A DNA stretch of 64,000 nucleotides from Gavia stellata (taxonomy: Eukaryota > Chordata > Aves > Gaviiformes > Gaviidae), in assembly GCF_030936135.1 (NCBI RefSeq), contig NC_082603.1, forward strand, positions 25,448,880-25,512,879, read 5' to 3'. The position numbers and the translations under genes were made by a program. Below, one piece after another: positions 1-64,000 of this stretch. Every line of letters starts with the position of its first letter. The stretch's first letter is position 1. The notes under the pieces were generated by a model. That model searched no databases. It had not been told where the DNA came from and was given only the letters and a program-made list of their open reading frames with translations.

Positions 1-1779
1 TCCAACTTGAAGAATATTATTGGCCCAGGGAGTCACTATTTAGTTAAAGCACACGATTTCAGAAAAAAAAAAAGCCTTGCTGCATTTCACATGTGCTGAA
101 TACCTTCATCCTCTGCACTTCTTCAGGCTACACTGCCCGTGTCCTTCCAATTTTGCAACAGAGCTATTCTCTGCACTACCCAGCTTGATCGAGCACCATG
201 GGAAGCTAAAGAGACGAGAGCACGTCTTCAACCCTTTTCTGTCTGCAGATGTCCATGCATTTTCCCAGTGGAGATGCAATCCCACAGCATGAACATTAGC
301 TTCCTGAAAACAGGCTGGGTTTTCTTAGCCTGACTACTTTTGCAGATCCTTTAGGGTACTTCTCTAATCTCCAGGCCCTCAGACCACAGCCACTGGGACA
401 GGAGAAGAGACACAAAGATGGCAAAGATGGAAAAGGAAGGCGGCGGGGGGGGAGGGGAGGAGAAATATGAATTTGGAAAAGAAGATAAACTACAAAAATA
501 CAACTGAAGGAAGGAAGGATACCAAATCCCTGCCACAAGAGCATCACCAAAACATGTTTGTGTTCCTCTGATACCTCCTGCCACTCAACAGCTGACAAGC
601 CAAGCTAAAATGTACTGCAGAAGGTTGATGTCGGAGGCATTTGCAACTTCTTGCCTTATAATATTCCTGCCAGGTGCAGGTTTTAAGTTAATGTGCCACA
701 GCAGGGATGCACAATTATAGGCAAATTCTCAAAAATAGCAGGAGACAAGTTTTGCACTTAGCAATTGCACAGGCTCCCTTTCTTTGTCCAATGGCACTGA
801 ATGTAACTCCAGAGAGAAATCCATCAATTAAGAATTGTGGGGAATGGGCTGTCTCTCCCATCCTGTTTACTCACCTGACGGGGAAGAAAGCAGCTCGGAC
901 ACAGACAGGGAAGCAACACTCTGTGCGAAGAAATTAGTCCCAACAGCACAAACATCCCAACCCCGGAGGGCAGAGTCCACCCCCTCAACTCTTTAGTGGC
1001 TGCAATTAATAATACACATCTGAACATCAAATGAGCATTAAATGAGAAAGGAGCACAGTTTCTACAGCACCCCAAGGCCTGATAATCCCCATGAACTTCA
1101 GCAGGGCACCCTCCCAGAGCAGCAGGACACAGAGTTCCACTGATCCCACCAATTCTTCCTTCATCACGCTGCTTGCAGAGATTCACAGGAGCAAACAGAC
1201 AAGTGCTAAGGAAAGCAAATGGCCAGGTTCTCCCACTCCCTGAGTCTCCTGAGATGCCAGGCAAGCAGGGACATCAAAACAGATCCTCTTGCAACACAGG
1301 GTCATGATTGCAAGAGGGAGGCTCAGCAGGGAACCTGAAAACTAATGCCAAAAGGCAGAGAGACAGAAGGACAAACATTCAGAGACCATTCCCAAATGGA
1401 ACAAGTTCTTCAAAGATAGCCAGGAGGAGATTTTTTTCAAAAAAAGAAAGAGAAGCCTTAGGAAATGTGGTCAGTAAAGGCAGAGAAGGACAGTTCTCTA
1501 AAGACTGAGTGTTCCTCTCCTCTCCCCTTCTCAAGCCTTCAGTGGGGCAGAGCGCCTTCCCTCTGCCTGCATGCTGCAGCAGCAAGAAAAGGAAGAGGGA
1601 TCTGCATCAGCCACTAACAGGCAGCTCACAGCCAGCTCTTCCAGGGAAGCAAGCTCCAGGATACCTCCCCTGGCACAGCAAGGACCTCTCCTGACGAAGA
1701 AAATGGAGAAGGGCTTATTTATTTTAGCTGCTGTGAAATGTCTGGATGCCAACGTTGTTTAGAGAAGGGATATGTCTCA

Positions 1780-2000
1780 GCTAGCTAGTCTGCTACTCAG
1801 TTAGCAAGGGTGAAACCATCAGCTCTGCTTGGCCTCTTATTAGGTTTGCTGCCCAGGCATCATCTAATTGTCACTCCAGTTTACGAGATGAAGGTTTGTG
1901 TTAAGATAAGACTGGATGACTTTTTGGCAGTGTGTCCAGAGCAGACAGGAGGCCCAGACCTAACAAAAACTAATTCAATCACCTTCCCTGTCTGAAGTGC
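1780..2000. other. putative conserved non-coding element
   Basis: Balanced-composition block with little low-complexity sequence. It contains a short tandem AGCTAGCT motif, CATCTAATTGTC (homeodomain core TAATT) and TTAGGTTTGCTGCC. It has the word content of conserved enhancers, but no alignment was possible, so conservation is inferred only. Confidence 0.25.
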
Positions 2001-5000
2001 GCTCCTGCCCACCGGCAGCAGCAGGTCTAGAGGAATGGAATAGAGCGCCAAGGATCATTACGGGTCCAAGTGGGTGATTCAACCCCAAAGATCAAAAAAG
2101 CCTGCTCAGTTTGAAATAACTGTACTTGTTTAAAGTGACAGATGGACCTCACATGCTGAACTCCCTCCAAAGCAATAAAGGCTACTTGAGCATACTGTTC
2201 ACCTGACCCTGGGCCCAACACCACAGTGAATTGTGTTCCCTTCCTACAGAAAGTAGACTTACCCTACCTAGAAGCATCCCTACCACACTCCAAATCACTA
2301 ACTCCTACTGAAGATCATAGGAAGGGATCACAAAATGGAGCTGAGATAGGTACCTGAAGCCTTATGGGTCATTCAGACAGACCTCTTCCAAGATCAACCA
2401 CCTTGAACCACCTTGGTTGGGATTCATCTTGTCCTACTCCAGACTCAAGCAACAAAGCCCCCTGTCCTAGCTCCTCATCCACCCTCCCTCTCCAGTCAGA
2501 GCACCCCCAAAGTGCCCATCTCCTTCCTCAGAGGGAACCATGACAGAGACAGTCTCCACCCAGGTCTCACCTGGGACACACCATGAACCCACCATAAGCA
2601 TCCCCATGCACCTCCCACCCGTTCCCATCATGCTGCCAACCTGCTCCAAACTGGCATATTGTGGGCCTCCCCCAGCTCATTGCCACCCCACAGACCAGCA
2701 AGAGGACATGACCTACAGCTCCTTCCCCTAAGAAACCACGCTGAACTGTTGCACTGGGTAAGGTTGCAACCAAGAGAAACGTCTGCTGTCACTGCATTTG
2801 GAAACAGCAAAGCCATCAGAGTTCAAATTTAGAAATGAAGCAAGTCAGACTACTGCATATCTGGTTTTGCTCAAATTAGACTTCTTTTTTAAAAAAAAAA
2901 CCCAAACCTGTGACTGTACAGTGCCCTAGCACCCCCACTCCATCCCAAACTTAGCAGGCATTTTTCTATGTTACGAATTCCAAAGGCAGCTAATTAGCCA
3001 AGACTCAGCAAACTCAGGTTAAAAAAAGAAACTGCTCCAACTCCGTCAGGGAGGCAGATGGCAACGGCGCGTTTCAGACACTGCAGGCTGCATCAGCAGT
3101 TTCTCCAGCCGATGGTGTCTGAACAGGGGAGGACTGCAGATTGGAGGCAGCGCTGCGGTCCGCCTGCCAACGGGCCACAAACAGGTGACTCATCCTGCGA
3201 AGAATTCCTCCCCGGCTCAAGTCACACAGCCTGGAAAGGCATCCAATTGATTTATTAAATTGCTAGAAGTTTTCACCCACCATGGGTTGACCCTCACGCA
3301 GCGGTCCCAGCCTCATACAAAGACACAAGCGTGTTACAGCCATAGTCTGGGTGTTTACTGAGGTGTCTAGAGCCCAGCATTTCACTCTGCCTTTCCCCAG
3401 ATCTGCTTCCCACCTCACTCACTGGGACGTAGGAAAAAGACAGGACTACTGCCAGTGATAAGGAGAATGAAAATGTGTCATGGGAAAACCTGTGCAGGAT
3501 ACATGAAGCAGTGAGATCAGTGCCTATGCAGCCCAGCTGACTCTTCAGAATAATCCCTTACGCCAGCAGGAACCCAGCCAGGTAGACACAATTTAATTAA
3601 AATGACGTCAGCTCACAACGCAGGAGTCAGAGGTCCCTCTGGACATGGTGCCCAGTGGCTCAGATATCGAGCAGAGACTAGCAGAGGTCAAACTTGTTTG
3701 GACTCCATCCATGGTCCTGCTTTTCTCTCCTCTTGGTTTTAAGCAGGTCTTCACTTCAAACACCCTCCCATGTGCTCTTCCCAATGCCCTGAGCTCTCGC
3801 CAACACCATAAGCCATCGGGCTACATTAGGAGCAGCATGTCCTATTTGCAGTGTCTCCTGTCCCTCTCAATCCTGTCCCAGTCCTTCAGGAGCTTGAGGC
3901 ACGTCCCAGCTGAGAAGGAACAGCAAGGGCACAGCAGCTGCAAGGAACCATAGTGCACTGCTCTCCGTGCTAAAGGGGATCTTTTACACACACTCGAAAT
4001 CCCAACAAAATCTCTCTTGGACTAGCTGTGGAAGTAAAAGCCGCATCACAGAGATGGGACTCTGCATTTGCAAAAGAGCGCTCAGACTTTGTGCCTGAGT
4101 AGACCAGAGTCAACAAGATACACTTTGGGTTTTCAGATGATCAGTTAAGCATTTGGAGGTTCGCCCACTGCCCATAGATACTGCTCCTAAAACCCGAACC
4201 AACTGCGGGCTCATTGCCCCATTCCAGCTCAGTTACAGATTGAGGGTTGCACAGTACCATCCGTCAGGAGAATCTATGTCGCATTTCCAAAGTATCTACC
4301 TGGAGCAATGAGAGGCAGGTGACCAGTTTCAGCTAGAGCATGACCACGCAAGACCAAGTTCTCCAGATGCCACCACAGCCCAGGTCCACTGCAGCAAATG
4401 TTCTCCCTGCACTTCTCCAGTTTGCTTTGCATTAGGACTACAGACAAAGAATAGCAACCCAGGGAATTTGGGTGGCTGAGGACGGTCTCTTACCCTTGAC
4501 TAGGATGTAGGATGTGTCCACTGACATGCCCACAGCCCTGTGCGAGGTGAGGAGACCCTGAGCAGTGGGCTAAGCTACTTGCTGTGCTTCCCAGTGCAGG
4601 TGCAGAGGGCAACTTCCAGCTGAGAGGGCGAGGACACCCATGCCCAGCACGTCTGACCAGGTCCTGACTTCACAGGCAGACAAAGTCTGGGCTCCTTATA
4701 CATATAAGCTTCAAAAAGGTCCAAAAGATAACAAGGGATCAGCTGCAATATTAAAGCCTCTTCAGAACAGCCAGCCAGTGCGCAGAGACTGATCGATAGC
4801 AATCAATTCCTGCGCATCAGCAGGATTTTGCAAGTGCCTGGTGCTCTCCTGAATGGGGCCATTAGCACCTACAATCTCAAACTAATAGCCTGTAATGAAG
4901 GGATTTTACCTATGCTAATAGCAGGGTGGATGATAAACAGCAATTTCACTATCAGTGTTCATCGGGATCCTTCATCTCGCCATGGCAGAGGAGAGAAGAC

Positions 5001-8000
5001 ACAGGCAGAGATGATGCTGGCACCCTGGGAAGTGTGCGATTCAGAGGGACAGGGAAGGAGCAGGCAGCGGGGAAGCACGGTTCCCCAGAACAGCTCCCTC
5101 ACACGGCCCTTTGATGTCCACAAAATTTGAGCAACAATGGAAGTTTCCCCCAGTTGCACCATCTCCCTCCTAAGTGGATACTCGGGTGTCTGGTAGAAGG
5201 GTTGGGTTCACACTGATGCTGCCTTCCCCTGGAGACCTACCAGGAAGAGGCTTGTCTCCTCTCCCAAGGCCACGCACCTGGCAAGAGTTAACTTCACGGC
5301 TGGTTCCAGCTCACGCTTTGTGGGTTTAATACGCCTAGAGCTGTCGCAAGGGTGTTAAACTCCCACTCTTCCAGTTCAAAGGCAGCTTTGCAGAGCTGAG
5401 CAGTCTTAAAATGCACAGCTTTTCAGAAGTGTGACCTTTTCACAAGGTTTCCAATTCAGTAAAGATTTGTTTCCTCCCTCTTCAAGCACGTAACTAATGG
5501 TAGTCATGAAACACCTCCTCCAGGCAGCAAGCAGGCAGGCCAGGCTCCCCACCGGCCTGGAAATGTCGTGACCGGTTCCCTTTTTTTATCGTGACCGGGT
5601 TTCTGCAAAGGCTCAAGGGCACGGAAAGTCACCACATCATCGTCAGGCATCCAAGCCCTTGCACACTCAGTCTTGCATGCAGCTGCACACCACCTCCATC
5701 TCGCTGCCCTCTCCCCAGCACGAGGAGCAGCCGGTGCACGCAGGGAGGGCAGCAGGCTGAGGGTCCCGGACCCACCACATCCCCCTGCGCAACACGGGAT
5801 CGGTGTTACCCCACGCACACAATTCCCATCCACCCATGGCAGGAGTGGGAGAGGACTCCCACTTTCAGAAGGCTGCTCAAATCCCTAATTGCCCTCCCCA
5901 ATAAAGCCCATGCCTGGCTCTTTCCTGCAGATATCAACCTGGGAGACCTTCCCAGCTCCGCCCTACGCCATCACATCCGCAAGTTTCACTGGCCGTCTTT
6001 CCTTGCTCTTGCTTGCCCTGGGGTTTCTCCAGGGGAAAGAAGAGGAAGAACAGCATTTTAAGGTGTTTGCACCAATAAATCCTACAGCACACCGGAGGGG
6101 AGACTTCTCAACGCACACGAGGCAAACGCCTGTCCCCAGCCCTCACGGTACCCCCACTGCCCAGGGCAGCCTCCTTCATGGGTTACTGCTCTCGCTCCCC
6201 TCCACCAATACACTTGCAGCTCCAGTGTTTTCCACATTGCAATCCAAGAATAAAAGTTACCGCCGGGCAAACAAAGCAAAGCCTTAGGCTGACAGGATGG
6301 ACAGCTGCATTGCCACCCACGGGGACTTTTCCATCCTAAATGCCTACAAACCCACAAGACCCCAAAAAGCCTTGGCACGAGGCGCTGCTTCTGGCTCCAT
6401 CTGCAATGCCATCCCTCTCCTTCCACCCTAAAGCAAGTGAAACCCCTGCACACACCCTGCCTGCCCTCTTCCTCCTCCTCTGCTCGCACCGCTTGGAAAC
6501 CTCTTCCGTCCCCACACAGACTGGGATGCCTTGAGGGCAGAGGCTGGTTTTCACACATCTGGGAAATGCCTCCACGTGCTACCTAGCTATGCATGAAGCA
6601 CAGAACCACTCTGTCAGACAACTCTCTTCCACATGTCATTTATTTCCCTGCAAATGAGCATAACTTTTCATATTTCGTCCTTTTTCCTCTGTTTACACTA
6701 CAGGAATGGGGAGATGCGCTGCTGTCCCCTCCGAGGGCAGCATGCCAGCTCTCAAAGGCTACCAAACCCAATGAAGACCACACTCCACGTACACCCACCA
6801 AAACAGAAGCTGTCCCAAAGCTTCATTGCTGCTATGTTACAACCAAGGACCTCATTTCAATTTGCACCCTTCTTCCAGGGTGCATCACCACATCAACCAA
6901 CCCCATGACAGGAGGGAGGTGGTCCGTAGAGACATCCACACAGTCCCTACAGCTCAGGAGACTTATGTTATCTTACAATACTTGGGATTAGTAATCTAAC
7001 GAGGCAGGACACATGCTCCTTAGGGCGGTAGTCAAGTGCTGTGGAAACTCGTCTCAAATCCAGGACCAGAGTAGAAGTTCAGTACGATTAGGCTGCTGAG
7101 GGTCACCAGCACTGACATGCCAGGTATTTTTGAGCCAACCAACAAGACACACCACTGATCCCAAAGTTTACAAACTCCTAATCCAAGGCACCCTTAATAA
7201 CACAGCTGACGTTTGCAAGGAACACATTATTTTTATGCTGACAAAGCTTCTCCAAATACAGCACACGTCACACACACCAAGTATAGAGTTTGGGCTACAA
7301 GCTTCCCAGAAAACCTTTGAGCCAACAAAGGGGGAACTCCAGCCTTACTCCAGACTCCATAAACCTGCCATGCAGCTCCCAAAACAAGCCTTGGCTAACC
7401 TGTATTTAGGCATTTTCCCTACCCATTGAGTAGTTACCGCATGGGTTTGTTTGGATGTGTTTTGCTCACGATTTGCTCTTTGGAGCAACTCCAAATCTGC
7501 CTCCCTCTTAAGTTGTGCTACAACATAGTCATTTAAACTGATTGCAAACATCAGAAGCGAGGGTTGATTTCTTCATGCGCACTAATTCTAGACTAGGTCA
7601 CCAAACTATTTTCATAGTTATGTCAGCACTGTCTAGACAAACCATTAAAAACAGGATGCAGTGATCATCAGAAACGCAACGTCAAGTTCGTGCGCAGAGA
7701 TACTGCAGGAGCCACGGGGAAGAGAAGAAAAAGCCAAATCTGTCCCATTTGCATAGGTTGCCAGAGCTGGCTCAGTTGTCACTTTTTTATTTAAGGGGAA
7801 CTTTACCAAAGCTCACCAGTAAATAGTGTATTTAACTGCAGTTTGAAAAAAATATGCTGACATCAACAAGCCTGGAGAACAGCAGGATCTTTTGAAGGAC
7901 ACTCAATGCAGTCACAAGCCCAGCCAAAGCTGGCTCCTCCGTGCTACTGGATGCCCGCGCTTCGCTACCAGTGCTGGACCCTCGTCGACAGGCTAACACC

Positions 8001-8339
8001 CATGTCAGCGTTTTCATGCCACCATGCACCGCACCCTGTAGCACGAGTGCCAGCACATACGCCAGGATTCGGCCGCCCTGGGCACTCACCCTCACCAGTC
8101 CCTGGGTAGGCTCTCATCCTCACCACCAAAACCACCGCCTCCACACCCACGGAGAGTTTCTTCCTAGCATTGTGCATCAGAAAGGCGGCTTCCCATTCCT
8201 TGCCACTTCTTGGCAGGGAACTATTCCAAACTCCAAGAACACGAGCTGTAATCCTGGCAGAAAGGAACGTGTGTATAAAAATCACCATTCTGTCAAAACA
8301 GAAAAATAATGCAGGAGCTGATCTGTGCACATTAATCCG

Positions 8340-9260
8340 CTGCAGTCAATGAGGAGACAATTTCCCTGGAGAAAGTCATACATTAAAAGGAAAAAGAAAA
8401 AAAAGGGAAGGAAAAAAAGATTAATGTGACTTTGAAATATCACAAGCACCGTTTATCTTCCTCCTGCCACCACAGGTTTCGTGCCTTTTTTTTCCTTTTC
8501 TTTTTTTTTTTAATACAAAGAGCCTTAAAATTCGCTGTGAATACAGCCCTTCTGCCTCAGATGTGCAAACACAGGTGCATCACAGTATAGCAAAAATATA
8601 AATATAGTACCACTTGCTCTCTCAGTATACAACCTTAACATTTTTAATTAATTTCATAAAAAAAAGGCAATTGCTTTTCACTAGCATAACCTTCTAATTA
8701 CACTCAGAGTAGATGGATGCTTCTCAGAGCTCCTAATTATACTAGCAATTTGGGCACAAACAAAGTTCAGTCCTCGGTACTTCTGTGTCTGCATCAAAGC
8801 TGGGTACAAAATATTGCTCCCTGATATACATTCATCAACAGATACAGAGCTCAGGCCGTGGCATGGGCATGACCAGAAAATCTAGTACACATTCCCTTTC
8901 TCAGGCAGGACTAACAAATTTTTGCCAGTTAAAAATATAAATAAGGTTCAATCTATGTAACACAAAGACAGACACGCTTAAAATTGAGGTGAATGAATTG
9001 CATGAACTCAGCCTTTGGCAATCCTGAAACAAATGAGCTCACCATATCATTTATATTCTCATTTTCCTTTTGCATATTTCCCATAGATCATAAATATACA
9101 TTAATAACTGTAACAGTCAAAGTTTACATTCGGCTGTAACATTTAGGATCAATACTCTTCAAATGACCTTTAATAGTAATGAGCTGCCATAACACTGTCT
9201 TGAGGACATTAAACTTTTATTAGAAATATTTTATTACAAATGTTCAAACCTGTCTCCATG
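8340..9260. other. putative conserved non-coding element cluster (AT-rich)
   Basis: About 900 bp of AT-rich intronic DNA without tandem repetition. It includes TTTTGCAT at 9,068-9,075 (octamer-like), AATTGCATGA near 8,997, and repeated TAATTA/ATTAAT homeodomain words, for example near 8,645 and 9,100. The segment 8,990-9,240 reads like vertebrate ultraconserved enhancer sequence: low CpG, many TAAT cores, no simple repeats. It is probably a cis-regulatory element of ZSWIM5 or a neighbour. Conservation is not demonstrated. Confidence 0.35.
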
Positions 9261-10844
9261 CACTTGTGCACCCACACAAATATTCTCCCGCTATTATATT
9301 TTTCCTTGACAAAAAAAGAGCAGGTCTTCCAAGGTTTTTGAAAAAATGTGCATTATGGAGGCTTCAGATATTTCACATTTTTCAGATGTGGGTTTTTTTT
9401 TTCTTGTTGCAGAACCCATGAGCCAGGGGTTGGAAAATCATCCACTTTTCAAAGTGATAAATAGGAAGTGTTCCCACGTGGCTTGAACAGGACCGGACCG
9501 AGCTCCCGATTACCATAAGCTCTCAATTCGAGGTGGGGGGGAAGAGGTGGGAGAAGCTGATGCCCAGCGGAGGGGTGACCCAGGGCCGCATCACCTCCTG
9601 GCCCTGCAGACCACCCCGGCTCCCTGAGGAAGCCAGCCAGAGGCTCAGCTCCGCTCCTACCCCTGGTCCATGGGGGTCCCAATAGGGAACCCCCCTTCTG
9701 AACAGGTCCATCTCATACAGCTCTGGCCGACTGAAAAGCAAAACATGGAACGACGGGGGAAACATCAACAACAAAAAAATGGAAAACATCTAGTCAAGAT
9801 CCAGCCTCTCCTTAATTTTTTTTTAATGACGAGTCAAGTTCAAAGTCAGATCATGTCCATGTCTTGCTGCCTGTTTTAAGCATTAAAAATAATTCACAGC
9901 GTGGAGGGCTTGTAGCAATTTATTTCTTCAGTTGCAGGTCCTGGACTCACACTACAGAGAAATCTGATTTCAGCAGAACAATGAAACTGAGTGGATGGAG
10001 GTGAAGTCAAACAATGGAAACACGGGGTGGGGGAAAGAAAAATATTTCTCTGCATTGTTATTAGATGCCACCTCTAAGAGTTCCAAATTAAACACATTCA
10101 AGGCAGCACCATATATTGCAGTTAACATCCTTTGAAGAACCTGCCTTGGCTCAGCACAGACACGAGGTTGCTACAAGGAGCCCAGACCTGACTGGGACGG
10201 GAGCACAAGCACGTTCCCATGTTTCGTTCTGTATTTCTTGGGAGCCTTGACTCTTAAGTAACACTTCAATTTTGCCTCTCTTGTTCACGCTGATCTAGAC
10301 CTTAGTCTCTAAAAAAGCATTTTGCGATTTCCAAACTGCACTTTCTAAACAGCAGCAATCAAATCGGACGGAGGCACCCCTGTAAAAGCACCAGAAAATG
10401 GCAGACAAGCTGATCAATCACTACTTGCACTCCCTAACCCCCCCGGTTTTTAGGGAGACGCTCTGAAACTGCAGCATCTTTCCAAGTCCTTGGGAGAGGA
10501 TCCTCCTTCCCGGTGGCGGTACCAGGAGAGCCGGCAGCGTGCACCCTGCCAGCAGCGCTCGCCTCCCCTCTCTCAGCAAACGCATCCCCCCACCTTCCCA
10601 AACCCCTTATCTGGGTCAGGGCAGTGGCAGCCCCTCGCCGCAACCCCCATTTCTCCGTTTGCTCTTGCAGCGGCTCATTAGGGTGGAGAAAAGGCTCCGA
10701 TGCATCATCTCTGCGGGCTTGTCGAGGGCTGATCCGCGACAGGTAATTCCCACTGCTTAATGACCTGAGACCAGCCGAAGCGGAGGAAAATGGGAAAGGG
10801 AATCTTCTCATTTGTTACCCACCCCCACATCCTGATAAAAAGAA

Positions 10845-11075
10845 TGATTACACTTTTAAGTTCGAACAATTCCCTGCAGTTGTAGCCATGTCATATCTAG
10901 ATTGTCTAATTTACATGCATATTCATAATCCCTGTGTATTTAATTAAATTCTTCAATCCCTGGAGTGTCTTTCCTAAACAATAGTAATTTATCTTGCACA
11001 GATAAGGGTGCCCTCGATTTATTCCACTCTGTAGCTAACAGCGTTTCCTTCTGATCAAGGCTAGGAAGCAAACTC
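10845..11075. other. putative conserved enhancer with POU/homeodomain motifs
   Basis: Sharp AT-rich island between GC-rich flanks. It carries ATGCATATTCAT at 10,915-10,926, one base away from the palindromic POU-dimer MORE site (ATGCATATGCAT). It also has TAATTAAAT at 10,941 and GATAAG at about 11,004. The clustering of POU, homeobox and GATA-type words in about 230 bp of otherwise unique sequence suggests an intronic enhancer. This is inference from motif content only. Confidence 0.35.
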
Positions 11076-14000
11076 GAACAGAGGGAATCTTTAAATATAT
11101 TTAAATTGCAAGATTAGGCCGCTTCTCTTTCTTTCTCTCTCACCCCAAGTTACCCTTTTAAATGATAAACACTTTCTCCTGAGCTCCGAGGAAAACCTTT
11201 CACCCAATCTCCTGATAACAGCTGCATGATCCAAATGCAGAAACGCTGCCCAAAATGCACATTGCAAAGAAATCTTGCAGACTTGGCGCGATGAGCTACC
11301 AAGCAGCAGCGGTTTCATCCAGCGTGGTCCGTGGGACATCCTCTGCATGCACCTTTCACCACAGGCTGCAAATTCCTCCATTGCAGCCCACAGCAAACAC
11401 GCTGCAAGGTAAACAGTTGCAGCCAGGAGCATGAAGAGTCCTTCATCTTTCCAGCAAATATCCCTACACAAGGGGCTATTCCTCGATGGATAACCTTGGG
11501 CATCTAGGAGAGGGCCAGGCAACACACCTGACCCCCAGAGACGAGACAGCCCTTCAAAGAGACACTGCCTCCACACCACTAACCCTGTTCAAATATTAGC
11601 ACGGGGAATTTAGCTCGGCCTGCAATTAGAAAAGCATTAAAATATTTAGCAAAGTCAAACTGACGAGAGGATCATGATGGGGAAAGGAAAAGAGTAGAGT
11701 TTGGTGCTACAGCACGTTTTTTGATTGCACATTTCTCACGCCCCGTTAAATCCACACCTCTTAACAGCTTTGCTCCCTCTCCCAAACCTCAGCCTGCAGC
11801 TCCAGGACAGCATCGAAGTGGGGTGGAGAGTGCTGGTCTCTCCAAAAGCTTCTTTAGCCCCACCAGCTATGCGTCCCTGCTGCCTCCCAGAGCGGTGCCA
11901 ACAGTCCCTGCCAGGGGAGTGGCCGTCCTGCTGCCTGCACAGAAGGGATGCTACGCCACAAGGAAACTCAGGGATAATCCCGCTGCTGCAGGAGATGTGG
12001 GGTCAGGGTTGCTGCACAAGCCATCTCCTTCTGCATCCGCATCACAGCCGAGGGCCAGGGCAGCTCTTTGGCTGGAGAGGCTGCTCACAACCAGGGAAGC
12101 ATCCCTCTGCTCCGGCCCCATTTTTTAATCTCAGCAAGCATCTGCTGCTGACCACTGCCAGACACAGGGGAATCCAGCCACTCTGTTCCCAACCGAGCCC
12201 TCAAAAGCCTTTAGAGATTCTGTTACTATTTATGAAAATAGGGTCAGGATCCTGCCATCAGCTCCTTCCTGAGCTGCAGCATCACCCATGCTGTAGAGGC
12301 AGCTCTAGGAAAACCCTCAGGAATGGGACTGCTGGGACTCGACGACGGACAGACTCCGAGTCACAGCCATTAACCCCGCTCTGGAGTAAAACCAACCTCC
12401 TCCCACCCGGGTGTCTCTGCACCCACCTCCCTGGGCAAGCCCATCTTCCAGTTTCACACACAACCGCATCCACCAGGTTCTCCTCTGGGCCATCCCCGTG
12501 GCCACCAGACCCTTACTTTGCTGTACCACCACATCGCAACCATGGCTTAACCACCGCAGCCCTGCACAGCAGCGTCCAGCTGACACCACGAAGAGTCCCT
12601 ACCCTTTACAGTTAGTTGTTTCTCCCCCCGTTCAATAACAGGAGAAGCAAGAGACAAGGATGGTGGTGGTCTCCTTCAGTGCTGGAGCCAGATCCGGCAC
12701 TGCCCTGAAGGGGAAGGGGCTCGTGCAGCCATGCTGCCCTGTTAATGCTGGGCTTGGCACCTGGCAGAGCCCATGGTGCTGTCCTCCACCAGTGACGCGG
12801 AGCTTGCCTGCCATTGCCAAATCCTCTTCCCCAGGAATTCGTAGCTGGATTCAGACATTCCCAGCCTGTTACTTATTTCAATGCTTTCAGCCCTCTGGAG
12901 TACAGGGACATCCTGTCTTAAACCTGCTGAGCCTCATGCCAAGAGAACATCTGCTTGGAAGGCAGCCCCTCCGGCTGACCCAGCCCTGGAGGGCTGCCTT
13001 CCCGTCTCTGTAAGATCCTGAACATACCCTTGCACCCAACAAAGCAAAGCCAGTTCACAGCAGAGACAGGAGCAAGAAAAGCCGCTCAGGCAAACCACAG
13101 CTCCCATTCCCACTTCAGAAACTTCGCAAGATTTTTAGACCTTGGAAACGTTTTCTTCCTACCCAGGGCATTTTTAGGTTAATGGTTCATCAAACCTCAC
13201 AGTCCAGGAAACCTTAGTGTGGCTGCCCAGTGTGTGGGTGTGGGGATGGGTGGGGAATAAAAAAAAAACCCTCTTGGGCATCTGTCCTTCCCACGGCGCT
13301 TGAACCACAGGCTCTGGGCTGAGCTAGGAACCACCAGAAACAAGCCAGAGAGCAGGCAGGCACGGGAAAACCTCACCACTGCCTTGTGCCTCCTTCAGAT
13401 ACAGGGAACACAGAGAGTGAACGATTGCTCATGGAAAGCATCAATCTCCCATTTGGGTTGCTCACCAAAATATGGCATCCCTATGTGAGGAGCAGCCTTG
13501 CCTGCTAAGCCCCTCTGCAAATGCCCAGAGGTGCTGCGTGGCACCAGCAGCGCCGGGTGACAACACCGTTGGCAGAGGGAACATACGACATCTAAACTCT
13601 CCTCGTGCCCAGGAGCAGGTCCCAACGTAACAGAACTCTGATCCCCTGCACTGACTTCATTTGGCTTGGTCCTTCTTGCCTGAGCCTTATTTCACATGCG
13701 TTACTCAGGTGCAAAATAACAATGAAGCATCGATCGTTTCAGGAAGAGCCCCCAGTACCCAGAAGCTCACCCTTCTTGAAAAACTACTGCTTTGAAAGCA
13801 AAAGCCCCAAATTTGGACAATTCTCATTAAGTCATTCTCCCCCATTACCCCCCCTCTTTTCTATAGTGGAAGGCGAGGAGCTGAGCCGTGGCTAGGAACA
13901 TCTAATCATTCATCTTTATCCTGCCCAGTTTTTCTAGGGTTTTATGATTTTCCAGGGCCTAGGTAACAGATTTTCATCACACCACAGAAAGGCAGGCAAC

Positions 14001-17000
14001 AGAGCAAAATTTCCCTCTGCCCCCTCTCCCAGCAAACACAGCACCAGTTATAACACGCTTGCTGTTCCCCTTCTGCCCCTGAGGTACCCCAGGGGGAAGG
14101 CAGCCCACCGTGAGCCACCAGCAAATAACCTCCAGCTTAAGCAAGGCACAAGGCATGGGAATGTTTCAAACTAAGTCACCGTACTGAATTTTAGAGATAG
14201 CGGATGTTTGCGCTGTATGAGAGCTGTGACTCAAAGTGGACAGAGTGATGCACCTGAAGATAGCCACTCTTTCCACATCCCCCCAGCAACGTGGTCAGGA
14301 GGTGCCCAGAAACTATCTTTTCCCAAATAACCAGTAACTTCCAAACTAGGAAGCAAATATTTGCTCCCAGTACACCTCACCTGCATGGGAACAGCCTGAC
14401 CTTGCCAATCACCTCCTCATCCACCCCGATCCTAAAGCAGCAGAAGGCAAGGATGCATGCTGCTCTTCATCATCCATTTGGTGGGACTGTTTCAGAAGCC
14501 TTGTCCTTGCACCGCAGAGGGCTGTGGGCAGGTTTTAACAGCAAGGTGCTGTGTCCTGGCTCTGAAACCAGCAGCCTCATAGACCACTGTCTGAACACGC
14601 TCCTCGATCCCAAAAAGCTGGCTGCTGTCAAGCACACCTGAGGGGGGTTTAGCCAAAGAACCTGAATTTTACGTAGTGGGATGGGGTCCGTGAAGCTAAA
14701 GCAGACTGAGTCAAACTCAAGACAAGTAAGAGATGGAGAGAGCTCAAGGAAGGCGAGGCACCGCACACTTCCATGCCATCTAGGGGGCTCTGGAAAAGAT
14801 CCAAGGGGCTAAGCTCCACTCTGCACCATTTCAGAGGGCATAGCTTAAAAACACTCCAAACCCCACTGCTTGTTCTTGGGTCATCCTTGCAACCACCCGC
14901 TTTGCACCTGTCAGTGAGTAATATTTTCCACAGTGGGAAGCAAGTGAACAAAAGCAGCTCACCAGAAGCCACCAAGCTTACCATCACGCTTGGTCATGCA
15001 TTGGTCACAGTTCCTCTCCATCAAAACCTGCAGGAGCTTTTAAGGTCCAACCTCATCATGAGCCAAAGGGGCAGAAGAGCACACTTCATCATCCCACTCA
15101 CCACCTTTCAAAGCAGAACGTATGGCCTCAGTCTCTCCTCACCCATCCTTCAGTTTCCAGAATCTATCTGCTAACGCAACAGGTCGAGCAACGCAGCAGG
15201 AGCCACCGCAAGAGGAGGTGGCTGGGGACCACACCAGGCGCCGGAGCTCGCTGAGTGCACTAAAAGCCCCTGTCAACAATGCCAGGAGACCTCAGAGACA
15301 GTCATCCTGCTGAGACCCTCAGTCTCTCAGTCCGAGTCTTCAGAGAGCTCAGCCAACCTCAACAACTTCCCAATGCACCATAACAACATTTCTGAAGTGG
15401 AGTTTACAGCCTGATTTTTTCAACTTCCAGGCCAGATGCCCTGTATTTTAGCAAGTATGTCAAATGTGACTAGTCCACAGCTTATGGATGAAATAAGGCA
15501 GGCTTAAAAGAGGGGAGACTCAAGAGGGAGAAGATACTTCCCAACAGGCAAAAAATAAATATAACGTTAAGATTTATCTCAAAATGTAACAGACCCAGGA
15601 GACAAATAAAAAAGGAAACCATAAAATGCTTGCCCAACTCCTTTAGTTCTTACATCTACTATTTTACAGTAAAGTTTCATCTACTGTTTATAATTAAATA
15701 TATGGGTATATGTACATACAGATTTATTTGAAATTTATCTGTACAGTTTTTGACCCCAAAGAAATTTTAACTGAAAAAAAGAGCAACTATTGAAGAACGA
15801 ATAGCATCACCTCAGGCATAAAGGTCTCAGAGATGCTGCAACGTAAATAGGCGAAGGTTTCAGACTGTGGTATGCAGAATCATGCAAGGAAGGCAGCAAG
15901 ACCACACCACCTTACTGCTGCTTGCCTTCAGCTCCCCACGCAGGGCCCTGCAGCTCCAGGAATGTTTTAAAGACCTGTGGTTTGGAAATCAGTTGCAAAT
16001 CCCTGACCCAAAGCAGTCCACCAAGAACCAGAGGCAGCAGGACAAATACTGCACGGCGTTCCTGTCACTGTGCCTGCTCTGGCTGACTGGCTCAGCCCCA
16101 ACCTGGGCCACTTCACGTTCCCAGATGGTGGAAACACTGCGGAGGAGTTGCAGCAGACAACGTGGCAGCCTTACCTAGAGAGGACTTGGGAACTGGCTCT
16201 TCCTACAGACAGTGTGTTCGGACACCAAACTGCAACCAAAGACTACCCACTAACTGTCTCCTACCCCAGCACCCCTGCTCTTTCTACAGCAATCCCAAAC
16301 CCCAGATCCCAAAGGCACCTCTCCCATCCAAGATGCTCCACAGCTCTACCAAGCTCCTCCATGCCCCATGGATGCTCTTGTACCGAACAACCAAAGCTAC
16401 ACAGCATCCCCCAACTGGCCCTGCAGATTGCACGTTCAGGACCGTGTTACGCTACAGTGAGCTCAGGGCAAAGCCCAGCAGGTTTCCCAGAACAACCCCA
16501 TCCTCATCCTGGCCCAAGTCCTCCTGCAAAGCACAAAACAGCCTTTTTGCCATTTGCTAGAAAAAGATGAAGCTTGCTTGGAGTTTCTTGATCCATGAAA
16601 GGGTTATTTCCCTAGAGATGGGAAACAAAACAGAGAGATAAAAGGTCACTGAATTCCAGTGCTAAAAATCCAGCAGTCCAAACAGGTATCAGTACAGACC
16701 TTAAGAAGCTCCAAGAGCAGCAGGTCCAGGACATGGAACATGGCCCAGATTCCCAAGAGCCAGCAGACAACATGAGTGGGAGAAGGGGAAGGGGAGACTT
16801 GTATATGGGCAAACGGGATACCCTCAGTTTGCAATCACAGCCCCATACTAATCGTTTGGGCATAAAGGAGCTCTCAAACTCATTTAGGTCACGGTGCACC
16901 TCCCGAAACCCTAGAATCCACCCAGCAAATGCCATCACACTTTGTAATTAACCACTCAAAGCATGCACAAGGAGGGAAGGAAATTGCCTCCACTTATACA

Positions 17001-17559
17001 GCAAGGACCAAACAGCCCATGCTTTACTAGGGTAGAGGAAAGAGCATCACGACTGCAAAGCACCCAAACATCACATTCCCCTTAGGACCCATGCGGTGGG
17101 CACTCCTGGAAGAGGCCAAGCTGCCAGTGCCTCCAATAACCCTAAGGAAAATCAAGGCGATAAGCAACACTAGACATCCACCAACTGCGCTAAGAGGATG
17201 AAGCATTTCTCTGGAAACAATCGGGTTCTCTAATAACAGGGCTGCTGCAGCAGCGTGAAAGAGAGGGAGGAGGAGCAGGCGGGGAGAAAGGGACTAGCTG
17301 GATATTTATCCCATCCTCATCTTTGTGTTATCAGTACCCCGGTATCAGCATTGTTCAAAATGGCTGCTTATATGGTTGCCAGCAGCAACAACAAAATTGG
17401 TCCATCTGCTGGCATTCTCCCTAATCCATCTCAAACACTCGTCGTCTTTTTAAATGCACGCAGGGGAAAGAAGGAAAAAAAAAAGTCTGCCTTGTACAAA
17501 GAAACAGAATCCTCCTATAACAGAGCCTTTTAACTAGATTTTATGCCACCCCTGTTTCC

Positions 17560-17880
17560 AGGACACACAGACAAAAGTTAATTTTACGATAAAAGGACCA
17601 GTGTAAGGTGCTTTTTTGTTATGAGATCAGAAAGCAACTGGAATTTGAATTGTCTGCAGTGGCATGTATCTGACAAAGATTAATTTAAACAGATATTGTC
17701 TCTGAAACCAAAGTCCATTGAACAGTTTCACAGCCTATCAACCATGCGAAAGCGGTTCCTTCAGCAGCACTGCTGACTCCACCACTTTCTTTAAAAATGG
17801 CTTAACCTATTTCTTGTAAGATAAAAGGTCATATATAGTTCTATTTTACAAACCCATAATAGCCAAAGCCACACCAAGCG
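17560..17880. other. putative conserved non-coding element
   Basis: Unique AT-rich block ending just before a G9 run at about 17,907. It contains ACAAAGATTAATTTAAAC near 17,675 (TCF/LEF-like ACAAAG next to a TAATT core) and GTCCATTGAACAGT near 17,711 (SOX-like CATTGAA). Possible enhancer. No conservation data. Confidence 0.25.
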
Positions 17881-20800
17881 AGGACAATCAGGAGAAAATA
17901 ATAATGGGGGGGGGGGATTTCCTCCCCCTTCACAGACAGATGCTCGACACTTGCTGGGTATTTTTCAAAGTGCGCTGGTAGCGAGCGGCTGCAGTGTCGC
18001 CAAAATGTTTCAACATCCTTAGAATAGAATAAAAACCCCCAGGGCCTCTGCCGGTCGCTGGTGCAGGATGGAGGAGCCCACCCTGGGGTGGAGATGCTGC
18101 AGCAGGGCAGCTCTCAGCAAAGGGCATGGGATGCTTCTTCCACAGGGATATAAAGCCAGAAGGATGCGGGGAGGAGCAGCCAGGCTACCAGCTCCCTTGG
18201 TCCCTGGGCCAAGCAGGCAGGGGCAGGCAGGAGGGGAGAAATGCTGCTCCCCAGGCACTCGCTTGCCCCCCCGGCCCCTCTCTGAACACTGGGGTATTAT
18301 TTCTCCTTTTAATCACAAGAAACAGATCTGTGCATGCCATCGGCAGGCTGTGTGGACGGAGACAGCTGCTCAGACTTCAATGGGACACACACACAGAGAA
18401 AAAAAAGCTGCAGAAATCTAAATCCTGCAATTTCTTCCCTTTTTATTTCCAGTTTATATGGAGCACCGCAGGGAAAATGCTACCAGACAGTTTCAGAGCA
18501 TTTGATACAGCAATGGCCCAGCTTTGGGAAAAGAACGAAGGAGAAGCAAAATAAAAGATGACAGCCAAAAGCACTTTTAATATAGTTTCAGTACTTTCAA
18601 GAGAAAGCTTCTGTACACAGAGCAGCCAATGAACTGTTACCAAAATAAACACAACTGGCTTTAAAAAAAATTAAAAAATTCTTTCTGATGATAAAGAAAA
18701 ATCAAAAGAGATGAGAACCAGCAAGTGAGACAGAAAATACATTTATTTTTCATCCTCCAGACATCTTTTAATTTGGCATCCAAAGCCACTGTAGTTCATT
18801 AATGCAAGTTTTATTTATCTTGGGAACCCATTTGTTGCTCTGCCACCCCTTTGACAGGGCACTCATCTTCATCCAGGCAGCCACACACCCCCAGCCAGGG
18901 CACAGCACCTCCTGCGATCCCTGCCTTTAAAAACCACGTAACACCAATAACGAGTACCGGCTATTATCGGCATCCCAGGCAGTCACCCACATGCCGCCAT
19001 CAGCTGAAGGATGGAGGCCAGGGCTACTGGACGGCATCCGGAGCGGAGGCACAGCCTGTCCTGACCTTGCCAAGGTCCCAGACACCAAGTCTCCTGCGTT
19101 CCCATGGGGAATCCCTCCCTGCCAGCAGCTGTGGGGCACAGGCACCGTCTCCAGGTGCAAAGACAGCAGTCAGGCAGATACCATACCGCATCCCGCTGAG
19201 CGAACCTCAATAACAATTAGTGGCCCCTGGTCAAACAAGCTGGGTGGTGTAGGTGCAAGCAGCTCATTACGGGCATCCAGCGACAAGCGGGTCATCGCAA
19301 GGGGGATGCAGACCCCCCCTCTCCCATTTTAACGCGGGGCGACAGCAGCAGGACATTTGCAGGCAACAAGCTGGACCAATACATTCACATGCAACCTTTG
19401 CAAGCTGGCAAGCTGGCATCCCGGCAGATCTGCCTCCTAAGCACATTTGTGGCTTTGTTTTTAATGATGTGAAAAATGCAAAAAAAAAAAATCCCTGGCA
19501 ACGTGCACCTAGAATGCAACAAGTAAAAACCCAGGATTTTATTAATTTGTGTATTACTTCAAATGCACCATTTTACAAGGACTAACCCCAATCCTGCACA
19601 AAATCCTAAGCCGTAAGCTTGAGACAAAAAAGCAAATGCTCTTAAAACGCAGCACTAGAAAATCCATTTCGAGAGAAATGCGGTGGTGTCGTGCACAGGT
19701 GAATCCTTGGCATTTAATAAAACACACCCGCTGCACCAACCAAGTGGAATCTATTCATGTTTAAACATCAGGATTAAAAAAAAAAGCCTTTGAAAAATTG
19801 GATTTTTGCTCCTGGGAGATTTCATTGTAAAACGATGAAGATGCTTTCCCCACCACATCCCCCAAGAAGTGGTTTTGCAGGACCTGTGTCTCTCTGAGAT
19901 GTTATCAGGCCCTTTGCCAACTCCTGTTGCAAAGGCACAAGACGACAGGGGTCAAGCCTATACATCAGTCCCTACCCTTGTGAAAGCCAGGTCAAAAATT
20001 AAGCAGGTCTCAGTCCTGCTTTTCTGAGCGTGCAGAAGAGCATCTTCAGGGCCTCAGCAGCTCTGCCAAGAGACAGGGAGAGCTCCCCACCACCATTGCA
20101 CGTCCCGCCTCCAAATTGGCTCCATCCAAAAATGTAGACTTGTCTCACAGCACTTATTAACGAAGCCAAGGTTTGGTGTCATTGCGTTTTTGTTTTCATT
20201 GGAAAATGCATCCATTTCTATTGATGCTGGTGCCAAAGAAAGCCAAGACTTAGCAGAGGCAGGAACTAGTCACTCGGAGCTGCTTTCCTCCTCTCTTCTC
20301 ATGCCCAGAAGACCAGGAGTATGACATTCCCATGACATAACCTCTTCAAGACAGCATCCAATGTAAAGTAGGACATATTAGAAATTCATTTTAATACCCT
20401 CAAGATAGCTATTCCACACCTCCAGCTCCTTGCAAAATCAAGTCATCCACGCCAGCCACAGATAGGGAGATCAAAGGGGAAACACAGGTTCAACCATCAC
20501 CTGCTCCTGCTGAGCAAAGCCAGGAGAGGACCCCAGCACCCACCTTCCCAGGTCCCCCGCAAATCTCACCCACGGCCCCACCAGAAGAAACAAGCAGTGT
20601 GAAGAGACGGGGGAGCAAGTGAAGGCTCCTTCCCCACCACCTCACCCAGGATGTTACGCAAGGTTTGCTCCTCAGAGCCCGGCCAGAGGAACAGAAATCA
20701 ATGCCTCACACCCCCGGGGAGAAACAGCAACACCCCTACATCTCCAGAAGAAAAGTCACCCGCTTTAAGCATGAAGCATCGTCATGCACCAACAAGCCTT

Positions 20801-21279
20801 GGCCTCTTGCTGAAAATCCATGGGCTCTGCTGCCTTGAGAGGGCGAGGAGATGCTGCTCCTCCCAAAATCCCCACTCAGCTCCTCATCTGCACGAGCTAC
20901 TCCGGCCTCAAGGGCAGGGGGGGCAATGCAAAACTTGCACCACTGCTCAACACAGAGCTCTCCATGTAACCTAAATGCAAAACCCCTAAAATTTAAACAC
21001 AGACACAAGGTTGGCCACACCGTTCATCTGAGCTAACCCCAGACAGAAATAGGTCTCCCACTGGGAAAGGGGAGCAAGACATAACCCCAAAACCATCAAA
21101 GACTCACCCCCCCCCCCATGGACCAGGTCCTCCTCCAGGGCTAGGTTCATGTATATGCCAAGGAAACACGTAAGCCCACGAACTCTCTCTTCCACTCTAA
21201 TGCTACCAAGATTACTTTTTTTAATATATATATTTCCAAAGAAACTTAAAAGCTGACACACCACAAGAGACGATTCACA

Positions 21280-22265
21280 GCTGAATGTGACTTAACAGAG
21301 GAATCGGATAGACGAGCTCATTTAAGTTCTCCAAAAGTCCTATCTGAAGTTAGAGGGACTAATCATAAAACATCTAACATCAAAGTGAGCGTCAAATAAC
21401 AGCAAAGCACATTCTGAAGCTTTGCGAGAGGGAAACAAAGCACGCAGGCACATGTGGTTTATGTTACTGCAGTTTTAGCACAGTTAAATATTTCCTAAAA
21501 GATTCCCTCTAGATGTAAGCAAAATTAAAATCTGCTGCAAATGACTCGAGTGCTGGAAGCAGAGAAAGACGGTGTCTCACCTGGGCTAAGCTTTATAAAA
21601 GCATAGGTAAGCTGAGAACAAATTCCTATCGCCTGCTCAAGCCAGAAACCAGGACTTGTCACACTTTCTCTCTAAAAAACGCTTCAAGCCTATTTATTCC
21701 TAAAGCCAAAACTAAATATTTAATTTCTTGTGCTTTATTTTTCAGGTCTCTAGCCTCTTTAAACTAGCTTCGTTTTCCCTGGAGTAATTAACCACCCAGT
21801 TAAAAAGACATCCCAGCTTCACAGGGTCTGTTTATACTCTTAAAAAAGAATCTAAAGCCAATAAATAAATCTACTAAAAAAAGTTAAAATTCCAGCTGTC
21901 AAAGTTTTCCTAGCTCTCCCTGCATGACCAGCAAGAAACTCTGGTGGTTTTCATCATCTCCAATTCCAGTTTCTGTAAAACAGTCCAGAACACGCTCAAG
22001 AAATATCTCACCTATGAGGGAGCAGCAAGGAACAGATCGTAAGTTTTAATGCCTAATAATCCCTCCTTTTAATTATATATGTTAAGAAAAAAATAATTAG
22101 AAATGTAAAGGGCTTAATGTATATGTAAAGTGTTCAACAATTTCCATCAGATAGGGCTAATGAACCCTGCCAGCCCATTTTATGTGGTTTAAAGTATTTT
22201 AATATACATGGTAGGATAAAGTAATCTACCCATAAAGAAAAATAAGGTAACAATTAATTAGCAAA
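21280..22265. other. putative conserved non-coding element cluster (AT-rich)
   Basis: Nearly 1 kb of AT-rich, non-repetitive intron with many homeodomain cores: AGTAATTAACC near 21,784, TTTTAATTATATATG near 22,068, and AACAATTAATTAGC near 22,250. The block starts and ends abruptly against CpG-poor but GC-richer flanks. It resembles a multi-part enhancer. Role and conservation are inferred. Confidence 0.3.
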
Positions 22266-23514
22266 TTGGAAACATGTTGTACAACATCTGCCCCACCCAA
22301 AAACTAAGAGGATACAGAAAACCTGAACTCCCTTAGCAGCAGCCTGACATGGGACACCTGGTTTCAACGTGAAAAAAATACGTCGCATGACCCATGGCAT
22401 TCCTTCCAAACCTGCTCCTACTGGATACAAGGCTGAAACCTGGACCCCGGAGGAGACCGATCTTGACACAAAACAAAAGCAACCGCAACCGGCCCTAGAG
22501 AGCCCTGAAGTGTTTTCCCCAAAATAAACAACTCTATAAAGCAGCACACCACCTAGACTTTTACAAACAACTGGATACAAATTTAGACTCTGCCCTGTAC
22601 CACGTCACAGGGGAGGGAAACCAAACACTTGCCTAAAAGCAAGCTTTTTTAGGGGAAAAAAAAAAAATCTAAAAAAACTAAAGGTTTTTTTCAGAAAAAA
22701 CCCTAAAAGTAGTTTCAACCACGTTAAGAGCATAGGAACCCATCGGTATTTTTACCTCTGAAGCTGCATTTCAACAGTCATCATTACAAATATACACTGA
22801 AATACACAAATATACACAGAAGCTGAAAACCATGGGGTAACAAAAAGCTTCCAAATCAAAACCTCCTCCAATTAAAATGCCAAAGGCATTTACGGGTATT
22901 ATTTACAGGTATCAGGCCTATCTTAACCTCTGCCCAGGCAGAAGGCTGTGGAAGCAGGGTCAGAAAATCCCCCGTGCCTGGATGTCCAGCTTAATCATGG
23001 GACTAGGAACCACGGGAAGGCACCCAGGACTGACCTGCAAAGCATCAGATAAAATAGTCAGGATTAATTGCAAGTTCAAAAAAACCAGGCTCCCTCTGAG
23101 TGTTTACAAAGCCAGTGCATTTTAAAGCCCTGCTTCGCTGTTGTTCTAACAGCAAAAGTAAATCCTGCCTATGTACTTACGGCTGGACTGCATACCTCCC
23201 ATCAGGGCACAAAGGCGTATCTGTGGGTAAGGAGCCATAGGCAGCACACACCATATAGGCTCCTAAGGGGTTGGTTACAGCGCAAAGACCACCAGAAAGC
23301 TCGACGCTTCAGAAAAAGGAGAATTCCCACCTAAAATTGCCACGGACACTCGCCCACCCATCGGCAGCCACGACAACTCGAGGGCAAACCGTATTATACC
23401 GGACCGGGGAGCGCAGGCGAGAAACGCGAATTTGTTCTGCTGGATCACAGCCTACTGTCAAAATCCACCAAAGGGCTTTTCTCTCTCCAAGAACCCAAGA
23501 GATAATGGCGTAAA

Positions 23515-23690
23515 AACTTTTGTTCATAAATATTTATGCGAGTGAACTTGTTAAAAATTAACCGCCGTCATTAAAGGTTTTGTATCCTCTAGGATTCCCA
23601 GCATGCAGTGCAGTTGCATGCTTTATATTAAGCCTGGCATTTCTGCATTCCTTTCCTGCATGCTTTTGTCATTTGTCTAAAAATTAAAAG
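23515..23690. other. putative conserved enhancer
   Basis: Compact AT-rich block holding CATAAATATTTATG near 23,525, which is a near-perfect palindrome. It also has ACCGCCGTCATTAAAGG and paired GCATGC words around 23,602 and 23,616. Sharp boundaries and the lack of repeats suggest constrained sequence. Unverified. Confidence 0.3.
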
Positions 23691-25259
23691 GAAAAAAAAA
23701 ACCCACACACCACACACACACAAAGACAGGATCTGTACACATAATAATAAAGCAGTTTTTAAGAAGACAAAGATGCCTGTGTTCAACATCCAAGATCTTT
23801 CTTTGAGCAGAAAAAAAAAACATCAATTTAATGACTCCAGTGAGATCAGGGTTTAAGCCTCGTTTAAGTTTTACTAAGCATGAAGGAATTATTGGTTGAT
23901 AATGTGGCATATACGGGGTTTTTTCAGACCTGCTAGCTTTGTAAGCACGAGGGAGCTGGAGCCCAAAGCAGTTTGTCCCCGTGAGTACAACCCTCACCCC
24001 TCCACACCATCTTCCACCTCCAGAAGACCATTCCTCTTGGATTTTGGCTTTCAATTTTTCAAAGAGATTTTTTCCAACCACAGGGAGAAGGAAATTCACG
24101 TCCCTACAATTCTTATTTTTTTCACAGGTCTGAGTCAGAAACACGACTGTACAAACATCTGATCTTTATTACAGCAAATCTCAACTGTGCAAACCTCAGG
24201 TCGCAACGCCGGGAGCTGGCGGTGTCCATTAAAGAGATCCTCAGAGGGGAACAGTAGTTTTGATTTAGCGCTGGTGAGCATCAAGTAAGCCAGTGTTGGG
24301 GCTTTATTTTTTTCCAAGACATAATGGTTCCCATATAAGCCGACAACCGAGTTCCTATCTTAATTGCAAACACACACAGGCAGCCACAAAGTGTTTATGT
24401 CTCCGGTGGCTGGAGCTCTTCCACCTCACCTCTAGCAGCATCCGCAAGATGGATGTGGAAAGTTGGCAGAGGACATCTCAGCTATGCCTCCCGTCCGCCC
24501 CGGATAAAAACGCAGCCCTTCACAGCCTTTTGTTTGATGTAAATCTTCCTCCTCCGTCTCGGGGCTGCAAGGCACTGCTGTGACAGGGCTGCTCTGGGGA
24601 CAAAACCAGAGGCGTCCGACCCCGCATCACCCACCCACTGCCATCCAAAGATGAGCCGCACTACAGCCAAGATCTGAACCCCCCACACTCCGAAGGCAAA
24701 CTCCCACGGCGAGCATCCCACACGCCCCTTTCGGGCTGTGAAAACCAGAGATAAATCACCTCGACTTTGCGGCAAGCGCTTCCAGAACATGCTGCTTCAT
24801 CTAAAAAGCTGACGGTTCGGAGGACAATGGGCACAAGCTCTGATTTCAAAGCTGGGGAGATGGTTTAGACTTGTCAGGGGACATGAAATGCCAGAGCTGG
24901 GACCGTCCTCCCCGTCCTCTGGCTCGCCCAAAGCAGCAGTGGGAAGCGCAGGGAGATGGGGCACGCGTGATGCTGGATGCCAACGCTGGACGTCACTTTG
25001 GGATGGGACCGCTCTGCGTGTCCTGCACGCACCTGACGCCAGCGCTCACCCAGATCCTTCACAGCATTCACTGAAACCTCGTCAGAGCCACGTTTCAAAG
25101 GGAAATAAATGAAAAAGCTCATTAAAAAAGAAAATTCCTTTGTACAGAACCAGCCCTGGTTTTAGACAACCGTTACTCCATCTCCCACTCCGGTTGCTCG
25201 CTGCATCCACACCTCACTGGGCAGGTCAATAAAGCATCGCCCACAGTAAGCTATTATTT

Positions 25260-25860
25260 CCCCCCCCCTCCTAATTTTAAAGTTCCTGCAGAGCTACTCC
25301 TCTCCTTCTAAAAAAATGATTTGCTTTTGAGTTTTAAACAGACTTAGAATAATTAACGATCTTAACACAGCCCTTAGAAAATATTAATCCACCCCAAAAA
25401 AAGGGCATAATAATATCCTCAGAAAAAAACCTTTTGTGCTACAGGAATTTTCACTGCATATCCTCAGAGGTGGAAGGAGAATTCTTCTGCTGTCTCCTAT
25501 TTTCAGGTCTCGAATGGAAAATGTTTTGATAGCGCTCTTCTGAATGTAAACTGTACCAAATGGGATTTTTTTTTTTTTCTTCTAAGCTGTTTTTTCCCCC
25601 AAAAGGAAGGAGGGCTCTTTAAATAAACACAGCCAAACTAACCGTTCCTTACAACAAAAACCACCCTCCCTTCATTCAAGCCATACCCTGGCACAAAATG
25701 AATTTACATTTCGCATTTGCAAAACAAATTCTAGCCTAATGTTATTTTAATGGGAACACGCATTTCAATCACTTCCAATAACAACCAGGAGCCGATTCTT
25801 TTATGTAAAACACTACAATTTGTTTCTCTTTAAATATCTACAGCTATAAGGCGATTTCGG
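25260..25860. other. AT-rich intronic block next to the ZSWIM5 promoter region
   Basis: AT-rich segment with homopolymer runs (C8 near 25,261, T12 near 25,567). It contains AATAATTAACGATC near 25,346 and a MEF2/TATA-like CTTTAAATATC near 25,828. It lies about 1.5-2 kb downstream of the ZSWIM5 start codon in gene orientation, so it may be a proximal intronic enhancer. Nothing coding was seen. Confidence 0.25.
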
Positions 25861-26279
25861 ACGGGGACAGGGACTGGAAGGACGGGGGAAGAGGAACATT
25901 TCCTCTCCGACAATCCCCCTCCGCCAGCGCACACAAAAGCCACCTGCCCATGGAGAGAAAACACGATGCCATTATTCTCACCATCATTCCCACGGCCCCT
26001 TCGTCACCGAACGAGAGCAGGAAGGCCGCGCACATCCCCCCCCGAAACGCGCACCGCACCAGGTCACCGGCGGTGGTACCCACCGGCCCACCCCACTTGT
26101 CACCCCAAGGCGGCCTCGCCGAAGGTGCCCGTGCAGGGGGCAGGGAAGGTGGGGGGCAGAGGCCCCCCTAGAGATTTTCCAAGGGGGGAAAGCTCCTGAT
26201 GGAGACAAAGGCAAACGCTGAGAGCTGCTGGAGAGAGGCGTTATGTTTATAAACCCATCTCCCGGTGGAAGGGACAGGA

Positions 26280-33141
<6,862 letters not shown>

Positions 33142-33835
33142 CTGATTGGCTGGGAGGTTACAATGCCACACGGCTGATTGGCTGAGAGGTTACAATGCCC
33201 CATGACTGATTGGCTGGGAGGTTACAATGCCACACGGCTGATTGGCTGAGAGGTTACAATGCCCCATGACTGATTGGCTGGGAGGTTACAATGCCACATG
33301 GCTGATTGGCTGAGAGGTTACAATGCCACATGGCTGATTGGCTGGGAGGTTACAATGCCCCATGGCTGATTGGCTGGGAGGTTAAAATGCCACATGGCTG
33401 ATTGGCTGAGAGGTTACAATGCCCCATGGCTGATTGGCTGGGAGGTTACAATGCCCCATGGCTGATTGGCTGGGAGGTTACAATGCCACATGGCTGATTG
33501 GCTGAGAGGTTACAATGCCCCATGGCTGATTGGCTGGGAGGTTACAATGCCACATGGCTGATTGGCTGAGAGGTTACAATGCCCCATGACTGATTGGCTG
33601 GGAGGTTACAATGCCACATGGCTGATTGGCTGAGAGGTTACAATGCCCCATGGCTGATTGGCTGGGAGGTTACAATGCCACATGGCTGATTGGCTGAGAG
33701 GTTACAATGCCCCATGGCTGATTGGCTGGGAGGTTACAATGCCACATGGCTGATTGGCTGGTTGGCTACATCATTGGATGCTAGTTGGCTGTGTGGCCTT
33801 ATTACTGCATGCTGATTGGCTGGGTGGCTGGGGGG
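33142..33835. repeat. 32-bp minisatellite with an NF-Y (CCAAT) site in every unit
   Basis: Units begin at 33,142 and then at exactly every 32 bp to 33,750. This gives 20 unit starts over 608 bp without a single length change. A diverged tail has one further full site at 33,812. Each unit begins with CTGATTGGCTG, whose reverse complement CAGCCAATCAG is the textbook NF-Y consensus. It continues with G(G/A)GAGGTTACAATG and then CC(A/C)CATGG. Units mostly alternate between a GGGAGG/CCACATGG type and a GAGAGG/CCCCATGG type, giving a 64-bp higher-order dimer. The ATTGG core is unchanged in all copies, while other positions vary. It may be a neutral VNTR or an amplified enhancer/promoter element. 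Confidence 0.97.
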
Positions 33836-33837
33836 GG

Positions 33838-33850
33838 ACCCTAATAAAAC
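33838..33850 (+). promoter_or_regulatory. TATA-like element next to the CCAAT array
   Basis: CCCTAATAAAACC directly follows the last CCAAT unit and a G8 run. It could serve as a TATA-like box for rightward transcription starting near 33,870. It is equally a chance AATAAA word. No rightward gene begins here that I can recognise. Confidence 0.2.
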
Positions 33851-36800
33851 CCCAGCTTTGACAGAAGTCAGAACATTTCAATTTATAATACTTCTCCTCA
33901 CGCCTGGTACCACTGGTCATCACAGCTGTCTGCACCGTTTTGCCAGCCCTACTTCAGGTGCCACCAGGACCACCACTGTCACATCTGCCATCGTCCCAGG
34001 CCACGCTCAGCAGCAGGTTCCAGGAGCCGGAGTTCAGACACCTGGAGCGTCTGGTCTGGGTCACTCCTTACCATCCATTTCAACAACTTATTCCAAAGCC
34101 ATTTCCACAGGCGCATCCATGTGGAAAAAAAAAAGGTTCCAGTCTGGGACCTTTTCCATGGTAGAAACCAGCAAACATCATTAACTCAGCTTTTCTTTTA
34201 TAGCTTTATCAAGGGCTCTCACGGCAGCTGGGGAGCCGCCCGCCCCAGGTCAGGATCCGTGTCTTTGCAGTGGGTGTTACAGTGCTCCCTCTCAGAGGCT
34301 GCTCCATGGGTTCGTCCTCTTCCTCCAGCTCCTTTACAAGGCGGTTAGGTGCACTCCCCATGCTCACATACTTCAGCTCTTGGCAGTGCAGAGACCCCAC
34401 GCGGGGACCCACTTGTGAGGCCGTACCCCAGCACTGCCCCCCGTGTGGGTCGGTCGGGGCGCAGTGGGACAGGGGAAGGTTGCACCATACTGACCTTCCC
34501 TTTAACAACCCACCCGTTCCAGCTCCCTTCCACAACAGTGCATCCTCACACATCACTCCGTGCATAGAAGCCGGCAGCAGCCAGGGGCAAAGCTTTGGCA
34601 GAGGCTCTGGCAGTCCCGGCACAAGGCTGCGCCACTTGAAGCCGTCTGACGCAAGAGCAGGACACAGCGGCTCAGCACTGCACCTTGGTTCGGCTGGAAA
34701 CCAAGCGTTGCACCAGCTCGTCTTGAGGAGAGACAGATGGAGATACACACGGCAAATCTCCTCTCATGTGGCAGCAAAAAAAGAGTAGCTTGCTAGCTGC
34801 TTTCCTCGTTCAAAGGTGAGAGGAGGGGAGCCTGGATTTTAGCAAAGTGTCTGTGAATGCAGGGACCAGCGCGGAATCCAGTCTCAGCCTTGGGCATCTG
34901 CTCCGTGCTGCAAATCCATGTGTATTGGGCTGGTGAGATGTCTCTCCTGGGGTGCTGGTTGGGCTTTGTCTGCTCACACTGGGCTCCTTTCAACCCCCAG
35001 ATCAAAACCATAACTAACAGAAGCAAACTGTTCCTTCCATGCCATCATCCATCGACAGCGAGCAAAAGTGGGGGCTAGAAACCGTAGCACAGAGAAATGG
35101 CTGTTTTGTTCTTGCACAGCGATGGCTGGACCGTGCTGGGTGGACAAAGAGAGGAGGTGAAGCCACGCGAAGCTGCACCACGGTGGCACTGAGAGCACCT
35201 GTGCAGGGCTGAAAGCCTTGATGTCCCATGGGGCCGGTGCTCCGGCTCTGCCTCCCCCAAACCACTCTGGACCCACCAGGAGGGAGGGAAGGAGCTGGGA
35301 TGGGTCTGTTGCAGGGGAGCAAACGGCTGGCGGAGAGACTTGGAGGCCTTTGGAGGGAGAAGAGGGGTTACGGGGGAAACAACAGGAGAGGCAAACCAGT
35401 AGAATGCACCTTTGCTTAAAAGCCAGAGAGGTGCCTCCACCCTCTCCCTGGGGACTACTTTGGGGTGACTCTGCTCTCCCTCTGTCAGCAGACAAAGACA
35501 GGGCATGCCAAGCAATGGGGCTTTGAAAACCCAGGCACTGCTGGTGGCCTTGCACCCAGCCAGGACCTGTGACGTGGTGCTGGGGAGGGAGACGGGGATG
35601 AATGAGGCCAATATCTGACACACTTCCTCAGCCCCGTTTTCACCAGCCTCCAGCACCCGTGGCCATGCAGTGCACACAAGTCAGCAGGGCTGCTGGTTTC
35701 TGCAGCTGTTTCTCTGCTCTCTCTCATCTCCTTGGGCGACACTACACCAAGATGAGTCTGGACCTACTCACCAGGGACGTCAGCAAGTTGGCCAAAGCCG
35801 GGGATGATCTCTCCAGCCCTCATTCCCCAGCTCCTAACCCACAATGGAGATATGTGGCTGCCATCCCCAGGCAGCAGCATTCACCCTCACCCCACAGAAG
35901 CAAGAGGGGCCCGGCTGCGCTGGACTTGGGGGGCAGAAATCCAGCCGCCTGCATTTATTTTGCCTAACAACAGTGATCTCTCTGTATATTTTCATTCTGT
36001 TTTCCTAGGCTCAGCTGCCTCCTCAATGAAATGTTTCCAAAGCAGCCTGGCTTGGCAGCACGCCAGCCCCGGCTGCCAGATGAATGGGCGGAGGAGGAGG
36101 GACCCATTCCTCTTCTTGACACAGCATCGCTGCACAAGAGGCCTCTGTTGACATTAGGACTGGCTGTTCCCCCTCTCCTGAGAGGCTCTGCCTGGCCCTC
36201 GGCAGGAGCAGCACACAGGGCCAAGGCAGCAGGCTGCATGTGGTGTGGGACTGGGGTCTGTCCTCCTCTGGAGCGGTGGCACAGCCACGGACACCGGGGT
36301 ACCACGGTGCGGCACCGCCAGGACCTGAAGTCAGCCCTGGTTTCTTGCCCTGGACCCTCCCCTGCTGAGCCAGCCCCGCTGACAGCTGAGCACTCCTTGG
36401 AGCTCTCTGACTCCTACTAACAGCATTACTCCCCCAGATATCAGCGATGTGAAGAGCCTGTTAACTCCCCCAAAATGCCTCTCCTCCAGCACACTCGGAG
36501 CAAAGCTCTCCCTCAGCACTGCTGGAGTGTAGACACTGACACAGCTTTTGAAGAGCTCCAGGTCTGCTGCATCTTTCATGGGGGGGAGTGATGCCATGGG
36601 GGCCCCAAGCACAGCACTCGAAAACCCTTCAGGCCTTTGGGCAATAACATACGGAGCAGCACCAGCTTCACCCTAAACTCTGACCATTATTCAGACATGC
36701 CGGACTTCACCCAAACAGTGCCACAGCTCTTTCCCATGCCTCAATTTCTCTACCCAAAGCAAAATACCAACCCAAGTCTTCAGGGCTGGAAATTTGTCTG

Positions 36801-38389
36801 CTGGGAGGTAGCCAAACGGTGGCAGTGCAGCACTGTGCCACTAGACTACCCGCCCAGCACCAGACATGATCCCTCTACCTGCCGCTGCTAATTGCGGCTC
36901 TGGTCATCAGCAAGGGAATGCAAATCTGTGTGTGCTCCACTCATCACAATGTCACCTACTTGCCAGGGACACCTTTAGGAGCTGTGCAAGGAAAGGATGT
37001 GGAATTTAACGAAAGGGCTGAGGAAGCATCAGAAGGCAAAAGAAAGAGATAAAAGTCATCAGCATCCTTCCAGTCTGCACTTCTCCCCCCTGGCATCTCC
37101 TGCTGGTGGCCAGCACCCAACTGCTGCAAGCCGAGGACCAGAGGTTGGGTCAGAGCAGCACCCAGCAGCATGCTGCAGGAACACAGACTGCTCCCACCAG
37201 CCGTGGTGGGGAGAGGGCTCTGCCTGGATCTGGTGGAAAAGAGGCCAACCACGCATCGATAAGATGAATTAGTTGTCTCAGCAGCACCGGCAAAATGAGC
37301 GAGAGGAGTGGAGCCCGTGAGGCCCGGCCTGCTTTGTTTCAATTACAGCAGCTGCCAGAAGAAAAAGATAACCTCAATATTGATGGCATGAGCAGCAGAC
37401 AGAGGTGCCCTTGTGGGCTGCGGGGAGCAGGTAGAGGAGGAAGGGGGAGGAGGGAGGGAGCAAGAGAGATGGAGGAGGGGGAGCAGGGTCTCAGCCAGCA
37501 CCCCGTCGGAGAGCCTGGCTGGCTCCCATGGGCTGGTGGGAAAGACCCACCTGATCCCGTTGCCCTCATCCCCACAAGGAACAGTTCCTCTTCACCCTGG
37601 CTCTTGCCCCAGTCGCTGGGCAGAGCATCCTCTGGCAGAGACAGGACAGAGGGGTGCAGCGTCCCAGGATGTGGGGCAGAAAGTCAGCTCAGAGCATCAG
37701 CAGCAGGACAGGCACCACAGCATGGTGCCACATAACGCTGAGCAGAAAAAACATCTCTTTGCTCCCCACTCAGGCTGTGGGGCCCAGAGAGGAGATGGAG
37801 AGTTCAGAGGAGACGTTGAGTGGGGCTGTGTGGGATGATGGATGGAGCTGGAGTGAAGGGCTATGGGGCTGAGACAGGCATGCGGGCAGCCTGGGGTGCA
37901 GGCAGGCACAGCTGCCTGCCGGGGATGCAGCACCCAGATGCTTGAGGGCTGAGCAGCCCCAACACTGCGTGCAATGGGGACCAGGCTGGGCACTGGGGAC
38001 AAGATGCCCAAGATGACCTTGGACTGCATGTGGGAACTTCAGCCCTACGACAGCAGCTCAGGGCAGGCACCCCAACATCAAACCTACAAGCCAGAGATTG
38101 AGGTGCCAAGCCAAGCTTTCTCCTGGCAGTGCAGGGTTAATGCCGTGCCCTGGGGGGGACTAAGCCCTGGGTTCACATCCTGGTAGGAGGTAACCAGAGG
38201 GCATGAAGACCTGGGGTTTCTTCTGTCTTCAACCCCTTTACCTCCCCATCTCTCAACAGGGGAATGCTTTACGGGGTCCACATCCAGCCCCAAGTCACTC
38301 CCTGTGCTGAAATGCCCAGGGCCAGCCCAGCACTGAGCGGGCCTCCCACCCTCCCTGGGGAAGGGGCCCCACCAGAGGCCAGGCTGCGC
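33851..38389. other. intergenic between the CCAAT array and SELENOP2
   Basis: No gene or interspersed repeat was recognised. Open frames of up to about 215 codons (around 34.2-34.8 and 35.0-35.7 kb) overlap on several frames of both strands. They have biased composition and no domain, and are best explained by GC-rich DNA with few stops. A purine-rich tract occurs at 37,435-37,490. Confidence 0.6.
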
Positions 38390-38409
38390 AGGGTTCGCTT
38401 CACACAGGT

Positions 38410-38415
38410 TTTATT
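38410..38415 (-). terminator. SELENOP2: SELENOP2 poly(A) signal
   Basis: AATAAA on the minus strand (plus TTTATT), about 720 nt after the stop codon and 400 nt after the SECIS. The transcript should end near 38,390. Confidence 0.7.
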
Positions 38416-38819
38416 CGTACTCTGGATATCCCCACCGCCCTCTGGTCTCGTTTCCCCCCCAGGAGAGACCCCAGGATCCTCACCCCTGTCCTCCCAGAGC
38501 TGTGGGCCCCGGATACAGCCCCTAAGTCTCCAAGAGGGGACAAGGCCACCATCTTGCGGCCACCCATCACCACTGCACATACCTGTGTGCAAGGCCTGGA
38601 GGGTCCCCAGGATGTGACAGCTATGGGGGTACAGGGTTTAGACCATGGGGAACTGCGACCTTCCCGTCCCCTGGGATCATGTCCTGCAAGGCACGTGCTG
38701 TCCCTCCCCTCGCTCCCCAGCCAGGACACCCAGGGGTGCCAGGACAGGCAGAGCGTGCTGGCAGTGCCGCTCCCGTCCCAGTTCTGGCCCCTCCACCCCT
38801 GCTCTGCTGCTCTGTGCAG

Positions 38820-38872
38820 TGTCAGCCAGCAGTGACCGGGGACCTCCCGGTTTGCACAGCAGGCTTCATTGA
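38820..38872 (-). promoter_or_regulatory. SELENOP2: SECIS element, form 2
   Basis: Read on the minus strand, the element begins with the quartet ATGA (38,869-38,866). Next come the 11-nt 5' stem AGCCTGCTGTG, then CAA at the apex (the unpaired AA), a ministem ACCGGG/CCCGGT around a short loop, the 3' stem CACTGCTGGCT, and the partner TGA at 38,824-38,822. The main stem pairs at 9 of 11 positions with two U-U mismatches. The extra ministem above the AA bulge is what defines form 2. It lies about 265 nt after the SELENOP2 stop codon. It recruits SBP2 and the Sec-specific elongation factor to decode UGA. Confidence 0.9.
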
Positions 38873-39134
38873 GCACAGAAAGGCAGGCAGCGGCGGAGGA
38901 AGGCTCAGAACTGAGCCCTGGGGCTGAAAATGCAGCACCTCGTGGGGTCTGAGGGGGATTTTCATCCCTGGTCACAGCATGGGAGTATGACCCACACGGG
39001 GGATGCTGGAGGGGGTTGTTACACCGATGCTGCTGGTGACCAGCAGCCCAAAGTCAGTCCTTTCGTGCCCCTGGGAAGCGCGTTGGTGTGGTCTGCATGC
39101 TACTGGGTTCTTCTGTAAGGCTGCCCAGCCTGGC

Positions 39135-40838
39135 TTAGTGCTCATTGCCCTCCTTCTGCTTCTTCCCCTCCTGATGGGTCTGGCCGTGTTCTCCATGGTG
39201 GTGGTGAGCATGGGTGGCAGGTTCATGGTCCCCACTTGGGTCTGTGGCTCTCTTGCTGCTGACCTCGTGGTGGTGGTGAGGGTGAAGAGGGTTGTGCTGG
39301 TGGATGGGGGTCTCTGACTCCTTCCCCTCTTGTTCGGAAAGCGGGCTCGGGGTTACAGGGACCTCCATGGTACTGTTAGCCTGCGGAAAGTAACACAAGG
39401 GCTGGTGTGGTATGTGAATGCACACATGGCCCTGCAGTGAGCCTGCGAGCATGCCTGTGAGCTGAGATGAAAGCAGACCAGCATCCGTCATGCAGAAAGC
39501 TGCGTGGGTCAGAGCAAAGGCTCTCCAGCCCCAACCCAGGGCGCCAAGAGGACAGGAGAGACTGGAGCACATAGAGCACAAGCCTCTGTACCTACATCCC
39601 TTGGCTCAGGCTGTCTGTGGTCCAGGGAAGTCCTGAGCCAAGAAAGGGATTTTGCATTCAGTATTTCTAGATGGATTTTTCTCCTGGGAAGTGACTAATC
39701 ACCTGCTGAGCCCGGAGCTACATCCTTTTCTTTGCTCTGAGCTTGGCACCTCTGGGTCCATTGCTGGCCCCCTTCTTATATCAGAACAGCCAGTGACCCT
39801 AGTTAGCTTTTCCAGACCCGGGCTAGGACCCCTTTAGTCAGTTCCTTCTCAGCCTGAAAGCTCTGACCTATTTAACTGCACTTATGCCAGACCTTTCATC
39901 ACCTTCCCTCAACCACGGACGAGGACGACTGCCAACCCAGAGCCTGTCCCCAACGTGAAGATAAGGTTGTTTTTCTCCTGATGTGCAGTGCCAGAGGAGA
40001 GAAGGGAGCCCGGCTCCAGTGAGCACCCCTGCTCCTTACCTCCTGGGTGGTGTTGGGGTAGAGGGAGCAGTTGCCGCAGAAGTCCTTGCTGTGGGTGAAG
40101 CGGATGGCTGACTCCACATAGGGGAAGTGGAGGAAGCTGTAGGGCAGCTGGATGTGGAAAGCCAGGCGGCCGCACCTGCGAGGAGAAGCCATGGCCCGGC
40201 TCGAGGCAGGGGGTCTAGGGTTCCCCTGGCTCAGCCATGGGGGAGCTTGGGGAAGCCCACCAAACGCTCCGTAACCCCCCAGGAAAGCCTCAGCCGAGAT
40301 GGGGAACACTCACCGGTCGTAGACGAGGAAGTCGTCCTTGTCGCCCCCCAGGACCTGCCAGACGTCAGGCTCCTCTGGCTCCGGCTGGAAGACGGGAATG
40401 CCCAGCGGGGCCTGGCGCTCCAGCTCCCCGAACATGGCACGGGAGAGCGGCGCCTTCTCATTGATGATCATGTAGCGGACGTCAACCGTGCCCTGCCGGG
40501 CCAGCCTCTCCCGCAGGCCCCCGAGGCTGTGGGGAAGGAGGCGCTGGGAGGGGGTTGCTGGGGTGGGGTCCACCATGCCAACCCCCACGATGGCGGGGTT
40601 GGGTTTGGGGTAGGGGGAGCAGGGCTCACCTGCGGGCCTGCTGCAGGCAGAAGTGTCAGCTGGCCTTCAGCAGGGCCACCACCGTCACCTGCCCTGCAGC
40701 CCCCGCCATGGGGCTCAAGCCATTGACGCTCCACGCCGGCGCCTCCCGGCAGAGCCGGCTGCTGTTGGACGCCCCCTCAGAGGCCGAGGCCAGCCCCAGC
40801 CCCAGCCAGGCGGCCAGGGCCAGCACCAGCAGCCCCAT
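39135..40838 (-). CDS. SELENOP2: selenoprotein P2 (SelPb), one selenocysteine
   Basis: Secreted selenium-containing protein of the selenoprotein P family, in the SelPb branch kept by fish and birds and lost in placental mammals. Coding exons on the minus strand: 40,838-40,630, 40,526-40,314, 40,175-40,040 and 39,380-39,135. All introns are GT-AG, phases agree, and the sum is 804 nt (267 residues). Residues 1-20 form a signal peptide (MGLLVLALAAWLGLGLASAS). Strand VTVVALLKAS leads to an in-frame TGA at 40,658-40,656 (residue 61), followed by HFC. This is the U-x-x-C redox motif at the N-terminus of the thioredoxin-like domain. LPYSFLHFPYVESAI and FCGNCSL match the family. Residues about 212-260 hold HPHHHH and HAHHHHGEH, the His-rich metal/heparin-binding region. 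Unlike SELENOP1 there is no Sec-rich tail. Possible N-glycosylation sites are NSS, NCS, NTT and NST. Confidence 0.94.
40656..40658 (-). other. SELENOP2: selenocysteine UGA codon
   Basis: TGA (plus-strand TCA) sits in frame inside the first coding exon of SELENOP2. Eight sense codons and a split codon follow before a good donor (CAG|GTGAG). Upstream VTVVALLKAS and downstream HFCLQQA match the conserved sequence around the first Sec of selenoprotein P. Together with the 3'UTR SECIS this supports recoding rather than termination. Confidence 0.92.
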
Positions 40839-41764
40839 CCTGGACCCCCAGCCCTGGCAGGGGGAAACGGGGTGTTAATCCCCCACCGCTGGCTTCTGCC
40901 TCCCCTCTGCCCTGGGGCTCACCCTGATGGAGTCCTCCCAGCCCCACTGCAATCCCAAACTGCCTCCCCACATGCCCCTCTGGGGCAGACGAAGGCTGGT
41001 GGGCAGTATCATACTGGTCCCAGCACGGCACTGGGAGCTGGAACACCTGCGCCAGCAGGGAGAGGAAAGCGGGATGAGGCGGGGGGGTCGGGGTGCCCAG
41101 CTCCCGACGAGCACTGCACCCTTGACGCTGGCTTTCACGGGCACCCACTGCAACAGCCAGGTGCCCCAGTTTCCCCCGGCAGCAGGGCACCCACTTCATG
41201 CATTGGGGAGGTCCTGCTCCGCCTGTGGGCCTTCTCCACCTCCCAACCCCAAAAGCCAGCCCCAGCAGTGGCCAGGGCTCTGTCTTTGCCCCAGGGGTGG
41301 GCAGGGATGCAGCCCCCATCGTCCTGGCCACTGGCAGGGAGTCAGCGGGACAGGGACGGTTTCACCTTCAGGTCACCTTGAGAGTCCTTGATGCCCCACG
41401 AAGCGCTTGAGGGGTGCACAGAGCCTTTAACCCCCCTGGTCCCAATATCTGCCTGAAGCCCCTTCCTCCCAGAGCCCCCTAACCCTGCCCACCCCAAGAT
41501 ACACCCTGTCCCTCCAGGATCCAGCACATTTAAGGGGCAGGACACGGGGCTTGGGGGGACAATTCAGGGAGGTGGGGAGGGAGCAGGGGACTGCGGGGTC
41601 TGGTCGGGATGGATGAACCCCCAATCCCCAGCACCCTCCCCCACGAGAACAAGCCCTCAATACCGCTCTTCTCCTCACTGCTGTCCTCCGGCTTGACCTC
41701 GCTCCCGGCCCCAGCGGTCTGCCCAGCTGGCCCTGGTCTCCCTTTTATCTCCTGTCCACTCTCC
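40839..41764 (-). promoter_or_regulatory. SELENOP2: SELENOP2 5' region with TATA-like promoter
   Basis: Directly upstream of the start codon is a good acceptor, TTTCCCCCTGCCAG, ending at 40,854. The first coding exon therefore probably starts at 40,853, and the true 5' end lies upstream. The best candidate promoter is GATAAAAGGG at 41,749-41,740 (minus), a TATA-like box that would start transcription near 41,715. Several possible donors follow (for example AGCG|GTATTG near 41,665). The exact first exon is uncertain. Confidence 0.4.
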
Positions 41765-42940
41765 CCGCCCAGGAGGGAGGAGAAGAGCCCGGCCTGAGCG
41801 GGGACTGTGCCCTGGCCACCACCGCCTGCCTCGGGGGACTGCAACAAGGCAGGCACTGTCCCCCTTGGTGCCACGTGGCTTCGGGGTCCTGCTGCCACAG
41901 CCCAGCCCGAGCCGTCCTGGGGCAAAGCAGTGCCTGGTGCTGGGCTGGCACAGAGGGTGCCAGGCGGTGCTGTGGAGAAAAGCCAGGCACGGCCACTGGA
42001 AACCCCCCCACGGGCACAGAAGGGCTGGCAGCATTGCCAAGGGCACTGCTTGCACCAAAGGGTTGCAGGACCAAGGGGTGACATCAAACCATGCCACCCA
42101 TGCACAAGGTCCCCAGGAAACCGCCAGCGCAGCCTCTGTCACCCTGCAGCCAGTAAGGCGGGTGCCTACCCCGCCTCCCTGGGGTGCCAGAGCTCCCTGT
42201 CTGGCGGGGTGCCACCCCAAAGGCCGTGCCCTCTTGGCACACGGTGCCATGGCCTCTCTCGCGCCATGCTTGGCCCCACAGCAAGCCCCCAGTGTCCGGT
42301 CCGGTCCCGTGCCTCCCGCCCAGCCCTGTGCTGGGGCGGGGGGGCTGTGGTGGCAAGAGGAGCCGGTGCTCCCTTGGGAAATCGCAGCGCCTGTGGATTT
42401 CCCCCCTGCAACCAAACAAGAGGAGCTCACCACTTTGGCCGCACACAGCCATCTCTGCAAATATTTGAGCAGCTTATCATACCTGGGCTCTGTACAAAAA
42501 CATGATAAGGCAGGGAAGGGCAGCAGACAGAGACACAAAGGGTGCAGCAACACAGTACTGGACACGCGAAGAGGGGGGGGTTCGTCCAAAAACAGCCACG
42601 AGCAGCAGGGAGAGCGGGGATTGCTGCCACAGGGCTGGAGGGGCTCAGGGATGTCAGCAAGGTTGTGGGGCCATGGGTTGGCACTGGGGAGCAGGCGCAG
42701 CTGCGCAGGGTCAGCCTGGAGCAGACCCATCCCGTGACCGATGCCAGACCCTCCGCAGAGCTGCTACCCCCCATCCGCACACTGCTCCCCCCGAGCCCCC
42801 GCTGTGTACCCCGGGCACCGCGAGCACCCAGCACCGGGCAGGGGCACGTATCCCCCACTCCATTCAGATTCAGGCTGGCAGGGAACGACCCAGCACAGAC
42901 ATGAGCCATTTCATCGCCCGTCGCAGGGCCCCCCAGCCGC
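41765..42940. other. SELENOP2-HPDL intergenic
   Basis: No gene was recognised. Open frames of 230-420 codons on both strands overlap each other and have repetitive Ala/Gly/Pro/Arg composition. At about 42,457-42,467 the palindrome CAAATATTTG (FOXA-like) lies upstream of SELENOP2. Given liver expression of the selenoprotein P family it could be an enhancer word, but this is weak. Confidence 0.5.
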
Positions 42941-42949
42941 CACCCGGTT

Positions 42950-43790
42950 CATCGCCTCCCTTCGCTCACCCCGGAGCGGGCGGTGCCCGCGGTTATCGGC
43001 CCGGGCAGCTTTTTGTTCTGCAAACACAGCCCGGCGTCGGTGGGGTCGATACAAACTCTCGGCACCCGCAGCGTCCGGCAGCCACACGTCCCCGGCTTCA
43101 ACGTGCCGGAGCAGCCCCCACGCCGCACCGGCACGGCCCCACGCCGCGTGCGCCGGCCCCGTCCTTGCCCAGGACGGCACCCACCGACCCCTCCCGCCGG
43201 GGAGGCTTCCCCGCGGCGGGGCAGGTCGCTTCGCAGCCTCCCTGGCATCGCCACCACCCCTCCCCGGCCCGCCGCGGCCTGTCGCCTGCCGGGGAGGAGC
43301 AAAGTCAACCGAACCGCCTCTCCGGGGCCGGCCCCTGCCCCGGCATCCCCTTCGCCCGCAGCCTTGACCCCGGTGAGCCGCAGGCCGAGGGGGAGCCGGG
43401 GCCCTGCCGGCCCCCACGGGCACGGGGCGGGGGGTGGCGGGGCGGGGGGTGGCGGGGCGGCCGGGAGAGGCGGTGGCGGGAGCGGAGCGGGGCCGGGGCC
43501 GGCGCCGCGGGGCGCAGCGGGGGAAGGAGGGCAGGGAGGGAGCGCCGCGCCCTGCCCGTGCGCTCAGCGGGGCGGGGGCCCCGGCAAGGACCGCCCCCGC
43601 CCGCGCTGGTGTGGAGCAGCCGGGGGTCCCGCCGGGCCGCCGCTGGGCCCCCGCTCCCCCGGGGCAGGCGGGGTGCCCGGGGGCAGCGCAGCCTCCCGGC
43701 CCAGCCTGGCAGAGCCTGTGCCCTGCCCGTGCGGGGAGCGCTGGGTGCAGAGCCCTTTTGGGGGGCGGGTGGAAGGGAGTAATTGAGCAG
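42950..43790. promoter_or_regulatory. HPDL: CpG island, probable HPDL promoter
   Basis: About 840 bp of dense CpG with many GGGCGG words and no TATA box. It sits between the SELENOP2 promoter and the HPDL coding exon. The HPDL exon is preceded by a convincing splice acceptor, so a non-coding first exon ending at a donor here (for example CCCG|GTGAGCC near 43,371) would join it. Several long open frames across it are artefacts of high GC. Confidence 0.55.
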
Positions 43791-43799
43791 GTCTCTCCC

Positions 43800-44662
43800 C
43801 ACACGCTCTAGCGCACCTCTGTGGGGTCCGGCCGGGATGGCTGGTGCCTGGCGCGGGGTCGGGAACCCTCAGTGGGATGCCCTTGAGAGGTGATGGCAAG
43901 TGGATTTTGGGACAGATCTTTTTCCCCCCTTCAGCATGACGGGTATTTGGGTGGGGAGGGAGGTCGCTTTTCCCGCAGTGTCCCTCCTATTTCACCTTCC
44001 GTGGCCCTAGGCAAGGTCACTGCCCCAAGCCTGTTGTGGGGAGCGTGGTAGCTCCACGTTGTGGGGAGCGTGGTAGCTCCACATCGTCCTTGTTGGGGAG
44101 GGGAAGGACACGTCAGCCTGGCGTGACCCCACTGCTCCCCTCCGCCATTTGTGGGACACCACTGACAAGCGCTGGGGCAGCACAGGAGCCTTTTAGCTGT
44201 AACCAGCATGTTGCCCCGTGTTTCCCAATCCAACCTCCACGTTCCTGCTTGGACATCCCTCCCCCCCAACCCTTGTCCCCAAGTCTTGCTTACACATTCT
44301 TGCACGTCTCCCTCACTGAGATTCTCCGCTAACCTCCCTCTGGCACCGTCAAGGACACGCGGCCAAGGCTCAGGGCTTTCCTCCTCTGTGACCGCAGGCG
44401 CAGGGCAGCATAGCAAAGGGGTGGCGGGATGGCTCGGCATCCTCAGGCATCTCTTTGCAGCTGGTCCCAAAGGTGGGTGCCCTTGCACAATCCATATTAG
44501 CTTGTGAGACCCACTTATTTAAAATACACACATTTAAGGGGTGCAAATTTACGTGCATGTGCATCTGTGCATGCAAATGCCCTCGGGCTCTGTGCAGGGT
44601 GGGGGAATGGCTCCTTCCCACAGCCAGTAAGCCCCCCCTGACCCCATGCGTCCTCCCCGCAG
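43800..44662 (+). other. HPDL: probable HPDL 5'UTR intron
   Basis: Non-coding stretch between the CpG island and the HPDL acceptor CCTCCCCGCAG (ending at 44,662). Apart from the 25-bp duplication nothing stands out. The HPDL reading frame is open upstream to 44,455, but that DNA precedes the acceptor and shows no homology to the protein. Confidence 0.45.
44033..44082. repeat. 25-bp perfect tandem duplication
   Basis: Two identical, adjacent 25-bp copies, starting at 44,033 and 44,058. Each begins GTTGTGGGGAGCG and ends TAGCTCCAC. Each copy contains the inverted pair GGAGC/GCTCC. The perfect identity suggests a recent slippage event, probably within the 5'UTR intron of HPDL. Confidence 0.9.
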
Positions 44663-44673
44663 CCTGCCCAGCC

Positions 44674-45858
44674 ATGGCAGCCTCACTGAGCCGCCCCTGC
44701 TTCATCTCCCTCCACGTGCCCTACAGGCAGGGCTGGGCCCAGGACCTGGCCAACACCTTTCGCTTTCAGCCAGTGGCCGTGCGGGAGACGCCACGGGTCC
44801 GGCAGCTGGCCTTGCGGCGGGGAACTGCCGTCTTCCTCATCAACGAGCACCTGGCGCCAGGGCCCACCAGCACCTCCTCCCATGATTTCCTCTACGATGT
44901 GGACCCCCAGCCCGTCTTGGGCACAGCCTCCAACGTCTGCTTCGAGGTGGACGACGTGCCGGGGCTCTGCAAGCGGCTGCAGAACCAGGGGTGCTCCCTG
45001 CCGGTTCCTCCCACTGAGGTGAAGGATGACGGTGGCTCCGTCACCTATGGGGTGGCGAGGTCCATCGTGGGCAACATCAGCCATACCCTTCTGGACCGGT
45101 CCCGCTACCGGGGACCCTTTCTGCCCGGCTTCCAGCCCATCCAAGGAGCCCCCTCGGCCATGAGGGACGGGATTGAGATCACCCACTTTGACCACATCAC
45201 GTACGTCTGCCCACGGGGCAGTGCCCGGGTGGCTCTGGACTGGTACCAGCGGTGCTTCGGCTTCCGCCGCTTCCTGCTGAACCCACGGGAGAGGCCAGCG
45301 GAGGGGTACGTGCTCGGGGGGCAGGGGATGGGCATGCTGCTCCTCGCACTGCAGAGCGCCCAGGGTACCCCGGCTCATGGCTGCAAGCTCGTCCTCGCCG
45401 AGTCCCTCTCAGAGGATGGCGCCAACCAAGTCGACACCTTCCTAGTGCAGCACCGTGGGGCTGGGATCCAGCATGTCGGCCTCCGCACCACCAATATTGT
45501 CAGCACGACCAGGGCTTTGCAGCAGCGGGGTGCGCGGTTCTTCACACCCCCTGCCACCTATTACAGCCAGGGGGGCAAAGCGGAGGAGATCCGGGGAGCC
45601 GGGCAGGACCCCTGCACGCTGGCAGAGCTGGGCATCCTGCTGGACACCACGGTGCCTGGGGACAAGGGATGGCCGGGCACTGATGCTACAGAGAGCGCTT
45701 CCCAGGAGTATTTGATGCAGATCTTCACTCATCCCATCTTCTCTGAGGAGACCTTCTTCCTGGAGCTCATTGACCGGCGGGGAGCACCGGGCTTTGGGGA
45801 AGGCAATATACGGGCACTGTGGAAAGCCGTGCAGGTCTATATGGACCAGCAGCAGTAG
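44674..45858 (+). CDS. HPDL: 4-hydroxyphenylpyruvate dioxygenase-like protein
   Basis: Intronless coding region of 394 residues (371 in human). The ATG at 44,674 has context GCCATGG and begins MAASLSRPCFISLHVPY. HPDL is a mitochondrial VOC-fold, non-haem iron dioxygenase homologue of HPD. Published work places it in the 4-hydroxymandelate route to the coenzyme Q head group, and its loss causes neurological disease. The iron facial triad is visible: His174 in THFDHITYV, His267 in GIQHVGLRT and Glu364 in TFFLELIDRRG. Two vicinal-oxygen-chelate halves are present (about residues 8-130 and 170-385). The N-terminus is not a strong classical presequence. The gene converges with MUTYH, matching mammalian order. 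An acceptor just upstream (exon from 44,663) implies a spliced 5'UTR. Confidence 0.96.
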   Translation: MAASLSRPCFISLHVPYRQGWAQDLANTFRFQPVAVRETPRVRQLALRRGTAVFLINEHLAPGPTSTSSHDFLYDVDPQPVLGTASNVCFEVDDVPGLCKRLQNQGCSLPVPPTEVKDDGGSVTYGVARSIVGNISHTLLDRSRYRGPFLPGFQPIQGAPSAMRDGIEITHFDHITYVCPRGSARVALDWYQRCFGFRRFLLNPRERPAEGYVLGGQGMGMLLLALQSAQGTPAHGCKLVLAESLSEDGANQVDTFLVQHRGAGIQHVGLRTTNIVSTTRALQQRGARFFTPPATYYSQGGKAEEIRGAGQDPCTLAELGILLDTTVPGDKGWPGTDATESASQEYLMQIFTHPIFSEETFFLELIDRRGAPGFGEGNIRALWKAVQVYMDQQQ

Positions 45859-46340
45859 GGGTAACTCTGCAATCCTGCTCCCTCAGCTCCCCATCCTCTC
45901 CGGTCCAACCCTGGGGCAATACACTGCTGTAGAGATACCAGGGAGTGCTTGCAGCATGGCCTAGGATGGCAGGGACCAAGGGAGGTCTCCAGGTCAACCC
46001 AGAGCCAACCTGACAGCAGGTTGCTTGGAGCCAGGTCCAAGCATCCTGAGCATCCCCCAGGATGGAGGGTGATTTCTCCCCCTCCCTGGGTTCCCAGGGA
46101 TTTACTGGTCTCACGTGAAGAACTTTCTGCCTTAATTTAATCTTGATCTAATCAGACTTGTGCCTGCAGCATGGCCAAGGACAGTTGGCAGAGCAACACC
46201 CCCAAACATAGGGGGATGAGGGGCTGCCAAAGGGGCGTGCATAACCTGGGGGCCATGGACATGGCAGCTCATCCACAGTTACCCCCCCAGAGCACGGCCA
46301 GTCCCTGGGCAGGGCAAGTGATGGTGTCTTGCTCCTCTCA

Positions 46341-46346
46341 ATTAAA
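46341..46346 (+). terminator. HPDL: HPDL poly(A) signal (ATTAAA)
   Basis: ATTAAA about 480 nt after the HPDL stop, followed within 30 nt by the T/G-rich stretch CTGCTTTGGTTTTTTTC. This fits a cleavage site near 46,365. The 3'UTR then spans 45,859-46,365. Confidence 0.6.
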
Positions 46347-46365
46347 GAATTAACTTGGGAGCACT

Positions 46366-46884
46366 GCTTTGGTTTTTTTCTCCTCCCATCACCCACAGGT
46401 GGCTGTCCCCAGTCCTGCAGTCCCTAAACTGAGATGACTTGCCCCTTGCACAGCCCCCACAACTGGCCCCTGTCCCTGCCAGCCCCTGGGCTTGTACCTT
46501 TGCAAGGGGGCCACTGTGCATCACAGCCAGAGAAAGCCACAGCGTGAACACAGTGAGGAACAGCCTGACGGAAAAGGTAAAAAGGGGGATAAAATCCTAC
46601 AAAAAGCCCAGGGGAGGGCTGCTCGGCCCCACAGAGGAGCAGCCTGCAAGCAGGAGCTGTGCAGCGCCCAGGGGCTGATGCCCGCCCTCGCAGGAGAGGT
46701 GCTCTGGGTGCCTTATTTGGGGTCACCAGTAGTTAAGCTCAGCCGAAGGGCTCAGGGGTGCATTAAGGAAGAAATCCCTGCTGTCTCCAGCCCAGATGTA
46801 GGGAACCTGCCCGCCATCCTCATATTTGACCACAGGCTGCCCAACAGTCCCAGCTTTGCACAGTGCAACAGGCAGAAAGTCACT
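46366..46884. other. gap between convergent HPDL and MUTYH 3' ends
   Basis: About 500 bp between the two inferred poly(A) sites. No gene, repeat or RNA was recognised. Confidence 0.5.
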
Positions 46885-47383
46885 TAAACCCACACACTTT
46901 AGGAGATTTATTAGAAAGCCTGTGGCTCAGGTTCAGTAAAAATAAGTGTATAAAAAGGGCTATTGGAGGCCAGGAAGGGTAGAGGAGCATCCACAGTTGC
47001 TGGCTGGCAGGAGAGGTGCAGGCATGCAGCTGGGGACGGGGCTGCAGGAGCGACGTGGCCACAGCCTTCCTGCTGCCGGAGAGAAATCCCTGCTGCCCCG
47101 AGTCCGCGGTGCCAGAGCGACGGCTGTACCAGACCACATAACCCAAGGAGGGCTCCAGCCGAGCAGGGAGGGCAAGCCTGGCTCCACGTCATGTCCAGGA
47201 CCACGGTGGCCATGCCAAGGCACAGCTCCCACAGGGGAGCAGGCAGACTCTACAAGGAGGAGCAGGAGACCATTACAGGGTCGTGGGTGGGGCATGCAGT
47301 GGTATGGGGGGCACCATCCCCACACCACAGGCAGGACCCACCGCAGTGCAGGTCTCCCGTGGTCTCAGACGTCGAAGGTGCCA
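46885..47383 (-). other. MUTYH: MUTYH 3'UTR with poly(A) signal
   Basis: AATAAA on the minus strand at 46,912-46,907 lies about 470 nt after the MUTYH stop codon. It is the first canonical signal. Cleavage is expected near 46,890. Confidence 0.6.
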
Positions 47384-50300
47384 TCAAGGGCAGGTGGGTG
47401 CCTGGAGGAAGGTGCGGAGGGAGAGCTGCGTCCCAGGGCAGGTGCTGCTTGCTCCCTGGGGCTTTGCCCCCCGCTTCCGCTTGGAGCTCTGCAGGAGAGA
47501 CACACAGGGGCTAAGCTAAACCCCAGATGGGTACCAGGGCAAGGGGCCCCTGGTACTACTGGGGACATCCAGGGGCAAAGCCAGCCAGGCAAATCCCCCA
47601 GACACAGCCCTGCCTCAGGCGGGGGATGCTCCTTGGCCTGACCCCAAAGCCTGGGGAGGCTCCAGCACCGCACATGGGGGCCTGGCCCACAGCAACAGGG
47701 AGCAGCTCCCAGTGCTGCACAGCCTCCAGCGATGCCCACCTTGCCAGGGCTGCTCTCCTCCCCATGCCGCTTCTCATGCGCTTTCAGCACCTGAAGGAAG
47801 CACAAGAGAGCCCAGAGCTGAAAAACAGCCAGATCCCAGGGCTGGGGTGGCTCCGCAGAGGTTGGGGGGATGCCAGAGGCATTCCCAGGACCCCAGGGGT
47901 GTGGATGGAAGGGAGGAAAGTTCCAGGTCCCCACCGGTACCTTCTTCATGGCCGTGGACACAGCCGAAGCGTGGAACTCCTTCTCCGTCACCCAGCGGGA
48001 TGGGGACAAGGCAGGATCCAGGGTCACATCCCCATCCAGGGGCAGGGAGTAGACCACATACGTCTGGTGGATGTGAGAGAAGATGTGGATGACCTGTGAG
48101 GGGATGGAAGACATGGAAACGGGCAGCTGGCAGGCAGCAGGGGATGCACCGGTCGCTTAGCTGCCCTACACGTGCACTGGGTCTGCCAGGGCTCTGAGGA
48201 GCAGGGAAGGGCTTGGGAGGGGTGACCGCAGGGAAAGGGGACCCTCTTCCCGCCGTGCTACGTCCCCCGCGGCTGAGCACAGGGGGCTTACACCATGCCC
48301 TTCCGACTCCAGGCTCACCTCTCCGATGAACCGCAGGCCTTCCGCCGCTACAGGCCACCCCGTCCAGGCCCGGAGGTGATCTGCCAGCACCTCCCTCTGC
48401 TTCTCCTCCTGCAGACCCTGAGGCAGTGGGAGGCTGGGGAACTCCCAGAGCCCGGCCAGGAGACCTGGGGAGAGGGCACAACGGGGACATGAGCCAGCCA
48501 GGGGCACATATGGGGACTCTGAGCCTCATCACATCCCACTCCCAGGCTGCTCTGGCCCTCACGCAGGTGGGAAGGGGCCACGCGGTGCCTTCGCCCCGCT
48601 CCTGCCCAGTCCCATTACCCGAGCTGGGTCTCTGCACGATGAGGTACTCTGGGGCCCCGTGGCAGCCCCTCCGCTCCAGCACACATGTGGCCGTTCGCGC
48701 CACTCGCGGCTGCTTCTTCGCTGCTTTCCGGGGGAAGTTGGTCACTCCCAGGCTGCTGTCCCATGGCTCCGCAGCTGGGGGGCACAGGGGACAGCCCCCA
48801 ACACCTGCGAACACCAATGTAATAGTTGCCACAAGGCCCAGACCCGCAGCCACAACAGGGATCTCCCCAGGCGCTTACCACAGTCCTCAACATCAGGCAC
48901 TGGGGTGGGTTTTCCAAACAGCTTCTGAGAGGCGAAGGCCAGCTCCTTCTCCACCTGCAAGAGGGGACAGGAATGGGGACAGGCTCATCCACCAGCCCAC
49001 CTTGTCCCCATGCATGGTGACCCCTCGGGGCCGGCACCCAGTGAGGATGCAGGATGTGATGTCCAGCCAAGAACGACTTGCGGCACTGGTCTGGGAAAGG
49101 GGTGGCTTGCAAGAAGCTTCAGAAGGGACCTGGGGTGACCTTCTGCCACCCCACTGGGACAGCTGCCAGCCCCCGGCCACCCAGAGGCAGGGAGGAGACA
49201 GATTTTGGGGCTGTACTTACCCTGCGCCGCGCTCGGCAGTGCTGCTTCACGGGGCACTCCCCACACAGCGGGGCCTTGGGCACACACACAGTTGCCCCCA
49301 GCTCCATCAGGGCTTGGTTAAAATCCCCGGGGCGGCTCCTGTCCACCAGGTCATTGGCCATGTCCCTGGAAGAAATGGCATTGAGTGTCACGGGGCTCTG
49401 CGGGGAGGGGGCCCCAGGACCTTTGCCCACCTCCTGCCTGTGAGGGGGGATGCTCCTAGGTAGGCAGAGGCAACGCAGGTCCTTCCTCCACCACTCCCAG
49501 CAGCACCAGCTTCCCAAGAGCTCCCGCACCTCTCTCCCTTTGCAGGCTCAGCAACCCATGGCTCCCAAGTGATCCTGCCCTCGGCCACCAACAAGCACAG
49601 CCATAATCGCTGCAGGTTGGAGCAGGGATGGAGCGTTCTGCTTACCAGAGTCGGTCGATGATGGCGGGGCTGCTGGAGTCAGCACCGATGCACCGCAGGC
49701 GGCACAAGACCCGGATCACGTTCCCATCCACCACGCCAGTCGCCTGAGACCAGGAGCTGGGGTTACTGTGCCGGGAGGTGCCTGTGCTCCCAGCAAGGCA
49801 GGGAGCTGGGGTGCTCCCAGGATGGAGGGGGGTCACACATGCGGCCAACCCACAGGCCAAGCTGGGTGGTGGGCAAGACACACCACAAAGCAGGGGACAG
49901 CCAGAGCCAAGCACAGCCCTGGGGGGCCCCCAGCTTGTGACACCCGCCAGGGGTGGGGCTTCCAGGAGTCTGCAGGACCCTTCCAGGGGTGGGGCTGTGT
50001 GGCAGAGAGGGGAGACGTGTCCCCGCTGGCCACTGATGCCCAGCTCTCACCTGCCCGTATGAGATAGACGCAATGGCTCCTGCCGTATATCGGCCCACTC
50101 CCGGCAGCAGCTTCTGCAGATCCTCAGCTGTCCTGGGCATCCGGCCGGCCAGCTCGGACACCACCTGGCAGAGAGGGGGCTGAGGTCAGGGGAGCAGCCG
50201 GGGTGCGTGCATACAACCCATTTTACCCACGGTAAGACGGGATCCCAGCCTCTGTAGCCTTGTGCCAGCAGCGCGCAGCCCCAGCAAGGCAGGGCAGACA

Positions 50301-51889
50301 TGAGCCATCAGCAACCCACAGGCCACAGAGGGCTTTGGAAATGCCCCCCACACCCCAGCACCAGGGCACCTTCCTTGCTGCCTCCTGCAGACGCTTCCCT
50401 CTTGAGTAGTAGCCGAGTCCGGCCCACACCTCGTTCACCTCCTGCTCCAAGAGACATGGTGTGGTGTTAGATGAAGAGACACGAGGGCAGGGAGAGCACC
50501 CAGCCCCAGCGACGCTCACCTCCAGGGACGCCTGCGCCAGAGCCTGCAGTGTTGGCCACTTCTGTGGTACAGAGGGAAAGGGACAAGTCAGGGACAAGCA
50601 AAGCTGTGCTTTGCAGCTGGGGATCTGCCACAGGCAGTGGACAAGGTCTCCAAACGGGGCAGCCTGTGGGCACAGGACTCCGTGAGGAGCAGTCACCTGC
50701 ATCCAGCGGTTGTAGTAGTCGATCACTGTAGCCACCTGTGTCTGCTGGAGCATGATCTCAGACACCCACACTGCAGGGAGCAGGGCAGGGATCAGAGCAG
50801 AGGCATCAACACGACCCACACCTCATGCTGAGGCCACGTTAGCACTGTCTACAAGCACTGCACCAGCATCCAACCCATGGGACCCCCTCACCTTCCCCAC
50901 ATGCTGCCCCACAGGAGCTCCCTTGGGCCCAAAGTGGGCTCTCCGACCCCCCAGCGCCTTGAAAGCAGGGCTCAGCAGCTCTTGTGGCCGCCCCAGGTGG
51001 CTTGGTCCAAGGATGGCGACTGAAGCCACATTTCCTCACAAGGCCATACTGCACATCCGTGTCAGGGGGCAACACACAGCAGAGGACCCCACTCCTGCTC
51101 CTCACCTGCGTACGCCCGTCTGTCGGCATCTGGCTCAGTTGCTGCCTGAAAGGGGAAGAAGATGGAGTGAGAGAAACAGGGTAACACGGGACCCCACCGC
51201 AGAGGGGACCTGCATATAAAATAAAATTGCTTGTGGTGTGTTTTGAACGCTACATAGGAATCTGCAAAAAAAGAAAAAAACAAAAAAAACCAAACCAAAG
51301 CCTTCCCCTAAGCGCTCAGAAGTTCTGAGTTTGGGTAATCAAGGGGCAGCCAAAGCACTTTCTCACTGACGAAGCCGCTACGGCACCCCTGCCTCCCGCT
51401 GCCTCCCGCTGCCTCCCCTTACCAGCGTCCTCCAGGGAAGGTCCCGCTTCCATTTGTCGTACCAAGCCAGCAGGTTGCCACGCAAGGCCTCGATCTCAGC
51501 CGGGTCGCTGAAGAGATGCCGGGCGGGCGGCGGAGCCGGCGCTGGAGCTGGGGCCCCTGCCAGGAGAGCGGCGGGTCAGCGCACGGCGGGGATGAAGAAG
51601 GGCTGCGGGGCCCGACCGCAGCAACACGGGACCGGAGGCGGGAGCCCGGCAGAGCTGCTGCCGGGCGGACGAGCACCGAGCCTTCCGAGGACGCAGTAAG
51701 CACCCGTAGCTGCCCAGGCTGGCGGCCCCGTGCCCCGGAGGGGGCAGCCACCCACCCTCCCCCCCAACCCTCCCGCTACCGGGCACCTCCGCGGGGCGAC
51801 GCGCCCTTCCTGCTCTGTCCCGCAGGCGGGACCGCCCTCCCGCCGCTCCGCCGGAGACCCCTGGCAGCCGCCGCCCGGAGCGGGCTCAT
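47384..51889 (-). CDS. MUTYH: adenine DNA glycosylase (MutY homologue)
   Basis: Base-excision repair enzyme that removes adenine mispaired with 8-oxoguanine. Coding exons (minus): 51889-51787, 51556-51423, 51145-51106, 50770-50697, 50561-50520, 50441-50370, 50164-50051, 49743-49646, 49365-49221, 48954-48879, 48804-48619, 48464-48319, 48093-47941, 47790-47740, 47488-47384. All are GT-AG with consistent phases, 1,539 nt, 512 residues. The Arg/Ala-rich N-terminus ([17 protein letters not shown]) resembles a mitochondrial presequence. Catalytic Glu97 lies in SEIMLQQTQ, the helix-hairpin-helix [13 protein letters not shown] at 174-186, and catalytic Asp199 in VVDGNV. The [4Fe-4S] cysteines are 253, 260, 263 and 269 (C-x6-C-x2-C-x5-C). 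A linker with GCPLCPP leads to the MutT-like 8-oxoG-recognition domain (about 320-461). The C-terminus carries KRKR (481-484) and a PCNA-box-like QLSLRTFL (499-506). Exon 1 rests on an ordinary GAG|GTGCCC donor and is the least certain part. Confidence 0.97.
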
Positions 51890-52440
51890 GGCCGGGCCGG
51901 GCCACTCCCCGGCGGGGCTGGAGCCCGGGGACGGCGCGGCGCCACGTGATACTTTCCCGGGAAAATGTTTCCCTTCCAGCGCCCCGCCCCCCCGTGGGGA
52001 CAAATCAGAGCGGGTGGCCCCGCCCATCTTCCACGCGTGAGCCAATCGGAGCGAGGCGCGGGCTCGTGCCCTCCCGTCCTCAGGCCGCCCGGGGGAGAGG
52101 GCGGGACCTCCCGGCGCGCCTGAGCCAATCAGAGCTTCGGAGGAGAAGATGAGGCTGTCCCCACCCCTTCTCCCGCCGGTCCCAGCGGCCGCACGAGAAG
52201 GACCCCGAATGGGCTGCCCGATCTAAACGCCCGTTTACTTAAAAACCAAATTTCGGTTGAAAACGGGTTTTGGAAAAGCGGAGAAAAAGCCGCTGGCGGC
52301 TGACAGGAGCCGGACCGCCCGCGCGGGCAGGCAGCGCGGGGCACAGGGTCGGGCGGGGCGATCGGCGGAAGCGGGCAGCCGGCGGGCAGCCGCATCGGCG
52401 GAGGCCCCGGGAGCGACGCGGGGCGGCGGCGGGCGCGGCC
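51890..52440. promoter_or_regulatory. bidirectional MUTYH/TOE1 promoter
   Basis: The start codons of MUTYH (51,889, minus) and TOE1 (52,441, plus) are 551 bp apart, in a CpG island reaching from about 51.5 to 52.65 kb. There is no TATA box. Two consensus NF-Y sites, GAGCCAATCGGAG (CCAAT at 52,042) and GAGCCAATCAGAG (CCAAT at 52,135), point rightward and are 93 bp apart. A related ACAAATCAGAG lies at about 52,000. Other words are the E-box CACGTG at 51,943-51,948, the palindrome TTTCCCGGGAAA at about 51,954-51,965 and GC boxes. This matches the head-to-head arrangement known in mammals. Confidence 0.85.
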
Positions 52441-55400
52441 ATGGCGCGGTGGCGGGTGCCGGTGGTGGACGTGCAGAGCGACAACTTCAGGGAGCTGTGG
52501 CCCTCCATGGTGCTGGCGCTGCGCACCGCCACCTTCGTCGCCGTGGACACGGTGAGGCGGGGCGGGGGGCGGCGGCGGTGACCGGCGGCGCGGCCGGGCC
52601 CGCGGGGCCGCTGACGGGTGTCTCCCCGCAGGAGCTGAGCGGCCTTGGCGCCAGGAAGTCGCTGCTGAGCCCGTGAGTGCCCCGGTTGTGCGGGAGGGGG
52701 AGGTCCCTCAGCCGGACTTACCGGCTGCGGGTGCTCCCAGGCGCGTTCCTCCGGTACCCGTTGCTCGGTTCCCTTCCCCCTGCGGGTTTGGCTCCCCGGG
52801 GGTGACCGGGGGGAAGGAGCAGGGCCGCGGCCGAGGGAGGGCGGGGGTGCCAGGGCAGGAGCCGTCACTCCCGTTCTCCTACCGCCCAGGTGCATCGAAG
52901 AGCGGTACAAGGCCGTCTGCAGCGCGGCCAGGACCCGCTCCGTCCTCTCCCTTGGCATCGCGTGTTTCAAGCAGCTCCCAGAGCAGGTACGGGCACGGGC
53001 CGTAGAGCGGCCGTTTGCTCTTGTTCCTGCCTTCTAAGGGGGCAGCGGGCACCGGCACTCCACTGGGAGACGGGACTCAACCCACCCGTGCTCCGTGGAC
53101 TTGGCCCTGGCTTTTTTGGCAGCTCCCTGTGACAGGCATCCCTGTGTTGCTCTCCCTTTGCAGTCCGAGAACGCGTATCTCTGCCAGATCTACAACCTGA
53201 CGCTCCTCTGCATGGAGGATTACATTGTCGAACCCCAGTCGGTGCAGTTCCTGGTGCAGCACGGCTTTGACTTCAACAAGCAGTACTCCCAGGGGATTCC
53301 TTACCACAAGGGCAACGACAAGGTACAAAACGACCGTCCTTTGGACACCTCACCTTGCTCTGCTCCAGGCTTCTGGGGAGGTTGCTGGCTTCCCCCAGTC
53401 CCGGCGTCTCCCTCACACAGCTGCCGAGTGAAGATGGGCTCACACTGCGGTCTTGAGTGCAGCATTATCCCTTTCACCTCCCCGCTGGTTTATATCCAGG
53501 CTGTCACTTGTTGCAGTTGCTTTTCCTAATATTTAGGCCTCTGTTTGGTCAAAGCAAGTCACAGCTGTAGGCAGTACCCTGCTACAGCAGGCTCCGATAA
53601 CTTCCCGGGGTGATGGCAAGTCAAGGTGCTAAGGTTTGTTGACTAATTCCTCTTCTTGCAGGGCAATGAGAACGAGAACCAGAGCCAGAGCGTTCGGACT
53701 TTTTTCCTGGAGCTCATACGAGCAAAGAAGCCTCTCATTCTCCATAACGGCTTGATCGATCTGGTCTTCCTGTACCAGTGCTTCTACGCTCACCTCCCAG
53801 ACAACCTCGGCACCTTCACCGCTGACCTCTCGGAAATGTTCCCAGCAGGAATATACGACACGAAATATGCTTCAGAGTTTGAGACTCGCTTTGTAGCATC
53901 CTACCTGGAGTATGCTTACAAGAAGTGGTGAGCGGCGCTCTGTATTTAAAACTTACGGGAGGAAAGGCAAAGGGCCTATCAGTGTTTGGTTTGTTTTTCT
54001 AGGCAAGGGGGTTGGCTTTTTGTATTACCCCAACGAGTGAAGAAAGGTGCTTTTTAGGTGACTCTGCCCCGTGCTCTTCCTATTTTTAGGACAGGTGCTG
54101 AGTGCGTAAGGGTGCATTTTGTAATACACCTTATCTGTTCAGTGGGCAGCTGCTGAAAGAGGATTTCAGTCTTGCGCTGGCAGCAGTTTTGACCACAGAG
54201 TGACCTGATCTAACTGAAAACTAATTGATTCGCTGCATGGCCCTGGTCCAGCAGCGCCCTAGGGCCGTGGCAGGAGCACACATAGAGAGAGACCCTTAAA
54301 ACTCAGCTAAAGAGCAAGGGAAAACAGGGCTGTGCCTGCAGGCTCTGATAGTTATAACTTGGTTTTGTGAGGGATGGTGCAGTTAAAGGGTGGATGCTCC
54401 CTGCACCTCCTGATGCTGACCAGCTCTGTCACGTGTCCTGCACGTGACACTCGCCTGCGGCCAGCTACGACTCTCATCACTTTTCCTTCCAAGCGAAGGT
54501 CGTGCTCTTGTTCCAGGGCCTCCTGTCTGGCTTCCTGCCCCTAGCTCTTTGTGGATATCTTCCAGGCAGACACATGTTAGAAGCAGAGATGTCTGTCCAC
54601 TTCACGTGTCAGTCTGGCCCCTGGTTCCGCACTTCCCACACAATCTAAACAAGCCCCTGGCAGTGATACAGCCCCTTAAGTCTCCATTAAACTGCAGTCA
54701 CACTCTGTGCAGAGGAAAAGTGGTATTTTTAGTGACTGTTTTATATCAGGAAATGCCATTTTGACAGGTCTGAAAACATTCAAGATGGCTGTTCTCAAAC
54801 ATGAGAATGCTTTGTTTTGACAAGATAAAAATACTTTCTGAACTGACCTCTTAAATGTTTTAACCCACAATTCTAGTTACACGGAACCTTCCAAAGGTTT
54901 TGGGCCTTTTAGCTAGCTCTTGGGACAAAACAGTTCTTTTCTCATGAGGTGGAAAATGTTTCCTTGTTGTCTACATTGCCCAGGTTCGACCTGTCAGTGT
55001 GGTGGCTGCTGGATACTCTGTGCAATACCTCATTTTAGGACATTTCCTCTTTGTCCATTAATATTATTAGGACTAACACATATCTTAGTGCCCTTAGTAT
55101 TTAAGGCTAAGCTATGTGTCCCCTTCTCCCATAGCTTCACCGGAGACACTGTTGTCCCTGCCTGTATGTCAGCATAAGAGAAACCAACCTTTAAATCAGC
55201 ACAGAAGGAACTGCTTACTAAAGCTATTTCTACCAGGACTGAGTTTCTCCCCAGCAGGCTGTCGAGTTGCCTGGAGCTCGAGAGCAGGAAACTAGTGGAG
55301 TTGAGACTTGGGGAGAGCAGCATGTTTGCACCAGCTCCACACTGTGGTACCTTCAGTGGGTTAACCGCAGTAACTGTGTACTCGTTTGTTCCAGCAAGCG

Positions 55401-57478
55401 AGAGAACCGCAAGCTGAAGGACTCCAGCAGCCAGCATCTCACCATTGAGTTCTGCAACTACCCTGCCAACATGTCCCGTTACATCGACTATCGCCACTGC
55501 TCTCTGGAAGAAGGCGGCCACAACGTGGGAGGGGGAAATAAGGTGCCTGTCTGTGAGAAATTTTCGGTAAGTAATATGAATCCCTGCTTACTTCCTGGCT
55601 CCATGGAAAAGCCGTATGTGGCCAGAGCAGGAAGTGGTAGGAAAGCACCTGGGAACTTCCCCTTCCTTGCTTCGCAGTACAAGAAAGATTTTCAAGCTTC
55701 AGGTGGCTTCATGACAGAAAGGGCAACAGCATGCGCTGTTTGGAGGCAGTGAATTCCACAGGTTACATTAGACACGAAGATTCAGAGAGAGATTATATGG
55801 CCCTAAATAGCGGGATGGTATGAGTTACAGTACCCATTGCTGCCTTGGGAGGGCTGCAAGTTCTGAATTAGTTTGGCTTGTCCTCTGAGCAAGAAATGCC
55901 ACCTCTTCCCTCCCCCATATCTTGATTAGATATAAAAAGTATTACCTGTCTGCAGCTTCTGGGACTGTAGTACGGTGTGATTCACAGCATCTCAAGTCCT
56001 GGTACTGCTACAGTAGTAAACAAAGAGCCCATCTGATTGGATCATAACTGGTTTCAGATGCTTCAGGGAGAAAAGGTGCTCTTCTGGATGTTGCACATTA
56101 CTGTCACAAAACAACATAGGTTGGGGAAACCTCTGGAAGTTTCTCATCCAACCAGCAACTCAATATTGCTTAGAGCCTTGTTTGGCAAATTTTGAAAATC
56201 TCTTAAGGACAGAGATTACAAAAACCCTCCAGGCCCCTGTTGCAGCATTTGACCACTCATTGTGAATAATGCATTCCTGTATACCTAGTCAGAATTTTCC
56301 TTGACTGTTACCACTTCACCTTTCCCTGTGTCCCCTTTAGAAGAGTTTAGCTCCATCTTCTCTATAAGCTCTGCTTTAGGTAGCTGCGGACAGCAACTAG
56401 ATATCCCCATCCCATTAGCCTTGTCTTGTCCAGGTGGAACAAACCCACCTTCTTTGGCCTCTCCTGATATGTTGTTTGCTGCATCTTGGCAGCTCCCAGC
56501 TGCACTCGCTGCAGTTTGTTAATGCCTTTCTTGTATGTTGTGGGGCTGTAACTGGACACAGTGCTCCCAATACAGCCTCACAAGCCCTCAGCGGAGTGGA
56601 ATAATTAGCTCTGCTCCATGTTACAGTGATAAGCTGCTCTAACCAGGAGGCTGGTGGCTACAGACTTCTCTCTTTCTCCCTAGGCCTATGGCTGGTGTCC
56701 AAAAGGGGTGAAGTGTACACAGTCTCATAACATTGACCTCATAATTGATGAGGATGACAAGCTTTGGGAGGAGAAGCGGAAGAAACGGAAGCACAAATGG
56801 AAGCGTCGAAAGAACACAGAAGAGCCTGCAAAGGCGTTTGAAGAGGAGAGCTCAGGGAAAGAAATAGAGCCTGCTCAGAATGGGGAGGAGGGACCGCCAC
56901 GAAAACAGAGCTGCTATGAGCCCGCAGCTGCTACAGAGCTGGCAGAGATTACACCCAACAGTGAGGGCAGGCCACTGGAGGAGAACTCCATGAACATGGA
57001 ACCAGAGGTCAGCTCAGACACCGGCGCACAACAGGAAGAGGATCTGGGGAGCACTGAAGGAACTGCTGCCCAGGTAGCAGCTGCTGTGAGCCCTTCTGCC
57101 AAGGGAAATGCCTCTGACAGTGACCAAGCGGAGGGGAAGTCAGAGGTTCCCACTGGGGTGGGCTCAGTCAATCACCCAGACATTCCTGAGACTGAAGCAG
57201 CATGTGCTGCAGAAAAGGAAACCCATGGCCCACCTTCACAGGGGGGCACACACCGAGCTGGCTTTGATGCATTCATGACTGGGTATATCATGGCTTATGT
57301 CTGGATGCTCAAGAAAGGAAAAAACACAGATGCTGGTACAGGGCCTTGGTTGCCAGACTGCCACAATAAACTGTACCTCAGTGGGAAATCGGTGCCACTT
57401 CAAATAGTGAAGAGCTTGTTTTCTAAATCTTCCAAAGCTCACAGCCAGAAGATGAAGTTGGCCTGGGCCAGTGGATAG
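52441..57478 (+). CDS. TOE1: target of EGR1 protein 1, nuclear 3' exonuclease
   Basis: DEDD-family 3'-5' exonuclease of Cajal bodies that trims adenylated or extended 3' tails of small nuclear RNAs. Its loss in humans causes pontocerebellar hypoplasia. Coding exons: 52441-52551, 52632-52672, 52890-52986, 53164-53322, 53662-53927, 55395-55566, 56684-57478. All are GT-AG, phases agree, 1,641 nt, 546 residues (510 in human). The exonuclease domain starts with FVAVDTELSG (Asp36, Glu38), continues with [14 protein letters not shown] (His164, Asp169) and has IYDTKYA (Asp202). A CCCH zinc finger spans Cys278, Cys287, Cys293 and His297 (C-x8-C-x5-C-x3-H), across exons 6 and 7. A basic nuclear signal [14 protein letters not shown] follows at about 312-325. 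Then comes an acidic, poorly conserved linker and the conserved end [17 protein letters not shown] to [11 protein letters not shown]. The ATG is in good context (GGCCATGGC). Confidence 0.97.
53928..55394 (+). other. TOE1: TOE1 intron 5
   Basis: Intron of 1,467 bp between GTGAGC and TTTGTTCCAG. No repeat, snoRNA boxes or alternative exon were recognised. Confidence 0.85.
56111..56628 (-). mobile_element. old CR1 LINE fragment (3' end)
   Basis: Inside TOE1 intron 6. Read on the plus strand it follows the reverse complement of the CR1 3' region in the right order. It opens with AGGTTGGGGAAACCTCTGG and CATCCAACC, followed by diverged sequence. Then come CCTTGTCTTGTCCAGG, TTTGGCCTCTCCTGATA, GCTGCAGTTTGTTAATG, and finally GGGCTGTAACTGGACACAG with CAGCCTCACAAG. 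CR1 is the dominant non-LTR retrotransposon of birds and other sauropsids. The copy is truncated at its 5' end, lacks a clear terminal ATTCTATGAT repeat and is much diverged, so it is ancient. Orientation is minus, opposite to TOE1. Confidence 0.8.
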
Positions 57479-57605
57479 AGCTAGAGGACTCCTCACTGAA
57501 CTGGGCTTTTTTTCCCCTCAAGTTTTGAAGTTCTTTATTCCATCAAGAACTGATCAGAAGGGAAGCAAGTTTCTTACTCTTGCTTTTTGTTTTAACTTCT
57601 GACCG

Positions 57606-57611
57606 ATTAAA
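57606..57611 (+). terminator. TOE1: TOE1 poly(A) signal (ATTAAA)
   Basis: ATTAAA about 130 nt after the TOE1 stop codon, with a T/G-rich stretch (CCTGTTGTTCC) about 25 nt further on. The inferred 3' end is near 57,630. A longer 3'UTR cannot be excluded. Confidence 0.45.
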
Positions 57612-57629
57612 TTGCTCTCAACTGGAGTT

Positions 57630-60600
57630 TCCCCTGTTGTTCCTTAGCGGCATGCTGGGCTGTGAAGGCAGGGGTGAGGCTGGAGAAGAGGGAGGAAAAG
57701 TGCACCTCTCCAATGCACCCAGGGCTGCAAGTTTCAGTTTAGTGCTCTGAACTCAAAGTGGGTTTTGAAAAAACAACATAGGGTTGCCCTTCTGGAAAGA
57801 CCATATGCTAGCTCCTTTAGCATGGGCTTCACTTCTTGCAGAAGATGAAGAGGGTAATTGCTTGATAACAATAGGATACAGAGGCCAGAGCTTCCCACTT
57901 AAACTTCTTAGCATGTTAGAGCTCCAGCCTCCTCTCGGATCTTGCCTTTATCCTTACTGCATGCCTTACTACATGCTGCCACTTAACTAGCGGTTTAGGG
58001 CAGGACAGACCTTTTGAAAAGGAGCATGTGCTAAAGGTCAAAGCCTACCTACAAAAACACATCTGAAAGCTCCAAGCTGTTGACCCATACAACCAGCTTG
58101 ACAGGAAATGGTATAAACAGTCACTGGAGGAAGATCTGATGCTTCTGCCAGACACCAGATGAAAGCAGGCTAGCTCTTTAGGCAAAGCATGCATTTTTAC
58201 GAATGTTTGGTCAAGTGTTAACTGCTTTCAGTTACTGCTGGTAAGGTTACTCCCTATAACTCTCATAATTATTTCCTGTCTTTCTAAGGAAGTCAGGAAG
58301 GAAAAAGGTGGTGGTGGGTTTTTTTTTTTTTAAAAAAAGACACTGACCATGGTTGGTTTAGAACATGCAGCTGGGAGAGCTATCCCACTTCATAGTTGTA
58401 CTTTACCTTAATCTTGGTTACAGCATAGACAAGACCTTTGCTCCTGTAGGAGAGGGGAAGGAGAAAGCTCCCAAATGGGCCAGCTGATTCTAGTGCAGGG
58501 TAACTGCATGCAGAACCAAGCCACAGCAGGTCTTTAAACTTCTTCTAAGGGGAGATGCAGTGGGACTTAAAGTCAGATGTCATCCTTTCAAACTGGACTG
58601 CTTCCTGTGCTGCTGAAGCTATTCTGTAGGGCTAGAACAGAGCAGCCACAATGGCAAGCTTCCTTGAGTGCTATCAAAAGCCATCTTGTCTTGTAAGTCA
58701 CAAGCTACTGCCTACTCTTCAGGGCGCTAAAAGGCAGAGCTGAAAAAAAAGTCCCCGAGTCTCATGGATTTAATAATGTAACAATTCAATAAGATGCAGG
58801 AGAGAAATAACATTGAATATGGATGACAGTTCTCCCTGTTTATAATTCAGCACCTAGTAATAGTGAATACAATCTCAAGCCAGGTATTAATGTCATCCAT
58901 AGCTTAAGAAAGCATTTGAGCCAGCTTTTTTAACTTAGAGTTGCCCTCTTAATCACAAGACTCAGGCCTTGATTTTATTTTTATTTTGAAAGCAAGTTGG
59001 GAAAGTTTACAAAACCTGACCAAGAAAAAATTACGAAAATATTTTACTGGATTCATCTTTGGTTACTTCTTATTGCAGTTCCAATAAAACATACACCATT
59101 TCTATAGTTCAGAAAAAGTCAGAAGGTCAATCAACATAAAAACAAGACGTGCTTTCTTTACATATTCATAAATACCCACAATATTAGAAAAGTTGTTTTG
59201 CGAAGATTTTTTTTCTGGCAGTGTTAACTTACTATTATACACAGGCTGCAAACTTCTTCCTAAGCCTTTAATTACAAGTTGAGCTATTTACAGACTGCAA
59301 AATATTAAGACGTAAAACTCCTTCATAAATACGAAAATAGATCATCTCGCAAAGATCTTTATACTTATTCAAATATCTGGCTGCCCCTCCTCCCAAAAAC
59401 AAGGTTATTTGTTTTGCATAGAAATGTAGTGACATGCAATATAAACAATAGCATTAAGTGCAAACAGGAATTATTCAAGTGTCTTTAGTTGTACTGGCAA
59501 AAAATACCAATGTTCTGTTACACATAATACATCAATGCCTCTCCAACAAGTATAAATCTACTATAGCCCCTTGTCTGCACTGCTTTTGAGGGGCAGCAAT
59601 TCACATGCATTCTTAGTTGCATTTTATCAACCTGCAACCTCAACAAAAATAGCTTATAACAGACATTTAAATGAATTCAACATAGAAAGTTTTAAAGTGA
59701 ATTAAAAACATCTTTGATCTCTTCAGGGAACCTAGCAATGTGTAGAAAGTGTTTTAAAAGAGCAAGAACAGCTCCCGTAAGAAAGTCAAAAATCATGGAT
59801 AAAATCCAATCACAATAAAACTTTGTCACATCACTATAAAACAAGGAGTTTGCTGACCACATGTTCGTATTCATGTTCCTCAGTAGCTGTCAGAAAATGG
59901 CCCCCAGTAGAAAAGCACCCTCAGATGGGCAGAAAACCTAGGAGTAGTTACTAGGTGCAACCTAGATTCAGCTTTACACAGCTAAAGGGATGAGATGTAG
60001 TGAGTGCCAACTGCATCCAGACCATTCGAAACACTGGGTTTTAGCAAGCACTTAGCTATTTTAAAATGGCCCTTTACTCTTGTTTCATACACAGGCCTCT
60101 TTTCCCATGCAGACCATGAATCCAGGAAAGGCCTGAGCCACTATTACTTGGCATTTCTCTTTCTGACTTCTCCACCTCAGTGCAATGAGCTAGAAAAGTT
60201 GATAGGTGTGCCCTATGCATGTCAGCTGGCTGTGCTTAGAGTGGACATTTAAGAAAATAAAATTTTAGCCATGCTGCTTTGTGAGAGCTATTCAGAGCAG
60301 GGAAACATTTTAAGGGACAGTGGTGTAAGAAAACAGATGAGGTCACTGTAATGGGTGCCATAGAGGTACCCCAAGCCTGACTGCACAGGCTTTGCAGTCA
60401 GTGTCAGAGAGGGCAACAGGCTTCATGATGAGGTGTCAGCACTGACAACCAGGGCTAATGCAAGCCACAGAGCAGCCAGAGGCATGCGTGTGCTCTCCGA
60501 TGAGGCTGCAGGCAGTTGTAGGATGCTGGACAGCTTCCTCGCAGCCTGGTGATCCAGAAGGAAACTATTCCTTATTATTGCTTGTTTGTCTGAAGTCACA

Positions 60601-62851
60601 CACCTAAATGCATCTTGTGACAACAGAAGCTGGTGCTGATGGTTTCCCTCCCGAAAGATTACAATTGTATAAAAGATAAAAAGCAGGGTGGGGAAGCAGG
60701 CACCAGGCAGGCAACTAGCTGGCAATTGAATTCTGCTCTTTCCCTGTCCTCAAAGGAAATTACACACATGCAGTGCCAGCCATACAAGCTGCTCTGCACT
60801 CTGCAGACTCCAGCCCAGCAGACAGGATACACACAACAGACAACTCTACAGATCAGCACCTTCAAGAGGCAGAGAGGTGTGAGCCAAAAGGGGTGATCGT
60901 GGTAAGGATAGGCATTTTCTTTTTCAAACTGCTAAGACCTGCCTAATCTGGCATGGACCATGCTAAGTAACTCCGTGACACTGGGTTTCTCACTTAATTC
61001 TTCGCAGCCACTGCAAAGTGATAACTGCTGCTCAGGTTAACACGTATTTCACAAGAAGTAGTAATAATTATAACTCACAGAATAGTTACTTACACCTCTG
61101 GAAAGATAAACACCTCAGCCAAGAAAGAACTAAGGCTTTCTCTTTCATCCTGTCTTTGAGAAATAGTTTTGGTTCCATCAGAGACTAGCTCACATTTTCC
61201 ATCCTTACAAGACAGCAGGAAGAGATTGTAGCAGGCTACCTGGGTGAAATTCTAGTCTCCACTGCATCACCATCTGCTCAGCAGGTATGCAATGCATACC
61301 TCAGTTAGGAATGATAATACAGGTTTAAAAAAAAAAGAAAAAAATTAAAAATCCCATGTTGTTGGGACAATGATAGTGGAAAAGGGCAGGATGGTGCACA
61401 AACATCATCACAGAACAAGCTTTCCTGTACATCACATCCCAGAGTGGGGATCTCTGATGTTGGTTGCAGCAAGCAGCATTAAAGCTCATGCTGCTGCTTC
61501 TTTTGCATGTACCTGATGGTGGAGGGAAGAAAAAAAAGAAAAAAAGAAATAGATCATCCTATTCAGTGGCACAAGAAGCTAATGAAGACAACAGCTTCTT
61601 TCTGTAGAAGAAAAAACAGTTAATTTGGGACAAGCTAATTTTCTTCAGTTTGACAATTCAAAGCCCTTCTGTGAGTCTACTGTCTATCCTCCTCTAAGAG
61701 CACTTGTGTGGCTGCAACACTGCTGGCAACTTCCCCTGAGCAAGGGGTTCCTGTCCTCTATCAAGCACTCTAGTTTTAAATAAGGAGCCATCATGACTGC
61801 AGTGGTATCAATGAGATGGGATGTCATACCAGAGAGGGAGGTGAATGTGACCCTTCTAGCTTAGTGGTAATAGTCAACTGTGATCTAGATATTGTATTCT
61901 ATTCTGCAGAAACAGATCATGATGTTCATTCAGCTCTTCAGAGATGGGAGCCCACACCTCCCAAAACCTCAGTACAACTGGTACTTTCACTGGCAGTTTC
62001 TCCAGAAGCCCAGAAATGACAAAGCCTGGACTATGGCTCTCCTCTTGTGCCCTGGGCAAATCTTCCTCCACATTTGGGTTGTGGTACATGAAGAGCTGTG
62101 CAAGGAGGAGAGCAGTGCTTACCGCATCCTGCTTTCCTACACTAATGTATACACATCATTACCAAATCCCAAGGGAAAATGAAACACCAGGGAACAGATT
62201 CTTCTTAATTGTAAAGTACTTGTCATGTGATTCAGCCTGCAGATTGCGACCAGCATGAGGGGTTTGGTTTTGCTGCTTTTGAAAAAAGAGCTTGTTTAAT
62301 GCTGCAACAGCACTCACAGCAGCTCTGGGACCAGAGAGCATTCCTATCTGCTCAACATAACTCTGAAAGATCCCTGGGCCCGTTTCTAAAACAGAGGCTC
62401 CGACTTACATGCACTGCTGCAGAATGTTAATGAAAAATCTGCAGTGGTTTAGAGCAGCTGGTCAGTCAGAGGAAGAGGGAAAACTTAAGGGTCGCTCCTT
62501 CTACCCAACATGAAGCTTAAGGCCTTGAAGTGCTCCATGCTGAATCCATGAATCCAGGTCAAACTGTTTACACAGTGCCTGCTCTGGCTTCTGCCTCTTG
62601 GAAGGACTGTGGGGCCCACATGGCCATTCTGGCTGGAGTAGTTCCCCCTCCTAATGCAAATTAGGGAAGGGAATAAGCACAGTTTGGAATAAAGTCTCTC
62701 CAGACACTGTCTGCAGCTATCTGTTTGACAGCCAGTTTCTACCATCTGCTGAGTCTCTTTCGAAGGTGAAGCCCAGGACTACAGAAAAACAGAGTTTAAA
62801 CGACTGGGAACAACTGTTCCCTCAAGGACACGTTCAGTTTGAGCCCTCTCT
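57630..62851 (-). other. TESK2 3'UTR and TOE1-TESK2 intergenic
   Basis: No protein-coding region was recognised on either strand. On the minus strand the first ATTAAA after the TESK2 stop is at 62,300-62,295. The first AATAAA words are at 58,985-58,974, where two overlap the AT-rich stretch GATTTTATTTTTATTTTG. The 3'UTR may therefore be about 0.6 kb or as long as 3.9 kb. The AT-rich block at 58,900-59,900 has the look of a long, possibly conserved 3'UTR. Small open frames (60.4-60.7, 61.8-62.3 kb) show no domain. A-rich simple runs occur near 58,320, 61,325 and 61,530. Confidence 0.5.
58974..58985 (-). terminator. TESK2: candidate distal TESK2 poly(A) signals
   Basis: Two AATAAA hexamers on the minus strand (plus TTTATT at 58,974-58,979 and 58,980-58,985), in the only cluster of canonical signals downstream of TESK2 in this window. 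Use of them would imply a 3'UTR of about 3.9 kb. Confidence 0.35.
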
Positions 62852-63864
62852 TCATATGTCACAAGTTGACTGCGTGCTGCCACTTGCTGAGATGTTGGAG
62901 GAGGTCTGAGACAACGGGGCAGGACTGTCCCCATCTTGCTCCCTGAAGGGCCATCCCTCTCTCTTCAGCTCAGTGGAAGGACTAACAGTGAACAGAGGCT
63001 TTGTAGACTCTAGCGGAGTATTTTTCAGTAGGTCATCTTCCACCTCCATCTCTTCAGAAGGGAGACAACCCACAAACACTTGTGAGGAGCCATGTTCCTC
63101 AGAGTTCACTGAATTCTCGACTGGGAGCTTTTTGTAAGATAGCGGCTCAGACTGGGCCAGCACTAATGGTTGATTACATGCTGGATTTCCACATGGGTTC
63201 TCAACAGGGCAAAACCCATTTTCCTCCTGGGCCACTGGCCCATCTGAACAGTCCATATCCTCTTCTTGTCCTGGTACAGGAAGAAATTCTGGCCTCTGAG
63301 GCTTGGCTTGAAAGGGGGGAATCTCTGACACACCATATTTACTGCTACTCAGGAGTTTTTGCCGAACCTCTGCACCTAGCTGGGTTGGGTCACACCTGCT
63401 GACAGTTGAAGACAGTCCCCCAAACAGGCCATATTCCTTATGCGGCAGTTCAGGAGAGAGTGGAAGTGATCTGCATCTCCTCCCAGGAAGAAGGGAAAAT
63501 TCTTGCCAGTCTGTGCTATACGCCTGCCGGAACTGGGACTGGCTGGCTTTCAGGCCACCACCTGCCTCAGGAGAATGCAAATCAAACACGAGGGAGATCA
63601 CAGACTTGCTTGGCATGTCAAAGAATTTGATCTTCCCCCCCTTAAGGTCCTCCCGGGCATTGAAGGGATTAACTTTCCGGCCTAATCCTTTGTTTGGCGT
63701 ATAATAGGGGTCCTGCACATTTATCTTCCTGGAAGGCTTGCGGGAGAAGATATCAGACTGGCTGCGTGACAACCAGATATTCCGACGCGGACGGGGTGAC
63801 TTGGGTGGGATCTTATCATCCAGGGAACTCAAACGCTTTACTCCTGGTCCTTTTTCAATTGACC
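62852..63864 (-). CDS. TESK2: TESK2, last coding exon (C-terminal 336 residues)
   Basis: C-terminal tail of testis-specific kinase 2, a dual-specificity LIMK/TESK-family kinase that phosphorylates cofilin. The kinase domain is in upstream exons beyond the right edge. The exon starts at 63,864 after the acceptor TTTTTTTCTACTCAG (phase 1) and ends with the stop at 62,854-62,852. Family-specific segments are RRNIWLSRSQSDIFSRKPSR, VNPFNAREDLKGGKIKFFD and MPSKSVISLVFDLHSP. These match the conserved start of the mammalian TESK2 tail. The remainder is Ser/Pro-rich and weakly conserved. TESK2 lies tail-to-tail with TOE1, as in mammals. Only the 3' end of the gene is present. Confidence 0.95.
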
Positions 63865-64000
63865 CTGAGTAGAAAAAAAGAAACACTCTTAGCTTAAAGA
63901 CACTGTATGCCTGCATGTCTGCTCACTCACAGAGCCTTCATGACAACTGTAAAGAAAAAGCTGCATTTCTGATGTTTCAAAGTATCTTCCATAAGCACAT
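63865..64000 (-). other. TESK2: TESK2 intron (last intron, partial)
   Basis: Sequence upstream of the last TESK2 exon in gene orientation, running off the window. No exon is visible. Confidence 0.85.

Follow-up and report, generated by a model that had tools for sequence, protein, structure and literature searches.

A minisatellite with 21 direct CCAAT boxes at a single locus of the Gavia stellata genome and its possible binding by NF-Y

The human ABO gene has an upstream minisatellite enhancer, built of 43-bp units, which was reportedly linked to CBF/NF-Y by Kominato in 1997. The minisatellite lies about 4 kb upstream of the start codon and contains CBF/NF-Y motifs; alleles carry one or four units, and the four-repeat form is described as more active in luciferase reporters (PMC2988417). 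NF-Y also binds direct CCAAT arrays in the LTR12/ERV9 family, whose U3 regions contain 5-17 copies of a repeat about 41 nt long (PMC11853044), with CCAAT boxes spaced by 24 or 41 bp (PMC4982600). At human c-Fos/NF-Y promoters, pairs of CCAAT boxes stand as direct repeats in the same relative orientation with a spacing peak at 31 bp; adjacent NF-Y trimers need a minimum of 24 bp, and each bound NF-Y introduces a bend of about 80 degrees, with two kinks 31 bp apart pointing the same way (PMC4982600). Moreover, NF-Y maintains the nucleosome-depleted region of promoters (PMC6624317). A large homotypic cluster has been described for another factor: the MORC3-repressed tandem-repeat enhancer of IFNB1 has 45 PU.1 motifs in 192-bp units, with near-identical core units and further, diverged ones (PMC13373173). 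Finally, a 32-bp VNTR that is a presumptive enhancer is located between IL10RB and IFNAR1 (PMC3762855).

We have analysed a CCAAT array in a stretch of 64 kb from the genome of Gavia stellata (the window; Table 1). The motif TGATTGGCT occurs 22 times in the window, and 21 of these occurrences lie within the array, where they span 33143 to 33821; the 22nd, on the minus strand at 52123, is outside it. In dinucleotide shuffles of the window we found a mean of 0.99 and a maximum of 5. All 21 sites in the array are co-oriented, with CCAAT on the minus strand. The original prediction had described 20 units at an exact 32-bp step and a further site 62 bp on. The step is indeed exactly 32 bp for 20 sites, from 33143 to 33751, and the 21st follows at 33813; the 62-bp gap consists of two diverged 31-bp units, so that the step drops from 32 to 31 bp at the 3' edge. 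Tandem Repeats Finder reported a repeat at 33137-33761 with a period of 32, 19.5 copies, 92% matches and 0% indels. A perfect core had likewise been attributed to every unit; 21 sites are intact, but in the unit at 33782, one of 22 and situated at the 3' edge, the core has decayed to TAGTTGGCT. Decayed cores and a variable step had been named beforehand as signs against a functional array, there with regard to orthologous arrays only. The strength of the sites was well judged, with 21 strong NF-Y consensus sites in the array and 3 in the remainder of the 64 kb.

Table 1. Features of the window and CCAAT arrays elsewhere in the genome (positions without a contig name refer to the window)
Feature	Position	Strand	Remarks
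Window	C10:25448880-25512879		1.32-Gb genome of 1185 contigs
ZSWIM5-like gene, first coding exon	26730..27407	-	neighbour gene; exon end judged by eye; about 5.7 kb from the array
CpG-richer patch	32864..33237		over the array start; GC 0.59, CpG o/e 0.70
19 near-identical 32-bp units	33137..33744	+	TGATTGGCT in every unit (minus strand: AGCCAATCA)
Boundary unit	33745..33781	+	begins like an array unit and has its core intact at 33751, but the spacer after it is diverged; next unit 31 bp on
Diverged 31-bp unit	33782..33812	+	decayed core TAGTTGGCT
Last diverged unit	33813..33844	+	intact core TGATTGGCT at 33813
TAATAAAA	33842..33849	+	TATA-box- or poly(A)-signal-like; in single-copy flank
Selenoprotein P2-like gene	39135..40840	-	neighbour gene on the array's other side
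HPDL-like gene	44.67-45.86 kb		PDB match to 4-hydroxyphenylpyruvate dioxygenase relatives; Pfam glyoxalase
MUTYH-like gene	in window		match to adenine DNA glycosylase
TOE1-like gene	in window		CAF1 domain (Pfam)
CCAAT array	C30:1716701-1717400		19 co-oriented CCAAT boxes; steps of 32 or 24 bp in 12 of 18 cases; diverged spacers
CCAAT array	C22:2932501-2933400		19 co-oriented GATTGG/CATTGG boxes; steps of 30 or 44 bp in 11 of 18 cases; GC-rich, CpG o/e 0.63
CCAAT array	C36		6 boxes
CCAAT case	C20		3 boxes in a CpG-rich stretch
CCAAT array	C1167:26796-28907		41 ATTGG in one orientation; 2.1 kb

Minisatellites are by definition head-to-tail repeats whose unit measures from 7 to several hundred bp (PMC8096271). 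With 19.5 head-to-tail copies of a period-32 unit at one locus, the intergenic array of about 0.7 kb is a single-locus minisatellite by the structural tests that we ran. To set it apart from a neutral minisatellite, as was done originally, is therefore a false contrast. A coding repeat is ruled out, since 32 is not divisible by 3 and each of the six frames contains 7-15 stops; the open reading frames at the two edges of the array gave no Pfam families.

The ABO minisatellite is the closest parallel. Both are minisatellites with an NF-Y motif in their units, and in the array every unit carries the CCAAT consensus save the one decayed edge unit of 22. ABO has at most four units (PMC2988417), compared with 21 boxes at 32 bp here, and its function has been shown, while any function of the array is putative. 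The initial statement that nothing similar is known outside LTRs had overlooked ABO (PMC2988417) and, for another factor, the IFNB1 enhancer (PMC13373173). With the latter the array shares near-identical core units beside diverged ones in a large homotypic cluster; the factor, the number of motifs and the unit length are different. The likeness to paired-box promoters that had been pointed out is borne out: 32 bp on the same strand adjoins the 31-bp peak of direct repeats at c-Fos/NF-Y promoters (PMC4982600), although those are box pairs at a promoter and not a long array. LTR12 repeats are dispersed with their LTRs and also carry GATA and MZF1 sites; our array is single copy, with a 32-bp step. 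The IL10RB-IFNAR1 VNTR has the same unit length, but the main text of its paper refers neither to NF-Y nor to CCAAT (PMC3762855). Among the matches listed in our literature search, which covered subscription papers only to a small part, no title or abstract opening described a CCAAT array in a bird. On the whole, the best reading appears to be a minisatellite that NF-Y can bind, similar to that of human ABO but longer.

The units give some insight into how the array has grown. The regular units tend to alternate between G and A in column 17 and between A and C in column 32, resulting in a 64-bp dimer. Identity along the unit order was 0.974 at lag 2 and 0.925 at lag 1, values that were reached by 0.00025 and 0.0001 of the unit-order shuffles, respectively, and the longest exact duplications within the array measure up to 127 bp. 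Such a dimer order is ordinary minisatellite growth. Using an ungapped comparison without anchoring, the best unit match in the tail after 33771 was found at 33782 (P 0.015 against shuffles). The array may have started from a stretch of loosely repeated CCAAT units of about 31 bp, of which the 3' edge would still preserve a remnant; blocks of 32 and 64 bp would then have been duplicated to give the 19 nearly identical copies. With growth of this kind, the 19 "perfect sites" cannot be counted as independent observations.

This also bears on the question of whether the CCAAT core is under selection. It had been stated that the core is kept while other positions vary. None of the 19 regular units shows a change in the 9-bp core, but only six of the 32 columns vary at all (3, 4, 5, 17, 25 and 32) and 26 are invariant. 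If six variable columns are placed at random, a clean core is obtained with P 0.11; three of the 32 nine-base windows in the regular unit are clean. Scoring substitutions inside versus outside the core, as had been proposed, revealed no significant conservation in the regular array (Fisher, 0.15). With so few variable columns, a clean core does not speak for selection. Among the three older units at the edge, 25 of 27 core cells match as against 33 of 69 spacer cells, which may indicate that the core is better retained; we count this as a hint only, since the alignment was built around the core and the three windows that follow reach the same score as the core window. In a wraparound alignment the ATTGG window ranked first of 30 in conservation at the C22 array and fourth at the window's array (of 32), at C30 (of 32) and at C36 (of 34). 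Furthermore, WWCAAWG, which we take to be a SOX-like motif, also recurs 18 times in the array, showing that any motif in a homogeneous unit gets repeated.

Three TGATTGGCT at 29-35-bp steps are found nowhere else in the genome (18 overlapping matches, all at the array). A search for three GATTGG at 30-34-bp steps gave 75 matches at 22 loci, and 18 of these matches come from the array of the window; about 0.8 would be expected with a base composition that was assumed rather than measured. The sequence was read at five of the 21 other loci, and the arrays on C30, C22 and C36 and the case on C20 (Table 1) belong to this set. At 24-28 and 35-39 bp we obtained 42 and 56 matches; manual grouping, with a single representative per locus, reduced these to 9 and 15 loci. 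A relaxed GATTGG survey yielded 501 forward and 647 reverse matches, which among the matches listed are largely satellites and G-rich repeats. The control with the pattern read backwards was far above the real counts (8855/7582 for the relaxed survey; 6659/5746, 6788/5651 and 7235/6072 at 30-34, 24-28 and 35-39 bp, respectively). GATTGG backwards is GGTTAG, the telomere repeat, and for this reason the control was set aside. Being unfair for this motif, it leaves the comparison between steps as the only usable result of the GATTGG surveys.

For this comparison, spacers were counted as diverged and not G-rich if the first two were less than 65% identical and the G fraction was below 0.5, which applied to 9 of 22 loci at 30-34 bp, 3 of 9 at 24-28 bp and 1 of 15 at 35-39 bp. 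Replacing the G limit by GATTGG[CT] at the first site, a criterion picked post hoc after the data had been seen, changed these small numbers to 9 of 22, 0 of 9 and 1 of 15. Diverged-spacer triples hence occur mainly at 30-34 bp, which fits the 31-bp preference in human (PMC4982600), given that the numbers are small and partly post hoc.

The window's array is not the largest CCAAT array in this genome, as the one on contig C1167, to which the search at 35-39 bp had pointed, has 41 boxes. In the 2.2-kb stretch that was read first, 40 ATTGG stand beside 38 GGCGGGA, which we read as an E2F- or GC-box-like motif; 28 of 39 steps measure 39 bp, and CpG o/e is 0.94 (0.58 to 1.22 in 250-bp windows). 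The unit is confined to this locus (34 matches with up to 2 mismatches in the genome search). Over 30 complete 39-bp units we counted mismatches in 1 of 180 positions of GATTGG, 3 of 210 of GGCGGGA and 99 of 780 of the rest, where the GATTGG figure is biased because units were chosen by GAT[N]GG and the GGCGGGA figure is not. An exon of a long-wave opsin is located about 1.9 kb before the array (PDB: long-wave-sensitive opsin 1, E 5.2e-45). Judged from these units, C1167 appears to make a better case for constraint than the window's array.

The spacing of 32 bp exceeds the 24-bp minimum between trimers, so occupancy of all 21 sites would be possible (PMC4982600). Originally, all NF-Y was placed on one face of the DNA. 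At 10.5 bp per turn each step rotates by 17 degrees, which adds up to 326 degrees across 19 steps; neighbours alone share a face, and the array as a whole does not. If filled with NF-Y, it would be expected to take the shape of a slow superhelix. A full NF-Y consensus at about three helical turns makes it probable that several sites can be occupied at once, and NF-Y would then bend the DNA at each site and exclude nucleosomes. The likeliest effect would be an open, weakly to moderately active segment of enhancer or promoter type, about 5.7 kb from the ZSWIM5-like start, with the copy number setting its strength.

Binding in cells, open chromatin and an effect on a gene are what we infer from these features, and we put the probability that the array is a minisatellite bound by NF-Y in some tissue at roughly 0.5. 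This is favoured because the spacing fits both the sterics and the preference of NF-Y (PMC4982600) and because other arrays of the genome, on C1167 and C22, keep their sites while the spacers vary. That minisatellites with NF-Y sites can be enhancers, as in ABO (PMC2988417), makes such a role plausible here. A neutral minisatellite, whose unit contains the consensus by chance and which grew by slippage or unequal exchange with no regulatory effect even if NF-Y sometimes binds, comes close to even odds. The near-identity of the columns, the 64-bp dimer structure and the core test without significance all agree with it, as do the many other GATTGG minisatellites and satellites of the genome among the matches listed. 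The NF-Y 10-mer consensus is met in a random 32-bp stretch of the window with a frequency of 0.0013, and human minisatellite loci number more than a million (PMC8096271), so that minisatellites with NF-Y sites by chance must exist. On the other hand, the array lies in the spacing class preferred by NF-Y, diverged-spacer triples concentrate there, and the older edge units, in a core-based alignment, keep the core over the spacer. An effect on a gene seems less likely than binding as such, and up to the binding step the two readings overlap. As our best functional guess, an open NF-Y-bound segment with copy-number-dependent activity would be about equally likely as a neutral minisatellite with occasional binding.

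The NF-Y cluster could also be a repressed enhancer, recruiting a silencer (of the MORC3 type, or TNRC18/HDAC as reported for LTR12) and becoming active once the silencer is lost. Human repeats with large SPI, AP-1 or SP/KLF clusters lose accessibility via MORC3, but NF-Y, NFY and CCAAT go unmentioned in that paper (PMC13373173), and we regard this explanation as unlikely. The paper also reports that, of roughly 1000 human clusters with over 15 PU.1 motifs, only some 50 are accessible and bound in the cells studied, and that MORC3-restricted tandem repeats have no general gene-regulatory activity; both lower our confidence in binding by NF-Y (PMC13373173). A solo LTR with a tandem-repeat U3 enhancer in the style of ERV9/LTR12 would explain why CCAAT repeats stand immediately upstream of TAATAAAA, and U3 repeats are known from LTR12 (PMC11853044). 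However, a genome match search that ignores very common words found that the array, a 391-bp piece at its upstream edge and a 501-bp piece downstream match only themselves in 1.32 Gb; as TAATAAAA lies in a single-copy flank, it does not point to an LTR. With up to 3 mismatches allowed, the 23-bp unit core is present 19 times in the array and 3 times as strays elsewhere in the genome. The repeat unit, as expected, gave no matches in viral or prokaryote contigs. No target-site duplication of 5-6 bp was found around TG...CA (13 TG and 50 CA positions); five of four bases compare with about 2.5 expected (13 x 50 / 256). We consider an LTR origin contradicted by the single-copy flanks and the absent 5-6-bp duplications, leaving a solo LTR a very small probability.

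Returning to a minisatellite bound by NF-Y, a broader proposal can be made, which we hold to be doubtful. Birds might possess a class of long CCAAT arrays (19 to 41 direct boxes, one coupled to GGCGGGA) that grew as minisatellites and are retained for the binding of NF-Y, with a spacing of about three to four helical turns. At the window's array, the histone-fold dimer and the bend of about 80 degrees at each site could wrap the 0.7 kb as a continuous nucleosome-free superhelix, and copy number would then tune an enhancer or, alternatively, one that is repressed and poised.

Concerning the surroundings, the exon towards the start of the window is presumably exon 1 of ZSWIM5 and the gene on the array's other side a selenoprotein P2-like gene; Pfam finds no family for the exon, nor in the three pieces of the latter gene that were searched. 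The names HPDL and TOE1 are likewise our assumption from the matches in Table 1. With respect to a promoter, the array lies about 5.7 kb from the ZSWIM5-like start, and the adjoining CpG-richer patch is of moderate strength. The patch is a weak sign, because 16 others were called in the window (17 in total, 12 of the 16 others being shorter than 600 bp).

Taken together, the observation is true and the origin ordinary, and a function is plausible but unproven. If occupied by NF-Y, the array would be a natural test case for homotypic clusters, with 21 equal sites whose spacing is almost uniform and which belong to no transposon, and the same genome offers arrays with mixed 24/32, mixed 30/44 and 39-bp steps for comparison. 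It could then be tested how important helical phasing is for NF-Y, in what way an enhancer becomes silenced through the size of its cluster and whether minisatellite expansion builds regulatory elements. The interest lies in this set of long CCAAT arrays in one genome, on which the effects of NF-Y spacing and cluster size could be tested directly.

CCAAT boxes were also noticed in other settings. Strong NF-Y consensus sites at 52040 and 52123, with CCAAT on the plus strand, lie in a CpG island at 51303-53189, which is probably the shared promoter of the MUTYH-like and TOE1-like genes between which it is situated. Among the matches listed, a 41-bp satellite near a contig end (C4:4758-115437) has GATTGG in successive units, with many matches, and is probably a CCAAT array of a structural kind. 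At C3:1212608-1442263, a repeated 26-bp unit that groups three CCAAT boxes is found 19 times, at distances of about 5-21 kb and in either orientation; this may be a gene cluster that arose by duplication and whose promoter has three boxes.
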